From Actinomycetota bacterium (lineage in GTDB: Bacteria; Actinomycetota; Actinomycetes; Nanopelagicales; Nanopelagicaceae): a DNA stretch of 34,500 nt. Under the pieces are notes generated by a model, which was not told the origin of the DNA, did no database searches, and saw only the letters and a list, made by a program, of their open reading frames with translations. How positions within the stretch are numbered: the first letter of the stretch is position 1; the number at the start of each line of letters is the position of its first letter. A program made the position numbers and the translations under genes. Of this stretch, positions 1-34,500 are shown piece by piece. The stretch spans positions 1 to 34,500 of the forward strand of contig JAPLBB010000021.1 in assembly GCA_026392945.1 (NCBI GenBank), given 5' to 3'.

Positions 1-242
1 CTTAATCTCTCATGTGGCAAAGTTTCCCAAGCTGGAAAATTTACAACACTTTCTGGTTCAACTAAGGATTTTAATTCTGCTGTAAGTAGATCAGCTGCTC
101 TCGTTGAAGTAGTAATTAAAAGTAATGGGGATTTTTGGTTAGCAGCAAGCAGGGCATGAGTTGAAGATGGTGCAATCAAGTCAGCAGATTGCGTTAAGTA
201 TTTTTCAATGGGTTCAGCCAGGGTTGAAAAAAGATTTAACAT
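1..242 (-). CDS. mfd: Transcription-repair coupling factor Mfd, N-terminal part (gene continues beyond window start)
   Basis: Reverse strand from ATG at 242 reads MLNLFSTLAEPIEKYLTQSADLIAPSSTHALLAANQKSPLLLITTSTRAADLLTAELKSLVEPESVVNFPAWETLPHERL, matching the Mfd N-terminal FPAWETLPHE motif; GGTGGAG ribosome-binding site just upstream; near pth as in other actinobacteria. Confidence 0.85.
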   Translation of the reverse strand, partial: MLNLFSTLAEPIEKYLTQSADLIAPSSTHALLAANQKSPLLLITTSTRAADLLTAELKSLVEPESVVNFPAWETLPHERL

Positions 243-273
243 CGCTCCACCTTTCTGCCGGCAAACGCCGCAT

Positions 274-300
274 ACCCCCACTTCATAAATGAAGGGGGGT
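274..300. repeat. Inverted repeat ACCCCCACTTCAT-AA-ATGAAGGGGGGT in the mfd/ppc divergent intergenic region
   Basis: Arms 274-286 and 289-300 are near-perfect reverse complements (one mismatch/bulge). Confidence 0.6.
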
Positions 301-385
301 CAATGGCTTAATTCTAAGGCCAGTAATTGATCCTATTTGCCATAAAGATGCGCCTAGTTAATTCAGAACCTGTAATGATTAGGCC

Positions 386-3052
386 ATGAGTTCCTCGGCA
401 GATAACACAGAATTACGTAACGACGTCCGTAGGTTAGCTGACCTACTCGGTCAAACGATTGCAAGGCAAGAAAGTGAACAATTACTTTCGCTAGTTGAAT
501 CACTTAGGCTCTCAGTTCGAGCGGGCAAACAAGATCAAATTTTAAGTAAATTAGATGACACTCAAACAATTTCATTAGTTAGAGCCTTTAGTAATTATTT
601 TAATTTAGCGAACGTTGCTGAGCAGGTTAATCGTTCTAAAGTTCTTGCGGAAGCTCACAAATCAGGTGGTTCCTGGTTAAGTAAAACCGTTGACAATATT
701 TTAAAAGCACAAAAAGATAGCAAGGATTTTGATACAAAAGAATTGCAAGTCTGGATTGACAATTTCTCAGTTAGACCAGTTTTTACAGCACACCCAACTG
801 AAGCTGCGCGCCGATCAGTTTTGAGTAAAATGACAACAATTGCTCAATTGCTCGAACAACCTGATAGCCAAATAAAAACAGAACGGCTGGCAGAGGCTGT
901 TGATTTATTATGGCAAACAGATGAGCTTCGTCTTGGTAGACCTGAGCCTCTTGATGAAGCGGTAAATTCGATTTACTACTTAAATGAGTTACTAACTGAA
1001 ACCGTGCCAGAGGTATTGGCTCAGTTCACTAGCGAAGTTAAAAGATTAGGTGTGAATCTTTCATTAAATGCCCGGCCACTTTCTTTTGGTACCTGGATTG
1101 GTGGGGATCGAGATGGCAATCCAAATATCACCGCAGATGTAACAAAGGCTGCAATACTCCTGCAAAATTCTCACTTCACTCGAACTGTATTTGAGCATTT
1201 AGATGAATTAAGGCAAGCACTTTCAATTTCGACTAAATTAGCTGGGGTATCTGCTGAGTTAGAAAAATCCGTGCAGCAAGATCTTGAAAAATTGCCAGAA
1301 ATTGAAAACCGTTATCGTCGCATTAACGTTGAAGAACCATATCGATTAAAAGCCACTGCGATTAGGCATAAATTAGCATTGACCCAAGCACGGCATACAA
1401 ATGGCCTGCCGCACTTTCCAGGCAGAGATTACAAAGATACCGCTGAGCTTTTAAGTGATTTTGAAATTATGCGTACCTCACTGCTTGCCAATAATGGTGA
1501 ACTAATTGCCACCGGACTGCTTGAAAGAATTACTAGAGCCATTGGAGCATTTGGCTTAACCCATGCCACTATGGATGTTCGAGAGCACTCAGAAGTTCAT
1601 CACCAGCTACTTTCAAAATTATTTGCTAATTTAACCCCAGAAATAATCAACGCTCAGTTACTATCAAGTGAAAAGCCAAACACCAGTGATCTAGATGAGC
1701 AATCTGATCGGTGCTACAAAACTTTTTTGGCCACTAATGAATTAATTGATCGCTTTGGTCCAGAGGTTATCGAGAGTTACATAATTTCTATGACTAAATC
1801 AGCCGATGATGTAATTGCTGCAGTTTTAATTGCAAAAATCGCTGGCCTAATATCATTGGATCCACAAAATGAATTCGCAAAAATTGGCTTTGTACCGCTT
1901 CTTGAAACTGTTACTGAATTAAGATCTGCCGATAAAATACTAGATAATCTCCTAAGTAACAAAAATTATCGTAAAATTGTAAAGCTTCGTGGTAATACGC
2001 AAGAAGTAATGCTTGGCTACTCTGATTCAAATAAGGATGCTGGAATCACAACCAGCCAATGGGAAATCCACAAAGCGCAACGTAAGTTGCGAGATGTTGC
2101 AATTAAGCATGGCGTTAAGTTAAGACTTTTCCATGGAAGAGGTGGTTCGGTTGGACGTGGTGGTGGGCCAACTTATGACGCTTTAATTGCACTTCCTTGG
2201 GGTTCAATTGATGGACAAATTAAAATGACTGAGCAAGGTGAAGTAATTTCAGATAAATATGGACTTCCAGCACTTGCTAAAGAAAATTTAGAGTTAACTC
2301 TCGCCGCGGCCCTGGAAGCGACTATTTTAAATCGTAAACCTCGCCAATCTGCTGGTGATTTAAATAGTTGGAATGAATGTATGGATTTGATTAGTGATCA
2401 TGCTTTTTCAGAATATCGAGGTTTAGTTGAACAACCAGAACTTCCAGATTATTTCTATGCCTCAACCCCAGTTGAACAACTTGGAAATATGTTTTTAGGT
2501 TCAAGGCCTTCTAGAAGACCACAAGATTCTGGCGGGCTTGATTCACTGCGTGCAATTCCATGGGTTTTTGGATGGACACAATCTCGCCAAATTGTGCCAG
2601 GTTGGTATGGGGTTGGCTCTGGCTTAAAGGCTGCGCGCGAAGCTGGTAAAGGTGAGTTATTGCAGACCTTGTTAAAGGATTGGCACTTCTTCCGTACATT
2701 TATAAGTAATGTAGAGATGACGCTGGCTAAGACTGATTTAGCTATCGCACAACGCTATGTAAGTGAGTTAGTTGATCCATCACTGCACAAAATATTTGAT
2801 CAAATCAAGAATGAGTTCGAATTAACTGTGAATGAATTGCTGCTAATGACAAATAAAACTGAAATCTTAGGGAACCAACCTATTTTGGCTAGAACCCTAC
2901 AGATTCGCGATACCTACCTTGCGCCATTACAACTACTTCAAATATCTCTTCTTAAGCGCGTACGCAACCAAAAAGAGGTAGATCCACTTCTTGCCAGGGC
3001 ATTACTTTTAACGATCAATGGAGTCGCTGCTGGACTTCGAAATACTGGCTGA
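386..3052 (+). CDS. ppc: Phosphoenolpyruvate carboxylase
   Basis: 888-aa ORF with PEPC motifs VFTAHPTEAARRS, GTWIGGDRDGNPN, MLGYSDSNKDAG, FHGRGGSVGRGGGP and C-terminal LLTINGVAAGLRNTG. Confidence 0.97.
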   Translation: MSSSADNTELRNDVRRLADLLGQTIARQESEQLLSLVESLRLSVRAGKQDQILSKLDDTQTISLVRAFSNYFNLANVAEQVNRSKVLAEAHKSGGSWLSKTVDNILKAQKDSKDFDTKELQVWIDNFSVRPVFTAHPTEAARRSVLSKMTTIAQLLEQPDSQIKTERLAEAVDLLWQTDELRLGRPEPLDEAVNSIYYLNELLTETVPEVLAQFTSEVKRLGVNLSLNARPLSFGTWIGGDRDGNPNITADVTKAAILLQNSHFTRTVFEHLDELRQALSISTKLAGVSAELEKSVQQDLEKLPEIENRYRRINVEEPYRLKATAIRHKLALTQARHTNGLPHFPGRDYKDTAELLSDFEIMRTSLLANNGELIATGLLERITRAIGAFGLTHATMDVREHSEVHHQLLSKLFANLTPEIINAQLLSSEKPNTSDLDEQSDRCYKTFLATNELIDRFGPEVIESYIISMTKSADDVIAAVLIAKIAGLISLDPQNEFAKIGFVPLLETVTELRSADKILDNLLSNKNYRKIVKLRGNTQEVMLGYSDSNKDAGITTSQWEIHKAQRKLRDVAIKHGVKLRLFHGRGGSVGRGGGPTYDALIALPWGSIDGQIKMTEQGEVISDKYGLPALAKENLELTLAAALEATILNRKPRQSAGDLNSWNECMDLISDHAFSEYRGLVEQPELPDYFYASTPVEQLGNMFLGSRPSRRPQDSGGLDSLRAIPWVFGWTQSRQIVPGWYGVGSGLKAAREAGKGELLQTLLKDWHFFRTFISNVEMTLAKTDLAIAQRYVSELVDPSLHKIFDQIKNEFELTVNELLLMTNKTEILGNQPILARTLQIRDTYLAPLQLLQISLLKRVRNQKEVDPLLARALLLTINGVAAGLRNTG

Positions 3053-3058
3053 GAATTC

Positions 3059-3622
3059 TTAAGAATTAAAAGCAGTTTGAGCTTTGTCCAAGCCATTAAG
3101 CACAAGTTCTTCAATTGAATCTGCGCCACTTTGAACAAACTCTGGAATATCTTTTCTCTCTTCTTTAGAAAATGGCTTTAATACAAAATCTGCTGGATCT
3201 TGCTCGCCGATTGGCCGGCCAATTCCCATTCTAATTCGGTAGTAATTGGCAGTAGAAAGTGAGGAGGTAAGAGACTTAAGACCGTTATGGCCATTATCTC
3301 CGCCACCGAGTTTAATTCTTAAATTTTTAAATGGCAGATCTAGTTCATCGTGAATAACTATAGTGTTTTCAATTGGAATTTTATAAAAGTCGATTAATGC
3401 TTTAGCTGGCCCACCAGTTTCATTCATAAACCCGCGAGATTTTGCTAAAACTAAAATCTCACCTCCGCATTTGACCTCAGAGATTTCCATCCGGGATTTG
3501 TGAGCAGTAAATTTCTGGTTACCGGAAAGTGCGTCAACAACAAGGTGTCCGATATTGTGCCGAGTTTTTTCATAATCAGGTCCAGGATTTCCCAAACCAA
3601 TTACTAACCAGCGATCCGCCAT
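3059..3622 (-). CDS. pth: Peptidyl-tRNA hydrolase
   Basis: 187 aa; WLVIGLGNPGPDYEKTRHNIGHLVVD, FMNETGGPAKALIDFYKI, IHDELDLPFKNLRIKLGGGDNGHNGLKS. Confidence 0.96.
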   Translation of the reverse strand: MADRWLVIGLGNPGPDYEKTRHNIGHLVVDALSGNQKFTAHKSRMEISEVKCGGEILVLAKSRGFMNETGGPAKALIDFYKIPIENTIVIHDELDLPFKNLRIKLGGGDNGHNGLKSLTSSLSTANYYRIRMGIGRPIGEQDPADFVLKPFSKEERKDIPEFVQSGADSIEELVLNGLDKAQTAFNS

Positions 3623-3645
3623 AACTTAAGGCTAGTCCTTACTTA

Positions 3646-4302
3646 CTACTTTTTATCCTTCTTATCATCTCCACCAGCAGTAGCGGCGGCAGCAGCTGCA
3701 TCACCTTCGGCAGGGGCAGCAGCACCTTCAACAGGAGCGGCAACAACAGCAACCTCTTCAACCTCAGCTGATTTAACTGACAAGTGAACAACAGTCATCT
3801 TTGGATCACTTATTAATTTAACGCCCTCAGGTAGTACAACATCTGATGCAACCTTAGATTCGCCAGCAATCATTCCTTCCATGCTCAGCACTAAGAATGC
3901 TGGAATGTTGGTTACATCGGTCTCAACCTCAATAGAGTTATTTGTATGCTCTAGAACTCCATCTTGATCGTACTTACCCTCAGCATGAACTGGAACTGAA
4001 ACAACAACTCGCTCACCGCGACGAACAATTACTAAATCAATATGTTCTAACAAACCAGTTAATGGATCGCGAGAAACAGATTTTGGAAGTGTTAATTCTG
4101 TGTGATCATCTAAAACAACATCAATCAAAACGTTTGAGGTCTTTAGGGCAATTCCTAGTTCGCGAGTAGGAAGAGCAACATGTTGTGGTTTCTCACCATG
4201 ACCATAAATTACTGCCGGTATTAATCCATCACGGCGTGATCTGCGTGATGCGCCTTTGCCAAACTCAGTTCGGCGTGCGCCCTTGATTGAAATTTCAGCC
4301 AC
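3646..4302 (-). CDS. rplY: 50S ribosomal protein L25 / general stress protein Ctc (TL5 type)
   Basis: 218 aa; GARRTEFGKGASRRSRRDGLIPAVIYGHGEKPQHVALP, L25 + TL5 C-terminal domain, Ala-rich acidic/basic tail; adjacent to pth and prs. Confidence 0.94.
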   Translation of the reverse strand: MAEISIKGARRTEFGKGASRRSRRDGLIPAVIYGHGEKPQHVALPTRELGIALKTSNVLIDVVLDDHTELTLPKSVSRDPLTGLLEHIDLVIVRRGERVVVSVPVHAEGKYDQDGVLEHTNNSIEVETDVTNIPAFLVLSMEGMIAGESKVASDVVLPEGVKLISDPKMTVVHLSVKSAEVEEVAVVAAPVEGAAAPAEGDAAAAAATAGGDDKKDKK

Positions 4303-4416
4303 TTTACTTCTCCCTCGATAACGGTTTTATCCCTCGCGGAACGAAGCGCTAGGTTAGCGAATGGATAGGTAAAAGGACAAATCGAGTAGAAAAGATCTGC
4401 AGGTGAAGCAGTATTC

Positions 4417-5364
4417 CTAGCTATGCCCGTCAAAAAGGCTGGTTACGGAGCCATCCTCGAAGACTTCTCTGATCGCCCGTGCAAGCAGTGGCGCAATTGA
4501 GAGAACTGTTAAATTATCAAATCTATTTTCCTCTGAAATCGGCAGGGTATTTGTGACTACTACCTCAGAAACTCTTGACTTCTTCAATCGATCAATTGCT
4601 GGTCCAGATAAAACTGCGTGAGTGGCGGCAATAATTACATCTTTAGCGCCATCCTCAATTAATGCATCTACTGCTTTTGTTACTGTGCCAGCAGTATCGA
4701 TCATGTCATCGATTACTACGCAGGTCATGCCTTTAACATCACCAACCACCTTGCCAACAGTTGCCTCGTTAGGAACTCTTGGATCGCGAGTTTTGTGAAT
4801 AAATGCAATGCTGCAACCACCAAGCAATTCGCTCCATCTCTCTGCCACTCTTACTCGACCAGAGTCAGGTGAGACGATTACTAAATTTTTGCGATCAACT
4901 TTGCTACCAACATAATTTGTTAAGAGTGGAAGTGCGAAAAGGTGATCTACTGGACCATCAAAAAATCCTTGAATCTGAGAGGTATGTAGATCTACACACA
5001 TTAAACGATCTGCACCAGCGGTTTTAAATAAATCTGCCATCAATCTTGCCGAGATTGGCTCCCGACCACGATGTTTTTTGTCTTGACGGGCATAACCATA
5101 AAATGGCAGAACAACGGTAATTCTTTTTGCAGATGCACGCTTTAATGCATCGACCATTATTAACTGCTCCATGATCTGCTTATTTACTGGTGCGCTATGG
5201 CTTTGTAATACAAAAGCATCACTTCCGCGCACACTCTCTTCAAATCTGACAAATATTTCACCATTAGCAAAGTCATATGCTGATGTAGGTGTTATTGGAA
5301 TCCCAAGCTCATATGCAACTTCATCTGCAAGCTCTGGGTAGGCACGGCCGGTAAATAGACGCAA
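4417..5364 (-). CDS. prs: Ribose-phosphate pyrophosphokinase (start may be upstream, see findings)
   Basis: LFTGRAYPELADEVAYELGI, FVLQSHSAPVNKQIMEQLIMVDALKRASAKRITVVLPFYGYARQDKKHRGREPISA, VVIDDMIDTAGTVTKA. Confidence 0.95.
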   Translation of the reverse strand: MRLFTGRAYPELADEVAYELGIPITPTSAYDFANGEIFVRFEESVRGSDAFVLQSHSAPVNKQIMEQLIMVDALKRASAKRITVVLPFYGYARQDKKHRGREPISARLMADLFKTAGADRLMCVDLHTSQIQGFFDGPVDHLFALPLLTNYVGSKVDRKNLVIVSPDSGRVRVAERWSELLGGCSIAFIHKTRDPRVPNEATVGKVVGDVKGMTCVVIDDMIDTAGTVTKAVDALIEDGAKDVIIAATHAVLSGPAIDRLKKSRVSEVVVTNTLPISEENRFDNLTVLSIAPLLARAIREVFEDGSVTSLFDGHS

Positions 5365-5449
5365 ACTTTTTTCGGAGGTTAAGCGGATTTCGTTCAGTTT
5401 AGCTTCCCCCTCACTGTGGTGAATCTAGGTTAACTCTACTAGTAATTGC

Positions 5450-6871
5450 TTACTCTTTTGCGCCAGCTTTTTTTGCGGCCGCGGCAGATTTGCTCTCTTT
5501 CCGTTTACGAAGTACCCAACCCAAGATATTTACCTGGCGAGCCCGCCCGATTCCAATAGCGCCAGCCGGTACATCCTCATTGATCACAGAGCCAGCCGCT
5601 GTATACGCACCATCGCCAACAGTTACTGGTGCAACCAACATAGTGTTGCTGCCGATCCGCACCTGATTACCGATTTTGGTTTGATGCTTCTTTTCGCCAT
5701 CATAATTAACAAATACTGTTGCAGCTCCTATGTTTGTTTCTTCGCCAATTTGCGCATCCCCAACATATGAAAGATGGTTAACTTTTGATCCTTTACCGAG
5801 GGTTGAATTCTTAACTTCAACAAATGCACCCGCTTTGCTCTCATTTTCTAAAACTGTTCCTTTGCGTAGGTATGTAAATGGACCAACCTTCGCATCTTTT
5901 CCAATTTCTGACTCGGTGCAATTTGATTCAATAATTTTTGCACCTTCTGCCACGGTGCAGGAATTAAGGGTGGTACGGGGCCCGATAATTGCTCCAGATT
6001 TAACCTTAGATTCTCCAGTAATCGATGTACTTGGATAAATTACTACATCAGATTCAATCTTTACATCCGCATCAATCCAAGTTGTAGTTGGATCAATAAT
6101 TGTGACGCCATTTAACATATGTTGATTATTGATTCGATCTCGTATAATTGCTGCACACTCAGCCAATTGGGTCCGGTCATTAATGCCAAGAGTTTCGGTG
6201 TAATCATTTGAAAGAATTGCATGAGCATTATCACCGTTGCTGTTCAGCAAACTTATTGCATCGGTTAGATATAGCTCTTTTTGCGAGTTATCATTTTTAA
6301 GTTTCCCAATTACCTCACGAAGTGCTTTAATATCAAATAGGTAGACGCCAGTATTAATCTCATCAATCTCTTTTTCTGATTCGGTTGCATCTTTTTCTTC
6401 AATTATTTTCAAAATCACACTACCTTCTCTGCGGACAATTCGGCCATATCCAGTTGGGTCCGGCAAGAGTGCAGTTAGGACTGAGGCAATATTCTTTTCA
6501 CTTTGATGAACTGCCAGAAATTCCTGAAGTGTTTGGGTGGTAAGTAGCGGTGTATCACCAGCCAGAATCAGTATCGTGCCATCGCCCTTGTGCTCTGCGA
6601 GCGCAAGTTGCGCAGCACCACCTGTGCCATTGCGTTTATCTTGAAAAACTGTTTTTGCTTTTGGTGCAACCTTTGCAAGATGATCAATTACTTCATCTTT
6701 ATGGGCGCCTACAACTACTGTTAAATTTTTTGGTGAAAGTGGTGCCACTGCTGCAAGTAAATTTTGAATAATTGAGCGCCCAGCAATTTCATGCAGCACC
6801 TTTGAATTTTTTGATTTCATTCGCGTGCCTTCACCGGCCGCAAGGACAATGACAAGCTCTATCTTGCTCAT
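5450..6871 (-). CDS. glmU: Bifunctional N-acetylglucosamine-1-phosphate uridyltransferase / glucosamine-1-phosphate acetyltransferase
   Basis: 473 aa; LAAGEGTRMKSKNSKVLHEIAGRS nucleotidyltransferase motif, C-terminal left-handed beta-helix hexapeptides; next to prs; GGGGG RBS upstream. Confidence 0.96.
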   Translation of the reverse strand: MSKIELVIVLAAGEGTRMKSKNSKVLHEIAGRSIIQNLLAAVAPLSPKNLTVVVGAHKDEVIDHLAKVAPKAKTVFQDKRNGTGGAAQLALAEHKGDGTILILAGDTPLLTTQTLQEFLAVHQSEKNIASVLTALLPDPTGYGRIVRREGSVILKIIEEKDATESEKEIDEINTGVYLFDIKALREVIGKLKNDNSQKELYLTDAISLLNSNGDNAHAILSNDYTETLGINDRTQLAECAAIIRDRINNQHMLNGVTIIDPTTTWIDADVKIESDVVIYPSTSITGESKVKSGAIIGPRTTLNSCTVAEGAKIIESNCTESEIGKDAKVGPFTYLRKGTVLENESKAGAFVEVKNSTLGKGSKVNHLSYVGDAQIGEETNIGAATVFVNYDGEKKHQTKIGNQVRIGSNTMLVAPVTVGDGAYTAAGSVINEDVPAGAIGIGRARQVNILGWVLRKRKESKSAAAAKKAGAKE

Positions 6872-6891
6872 CTGTTACCCCCTTTACTTGG

Positions 6892-6966
6892 TGGCTCCGC
6901 CACCAGGTATCGATCCTGGACCCTGAGCTTCAAAGGCTCATGTGCTAGCCACTACACAATGGCGGA
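6892..6966 (-). tRNA. tRNA-Gln (anticodon TTG), CCA encoded
   Basis: Reverse strand folds as cloverleaf: acceptor TCCGCCA/TGGCGGA, anticodon loop CTTTGAA in GAGC/GCTC stem, T-loop GGTCCAGGATCGATACCTGG region, 3' G-CCA. Confidence 0.92.
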
Positions 6967-6995
6967 ACCTGAATTATCCCTTATAACTCGTTAAA

Positions 6996-7916
6996 TTAAA
7001 AACTTTCAATTATTCGTGCGCCATGAGCAGGTCCAGTTGCTCTTACAACAGAGGAAACAACCCCACTTGCACTTAATGCAACGGTCAAATCCATTGCATG
7101 CTCATCATCAGATACTAAAAATGCAACAGTAGGACCTGATCCAGAGACAATCCCTCCTAGTGCGCCATAATCAATGCCAACATCTAAAACTAATCTCAGT
7201 GCTGGACGAAGTGAACAAGCTGCCGGTTGTAATTCATTTGTTAATGCTTTTCCTAAAGCTTTGGCATCTCCTGCTCTTAATGCTTGCATTAACGGCTCAC
7301 TTACTAGTGGTGCTGAGATAGATAATCCTTCACGCAACCGATCACACTCTTGATAAACCGATGGTGTTGATAATCCTTGGCCAGATAGTGCCAGTACCCA
7401 GTTATAACTTCCCTTAGAAAGTGCTGGCGTAATTTGATCCCCTCTACCAGTACCAATTGCTACCCCACCACAAATTGAAAATGGCACATCACTGCCAATT
7501 TTGCTGCCAACTATCTCCATCTCATCCCGAGATAATCCCAATTCAAATAAAGAATCTAAACCAACAATTACCCCAGCTGCATCAGCGCTGCCACCTGCCA
7601 TACCCCCTGCCACTGGAATCTCTTTTTTTAATTTAATTATTAAGTCAGCTGGCAGATCGTAATTGTTAATCATTAACTCAGCCGCCTTGACGGCCAAGTT
7701 TGAACTATCTGCGGGGACGCCAGATGATGTTTGTCCAGTAATACTTATCTTTATGCCATCACCCTCAGGTGCGGTAGCAACTGTTACATCATCAAATAAA
7801 GAAATGGCTTGAAAGACTGTGGTCACTTCATGAAAACCATCACTACCTAGTGGGCCAACTGATAGTTGCAGATTTACCTTAGCTGGCACCCTAGCAACTA
7901 CACCCCGAGATCTCAT
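6996..7916 (-). CDS. ispE: 4-diphosphocytidyl-2-C-methyl-D-erythritol kinase
   Basis: 306 aa GHMP kinase; VPAKVNLQLSVGPLGSDGFHEVTTVFQAIS, KEIPVAGGMAGGSADAAG, VSGSGPTVAFL; next to rsmA. Confidence 0.95.
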   Translation of the reverse strand: MRSRGVVARVPAKVNLQLSVGPLGSDGFHEVTTVFQAISLFDDVTVATAPEGDGIKISITGQTSSGVPADSSNLAVKAAELMINNYDLPADLIIKLKKEIPVAGGMAGGSADAAGVIVGLDSLFELGLSRDEMEIVGSKIGSDVPFSICGGVAIGTGRGDQITPALSKGSYNWVLALSGQGLSTPSVYQECDRLREGLSISAPLVSEPLMQALRAGDAKALGKALTNELQPAACSLRPALRLVLDVGIDYGALGGIVSGSGPTVAFLVSDDEHAMDLTVALSASGVVSSVVRATGPAHGARIIESF

Positions 7917-7942
7917 GGTCTAGAGCGTATTGGTTTGTTAAC

Positions 7943-8791
7943 TTACTTGGTGAGATTGTGCTTAATTAGTTGCTTACCAATTTCATGAAATTGTTCAACT
8001 GAAAGTGCCTCGCCTCGAATAGTTGGATCCACTCCAGCATTATTCAAGTATTCCTCTGCCTTGCCACCAAAAAGCTGGCTAAGTGCAGAACGCATCATCT
8101 TGCGCCGTTTCGCAAATGCTTCATCAATTACCGCAAAGGTTGCCCTCCGCTCACTTTCACTTCCCAATGGTTCATGGCGATCAAATCTAACAAGGGAGGA
8201 GTCAACATTTGGCACTGGCCAAAAAACTGATCTACCAACTGAGCCGGCAAGATGAAGTGAGCTCCACCAGTTAGCTTTGACGGTCGGTGAGCCATAATCC
8301 TTATTATCTGGCTTAGCTGCAAGACGATGTGCGACCTCACTCTGCACCATCACCACACCCCGAGTAATTGATGGGAAGTGCTCAAGCGTATTAAGTAACA
8401 CCGGTACTGAAATGTTATATGGCAGGTTTGCAACTAAAACATTTGGTTCTACTGATAATTTTTTTAACACCATTGCATCTTGATTTAAGGTGATTAATTG
8501 TTTATCAAAAAAGCCGTGCTCACTCGATGTTAACGGTAGTTGTTTTGCTAATCGGTCATCAATCTCAACTGCCACAACCTGCTTAGCGCTTTCAAGCAAG
8601 GCAAGAGTAAGTGAGCCAAGGCCTGGTCCGATTTCTAGGGCAATATCTTTATTTCCAACTTCGGCAAGCTTCACAATTTTCCGGCAGGTATTTGCATCTA
8701 CTACAAAGTTTTGCCCAAGTTTTTTTGTTGGCTTTAGATCTAATTTATTAGCAAGCTCTCTAACCTCAGATGCACCAAGGAGATTCGTCAT
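7943..8791 (-). CDS. rsmA: 16S rRNA dimethyladenosine transferase (KsgA/RsmA)
   Basis: 282 aa; KKLGQNFVVDANTCRKIV, ALEIGPGLGSLTLALLE, LVANLPYNISVPVL; 4-nt ATGA overlap with tatD. Confidence 0.96.
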   Translation of the reverse strand: MTNLLGASEVRELANKLDLKPTKKLGQNFVVDANTCRKIVKLAEVGNKDIALEIGPGLGSLTLALLESAKQVVAVEIDDRLAKQLPLTSSEHGFFDKQLITLNQDAMVLKKLSVEPNVLVANLPYNISVPVLLNTLEHFPSITRGVVMVQSEVAHRLAAKPDNKDYGSPTVKANWWSSLHLAGSVGRSVFWPVPNVDSSLVRFDRHEPLGSESERRATFAVIDEAFAKRRKMMRSALSQLFGGKAEEYLNNAGVDPTIRGEALSVEQFHEIGKQLIKHNLTK

Positions 8792-9645
8792 TTGAAGCTG
8801 CCAAAGATACGTTCAGCATTTTCTGAAATCGCAGTTGCTAAGTAATCTACCGATTCTCCTCTGACATCTGCAATTGCCCGCAAGGTATTAGGAATCTGGG
8901 CTGGGGTGTTAAGTGCACCACGATTTGGCATCGGTGCTAAGAATGGTGAATCTGTTTCTACTAGCAATAATTCAATTGGAACAAGTGCGACAGCTTCTCG
9001 TAGTTCTGGCGCATTTTTAAAGGTTACTGTGCCGGCAAAGGAGAGAACATATTTATTAGATATGCACTCTTTTGCCATCGCAGCATCGCCTGAATAACAA
9101 TGAAAAATTGTATTACTTGGGGCACCTTCTTCAATCAGTAGATCTAAAACAGCTCGATGGGCGTCGCGATCATGAATTACTAAAGCTTTATTGTGGTCTT
9201 TGGCTATTTTTATATGGCGCCGGAATGAGTACTTTTGTTTTTCTTGTAGATCTTCAGCAGTTCTAAAAAAATCTAAGCCGGTCTCACCAATTGCTCTAAC
9301 TCTTGGATGCGAGGCTAACTCTTCAATGACCTTCAAATCTTTTTCTAAATCATCAACAACTGGTGCTTCATTTGGATGAAGCGCTACTGCTGCTAAGACT
9401 CTGCCAACAAATGACTCTGCGCATTTAACCGACCAAATAGATTGCTCTGCTGAATAACCAACCTGAACCACTCGATCAATGCCAACCGCTGCTGCTTCAT
9501 CTAATGTTTGCTTGATTAATGGTGAATCTGGCTCACTATTATGAATTAATTCTAAATGGGCATGTGAGTCAACAGTTTTGCTATTTAAAGGAGCTGGTAT
9601 CGGCCCTGGTTTTCGATCAAGATCGCGGTTATGACGATCTGCCAT
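8788..9645 (-). CDS. tatD: TatD family metal-dependent hydrolase
   Basis: 285 aa; DSHAHLE, AIGETGLDFFR, HDRDAH, FHCYSGDAAMA, VETDSPFLAPMPNRGALNTP. Confidence 0.93.
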   Translation of the reverse strand: MADRHNRDLDRKPGPIPAPLNSKTVDSHAHLELIHNSEPDSPLIKQTLDEAAAVGIDRVVQVGYSAEQSIWSVKCAESFVGRVLAAVALHPNEAPVVDDLEKDLKVIEELASHPRVRAIGETGLDFFRTAEDLQEKQKYSFRRHIKIAKDHNKALVIHDRDAHRAVLDLLIEEGAPSNTIFHCYSGDAAMAKECISNKYVLSFAGTVTFKNAPELREAVALVPIELLLVETDSPFLAPMPNRGALNTPAQIPNTLRAIADVRGESVDYLATAISENAERIFGSFK

Positions 9646-9648
9646 AAA

Positions 9649-11205
9649 TTACTTAGCCTCTTCTAATCTTGGAAATAGCACATCAGTTTTTGTCACTGTG
9701 CTACCAGTTGGCAGTTGACCCCAGTTTGCAACCTTACTTATTTGTTGCTTATCAATACCGCCTAATGATGATTGCGCGCCAAGACTTTGCCAGAGTTTTT
9801 CAGTTACCTCTGGCATTACTGGATGAAGTAATACAGCTAGGGCACGAAGTGATTCAGCGGTGTTATACAAAATTGAATCTAGTTCGCTCTTTCTTGATGA
9901 ATCTTTCGCGACAACCCATGGCTCTTTTTCAGTTACATAACCATTTACCCGTTTGCAAAAATCCATGATGGTATTTATTCCACCTTGAAAATCAAGAGCG
10001 CAGATTGCTTCATCGGCCGATTCAACCGTTGTTTTAAGCATTGCTGCTAAATCATTGTCTGTAGCGGTATTTGGAATCTTTCCATCACAATATTTTTCGA
10101 TCATGGCAATTAAACGCGAGGCAAGATTTCCAAAATCATTGGCTAGCTCGCTGGTATAGCGTGCAGCCATATCTTCCCAAGAGAATGAACCGTCACTACC
10201 AAACGGAATAGCCTTAAGGAAGTAATATCTAAATGCATCCACGCCAAAATCTTGCGTAATATCACTTGGCTTAATTCCCGTTAATTTACTCTTGGACATC
10301 TTTTCGCCGCCTACTAAAAGCCAACCGTGAGCAAATACTTTTTTAGGAACTGGTACTCCAGCAGCCATTAACATCGCTGGCCAAATAATTGCGTGAAAGC
10401 GGAGAATATCTTTACCAACTAAGTGCACATCAGCCGGCCAAGTTTTGGCAAACTTTTTTCCACCTTCACTAGACGGGTCATCGCCTAAACCAACTGCGGT
10501 CGCATAATTTAATAATGCGTCAAACCAAACATAAATGACCTGCTTGGTATCCCAAGGAACTGGAATGCCCCAATCAAATGTTGACCGGGAAATTGATAGA
10601 TCTCTTACTTCTCCTTCTAAAAATGAAACTACTTCATTTCGAGCACTTGCTGGTTCACATGCGCTTGGGTTTGCTTTGTAGTAATCAAGCAATGGCTGAC
10701 GAAAAGCTGACAACTTAAAAAACCAGTTATCTTCACTAAGCATTTCAACTGGCTTTGAATGAATTTTGCATTTTCCATCATCTAAATCACCAGGAAGTTT
10801 AAATTCTTCACACCCTATGCAATACGGACCTTCAAACTTGCCAGCATAAATATGGCCAGCATCTTTTAAACTTTGTAAGAATTTTTGTACTCGCTCAGTA
10901 TGGCGAGGTTCGGTTGTTCTAATAAAATCATCATTGGCAATATTTAAATCTTTCCAAACCGGCTTCCATGCAGATTCAACTAATTTATCGCACCAATCTT
11001 GTGGTAAAACATTATTACTTTGCGCTGTATTTAAAACTTTCTCACCATGCTCATCTGTGCCAGTTAAATACCAAACTGATTCACCGCGTTGACGATGCCA
11101 GCGAGTTAAAACGTCGCCCGCAACAGTTGTGTAGGCATGGCCAATATGAGGGGCATCATTTACATAGTAAATCGGTGTGGTTAAATAAAAGGATTTATCG
11201 GCCAT
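9649..11205 (-). CDS. metG: Methionyl-tRNA synthetase
   Basis: 518 aa; FYLTTPIYYVNDAPHIGHAYT (HIGH-type), KMSKSKLTGIKP (KMSKS). Confidence 0.97.
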   Translation of the reverse strand: MADKSFYLTTPIYYVNDAPHIGHAYTTVAGDVLTRWHRQRGESVWYLTGTDEHGEKVLNTAQSNNVLPQDWCDKLVESAWKPVWKDLNIANDDFIRTTEPRHTERVQKFLQSLKDAGHIYAGKFEGPYCIGCEEFKLPGDLDDGKCKIHSKPVEMLSEDNWFFKLSAFRQPLLDYYKANPSACEPASARNEVVSFLEGEVRDLSISRSTFDWGIPVPWDTKQVIYVWFDALLNYATAVGLGDDPSSEGGKKFAKTWPADVHLVGKDILRFHAIIWPAMLMAAGVPVPKKVFAHGWLLVGGEKMSKSKLTGIKPSDITQDFGVDAFRYYFLKAIPFGSDGSFSWEDMAARYTSELANDFGNLASRLIAMIEKYCDGKIPNTATDNDLAAMLKTTVESADEAICALDFQGGINTIMDFCKRVNGYVTEKEPWVVAKDSSRKSELDSILYNTAESLRALAVLLHPVMPEVTEKLWQSLGAQSSLGGIDKQQISKVANWGQLPTGSTVTKTDVLFPRLEEAK

Positions 11206-11207
11206 GA

Positions 11208-12050
11208 TCAGATCTTATCGCCACTTTTATAGGTAACCATGGCATCAAATACGATCCGCTTTGAAACGCCGCTTTCTTTAGCAATAAGTGAAATTGCTTC
11301 TTTTCTGCTCTCACCTGCTGCTTCTTGAGCTAGAACTAACTTAATTAAATCCTCAGTAGCAAACTCCCGGCTGCCGGGATCAAATCCTTCAACTACAACA
11401 GTTATCTCGCCCAAAATTTCTTTTGAATTCGCCCAAATTATTAACTCTGAAATGCTGCCGCGAACTACCTCTTCATAATGTTTACTTATTTCACGACATA
11501 CTGCGCCAGCTCGATCTTGACCGAGGGCATCGGCTGCATCAGTTAATGATTCAATGATTCGGTGGGGAGCTTCAAAGAAAATAATTGTTCGCTCCTCTTG
11601 AGCAAGATCTTTGTACCATTTACTGCGAGCACCTTTTGTTCTAGGCGGAAAGCCTTCAAAACAAAACCGATCAGTAGGTAATCCAGAAAGTAATAGTGCG
11701 GAAGTTACTGCACTAGGTCCAGGTAAAACTTTAATTTGAATATTCTCTAGAAGTGCAGCCCGAATTAGTCGATATCCAGGATCAGAAATACCAGGAGCAC
11801 CAGCATCAGTTACTACTAATACATCCTTTTGAGATTTTAGAATCGTAGTTAACTCATCAAGCCGTTCACTCTCGTTTCCTTCAAAAAATGAAATAACTTT
11901 CGCATTGTGCTTTATTTTTAACTCTTGGCAGAGGCGAGCAAATTTTCTTGAATCTTCTGCAGCTACATACTGCGCGTTTTCGATTGCACTAATCAGATTC
12001 GCAGATGAATCACGTGCATCCCCGATTGGTAGGCAGGCCAGAATTAACAT
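11208..12050 (-). CDS. rsmI: 16S rRNA (cytidine-2'-O)-methyltransferase RsmI
   Basis: 280 aa; AEDSRKFARLCQELKI, VTDAGAPGISDPGYRLIRAAL, LPGPSAVTSALLLSGLPTDRFCFEGFPPRT; divergent from PMT as in other actinobacteria. Confidence 0.95.
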   Translation of the reverse strand: MLILACLPIGDARDSSANLISAIENAQYVAAEDSRKFARLCQELKIKHNAKVISFFEGNESERLDELTTILKSQKDVLVVTDAGAPGISDPGYRLIRAALLENIQIKVLPGPSAVTSALLLSGLPTDRFCFEGFPPRTKGARSKWYKDLAQEERTIIFFEAPHRIIESLTDAADALGQDRAGAVCREISKHYEEVVRGSISELIIWANSKEILGEITVVVEGFDPGSREFATEDLIKLVLAQEAAGESRKEAISLIAKESGVSKRIVFDAMVTYKSGDKI

Positions 12051-12109
12051 CTGCTAATTCTGGCAGGTTATTTCACTCTCGGCTTTCCATCTGGACTTAG
12101 GCTGACCCT

Positions 12110-13357
12110 GTGACTAGAGCCCGCTTAAGAGAGATTGCACCGATCTCACTGATAATTGCATTTGCACTGATTTTGCGGCTTTGGCGACTAAACCTTCCAA
12201 AGGGTTATATTTTTGATGAGGTTTACTACGCAAAAAATGCGAACTCATTAATCCGTAACGGTGTTGAGTTAAATGCTCAAGGGCAAGCAGAATTTATTGT
12301 GCACCCCCCTCTTGGTAAGTGGTTAATTGGAATTGGAATTAAAATATTTGGAAATGATGAATTTGGCTGGCGAATAAGCGCTGCAGTAATTGGGGCTTTA
12401 TCGGTTGTTTTAATATATTTAATTACGAAAGAATTATTTAAATCAATATTTCTCAGTAATATTGCTGCAGCTTTAATGGCTTTTGATGGTCTTGCATTAG
12501 TAATGTCTAGAGTTGCCCTACTTGATATTTTCTTAATGTTTTTTATTTTGCTTGCTTTCTATTTTTTAATCAAAAATGACTTGTGGCTAAGTGGGGTTGC
12601 AATTGGGTTAGCCGCTGCAACTAAATGGAGCGCAGTTTTTCTTATTCCATTTTTTATAATTTTAACGATAAATTACTTTGAAGTAGAACCAGTAAAATGG
12701 CTGAAGCGCGCTGCTCAATTTATTTTTCTACCATCACTAATATATTTAATATCTTGGAGTGGGTGGATTTTTACAAGTGGTGGCTGGGATAGACAATCAG
12801 GCTCAAATGTTTTCACTTCTTTATGGAAATACCACATAGCAATTTTGGATTTTCATCGAAGCTTGGCTGAAACGCATTCATATGCTGCAAACCCATGGAG
12901 TTGGTTGATCCTAGGCAGGCCAACCTCATTCTTTTATGAAACACCTAATAACTGTGGTGTGAGTAGCTGCTCTCAGGAAATATTGGCAATAGGTACACCG
13001 ATTCTTTGGTGGACTGGAATTTTTGCAATTGCACTTACATTTGGATTCTTTGTGGCACACCGAGATCGAATCTCAACTGTAATTTTGGCTGGAATTGCTG
13101 GGACATACCTGCCTTGGTTTTTAATTCAAGGCCGCACTACTTTTTATTTCTACGCAATAAGTATTTTGCCTTTTTTGATATTAGCTTTGATTTACGCATT
13201 TAATTGGGCACTTAAATATGGTGATTACCGAAAACAAATAATTGTATTTCTAGCAGTAGTTGCACTTAACTTTATTTACTTTTTACCGATATTGCTAGGA
13301 ATTGAAATCCCTTATAGTCAGTGGTTATCTCGAATGTGGCTTAAGAGCTGGATCTAA
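12110..13357 (+). CDS. Dolichyl-phosphate/polyprenyl-phosphate-mannose--protein mannosyltransferase (PMT family)
   Basis: 415 aa polytopic; PKGYIFDEVYYAKNANSLIRNG, EFIVHPPLGKWLIGIGIKIFG, PWSWLILGRPTSFFYE, C-terminal TM block; conserved next to rsmI. GTG start. Confidence 0.9.
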   Translation: MTRARLREIAPISLIIAFALILRLWRLNLPKGYIFDEVYYAKNANSLIRNGVELNAQGQAEFIVHPPLGKWLIGIGIKIFGNDEFGWRISAAVIGALSVVLIYLITKELFKSIFLSNIAAALMAFDGLALVMSRVALLDIFLMFFILLAFYFLIKNDLWLSGVAIGLAAATKWSAVFLIPFFIILTINYFEVEPVKWLKRAAQFIFLPSLIYLISWSGWIFTSGGWDRQSGSNVFTSLWKYHIAILDFHRSLAETHSYAANPWSWLILGRPTSFFYETPNNCGVSSCSQEILAIGTPILWWTGIFAIALTFGFFVAHRDRISTVILAGIAGTYLPWFLIQGRTTFYFYAISILPFLILALIYAFNWALKYGDYRKQIIVFLAVVALNFIYFLPILLGIEIPYSQWLSRMWLKSWI

Positions 13358-14092
13358 CTATTCGTTAACTGCAATTCCGTCTTCGTTAAAATCAATCACC
13401 GATGCTTGGTCAAAGAAGTCATCATCTCTTCCAGATAAGGCTTTAATTCGCTCCTGTTCAGCACTCCACTGTCCGGTTGTAGTCAAATCAATAATTCTCT
13501 TACTTGGAACTGCTTTAGCTGAAGTCGTATAAACCGGTTTAGGAATTTGAGTGGGCTGCCAGCCTTTACGATCTTTTGGCACGACCACTACGCCAGTAAT
13601 TTCTTCTCGCTCAGAAAAAGGAATCCAATGTTCGTTAGAACTTTTCTCATTAACTTGCTCCGGAATAACTGTGGTTGGAATCTTAGTATTAGTAATTTTT
13701 GCAATTGCTTTAAGTTTACGACTCTTAAGCTGAGATGCTACAACTTGCTTTCTAACATTTACAAAATAAATTAATGTTGCAGAAAGTGGCACAAGTGTTG
13801 TTGTTAAAGATAGAAATCCTATTGCAGTTGAAATTAATGAAAGTATGTAGAGTGAAAAAAGTGAACCAAATATTAATCTGCGTTGGAAGAAAATCTTATT
13901 TTGATCTTCAAGTTTAGCTTCACTCTGAATTGAGCCGTTATTTTCAGCAACTACTTGCATTGCATTTTTATATCTTTGAATTGCTTTACCGGAATTTTCT
14001 TCATGATTACTCAACCACTGGGGTAGGAAGTAGGCAGCCCACATTCCCATGATGATTAAGTAGATAAAACCGGAACCCATAAAGCACAACAA
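13358..14092 (-). CDS. SepX/GlpR-like division-associated membrane protein (start may be internal Met at ~14080)
   Basis: N-terminal TM FIYLIIMGMWAAYFLPQWLSNHEE resembles the actinobacterial SepX/GlpR N-terminus; further TM pair in the middle; located next to RimJ and MoeA/Glp-like genes as in Streptomyces/Corynebacterium/Mycobacterium. Confidence 0.65.
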   Translation of the reverse strand: MLCFMGSGFIYLIIMGMWAAYFLPQWLSNHEENSGKAIQRYKNAMQVVAENNGSIQSEAKLEDQNKIFFQRRLIFGSLFSLYILSLISTAIGFLSLTTTLVPLSATLIYFVNVRKQVVASQLKSRKLKAIAKITNTKIPTTVIPEQVNEKSSNEHWIPFSEREEITGVVVVPKDRKGWQPTQIPKPVYTTSAKAVPSKRIIDLTTTGQWSAEQERIKALSGRDDDFFDQASVIDFNEDGIAVNE

Positions 14093-14147
14093 TAAATGTT
14101 AGGGCTTAGGTTTGATGGGAATTGGGTAGGTATGTCCTGCTTATCTT

Positions 14148-14708
14148 TTATTTAATTTCTGGGTTTTCCTTTACGAAAGTTATGTGATCGCGCCAATCAC
14201 CAGCAATATGCAGGTATTTATTTCTAGCGCCCTCCAACAAATAACCAGCTTTTATTGCAACCTGTTTTGATGCCTCATTTTCTGGTCGCAAATTAATTTC
14301 AATGCGGTGCAATCTAAGATTTTCGAAACCAAATTTTGTAAGTAATTTAACTGCTCGAGTGGTGTAGCCACGGTTGGAATATCTCTGATCAATCCAATAA
14401 CCAATGTGAGCCCCTCGCATCGCGCCAAAAATTATCCCACCAAGTGTTATTTGGCCAATCAATATCTGCTCATTATTTTCTTTTAACCAAATTCCAAGAG
14501 AAATAGATCTAAGTGCTTTCATTTCTTTATTAAGTTGCATCACCATTCCATAATAAGAAGGAAGAGGTGAATTGTGATCGATGTTTGGTCTGGTTGCCTC
14601 CCATGGTGAGAGCCAATCCCGATTAACTGCTCTAACTGAATCCCATTGGGTTTTATCTCTAAATCTAATTGCTTTCAAAGTTAGTTCGTGTTCGACCAAC
14701 TTTCTCAT
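14148..14708 (-). CDS. GNAT family N-acetyltransferase (RimJ/RimL-like)
   Basis: 186 aa; QTWL/WLSPWEATRP, GQITLGGIIFGAMRGAHIGYWIDQRYSNRGYTTRAVKLLTKFGFENLRLHRIEINLRPENEASKQVAIKAGYLLEG. Confidence 0.9.
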   Translation of the reverse strand: MRKLVEHELTLKAIRFRDKTQWDSVRAVNRDWLSPWEATRPNIDHNSPLPSYYGMVMQLNKEMKALRSISLGIWLKENNEQILIGQITLGGIIFGAMRGAHIGYWIDQRYSNRGYTTRAVKLLTKFGFENLRLHRIEINLRPENEASKQVAIKAGYLLEGARNKYLHIAGDWRDHITFVKENPEIK

Positions 14709-15616
14709 GATTGAACCTGATTAATCATTACTAGATTCACAGATTCACCGGCTGCAACTTTTTCTATTTTTTCACCTAACGAGATTAGGCAGGTGGCGTT
14801 TGATAAGGTGGAAATTAAATCTTGATGTGTTAGTGGAACTGCTTGACCATCTTCATTAATGACAGCTCTTACATAACTGCTTTGGCCAGAAGTGGAGCTA
14901 ACGGCTTTGCTTAACTTAGCTTTCTTACCTGGTCGATAAATCTCAGATTTTGCAAGCATTTTTAAAATCATAGGTCTAATAAATAACTCTGCTGAAAGGT
15001 AATTACCTATTGGGTCCCCCGGTAATGTGACAACTGGAGTTTTATCTGGACCAATTAATCCATAATTATGCTTTCCGCTTTCCGCAAGATTTGGTGTAAC
15101 AGTTGTTATTTCACCCAACTTAGATATTAACGAAGTGATCAGATCAAAAGATTCATCTTTAGATTCTCCACTAATAACAATTAGATCTGCTCTTACTAAT
15201 TGGTCCTCGATAATTGCTTGTAGTTGCTCACTTGTTTCAGCAATTATATGAACGCGAAATGCATGGGCGCCAGCTTCTCTAACAAAGGTAGTTAAGAACC
15301 AGGAATTACTCTCATACTCATCTTCTTCACTAGCTAATGTACTTCCAGGTTCAACTAAGTCATCACCAGCACTAATTATTACTACCCGAGGATGTGGTCG
15401 ACATGGCAGGCGATCTAAACCTAGCGAGGCAGCTAGTGCTATCTGTGTTGAGCCAACTCGTTGACCACTTTTAATCACAACCTTGTCATCTACTAATAGG
15501 TCGCTAGCCAAAGTAGCTCCATGCGCATCAAGTAGCGGTAGGTCTAAAGCTGAGAGCGGCGTGCTTAAGCCAAGTAGACGCTCAAGTAGTTGCTCGACAG
15601 AGATCGCTTCTTCCAT
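14705..15616 (-). CDS. MoeA/Glp (gephyrin-like) protein, shortened and lacking catalytic motifs
   Basis: 303 aa; N-terminal SVEQLLERLLGL..LPLLDAHGATLASDLLV, RPHPRVVIISAGDDLVEPGSTL, VVTLPGDPIGNYLSAELFIRPMILKMLA align with MoeA; FDNSAMDGY domain absent. Confidence 0.85.
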   Translation of the reverse strand: MEEAISVEQLLERLLGLSTPLSALDLPLLDAHGATLASDLLVDDKVVIKSGQRVGSTQIALAASLGLDRLPCRPHPRVVIISAGDDLVEPGSTLASEEDEYESNSWFLTTFVREAGAHAFRVHIIAETSEQLQAIIEDQLVRADLIVISGESKDESFDLITSLISKLGEITTVTPNLAESGKHNYGLIGPDKTPVVTLPGDPIGNYLSAELFIRPMILKMLAKSEIYRPGKKAKLSKAVSSTSGQSSYVRAVINEDGQAVPLTHQDLISTLSNATCLISLGEKIEKVAAGESVNLVMINQVQS

Positions 15617-15660
15617 ACCTAAACCCTACTTCGCCCCCGCCATAAATTAAGGTAAGGGGC

Positions 15661-16200
15661 ATGGGTAATAAGGAAAATAAAGTACAACTGCGTAAGCAGT
15701 ATCGCAAAGAGCGTCAGGATCGATTTACAAATGAAAGCTGGCTACATATTCTCAATGCAAGTGAAATAAAAGATGTTAAAAACATTGCCTCATATATTTC
15801 ATATGATTTTGAACCTGAAACTAGTGATTTAAACAAAAGATTAATTACAGCCGGCAAAAAGCTATTCCTACCCAGGTTAATAAAAAATAATGATATTGAG
15901 TGGGTGCTATGGGATGGATCACAAGATAAATTAAAAAAGAATGGAAAAAGTTATGAGCCGGTCGGCAATGCTGAAAATATAGAGCTTGAAGTAATTATTG
16001 TTCCGGCATTACATGCTGATCGAACTGGCAGTCGATTAGGTCAAGGTGGTGGTTCATACGATCGAGCACTTGCAAAATCTAAAGCCTGGAAAATTGCTTT
16101 ACTCCACCGTGGTGAGTTAACTAGTGAATTATTGCCGGTTGAAGAACATGATCAAAAGGTTAATGCGGCGGCGACGCCAGAAATAATTGTTAGATTTTAG
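15661..16200 (+). CDS. 5-formyltetrahydrofolate cyclo-ligase
   Basis: 179 aa; QLRKQYRKERQ, IIVPALHADRTGSRLGQGGGSYDRALAK motif. Confidence 0.93.
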   Translation: MGNKENKVQLRKQYRKERQDRFTNESWLHILNASEIKDVKNIASYISYDFEPETSDLNKRLITAGKKLFLPRLIKNNDIEWVLWDGSQDKLKKNGKSYEPVGNAENIELEVIIVPALHADRTGSRLGQGGGSYDRALAKSKAWKIALLHRGELTSELLPVEEHDQKVNAAATPEIIVRF

Positions 16201-17360
16201 TTACTTAAAGTATCTAAATTGCGGGCCATTACTATTCGTTGAATTTGGTTAGTACCCTCATAAATCTGAGTTAACTTAGCATCGCGCATCATTCGCTCTA
16301 CTGGGTAATCACTAACATATCCATATCCACCTAAAACTTGAACAGCATCTGTTGTTACCTTCATTGCTACATCAGTTGCAAAGCATTTACTTGCCGCTGA
16401 GAAGAAAGTCAGGTCACTCTCACCTCGCTCACTTTTAACAGCTGCGGCATATGTTAATTGGCGAGCAGCCTCAATCTGCATTGCCATATCTGCCAACATA
16501 AATTGAATGGCTTGAAAATCAAAAATTGGTTTACCAAATTGCTGGCGCTCATGGGCATATTTCTTGGCAATATCGAGTGCACCTTGCGCAATGCCGAGTG
16601 CTTGTGCTGCAATAGTAATTCGTGTGTGATCTAAAGTTTTCATTGCAAGTGAAAAACCAGTTCCGATTTCACCTAGCCTGCGATCATCATTTATTTTTAC
16701 ATTATCAAAATAAACCTCACGAGTTGGTGAACCACGAAATCCCATCTTTTTTTCATGAGCGCCAAATGAAACACCTGGATCAGATTTTTCTACAATAAAT
16801 GCAGAAATCCCTTTTGCGCCTTTGCTCAGATCGGTAGAGGCAAGAACTGTGTAAAACTCTGAAACACCTGCATTTGAAATCCATTTTTTACTGCCAGAAA
16901 TTACCCAACTATCCCCATCTTTAACCGCTTTAGTTTTCATTGCTGCCGCATCAGAGCCTGCTTCAGATTCAGACAAGCAGTAAGAAAAACCTTTACCGGC
17001 TGCTAATTGGGTTAAATACTTTTTCTTTTGCTCAGCATTGCCAGCAATCATTAATGGCACAGAACCTAATTTGTTTACCGCCGGTATTAATGATGATGCA
17101 CCGCATACTCGAGCAACCTCTTCAATAATTATTACAGCTGCAAGCGCATCAGCACCTTGTCCACCAAACTCAACTGGAACATGCGCAGCCGCAAGTCCGG
17201 CTGATTGCAATGCATCCGCTGCCTCTTGCGGATAACGAGAGTTCTCATCCACATCATGTGCAAATGGAGCAATTTTTTTACTAGCAAGGGCGGAAACACT
17301 TTCGCGAAGTGCTTGGTATTCCTCGCCAAATAGTGCTGGCATATCTGAATTCATCGACAT
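16197..17360 (-). CDS. Acyl-CoA dehydrogenase
   Basis: 387 aa; YCLSESEAGSDAAAMKTKAVKDGDSWVISGSKKWISNAG, QVLGGYGYVSDYPVERMMRDAKLTQIYEGTNQIQRIVMAR. Confidence 0.95.
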   Translation of the reverse strand: MSMNSDMPALFGEEYQALRESVSALASKKIAPFAHDVDENSRYPQEAADALQSAGLAAAHVPVEFGGQGADALAAVIIIEEVARVCGASSLIPAVNKLGSVPLMIAGNAEQKKKYLTQLAAGKGFSYCLSESEAGSDAAAMKTKAVKDGDSWVISGSKKWISNAGVSEFYTVLASTDLSKGAKGISAFIVEKSDPGVSFGAHEKKMGFRGSPTREVYFDNVKINDDRRLGEIGTGFSLAMKTLDHTRITIAAQALGIAQGALDIAKKYAHERQQFGKPIFDFQAIQFMLADMAMQIEAARQLTYAAAVKSERGESDLTFFSAASKCFATDVAMKVTTDAVQVLGGYGYVSDYPVERMMRDAKLTQIYEGTNQIQRIVMARNLDTLSN

Positions 17361-17369
17361 GGATTAATT

Positions 17370-19190
17370 CTATTGGTTCGTGTCTCGTTGGTTTAATTTA
17401 CTTAGGAAGCGGTTGTACTGAGCAAGCTCATCATCTTCGCCCATGGCCGCAGCACGGTCGGCTGCCCGATCGATTCTGCCAGTCTCTTTTTTATCTTCCC
17501 TTAACCACTGGATGAAGGTGGCTACTAACGCAAGCAAAATTGGAATCTCACCCATTGCCCAACCTATTGCCCCACCTAATTTTTGATCAACTAATAGATC
17601 AGTGGCCCACGGCCTTTGCAATGACGCGAAATAGCCACCATCAATTAAAGTCGAAGCAGACATTAGTGCGATTGAGAAGAACGCATGAATACTCATTGCT
17701 GCAAAAATAATTATGATTTTAACAAGATGGGGAACTTTGCGAGGTATTGGATCTATACCAATTATTACCTGGAAAAATAGGATGCCAGTAAGTAAAAAAT
17801 GTATGGACATAAAGATATGTCCACTGTGGCCTTGCATTAAATTCTTAAAAAGTGGTGTGAAATAAAGTGCGAATAATGAGCCATCAAATATGGCAAGGGC
17901 TACCACTGGATTTGTATAAAAATTTGAAATCTTTGAATGAAGTAGGGTGACGAATGCCCCACGAACACCAAGCTCATTTTTATTGCGGCCACCTGGCAGG
18001 GTTCGAAGAGCTAATGTAATTGGAGCTCCTAAAACAATCCCTATTGGAGCAATCATACCTAGTACCATATGTGCCAGCATGTGATTAGCGAATGCAAAGT
18101 GTGAATAAACTCCAAGTCCGCCACTGGTTGCAAAATCAACTGCACTCATTCCTAAAGCAAATGCAACCGTCCGGCCAACCGGCCATTTATCGCCTCGCCT
18201 ACTAAGTATCACTACTCCCTTTATATATAGAGCAACAGAAAAAATAATCAATGCCAACATCAAGCCATCTGCATCGTAGGCAAGTAAAACTCGAGAAAGT
18301 GTTGGTGCCTCTGGCATCGGAATACCAGTGATCAACAACGCTGACGTAGAAACAATCTTTTTATCAGGGGGTGCAACAGTTGATAACCAACTACCAACAA
18401 ATATAGTTACAAACATTACGATTAATTCGCCCGTAATTAACCTATATACAGAAGGATAATCAGATTTAATTATCCACTTTCGATGCAATGCGCCAAAACC
18501 AATCAAAGTAATGGTTAGGAATATTTTAAACAAAGTAATTGCGCCGTACTTACTTTGCCAAGATGCGATGGTGTCTAATCTGGTCCAGGCGGTAGCTGCT
18601 CCGGTTAGCGCAACCGTGATTGCACTCCAGAGTGCTATTTCACTAAACCTCGGTAGGGCAATTAATTTTTGTGCCTTGTCTAACTGCGTTAAGCCAAATA
18701 ACCCGCCAACCCAAAAACTGATAGCGATCACGTGAACGACCAACGCTCCAATTGCCAGGCCATGGTTACCGGATGAGCTGCCGTGACTTTGAAAAACTGG
18801 CGCAACTATTACAATTAAAGAAATTAGTAATAAAAAATAAGTAGTAAGAATCCGCTTAATCGGTATAGAAAGAATAATTATCAGACCGATGATTTGAATT
18901 AAGTAACTTTTACCAATTGAGGTTTGTGTTAAATATGAGCGAATCACGGTTAATTCAAAGGATGATAAAAAAGGTTGTTCAAGTAGATAAGAGATCTGGA
19001 CCAAAATAAATAGGGATATGGTAAGTAGCCAAACCCAAATCAAAGTTTTAGCTTTTTTTACCAATTTTGAGTTATTGACTGCGCCCTTTACATCTGTATC
19101 TAGAAAACAAATTGAAATCAAAAGCCCAATGCTAAGTGCGCCGGCTAACTGCATTAAGCCTTTGCTTATAGGTGAAAGAATTTCAATCAA
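17370..19190 (-). CDS. Fused CopD-like / CtaG-like (cytochrome c oxidase assembly, copper) membrane protein
   Basis: 606 aa polytopic; CopD-like SFWVGGLFGLTQL; CtaG-like NHMLAHMVLGMIAPIGIVLGAPITLALRTLPGGR, HSGHIFMSIHFLLTGILFFQVIIGIDP, WAMGEIPILLALVATFIQW. Confidence 0.88.
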   Translation of the reverse strand: MIEILSPISKGLMQLAGALSIGLLISICFLDTDVKGAVNNSKLVKKAKTLIWVWLLTISLFILVQISYLLEQPFLSSFELTVIRSYLTQTSIGKSYLIQIIGLIIILSIPIKRILTTYFLLLISLIVIVAPVFQSHGSSSGNHGLAIGALVVHVIAISFWVGGLFGLTQLDKAQKLIALPRFSEIALWSAITVALTGAATAWTRLDTIASWQSKYGAITLFKIFLTITLIGFGALHRKWIIKSDYPSVYRLITGELIVMFVTIFVGSWLSTVAPPDKKIVSTSALLITGIPMPEAPTLSRVLLAYDADGLMLALIIFSVALYIKGVVILSRRGDKWPVGRTVAFALGMSAVDFATSGGLGVYSHFAFANHMLAHMVLGMIAPIGIVLGAPITLALRTLPGGRNKNELGVRGAFVTLLHSKISNFYTNPVVALAIFDGSLFALYFTPLFKNLMQGHSGHIFMSIHFLLTGILFFQVIIGIDPIPRKVPHLVKIIIIFAAMSIHAFFSIALMSASTLIDGGYFASLQRPWATDLLVDQKLGGAIGWAMGEIPILLALVATFIQWLREDKKETGRIDRAADRAAAMGEDDELAQYNRFLSKLNQRDTNQ

Positions 19191-19202
19191 CTACGCACCA
19201 AA

Positions 19203-19778
19203 TTACTTAACTATTTTTTTGCTAGTGCTTGCACGCTTGGAAACTTTGCGAGACTTCGTTGGAGTATTAAAGGTTTGTTTTGCGTATCTTGATAAAAATA
19301 TTAACAGTACAAATGCGAAAACCATTAATGCGATTACAAAGATATCGGTCACGTGATTTGCATCAGAAGAAGTTGTTAATTCTGTTTCGGCGGGACTTGG
19401 GGTAGGCAAGGCCATTTCATCTGGTGCGTTATATAAAAATGTGAATGAACCAGTAATTGGCTCCTCGTCAATTGCCATCAATGTGTAATTAACTGTGTAA
19501 AGACCAGAACTTTTTAATACTTTTAAACCAACCATTAAAACTGCGCCTTGAATTTGAACTGATCCATCATCGACTCGAGTGCCATTTGGATCAACTACCG
19601 TTAAATCATTTGCACCAACTAAAAGATTGGCATTTGCTTTTACGGTAACTGCAGTTGGTGAAACACTTAGGACCGAGCCCGCGGTTGGTGATGTGTTAAC
19701 AACTGATGTAGCTACAGCAGGTGAGATTGAGATAAAGGTTAGAAAAATTACGGTTAATAAATGAATAGCACGCTTCAT
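19203..19778 (-). CDS. CopC-like domain protein with signal peptide and C-terminal TM (degenerate Cu ligands)
   Basis: 191 aa; signal peptide ending PAVA, NTSPTAGSVLSVSPTAVTVKANANL, GLYTVNYTLMAIDEEPITGSFTFLY; C-terminal TM; upstream of CopD-CtaG. Confidence 0.85.
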   Translation of the reverse strand: MKRAIHLLTVIFLTFISISPAVATSVVNTSPTAGSVLSVSPTAVTVKANANLLVGANDLTVVDPNGTRVDDGSVQIQGAVLMVGLKVLKSSGLYTVNYTLMAIDEEPITGSFTFLYNAPDEMALPTPSPAETELTTSSDANHVTDIFVIALMVFAFVLLIFLSRYAKQTFNTPTKSRKVSKRASTSKKIVK

Positions 19779-19837
19779 TGCCCACCTTCTCCCACTCGGT
19801 TAGCCCTAATCTTGCCACCTCCTTAAGATTATGTCCT

Positions 19838-20089
19838 ATGCCAACCTATGAGTACCTGTGCAATGAGTGTGAAAACTCATTTGAAGCGGTTCAGTCGTTT
19901 ACTGAGGCCGCGATTGAGCAATGCCCAAAGTGCAATGGTGAGGTTCGCAAGGTTTATAACAATGTAGGCATTGTCTTTAAAGGAAGTGGATTTTATAAAA
20001 CTGATTCGCGAGCAAAACCAGCCACAAGCAGTGAAAGTAAGCCAGAGATAAAAACTGAAAAGAAATCCGAACCAAAAAGTAAAGAGTAA
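19838..20089 (+). CDS. FmdB family zinc-ribbon protein
   Basis: MPTYEYLCNECENSFEAVQSFTEAAIEQCPKCNGEVRKVYNNVGIVFKGSGFYKTD; ORF track start 19778 is too far upstream (MPTYEY at 19838). Confidence 0.93.
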   Translation: MPTYEYLCNECENSFEAVQSFTEAAIEQCPKCNGEVRKVYNNVGIVFKGSGFYKTDSRAKPATSSESKPEIKTEKKSEPKSKE

Positions 20090-20092
20090 AAG

Positions 20093-20251
20093 TTAACCGT
20101 GATGAGGGGGCTTATCCCTGGCCATCTCATCATCGCGATTGGTATCAATTTCCAGATCTACTTCATCTTTCGTAAGTTTTGGAAGTAGTGGGTGATCAAC
20201 CTCACCAGGCTTCTTGTTATTTACATTTTTCGCATTCTCATTACTTTTCAT
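20093..20251 (-). CDS. Small hypothetical charged protein (52 aa), not in ORF track
   Basis: Reverse strand ATG(20251)-TAA(20093): MKSNENAKNVNNKKPGEVDHPLLPKLTKDEVDLEIDTNRDDEMARDKPPHHG; fills the otherwise empty gap between fmdB and the MMPL gene, tail-to-tail with fmdB. Confidence 0.55.
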   Translation of the reverse strand: MKSNENAKNVNNKKPGEVDHPLLPKLTKDEVDLEIDTNRDDEMARDKPPHHG

Positions 20252-20301
20252 TAGAATATGAGTCTACCTTCAATAAATTTATTTTAAGCGAATAGGGCAT
20301 C

Positions 20302-22401
20302 ATGTTTGATAAATTAGGGTCAGTAATTGTCGCAAAGAGCAAACTAATTTTTGCAATTTATTTAATTGCGGTGGTTTTGGCTGGTGGCATCGGATCGGCT
20401 GTATTTGGGAAATTAGATAGCGGAGGTTACTCCGATCCAAAAAGTGATTCAGCAAAGGCATTTACATATCTAACAGATGTTTTTAAAGTTAAAGATCCGG
20501 CAGTGGTACTGGTGGTTGAAACCAAAGATGGAATTACTAATCCAAGTGCAATTGCATCTGCTACAAAACTTGAGAATCAAATAAAAACTGAATCTGGTGT
20601 TGATTCAACTCTGTCTTACTGGTCAGCAGGAGGTGCACCCTCACTTAAGAGCACGGATGGAAAATCAGCTTATCTTTTTATTTATAGTGATGATGTTGTC
20701 TGGGATAACGTACAAAGTCTTGGTAAGGAAATCCAAGCAAAATATGATGGCAAGTTTGAAGATTTAACGGTGTACGCAAGCGGTACTGGCGTATTTGCGC
20801 ACGCAATAAATACCAAAATATCAGAAGACTTAAAACTATCTGAATCGATTTCTATTCCATTAACTTTTATTCTATTAATTTTTGTTTTCGGCGGATTAGT
20901 GGCAAGTGCTATGCCATTACTGGTTGGTGTCTCAGCAATCTTGGGATCTTTTTTAGTTATCTATTTACTCACTTTAGTTACGGGCGTAAGCATCTTCGCG
21001 CTAAATCTAATTACTGGACTAGGACTTGGCTTGGGTATTGATTACGCCCTTCTGATTGTTAATAGATTTAGAGAAGAGCTTCACGCCGGCCGTTCAGTTG
21101 ATGAATCAATAAAACGAACTGTAAACACTGCTGGAAAAACTGTCTTCTACTCGGGCTTAACTATTGTGATCACGCTGGCAGCTTTGGTGTTATTTCCGCA
21201 AATGTTCCTTAAATCTTTCGGATACGCCGGAGTCACAGTAGTAATACTTGCAGTGCTTGGGGCATTAGTTGCACTACCTGCATTACTCATGATCTTAGGA
21301 AATCGAATTGATAAGTTAGTAGTTAGAAAAAGTTCAATCACTCCAAAAGAAGATGGCAAATGGGCGCAAACTGCTCGTTTTGTTATGCGCAGGCCGGTCG
21401 CAGTTGTAATGCTTTCACTTGTAATTTTGACTGTTCTAGCTGCGCCAGTTAAAAACATGGTTTTTTCACAAGTTGATTCTCAAGTATTACCCGCTAGTAA
21501 TCCAGCTGCAAATGCATCAAGAATTATCTCTGAGCGCTTCCCTGGACAAGAGGGAAACCCAATTGAAATTATTGTTCCAAATGGCGCAACAATGGGCACT
21601 CAAATTAATCAGTACACAAATGAGATTGCTCAAGTTCCTGGCATAGTTCGAATTGGTGATTCACAAGTTTCTGGTAACGATGTGCGAGTTACTGCGATTC
21701 ACTCAATGGGGCCTAGAACTCCTGCTGCTGAAGTTTTAATTAAAGAGCTTAGGAAAATTAGAGCACCTGAAGGAACTTTAATTGGTGGAGTTGCGGCTGA
21801 CTATGCCGATACTCAAATCGGAATTGCAAAGACAATGCCATGGGCACTTCTTTGGATTGCAATTGGAGTTCTGATTTTGCTTTTTGTATTCACCGGTTCC
21901 ATCATCTTGCCAATTAAAGCAATCATTTTAAATATTCTTTCGCTAGGTGCCACTCTTGGTGTTATAACTTGGATATTTGTTGATGGGCATTTGAAGTGGC
22001 TAGTTGGTGACTTCACCGTAACGGGGTCGGTAGATACCGGTTCAATTATTTTGGTTGCTGTTGTCGCATTTGGTTTATCTATGGATTATGAGGTATTCCT
22101 CCTTTCTAGAATTAAAGAGGAGCACGACGCAGGTAGATCAAATATTGAATCCGTAGCTACAGGCTTACAGCGCTCGGCCAGAATTATTACTGCAGCAGCA
22201 GGATTACTAGCGATTGTATTTGCTTCCTTTATGTTAAGTGGAGTGACATCAATCAAGATGCTTGGGTTTGGTGTGGCATTTGCAATCTTGCTTGATGCTT
22301 CATTAGTAAGAGCGTTGCTAGTGCCAGCACTAATGCGTTTGTTTGGTGAACGTAATTGGTGGGCACCAAAAGCAATGAAACGTTTTACAATTAACCATTA
22401 A
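20302..22401 (+). CDS. MMPL/RND family transporter
   Basis: 699 aa; two copies of TM/loop repeat, GLGLGIDYALLIVNRFREELHAGRSVDESI and GLSMDYEVFLLSRIKEEHDAGRSN. Confidence 0.94.
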   Translation: MFDKLGSVIVAKSKLIFAIYLIAVVLAGGIGSAVFGKLDSGGYSDPKSDSAKAFTYLTDVFKVKDPAVVLVVETKDGITNPSAIASATKLENQIKTESGVDSTLSYWSAGGAPSLKSTDGKSAYLFIYSDDVVWDNVQSLGKEIQAKYDGKFEDLTVYASGTGVFAHAINTKISEDLKLSESISIPLTFILLIFVFGGLVASAMPLLVGVSAILGSFLVIYLLTLVTGVSIFALNLITGLGLGLGIDYALLIVNRFREELHAGRSVDESIKRTVNTAGKTVFYSGLTIVITLAALVLFPQMFLKSFGYAGVTVVILAVLGALVALPALLMILGNRIDKLVVRKSSITPKEDGKWAQTARFVMRRPVAVVMLSLVILTVLAAPVKNMVFSQVDSQVLPASNPAANASRIISERFPGQEGNPIEIIVPNGATMGTQINQYTNEIAQVPGIVRIGDSQVSGNDVRVTAIHSMGPRTPAAEVLIKELRKIRAPEGTLIGGVAADYADTQIGIAKTMPWALLWIAIGVLILLFVFTGSIILPIKAIILNILSLGATLGVITWIFVDGHLKWLVGDFTVTGSVDTGSIILVAVVAFGLSMDYEVFLLSRIKEEHDAGRSNIESVATGLQRSARIITAAAGLLAIVFASFMLSGVTSIKMLGFGVAFAILLDASLVRALLVPALMRLFGERNWWAPKAMKRFTINH

Positions 22402-22413
22402 TTAAATTATTTG

Positions 22414-22486
22414 CGTCCCCGGCGGGAGTTGAACCTGCGACCTACCGCTTAGGAGGCGGTTGCTCTATCCACTGAGCTACGGGGAC
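22414..22486 (-). tRNA. tRNA-Arg (anticodon CCT)
   Basis: Reverse strand GTCCCCG...CGGGGAC acceptor, D-arm GCTCAGTGGATAGAGC, anticodon stem-loop ACCGC-CTCCTAA-GCGGT, T-arm GCAGGTTCAACTCCCGC; CCA not encoded. Confidence 0.94.
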
Positions 22487-22571
22487 AATATTTAATTTTA
22501 AATTTCTTTAATAGGTTAATTCTAATTTAATTCATTAATAATAGAAAACAATTGATTAAACATGCGTAAAT

Positions 22572-22600
22572 TTGGTATTAAATTACCGTTCGGCTAGACT
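22572..22600 (+). promoter_or_regulatory. Candidate sigma70-type promoter for the saccharopine-dehydrogenase-like gene
   Basis: TTGGTA (22572-22577), 17-bp spacer, TAGACT (22595-22600); start codon at 22628 with GGAG upstream. Confidence 0.4.
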
Positions 22601-22627
22601 CGCATTAATTCGTTTGGAGTTGAAATC

Positions 22628-23854
22628 ATGAAGGCCCTCGTTATAGGCGCCGGTGGAGTTGGTAGAGCGATAGCTAATATCGCATCACGTCGTTCATTTA
22701 TTGAATCTATGGTGATAGCTGACCGCACCCTTGCAAGAGCTGAAGAGGCTGTTGCTCGCCTTAAAGATCCTCGTTTTTCTGCTGCGATGGTTAATGCTGC
22801 TGAACTTGAAGATGTCCGAGAGTTAATCCGCAAAGCCGATGTAGATGTTGTAATTAACGCGGTTGATCCCCGTTTTGTTATGCCAATATTTTTAGCATGT
22901 GAGATTGAAAGCACTAATTACATTGATATGGCGATGTCACTTTCTCGTAAGCACCCTCACTATCCATATACCGAAACCGGTGTGAAGTTAGGTGATGAGC
23001 AATTTGCTCGTGACTTTAACTGGGATGAGCGAAAGATCTATGCCTTAATCGGTATGGGCGTTGAACCAGGTATGAGTGATATTTTTGCCAAGTACGCCAG
23101 CGAACATTTATTTAGCCGGATTGATTCCTGCACAATTTTGGATGGTTCTAACCTAAGAGTTGAAGGCTATGACTTTGCGCCATCATTTTCTATCTGGACC
23201 ACAATTGAAGAGTGCTTAAATCCACCATTGGTTTGGGAAGATGGTCGCGGTTGGTACACAACTACACCATTCTCAGAGCTTGAAATATTTGATTTCCCAG
23301 AAGGTATCGGACCAGTTGAGTGCGTGAACGTGGAGCACGAAGAGGTAGTCCTTATCCCACAAAAGATTGATGCAAAAAAAGTTAACTTCAAATACGGCTT
23401 AGGTGCTGAGTTCATCACAATCTTAAAAACAATCAATATGTTAGGTATGGATAGAAAAGAAACAGTTGATGTGCAGGGCGTAAGTGTTTCTCCTCGCGAT
23501 CTACTAACTGCTTCATTGCCAGATCCTGGAACTTTGGGCGAGCGTATGCGCGGTAAGACTTGTGCTGGCGCATTAATTAAAGGTTTAGATAAACAAGGAA
23601 ATCCAAAAGCTTGTTATATTTATAATGTAATTGATAATGCATGGTCAATGAAAGAGTACGGAGATCAAGCAGTTGTTTGGCAGACTGCAATTAACCCAGT
23701 TATTGCGATGGAGTTAATCCAAAAAGGTATTTGGAAGCCACTTGGTGTTAATGGTCCAGAGTGGTTTGAATCCAAGCCGTTCCTAGATTTGTTAGAAGAG
23801 TATGGAACTTCATGGAATATCCGTGATGAAGATACTTCGGGGATTATTAAGTAA
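22628..23854 (+). CDS. Saccharopine dehydrogenase-like NAD(P)-binding protein (possible carboxy(nor)spermidine dehydrogenase-type; substrate unknown)
   Basis: 408 aa; MKALVIGAGGVGRAIANIASRR Rossmann, DVVINAVDPRFVMPIFLACEIESTNYIDMA, IGMGVEPGMSDIFAKYA. Confidence 0.8.
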   Translation: MKALVIGAGGVGRAIANIASRRSFIESMVIADRTLARAEEAVARLKDPRFSAAMVNAAELEDVRELIRKADVDVVINAVDPRFVMPIFLACEIESTNYIDMAMSLSRKHPHYPYTETGVKLGDEQFARDFNWDERKIYALIGMGVEPGMSDIFAKYASEHLFSRIDSCTILDGSNLRVEGYDFAPSFSIWTTIEECLNPPLVWEDGRGWYTTTPFSELEIFDFPEGIGPVECVNVEHEEVVLIPQKIDAKKVNFKYGLGAEFITILKTINMLGMDRKETVDVQGVSVSPRDLLTASLPDPGTLGERMRGKTCAGALIKGLDKQGNPKACYIYNVIDNAWSMKEYGDQAVVWQTAINPVIAMELIQKGIWKPLGVNGPEWFESKPFLDLLEEYGTSWNIRDEDTSGIIK

Positions 23855-24621
23855 TGGCTACCGCTCTAGTTACTGGAGCAACTTCTGGTATCGGCGCTTC
23901 TTATGCGAAGTTACTTGCAAAAGAGGGATTTGATCTGGTACTAGTTGCTAGAGATCTATCTAGATTAAATGCATACGCCAAAGAGTTAAATAAGGCCTAC
24001 AAAATAAAGGTTGAAACACTGCAGGCTGATTTAACTAAGCCAGCTCAATTATCTAAAGTTGAAAAACGCCTATCAAGTAAAGCAAAACCAATTGACGTCT
24101 TGATAAACAATGCTGGCTTTGGAATTAAACAAAGCTTTGCTGATAGCGACATTAAGAAGGAGCAAGAGCTGCTTGATGTTTTAGTTACTGCGCCAATGCG
24201 ACTTACCCATGCAGTACTGCCCCAAATGCTTAAGCGAGACAGTGGTGTAATCGTAAATGTGAGTAGTGTTGCAAGCTGGATTGCCGGTGGCACATATAGC
24301 GCTGCAAAATCATATTTAACTGTTTTTTCAGAATACTTAAACACTGAATTAAAACGTACAAATATTAAAATCTCAGCCCTATGCCCTGGCTTTACTAGAA
24401 CAGAGTTTCATCAAAGAGGAAAGATGCGCATGACCGGGTTGCCTAATTTTATGTGGCTAAGCAGTGACCAAGTTGTTACAAAATCTTGGAAGGATGCAAA
24501 AGCCGGTAAAGCAATTTGTATTCCTGGTTGGCAGTATTTAATTTTAAGCACCATTGCAAGGGTTGCACCACGACCAATTGTTCGTAAAGCTGGAATTAAT
24601 GTAAGACGTAAGCAGCGTTAA
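23854..24621 (+). CDS. Short-chain dehydrogenase/reductase
   Basis: 255 aa; ALVTGATSGIGASYAK, INNAGFG, VNVSSVASW, YSAAKSYL; start overlaps stop of preceding gene. Confidence 0.93.
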   Translation: MATALVTGATSGIGASYAKLLAKEGFDLVLVARDLSRLNAYAKELNKAYKIKVETLQADLTKPAQLSKVEKRLSSKAKPIDVLINNAGFGIKQSFADSDIKKEQELLDVLVTAPMRLTHAVLPQMLKRDSGVIVNVSSVASWIAGGTYSAAKSYLTVFSEYLNTELKRTNIKISALCPGFTRTEFHQRGKMRMTGLPNFMWLSSDQVVTKSWKDAKAGKAICIPGWQYLILSTIARVAPRPIVRKAGINVRRKQR

Positions 24622-25040
24622 GCAATAGTTAATTTTTTACTTGTGGCAGTAAATTTAATTGCTTTCAAGGCAGAAGATGCTGGTCCAACCTTTAAATTTC
24701 CGTTAAGGGCAAACTCTGAACCATGGCCACGTGGTGGTGGGCATGCCCAACCACCGTTACTTTGTTTGACAATTACTCCGGCATGTGGACAAGACAAATT
24801 AAATACTGAGAACCCACTAACTGATTTAGAGGTACGCACTACTGCAACTTTCCCATACTTTTTTATATCTAACTCAACAACTGCTCCAACGGATGAGAGT
24901 GAAGTATTTGTTACCAAATCTATTTCGGTCTTTCCATTTGATAAAGTTTTAATACCAGTTGCTGCTACCGCTGGAACCGTGGCCACGGCAGCTAATGCTG
25001 CGCTGCCGCAAATAAAATTGCGCCTAGATAGTGGAGGCAT
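24618..25040 (-). CDS. Tat-exported Rieske [2Fe-2S]-like protein with atypical cluster motif
   Basis: 140 aa; Tat signal SRRNFICGSAALAAVATVPAVAA; CPHAGV first motif; CPPPRGHGSEFALNGNLKVGPASSAL second motif. Confidence 0.8.
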   Translation of the reverse strand: MPPLSRRNFICGSAALAAVATVPAVAATGIKTLSNGKTEIDLVTNTSLSSVGAVVELDIKKYGKVAVVRTSKSVSGFSVFNLSCPHAGVIVKQSNGGWACPPPRGHGSEFALNGNLKVGPASSALKAIKFTATSKKLTIA

Positions 25041-25094
25041 TAGAACCTTTCATAGAGTACTTTTAAATTTTGCGTGGCTATTTTATTATTAACC

Positions 25095-26492
25095 ATGCAG
25101 AGGGAGAAAAGATACACCATCTTAAAGTGTATTACAGCAGGAATTCTGATTATTCACCTGGGAGCTCGCTTAGTTTTTCCTACTCCTAACATTTTAATTG
25201 ATCTTATTGGCTTCAACATCGTCGGACTACTTTCTGCGGTAATCGCATTTAATGCACCCGTTATTTCAGATCGCATTTCCGCAGTGACAATTGGAATGGC
25301 TTGTTCAATTTGGAGCATGGGTTCATTCTTCTCCACCTGGAACTCTTTTTTTGAATTAAATATTCCAGAAAGTGCCTCTGATATCTGTTATTCACTTTTT
25401 TACCCTTTAATATTTTTAGGAGTAGTCAGAAGCTTTACTCACAAAAGATCGATATCAGCTCTTGAATTATTAGATTCAGTAATTATTGCCGTTGGCTTTA
25501 CCAGTGTTTTGGCAGCATTTTTATTAAAACCAGCGATGATCAGTTTTGAAGGATCGGCGTTCTCAGTCTTTATTTCCATACTTTACCCAGTAGGTGACAT
25601 AGTCATATTAGCGATGGTGCTCGTTTATGTTTTATTAACGCCAATTTCTATTCGCTCTTTGCTTCTTTCTGGTGGCTTACTTTCATTTGCTTTGTCAGAT
25701 CTATTTTTTATTTGGTCATCCCTTAACTCAACATATAAATTTGGTTCAGCCAGTGATAATGGCTGGATATTGGGACTGCTGCTACTTTCTATATCGCTTT
25801 CGTATTTGTCACCAGAGAGTAAGTTCTCCGACAAAATCTCTTCATACAGCGCAACGATTGCACTGATATCAAGTACCTGCTTACTGGGCGTTGCAGCGTT
25901 AAAGCCTGGATACTTTCCCAGTTTTATTCTGCTGCCTGGTTTTATCACTATCGCACTTGCCTTTATTCGAATGAGTTTTGCGCTAACTGAAGCCAATACC
26001 GCCGGGACTGAACGAATACTTGCTCGAACAGATGAATTGACTGGATTATCAAATCGACGTAATTTTCTAATGCAACTTAATCAATTAAAGATTGGTTACA
26101 TCTTTTTACTAGACCTAGATGGCTTCAAAAAGATTAATGACACCTTAGGTCATGAGGCAGGAGATCAATTGCTTAGACAGGTAGCAAATAGATTTACAAG
26201 AGTGCTTCCAGCTGGCGCACAGATTGCTCGCCTTGGTGGGGATGAGTTTGGCGTAGTGGCACAAATAGAACTCAAGGAAGCTAATGAGTTAGCGCAATCA
26301 ATTCGGGCCACCTTAAGTTACCCAATCTCAGTAGGTAGTGAGCAAGTAAAAGTTGGCGTCAGTATTGGCGTAGCACCAATTGATCTGACTGGTGATGCCA
26401 GTGAATCTTTGCGACGAGCAGATTTAGCGATGTATGAGGCGAAGCGAAGTAAATCTGGCGTCTTAATCTGGGAATTGGGTAGGAAAATATAG
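25095..26492 (+). CDS. Membrane-anchored GGDEF domain protein (putative diguanylate cyclase); ORF track start is 25074
   Basis: About 8 N-terminal hydrophobic segments; ARTDELTGLSNRRNFL, LDLDGFKKINDTLGHEAGDQLL, ARLGGDEFGVV. MQREKRY start at 25095 preferred because TATTAT lies 5 nt upstream. Confidence 0.88.
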   Translation: MQREKRYTILKCITAGILIIHLGARLVFPTPNILIDLIGFNIVGLLSAVIAFNAPVISDRISAVTIGMACSIWSMGSFFSTWNSFFELNIPESASDICYSLFYPLIFLGVVRSFTHKRSISALELLDSVIIAVGFTSVLAAFLLKPAMISFEGSAFSVFISILYPVGDIVILAMVLVYVLLTPISIRSLLLSGGLLSFALSDLFFIWSSLNSTYKFGSASDNGWILGLLLLSISLSYLSPESKFSDKISSYSATIALISSTCLLGVAALKPGYFPSFILLPGFITIALAFIRMSFALTEANTAGTERILARTDELTGLSNRRNFLMQLNQLKIGYIFLLDLDGFKKINDTLGHEAGDQLLRQVANRFTRVLPAGAQIARLGGDEFGVVAQIELKEANELAQSIRATLSYPISVGSEQVKVGVSIGVAPIDLTGDASESLRRADLAMYEAKRSKSGVLIWELGRKI

Positions 26493-26542
26493 GTTAATCT
26501 TCAGATGCTAAATCCTTTAGCAGTCATCAAAGGGGGTCCTAA

Positions 26543-27976
26543 TTGGCAGCACGCTTTTCAAATCGAGTTCTGGTTTTAGGTGCAGGTTCAGTATCACAAT
26601 GTGTACTTCCACTTTTAATTGAGCATCTAGTAGATGCTAAACAGATCACGATTGCGGATATGCGTGATAACCGAAGTCGGGTTGCAGATGCAATTACCGC
26701 CGGTGCCACATACGTTCAGGATCAATTGACCCGTGAAAACATGGATCAATTTTTATCAAAGTATTTATCAGCCGGAGATTTTCTTTTAGATTTAGCATGG
26801 AATATTGATGCAAATGAAATTATTGAATGGGCACATGATCATGGAGTTATTTACTTAAACACCTCACTTGAAGAGTGGGATCCATACTCAGCAGGTGCTA
26901 CTAGAAATCCAACTGAGCGCACACTTTATTGGCGCCATATGAAATTACGTAAGTTAACTGATACCTGGGGCGGCAAGGGACCAACTGCGATTGTTGAGCA
27001 TGGTGCAAACCCTGGATTAGTTTCTCACCTAACAAAGAAAGCGTTATTTGATATTGCAACTAGCGCTGTTAAAGATGGAAAAGCTGGCGCTGGAGTTTCA
27101 GAGGCACTAGCTGCTGAGAACTTTCCAGTATTAGCGCAAAAACTTGGTGTTAAAGTAATTCACATTGCAGAACGTGATACTCAAATCGCTGATAAGCCAA
27201 AGTTATTAAATGAGTTTGTGAATACCTGGTCAGTTGAAGGATTTTATGAAGAAGGTGTTGCACCAGCTGAGCTTGGTTGGGGAACACATGAAAAAACCTT
27301 GCCGGTTAATGCTTATGAACATCCAACTGGACCTAAGAATCAAATCTGTATTGCCCAACCTGGTGCCACAACCTGGGTTCGCTCCTGGGTACCAAAGATG
27401 GAAACAACTGGCATGGTTATTCGCCATGGTGAAGCTTTCACTATTAGTGATCACTTAACTGTTTGGGATGGTGACAAAGCTGTTTACCGTCCAACAGTTC
27501 ACTATGCATACTGTCCAACCGATGCGGCAATTGCATCAATGCGCGAGCTTGAGATGCGCCAGTGGAACTTAACTGGAAACCAAAGAATTATGAATGAGGA
27601 GATTATTGATGGTAATGATCGTCTTGGCGTATTGCTAATGGGACATGCATATAAATCTTGGTGGACTGGATCATTACTAAATATCCATGACTCAAGAAAA
27701 TTAATTCCAAAACAATCTGCAACCACAGTTCAGGTGGCAAGTGCGGTTTATGCCGCTGTTGCTTGGGCAATGGCAAATCCAAATGCTGGATACCGAGTTC
27801 CAGATGATCTACCATGGCGAGAAGTTTTAGCGTTTGCTGAAAAATACTGGGGAGGTTTCTACTCAGAGGCAGCAGATTGGGATCCACTAATGCACCGCAA
27901 TGATTTATTTAAAGGATGGAACAATCGTAAGTATGACGAGAGTGATCCTTGGCAGTTCTCTAACTTCCTTGCGTAA
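26543..27976 (+). CDS. Homospermidine synthase
   Basis: 477 aa; RVLVLGAGSVSQCVLPLLIEH, LDLAWNIDANEIIEWAHDHGVIYLNTSLEEWDPY, EHGANPGLVSHLTKKAL, GWGTHEKTLP, QPGATTWVRSWVP, MGHAYKSWWTGSLLNIHDSRKL. TTG start with AGGGGGT RBS. Confidence 0.88.
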   Translation: MAARFSNRVLVLGAGSVSQCVLPLLIEHLVDAKQITIADMRDNRSRVADAITAGATYVQDQLTRENMDQFLSKYLSAGDFLLDLAWNIDANEIIEWAHDHGVIYLNTSLEEWDPYSAGATRNPTERTLYWRHMKLRKLTDTWGGKGPTAIVEHGANPGLVSHLTKKALFDIATSAVKDGKAGAGVSEALAAENFPVLAQKLGVKVIHIAERDTQIADKPKLLNEFVNTWSVEGFYEEGVAPAELGWGTHEKTLPVNAYEHPTGPKNQICIAQPGATTWVRSWVPKMETTGMVIRHGEAFTISDHLTVWDGDKAVYRPTVHYAYCPTDAAIASMRELEMRQWNLTGNQRIMNEEIIDGNDRLGVLLMGHAYKSWWTGSLLNIHDSRKLIPKQSATTVQVASAVYAAVAWAMANPNAGYRVPDDLPWREVLAFAEKYWGGFYSEAADWDPLMHRNDLFKGWNNRKYDESDPWQFSNFLA

Positions 27977-27980
27977 GTAA

Positions 27981-29351
27981 TTACTTTGTAGGCGGAAGTG
28001 GCTTGCTCGCTTTAATTTCATCTAAGCGGGCAAGTGACTCCAAACGTTCAGTTGCATGATTAACAATTTGTTGCGGATAATCTTTTAAATACCCATCTAA
28101 TACATCCCATGGTTCTTGGATTTCAATTCCATTTAAATGAGCTAGCTCTGGCACGTACTTTCGAACATAGTTGCCATCTTCATCAAATCTTTTACCTTGT
28201 TCAATTGGATTAAATACTCGGTAATACGGTGAAGCATCTGTGCCACAACCTGCAGTCCACTGCCAACCATGGGCATTAGAGGCAACGTCATAATCAATTA
28301 AGTGTTCCCGGAAAAAACGCTCACCTAACTGCCACTCAAGGTGGAGATCTTTAACTAAAAATGATGCCACCACCATTCTGGTTCGGTTGTGCATCCAACC
28401 CTCTTGCAATAACTGCCTCATTGCCGCATCTACAAATGGATACCCCGTTTTACCTTCACACCAGGCTTTAAATTTTTCACCTGGCTCGTCATATCTCATC
28501 TTGGAAAATTGCGGTGCGTAGTATTCAGTTTCAGTGTGTGGGTTATTAAATAAAATATCGGCATAAAACTCTCGCCAAGCAATCTCTTTACGGAATACAT
28601 CATGAGCCTTACTTTCCCCAAGTGGAGCAAGCAGTGTTCGGGGATGAATTTCTCCTAAAGTTAAATGTGCACTCATCTTGCTAGTGCCATCAATACCGGC
28701 AAGATTTCTGGCTTCGTCATAACTATCTAATCCGTTTTTTTGGAAATATTTAAATCGCTCAAGTGCGGCTAACTCACCCGCTTTTGTAATTGTTACGCCT
28801 TCTGGAAATTTCCAATCAGGAAACTCTCTAGCCTCACTGCTTGGCTTAACAGCTGGAATCTCTTTTGGTTTTTCCGCAGGTTTGCGCCAACCATGAGCAC
28901 ACCATCCTTTATAAAAAGGTGTGTAAACCCGATAAGGAGTGTTATCACTTGGTTTAAGTACTCGCCCCGGTGCAACTGCATATGGTGAGCCAGTTCTAAT
29001 TAATTGAATGCCACTATCTTCAATTTTTTTATCTTGCGTTGCTCCATAAGGTTCATACTCTGCTGAGATATGCACACTCTCTGCGTCATACTTTTTTTGC
29101 AAATCTTTCAGCACAGTTAATGGATCACCTGCGATTACCTGAAGATTATTACCAAGTGATTCATCTAAGGCTCTTAATGATTGGCCAAGGTATGCCAATC
29201 TTTTGCTGCCAAGTGTTTTAATTAATTTTGGGTCTAAAATAAATACTGGAACTATCTCTGGACTTTCATCTAATGCAGCCAAAAGCGCAGGATGATCTGA
29301 AATCCGCAGATCTCTGCGAAACCAGATTATCGATCTCTTACTCATTGGCAT
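27981..29351 (-). CDS. Deoxyribodipyrimidine photolyase / cryptochrome family
   Basis: 456 aa; IIWFRRDLRISDHPALLAAL, GYPFVDAAMRQLLQEGWMHNRTRMVVASFLVKDL, YDVASNAHGWQWTAGCGTDASPYYRVFNP. Confidence 0.95.
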   Translation of the reverse strand: MPMSKRSIIWFRRDLRISDHPALLAALDESPEIVPVFILDPKLIKTLGSKRLAYLGQSLRALDESLGNNLQVIAGDPLTVLKDLQKKYDAESVHISAEYEPYGATQDKKIEDSGIQLIRTGSPYAVAPGRVLKPSDNTPYRVYTPFYKGWCAHGWRKPAEKPKEIPAVKPSSEAREFPDWKFPEGVTITKAGELAALERFKYFQKNGLDSYDEARNLAGIDGTSKMSAHLTLGEIHPRTLLAPLGESKAHDVFRKEIAWREFYADILFNNPHTETEYYAPQFSKMRYDEPGEKFKAWCEGKTGYPFVDAAMRQLLQEGWMHNRTRMVVASFLVKDLHLEWQLGERFFREHLIDYDVASNAHGWQWTAGCGTDASPYYRVFNPIEQGKRFDEDGNYVRKYVPELAHLNGIEIQEPWDVLDGYLKDYPQQIVNHATERLESLARLDEIKASKPLPPTK

Positions 29352-29381
29352 ATCGTGCCAGTTAAAGCAGAATTGTTTGAA

Positions 29382-30497
29382 TTAAGAGTGAAGTGACTCC
29401 ACGGTTTCATCCCAGCCCGTAACATCCTTAGGTTTTCTAGGGCCTGGACCAACATAACGAGCCGATGGACGAATGATTCGGCCAGTGCGTTTTTGTTCCA
29501 AAATATGTGCTGACCAGCCAGCAGTTCTCGCTGCGGTAAACATTGAGGTAAATAGATTTGCTGGAACTTCGGCAAAATCTAAAACAATCGCTGCCCAGAA
29601 CTCAACATTTGTTTCTAATACGCGATCTGGTTGACGCTCTTTTAATTCAGCAAGTGCTGCTTGCTCTAATGCGAGCGCAACCTCATAACGCGGTGCGTTT
29701 AATTCCTTTGCAGTCCTACGCAATGTGCGAGCACGTGGATCTTCAGCACGGTAAACCCGGTGACCAAATCCCATTAACCGCTCACCCTTATCCAAAATTG
29801 ATTTCACATAAGCTTTTGCATCCCCGCTCTTTTCAACCGCTTCAATCATGCTAAGTACGCGAGCAGGGGCGCCACCATGTAATGGTCCACTCATTGCGCC
29901 AATCGCACCTGAAATTGAGGCAGCAACATCAGCACCCGTTGAAGCAATAACTCTTCCGGTAAATGTTGATGCATTCATGCCGTGCTCTGCAGCAGATACA
30001 AAGTAAGCATCAATTGCGCGAACGTGAACTGGATCTGGTTCACCTCGCCAGCGAATCATCATTCGCTCCACAACAGTATGTGCTTTATCAATCTCTGATT
30101 GTGGAATTGGGCTAGTGATTGTGCCACGAGCAGATTGGGCAACATAGGAAAGCACCATTACTGAAACGCGAGCTAAATTACTTCTGGCCTCTTCATCTGA
30201 AATATCAAGGAGTGGTTTTAATCCCCAAGCAGGAGTAAGCATCGCAATTGCAGATTGCACATCAACTCGAACATCACCGGTGTGAACTGGAATTAAAAAT
30301 GGTTCAGCAGGTGGCAAGCCTGGATTGAATTCATCATCTACAAGTAAGCCCCAAACATTTCCAAAGGTAACTCGGCCAACTAAATCTTCAATATCAACGC
30401 CGCGGTATCTAAGTGCGCTACCTTCTTTATCAGGCTCGGCAATCTTTGATTCAAATGCAATTACGCCCTCTAGCCCTGGTTTGAAATCATCAGCCAC
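29382..30497 (-). CDS. Citrate synthase (actinobacterial citrate synthase 2 type)
   Basis: 371 aa; GLEGVIAFESKIAEPDKEGSALRYRGVDIEDLV, AAEHGMNASTFTGRVIASTGADVAASISGAIGAMSGPLHGGAPARVL, GFGHRVYRAEDPRA. GTG start, AAAGGAG RBS. Confidence 0.94.
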   Translation of the reverse strand: MADDFKPGLEGVIAFESKIAEPDKEGSALRYRGVDIEDLVGRVTFGNVWGLLVDDEFNPGLPPAEPFLIPVHTGDVRVDVQSAIAMLTPAWGLKPLLDISDEEARSNLARVSVMVLSYVAQSARGTITSPIPQSEIDKAHTVVERMMIRWRGEPDPVHVRAIDAYFVSAAEHGMNASTFTGRVIASTGADVAASISGAIGAMSGPLHGGAPARVLSMIEAVEKSGDAKAYVKSILDKGERLMGFGHRVYRAEDPRARTLRRTAKELNAPRYEVALALEQAALAELKERQPDRVLETNVEFWAAIVLDFAEVPANLFTSMFTAARTAGWSAHILEQKRTGRIIRPSARYVGPGPRKPKDVTGWDETVESLHS

Positions 30498-30552
30498 TTT
30501 TGCACTCCTTTAATCGAAAATCTAATGATCCTATTCTGCTACTTAGGCGCTA

Positions 30553-31245
30553 ATGCTACAAACTCGATCAAAAATGAGGTTGGATACATCCATGACCGCC
30601 CGTGAAGATATTGCCGCAATGCGCCGCCAGTATGGCGAGGTTGGCTTAGTTGAGGCTGATCTACCAGCTGATCCCTACCAATTGTTTAATACCTGGCTAA
30701 AAGATGCAGCCGGTAATGAGATTGTAGTTGAGGCCAATGCGATGGTCTTATCAACTGTTAATGAGGATGGGCCAAAGAGTAGAACGGTTTTACTAAAAGA
30801 TTTAACACCTGCTGGTTTTACATTTTTTTCAAATTACGATTCAAATAAGGGTAAGCAAATTGAAGAAAATAATAATGTCTCACTAGTTTTTCCTTGGTAC
30901 CCACTTGAGCGGCAGGTAATTGTGATTGGTAGTGCAAGTAAAATAAGTAGAGATGAGAGTGAAAAGTATTTTGCAACTCGTCCCCGTGGCTCTCAGATTG
31001 GTGCGTGGGCAAGTGCGCAATCAACAGAGTTAGCATCCCGTGGTGAGTTAGAAAAAAGATTTGCTGAGTTTGAAGCTAAGTGGCCAGAAGGTACTCAGAT
31101 TCCAATCCCACCACATTGGGGCGGGTATGTAATCTCTCCCACATCAATTGAGTTTTGGCAGGGTAGATACTCACGGCTGCATGATCGAATCCAGTATTTG
31201 AAAGATAAGAATAATAATTGGCAACTTAAACGACTTAACCCCTAA
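30553..31245 (+). CDS. pdxH: Pyridoxamine 5'-phosphate oxidase (start may be internal, near MTAREDIA)
   Basis: MRRQYGEVGLVEADLPADPYQLFNTWL, SRTVLLKDLTPAGFTFFSNYDSNKGKQIEENNNVSLVFPWYPLERQV, FWQGRYSRLHDRIQY. Confidence 0.95.
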   Translation: MLQTRSKMRLDTSMTAREDIAAMRRQYGEVGLVEADLPADPYQLFNTWLKDAAGNEIVVEANAMVLSTVNEDGPKSRTVLLKDLTPAGFTFFSNYDSNKGKQIEENNNVSLVFPWYPLERQVIVIGSASKISRDESEKYFATRPRGSQIGAWASAQSTELASRGELEKRFAEFEAKWPEGTQIPIPPHWGGYVISPTSIEFWQGRYSRLHDRIQYLKDKNNNWQLKRLNP

Positions 31246-32456
<1,211 letters not shown>

Positions 32457-32471
32457 GGTTAGGATCAAATC

Positions 32472-32648
32472 ATGAAAGAATCAATATTTGTGATCGCAAT
32501 GGGAATAGTGCTTTGGATTATTGCTTTTGTTTTTGCAATTGTAATGAACGCAGATAGTAAAGTACTTTGGATCTGTGTTGCCGGAGCTGCATTTGGCGCA
32601 CTAGGTCTTAGATACACCGTAAAACGAGGTCGACGAGGTTTGCTTTAA
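32472..32648 (+). CDS. DUF2530-like small membrane protein (58 aa), not in ORF track
   Basis: MKESIFVIAMGIVLWIIAFVFAIVMNADSKVLWICVAGAAFGALGLRYTVKRGRRGLL: two TM helices with basic tail as in DUF2530; next to csp and DUF3027-like genes. Confidence 0.65.
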   Translation: MKESIFVIAMGIVLWIIAFVFAIVMNADSKVLWICVAGAAFGALGLRYTVKRGRRGLL

Positions 32649-33031
32649 TTTCCGTCGATTTGAGATGCAATACCGCGCAATACCTTAGCTAATCTCTCAG
32701 CATCACCAGATGAAGATGTGCGGCCACTGCGAAGGCCATTGCCATAACGATCTAATATTTTGATCGTATCTTCAATCATCGCTGCTAAATCATCATTCTT
32801 ACCACGTGAATTACCAGCCATAGTTGGTGGTGCTTCTACGATTGAAACAGATAGTGCTTGTGGTCCACGACGACCATCAGCAATTGAAAACTCTAGTTTT
32901 GTTCCAGGTTTAACTGTTGTTACACCAGAAGGAAGTGCATCTGCTGATAGGTAAACATCTTCACCTTCATCATTAGAAATAAAACCAAAACCTTTTTCTA
33001 AACTAAACCATTTAACGCGACCACTAGGCAT
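32645..33031 (-). CDS. Cold-shock domain protein with C-terminal extension
   Basis: 128 aa; GRVKWFSLEKGFGFISNDEGEDVYLSADAL; GGGAGA-like RBS upstream. Confidence 0.93.
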   Translation of the reverse strand: MPSGRVKWFSLEKGFGFISNDEGEDVYLSADALPSGVTTVKPGTKLEFSIADGRRGPQALSVSIVEAPPTMAGNSRGKNDDLAAMIEDTIKILDRYGNGLRSGRTSSSGDAERLAKVLRGIASQIDGN

Positions 33032-33125
33032 TGGGATCTCCCTTCAAATTTTAGTATTCGTTTAGGCCATCTTCAGATGGGCAGGTGCTTAGTTTAACCC
33101 ACCAATGGCAATGCTGGTACGGGGT

Positions 33126-34001
33126 TTATTCAGCCTTAATTAGCGCCTCTGAGTGCGCACCACAGCCGTGATCAAAGGAAACTACCCGAGCATCCTCAGG
33201 TGAGATCGCATTTGAGCAAACACCAAAGGTGGTTCGTAGGGAGCCGGCGATTGGAATAAAAAATCCACAAGATACACATGGCTTTGGCGCAGCTTTTGCA
33301 ATTGGAGTACGTGGACCACGATCACCTTCATACCATCGCTTACTTGCCGCATCTCTGCCAATAATTGATAAAACTCTTGCTCTGCCTAAACCAAATTCAA
33401 ATAGTTGAGTTATATCTAAATCTTCCTCCCCAGGAAGGGCCGCATATGCTGGAGTTAATCGCTCATCATCTGGCGCAGTTGGAACAACATCGCCAACACC
33501 AAGATCTCCTGGTTGAATTCTTTGTGAGTAAGGAACCCAGTTTGGTGCGAGTAATGCTTGGGTGCCTGGTAATAAAACAACATCGCAAATTGTTGGCTTA
33601 CTTGCATCATCAATCTTTACAACTGTTACACCCCAACGCCAGCCATGGTAGCCAGGAAGTTTTGCTTCAAAAAGATAAGTTGCAACTCGATCTTCATCTG
33701 AATCAATTGAATAAAACTCACCAACGTATTCACTTTTGCCAGCATCTTCAATTGCAGCTTTCTTAGCTAGATCAAGAGCGCCAAAAATATCTGACTTATT
33801 TACTTCAATATCAATTACTGCTGGATATGTTTTTGCTGGTGCAATATAAGGTTTTCTAATAACTGCAGGTCTTACTATCTCTTCAATTTTAGGTTTGGCA
33901 ATAGCTTCCAGGATCGCATCATCAACTGGTGCCTCAGGTTCTGCCACCATTGAGCTCTCAGATTTGCGGAGCTTTTTAAATAATGATTTTTTCTTTGCCA
34001 T
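33126..34001 (-). CDS. DUF3027-like protein
   Basis: 291 aa; CVSCGFFIPIAGSLRTTFGVCSNAISPEDARVVSFDHGCGAHSEA, WGVTVVKID; neighbours csp as in other actinobacteria. Confidence 0.8.
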   Translation of the reverse strand: MAKKKSLFKKLRKSESSMVAEPEAPVDDAILEAIAKPKIEEIVRPAVIRKPYIAPAKTYPAVIDIEVNKSDIFGALDLAKKAAIEDAGKSEYVGEFYSIDSDEDRVATYLFEAKLPGYHGWRWGVTVVKIDDASKPTICDVVLLPGTQALLAPNWVPYSQRIQPGDLGVGDVVPTAPDDERLTPAYAALPGEEDLDITQLFEFGLGRARVLSIIGRDAASKRWYEGDRGPRTPIAKAAPKPCVSCGFFIPIAGSLRTTFGVCSNAISPEDARVVSFDHGCGAHSEALIKAE

Positions 34002-34077
34002 AGTGGAATAAGCCTAGCAACTTTAGATTAGTAACCAAAATTGAGTTGATTTCTCACGCTAATTTGTTCGCAATAAA

Positions 34078-34112
34078 TTAAGAGCCTTCCATATTTACTG
34101 GAAGGCTCTTAA
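34078..34112 (-). terminator. Strong hairpin, probable intrinsic terminator after the repeat-protein gene
   Basis: TTAAGAGCCTTCCA (34078-34091) / TGGAAGGCTCTTAA (34099-34112): perfect 14-bp stem, 7-nt loop, in the gap between 34001 and 34168. Confidence 0.7.
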
Positions 34113-34132
34113 GTCAATCTTTTCCTTTAAAG

Positions 34133-34154
34133 AAGCGGAGGAAGGAATCCGCTT
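34133..34154. terminator. Second hairpin AAGCGGA-N8-TCCGCTT followed by a T-run on the + strand
   Basis: 7-bp stem immediately beyond the stop of the repeat-protein gene; TTTTTT tract on the + strand side. Confidence 0.45.
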
Positions 34155-34167
34155 TTTTAAACTTTAA

Positions 34168-34500
34168 TTAACCAACATTTAGGGCTGTTTTTTGGGCAGC
34201 ACTTAATGCATTTTTTACGCTATCAGGTATTGCAGCTTTTTGTTCAGGTGTAAGTGCTTTTAGTTGAGCAGCGCTTAAACCTTTTCCTTGGGCTGCAGTT
34301 AATCCTGCTAACGCAGTTGGATCTAATGCTCCAAGAGAAGCTGCGCTTAGTCCTTTAAGTGCAGTAGGTGGCATCTGACCCATTTGTTGTTGAGTCATTC
34401 CAGCAAATGCTGCAGGTGGTAGTTGTTGGAATTGTTGCGTTCCCATTGCCTTAAACGCAGCAGGTGGCAATTGATTTAATTGCTCAGCAACCATTCCAGC
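34168..34500 (-). CDS. Tandem 16-residue repeat protein, C-terminal part (continues beyond window)
   Basis: QLPPAAFKAMGTQQFQ / QLPPAAFAGMTQQQMG / QMPPTALKGLSAASLG / ALDPTALAGLTAAQGK / GLSAAQLKALTPEQKA / AIPDSVKNALSAAQKT; codons upstream of the ORF-track Met read AG-M in register with the repeat, so that Met is internal. Confidence 0.75.
   Translation of the reverse strand, partial: AGMVAEQLNQLPPAAFKAMGTQQFQQLPPAAFAGMTQQQMGQMPPTALKGLSAASLGALDPTALAGLTAAQGKGLSAAQLKALTPEQKAAIPDSVKNALSAAQKTALNVG

Follow-up and report, generated by a model that had tools for sequence, protein, structure and literature searches.

A naturally shortened Glp without domain II in most genomes of the family Nanopelagicaceae

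Background

A survey of how MoeA evolved, published in 2025, holds that all MoeA proteins closely resemble each other in their four domains and that at least two copies have been systematically retained in Actinobacteria (PMC11733289). The Glp protein of Corynebacterium glutamicum (Cgl0883; PDB 8bve/8bvf; NF045515) has all four of these domains, domain II corresponding to residues 46-145, and carries a Pro-rich hinge 2 that has been described as a Glp signature (PMC10522489). Both FtsZ and GlpR bind near the hairpin of domain IV, at the centre of the dimer and not at domain II, and neither is bound when residues 362-371 are replaced by a glycine (PMC10522489). In gephyrin, the deltaSDII construct still dimerises and binds receptors, but it no longer forms filaments, undergoes phase separation or builds synaptic clusters (PMC12441120).

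Here we describe a gene for a three-domain Glp, found in a window of 34,500 nucleotides (the whole stretch of DNA analysed) from a genome of the family Nanopelagicaceae (G000). The protein shares with C. glutamicum Glp its clade, hinge 2, domains I, III and IV, the linkage to rimJ and glpR and an eroded Mo site, and differs from it in the lack of one domain and in a shorter FtsZ/GlpR-binding hairpin. With E. coli MoeA (Pfam MoeA_N, MoCF_biosynth and MoeA_C) it has in common its ancestry and the fold of domains I, III and IV. The domain removed is equivalent to that deleted in deltaSDII gephyrin; the latter is, however, a eukaryotic protein engineered in the laboratory and unable to cluster receptors, whereas the short Glp is natural and conserved in most of its family. 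A search of the open-access literature for a MoeA or Glp without domain II found no case, which does not prove that none exists.

Results and discussion

A single block corresponding to domain II is missing

The short glp gene (14705..15616, minus strand) is an uninterrupted open reading frame of 303 amino acids with an ATG start, encoding domains I, III and IV of a Glp/MoeA protein. Pfam MoCF_biosynth matched at residues 80-217 and MoeA_C at 232-295, while the match to MoeA_N, a model of 160 positions that comprises domains I and II, was confined to its last 23 positions. In the alignment with E. coli MoeA, residues 5-41 correspond to 8-45 and residues 45-297 to 147-403. The multiple alignment shows one large missing block, equivalent to positions ca. 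40-150 of C. glutamicum Glp or 47-144 of E. coli MoeA, that is, from about 98 residues (E. coli) to 111 (C. glutamicum). This block is domain II together with a few connector residues. At the excision junction (codons 42-43; 15488..15493, minus strand), as placed by the alignments and the structural model, the domain I strand TLASDLLV is fused straight to DKVVIKSGQ.

An AlphaFold model of the protein alone (pLDDT 91.5, pTM 0.87) confidently predicts a Glp fold minus domain II, in which a tight two-strand turn (strands 40-42 and 45-48) closes the cut ends of domain I. Among solved structures, C. glutamicum Glp, 8bve, is the nearest in sequence; it was also the top Foldseek match (TM 0.86 over the query), its alignment exceeding the query by about 100 columns.

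The protein is a variant of Glp under purifying selection

In gene trees the Glp clade, including the short Glp, stands apart from E. coli MoeA and from the separate MoeA proteins of the family (support 100/98). The best model for the short Glp is NCBIfam Glp (NF045515), at 222 bits against a curated cut-off of 475. Of the Pro-rich hinges that link domains I and III, hinge 2 is present as RPHPR (15386..15400, minus strand), and both of its prolines (P182 and P184 of C. glutamicum) are found in 107/107 short Glps, P182 being found in 0/10 separate MoeAs; hinge 1 could be aligned only in part. The four-domain architecture of Glp is not met. Because domain II is absent and the score falls below the cut-off, the short form is a variant of Glp and not a standard member.

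The gene is under purifying selection. Its median dN/dS is 0.09, similar to that of its neighbours, a value that is approximate with synonymous sites near saturation, and residues P74, P76, R77, N104, D138, R142 and D144 are invariant in 42 aligned proteins.

Gene neighbourhood and putative division partners

A rimJ-like gene for a GNAT N-acetyltransferase of 186 amino acids (14148..14708, minus strand) shares 4 bases (14705-14708) with the 3' end of glp and lies, as a conserved feature, between glp and the gene for the membrane partner, glpR/sepX (13358..14092, minus strand). The assignment of the latter is putative, resting on NCBIfam SepX_GlpR_2, its best model though below the cut-off (1.4e-20, 74 bits against 150), and on the family alignment. 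Its frame opens with TTG at 14092, relatives start at an ATG found in the window at 14080, and this ATG is probably the true start, giving a protein of 240 amino acids. GlpR consists of TM1, a short linker, two further TM segments and a C-terminal motif W-x-P-x-x-x-P-x-P-x-Y; TM1, an ERYKSAM block and the W-P-P-P-Y motif are kept across the family, as is the position of the gene. The linker between TM1 and TM2 has about 45 amino acids, compared with 192 residues in IDR1 of C. glutamicum GlpR. Short-Glp loci show the order glp-rimJ-glpR without exception wherever the contig reaches far enough. Since short Glp and GlpR both score below their NCBIfam cut-offs, automatic annotation would probably miss the two of them.

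The domain IV beta-hairpin (residues 246-261; 14834..14881, minus strand) is the counterpart of the FtsZ/GlpR-binding hairpin of C. glutamicum, with a shorter tip. The FtsZ-contact residues M361, R362 and Y369 of C. glutamicum are not conserved in short Glps, the window protein having N at 361 and a gap at 369. The other actinomycete Glps sampled do not conserve M361 and R362 either, and the stretch from M361 to Y369 is of doubtful value as a criterion outside Corynebacteriales.

As for FtsZ, the C-terminal tail is of the AEDEIDIPDFMR type in most short-Glp genera, including the genome of the window (G000:C40, L182; relatives in L162-L190). It reads EDEIDIPDFMR-like, versus the usual DDLDVPDFLK (genus g5, L183), the changes at key positions being conservative (L to I and V to I, with P and F kept). 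The early-branching genus g9 (L184), which has a short Glp, keeps DELDVPDFLK, so that the tail probably changed after domain II was lost. A coupling between the two changes, which we considered, is unsupported for the same reason.

Catalytic residues and the Moco pathway

Most molybdate- and MPT-binding residues are gone from the short Glp, besides domain II. D59, T100 and D142, which lie in domain II, are missing in 107/107 short Glps, E188 is replaced by D in 103 of the 107, and the GGVS motif, KPGKP and the QGSH loop, all present in E. coli MoeA, are lost. SGESKDESFD (15143..15172, minus strand) is the degenerate counterpart of the MoeA motif GGVSVGxxD, and LPGDPIG (15005..15025, minus strand) that of LPGNPVS, the N300 to D change being present in 98/107 short Glps. 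Of 19 positions scored, taken from the active site of E. coli MoeA and from motifs close to it, short Glps kept about 6 on average, as did the window protein (6). By contrast, the full-length Glps of genera g5 and g14, which form the sister clade and share the GlpR neighbourhood, have four domains, 19/19 positions intact and moaC adjoining glp, and are the only MoeA homologue in those genomes of the two genera that have MoaC. Across the class, 44 full-length copies kept 17-19 of the 19 positions with moaC adjacent and 6-14 without it (one exception, 18); the loci scored for adjacency include L051-L064 and L204-L233. Since the state of the active site tracks moaC adjacency, we infer that Glp commonly acts as a functional Mo insertase, whose catalytic half decays once the gene is relieved of that duty, and that in many Actinomycetes it is probably bifunctional, as Mo insertase and divisome protein. 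In many nearly complete genomes of the class, a Glp whose gene is adjacent to moaC is the only MoeA_N protein.

No MoaC, MoeA_N, MoaA or Mo enzyme of the PF02738 type was found in the genome of the window or in any of the 24 genomes of the same genus, and the short glp is the sole PF00994 match in the former. The enzyme search was limited to PF02738 (xanthine-dehydrogenase type), leaving DMSO-reductase and sulfite-oxidase types outside it, and the genome is 84.6% complete; these absences rest also on closed relatives. Within these bounds, neither the genome nor its genus shows a complete MoeA or a Moco pathway. Compared with E. coli MoeA, the short Glp therein lacks its pathway partners.

In the 296 genomes of the family, MoaC and MoeA_N occur together in 75 and are both absent from 209, the 12 discordant genomes being mostly incomplete assemblies (Fisher 8e-56). 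In one genome of genus g5 (G028), MoaA and two enzymes of the xanthine-dehydrogenase type accompany Glp, which is the only MoeA_N protein there. About a quarter of the genomes have the Moco pathway, mostly with a separate MoeA, which in short-Glp genomes bears domain II and forms its own clade. It follows that loss of Moco and loss of domain II are not the same event, and that genome-wide Moco loss was no precondition. The loss of domain II as a plain result of Moco loss was accordingly rejected as a full account: families f5, f11 and f12, without MoaC, keep a full-length though decayed Glp, and Moco exists alongside a different MoeA in many of the genomes with a short Glp.

An earlier note, written from sequence alone, had claimed that some 90-100 residues are missing without a frameshift, that GGVS has become GESK and LPGNP has become LPGDP with KPGKP absent, and that a catalytic Mo-insertase role is unlikely. 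The first claim held (98-111 residues, uninterrupted frame, a single block in the alignments with Corynebacterium Glp and E. coli MoeA, and a confident predicted fold), as did the motif claims, and domains, residues and pathway all support the last. A full Moco pathway with Mo-enzymes and no other moeA would have refuted it; in the genome of the window this condition does not hold, as MoaA, MoaC and PF02738 enzymes are absent. That some short-Glp genomes run Moco through a separate MoeA goes beyond what the note had foreseen.

Distribution and number of excisions

The short Glp is found in 21 of the 24 same-genus genomes, among them three closed genomes of 1.2 Mb, the three without a match being incomplete. 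A Glp match was obtained in 283 of the 296 genomes of Nanopelagicaceae, and in 279 of these the gene carries no MoeA_N domain, the usual size of the short protein being 296-312 amino acids. Closed genomes among the carriers are G001, G005, G014, G032 and G039. MoeA_N is present on Glp only in G028, G042 and G053 (genus g5) and G037 (g14); a fifth full-length copy, in G124 (g5), is broken by a contig end. Because the short form recurs in family genomes, closed ones included, an assembly error or in-frame sequencing deletion, which would have refuted the earlier reading, is ruled out. The possibility that domain II is encoded elsewhere as a separate piece is likewise ruled out, there being no MoeA_N match in the genome or its genus.

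Two kinds of unusual records were also observed. In L141:5001-5923 (a record named Clavibacter sp. BS5) and G010:C1:45633-46531, glp is split in two overlapping frames, probably by sequencing frameshifts, although real breaks are possible. Short Glps of the Nanopelagicaceae type, 57-73% identical to the window protein, also occur in public MAG records that carry the titles Bifidobacterium breve or Streptomyces griseus (L072, L074, L080, L090 and others), names that are probably wrong.

In a Glp gene tree from which the domain II columns were left out, all sampled short Glps of Nanopelagicaceae fall in a single clade (100/100), and the full-length Glps of g5 and g14 are its sister group within a family clade (100/99). 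Domain II was therefore lost in one event within the family, in the ancestor of most of its members.

A class-wide draw of 326 genomes, in which matches were listed only to about E 1e-42, contained a single genome with a short Glp outside Nanopelagicaceae (G415, family f39, 1.5 Mb). This Glp has 307 amino acids (L234:6072-6995), lacks the equivalent of C. glutamicum residues 38-144, and is encoded in a locus of order galU-glp-rimJ-glpR (with a SepX/GlpR match) without moaC. In the tree it joins a full-length Glp, that of G424, from a sister genus of its own family f39 (100/92). A common origin with the short Glps of Nanopelagicaceae is not rejected by the gene tree alone (AU p 0.115), so that independence rests on tree plus taxonomy and on one genome; on this basis G415 probably represents a second excision, likely an independent one. 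In G415 (L234) and G424 (L235), galU lies between the gene for 5-FTHF cyclo-ligase and glp; galU is absent from the 44-base interval 15617-15660 of the window.

Proposed origin and function

We favour, as the probable explanation, that the protein is orthologous to Glp, that its domain II was excised in one piece, and that it now serves as a dimeric scaffold for GlpR and FtsZ without a part in Mo insertion; the dimer, the binding and the absence of insertion are all inferred. The ancestral Glp would have been a working Mo insertase, encoded next to moaC, with an intact active site and as sole MoeA, like those of g5 and g14 now. With Moco gone, or with the task taken over by a separate MoeA, the catalytic half of Glp would no longer have been selected; the active site would have eroded and domain II been excised, excision being the extreme outcome of release from Mo duty. 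The short Glp homodimer would dock through domain IV on GlpR and the C-terminal tail of FtsZ at the septum, as in C. glutamicum, and would not insert Mo. As domain II is half of the MoeA active site and the filament interface in gephyrin, the dimer is most simply predicted to be a receptor-FtsZ bridge without an SDII polymer. Against this reading, the FtsZ-contact residues of the hairpin are unconserved and its tip is shorter, and binding, localisation and phenotype are inferred.

The earlier note had also proposed a structural or divisome role and a partner gene two genes away. The latter held, the product of 13358-14092 (minus strand) matching SepX/GlpR, with its start probably at the ATG. 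The former is supported by orthology, hinge 2, gene order, selection and fold, FtsZ and GlpR binding remaining inferred. The finding is broader than the note had it: the three-domain Glp is selectively maintained and nearly family-wide, its shortening being ancestral to most of the family and apparently recurring elsewhere.

A bolder reading can also be put forward, namely that domain II was excised at least twice from an originally bifunctional cytoskeletal scaffold, that the divisome role is that of a pure receptor-FtsZ bridge without the SDII filaments on which gephyrin depends, and that many Glps of Actinomycetes are still insertase and divisome protein at once. We advance it only tentatively, the balance tipping slightly against it; if true, its last part would contradict the published generalisation.

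Alternative explanations

The alternative that survives best, though we consider it unlikely, is that the short Glp is septal but no longer binds FtsZ, being a GlpR-bound or RimJ-linked scaffold with some other partner. In its favour, contact residues and hairpin length differ from those of C. glutamicum, the FtsZ tail is altered in most short-Glp genera, and rimJ always sits between glp and glpR. However, the tail changes are conservative at key positions, other actinomycete Glps likewise do not conserve the contact residues, whose loss therefore does not set the short form apart, and FtsZ and GlpR are both retained.

It could also be that the short Glp still takes part in molybdopterin or nucleotide chemistry, as a reduced Mo insertase or as a new enzyme on the MPT fold of domain III, as in MogA or CinA. 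The domain III fold and the LPG(D/N)P turn persist, and some relatives have a Moco pathway. Nevertheless, this is very improbable: half of the active site has gone with domain II, as have GGVS, KPGKP and QGSH, the genome of the window is without MoaA, MoaC and PF02738 enzymes, and relatives with Moco carry a separate MoeA with domain II.

That the gene is a decaying remnant drifting to loss without present function, as the eroded motifs, the missing domain and the split or frame-broken copies of two assemblies (G010, L141) might suggest, is largely refuted by selection (dN/dS ca. 0.09, like the neighbours, with core residues invariant in 42 proteins) and all but excluded, the frame being open in nearly every genome of the family, including streamlined closed genomes of 1.2-1.6 Mb.

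Conclusions

Sister genera with a sole Glp of intact active site, together with the short-Glp genera, offer a clean before/after pair within one family, in which it can be asked whether the division function of Glp needs domain II, Mo chemistry or SDII-type polymerisation. Planktophila, a member of Nanopelagicaceae, can be grown in axenic culture (PMC12381374). The short Glp is a natural counterpart of deltaSDII gephyrin, which splits receptor binding from filament formation. In most of an abundant freshwater family Glp has three domains and is often the only MoeA-like protein, as against the published statements that four domains and two or more copies are the rule (PMC11733289), and this suggests that domain II and its Mo chemistry may be dispensable for the role of Glp in cell division.
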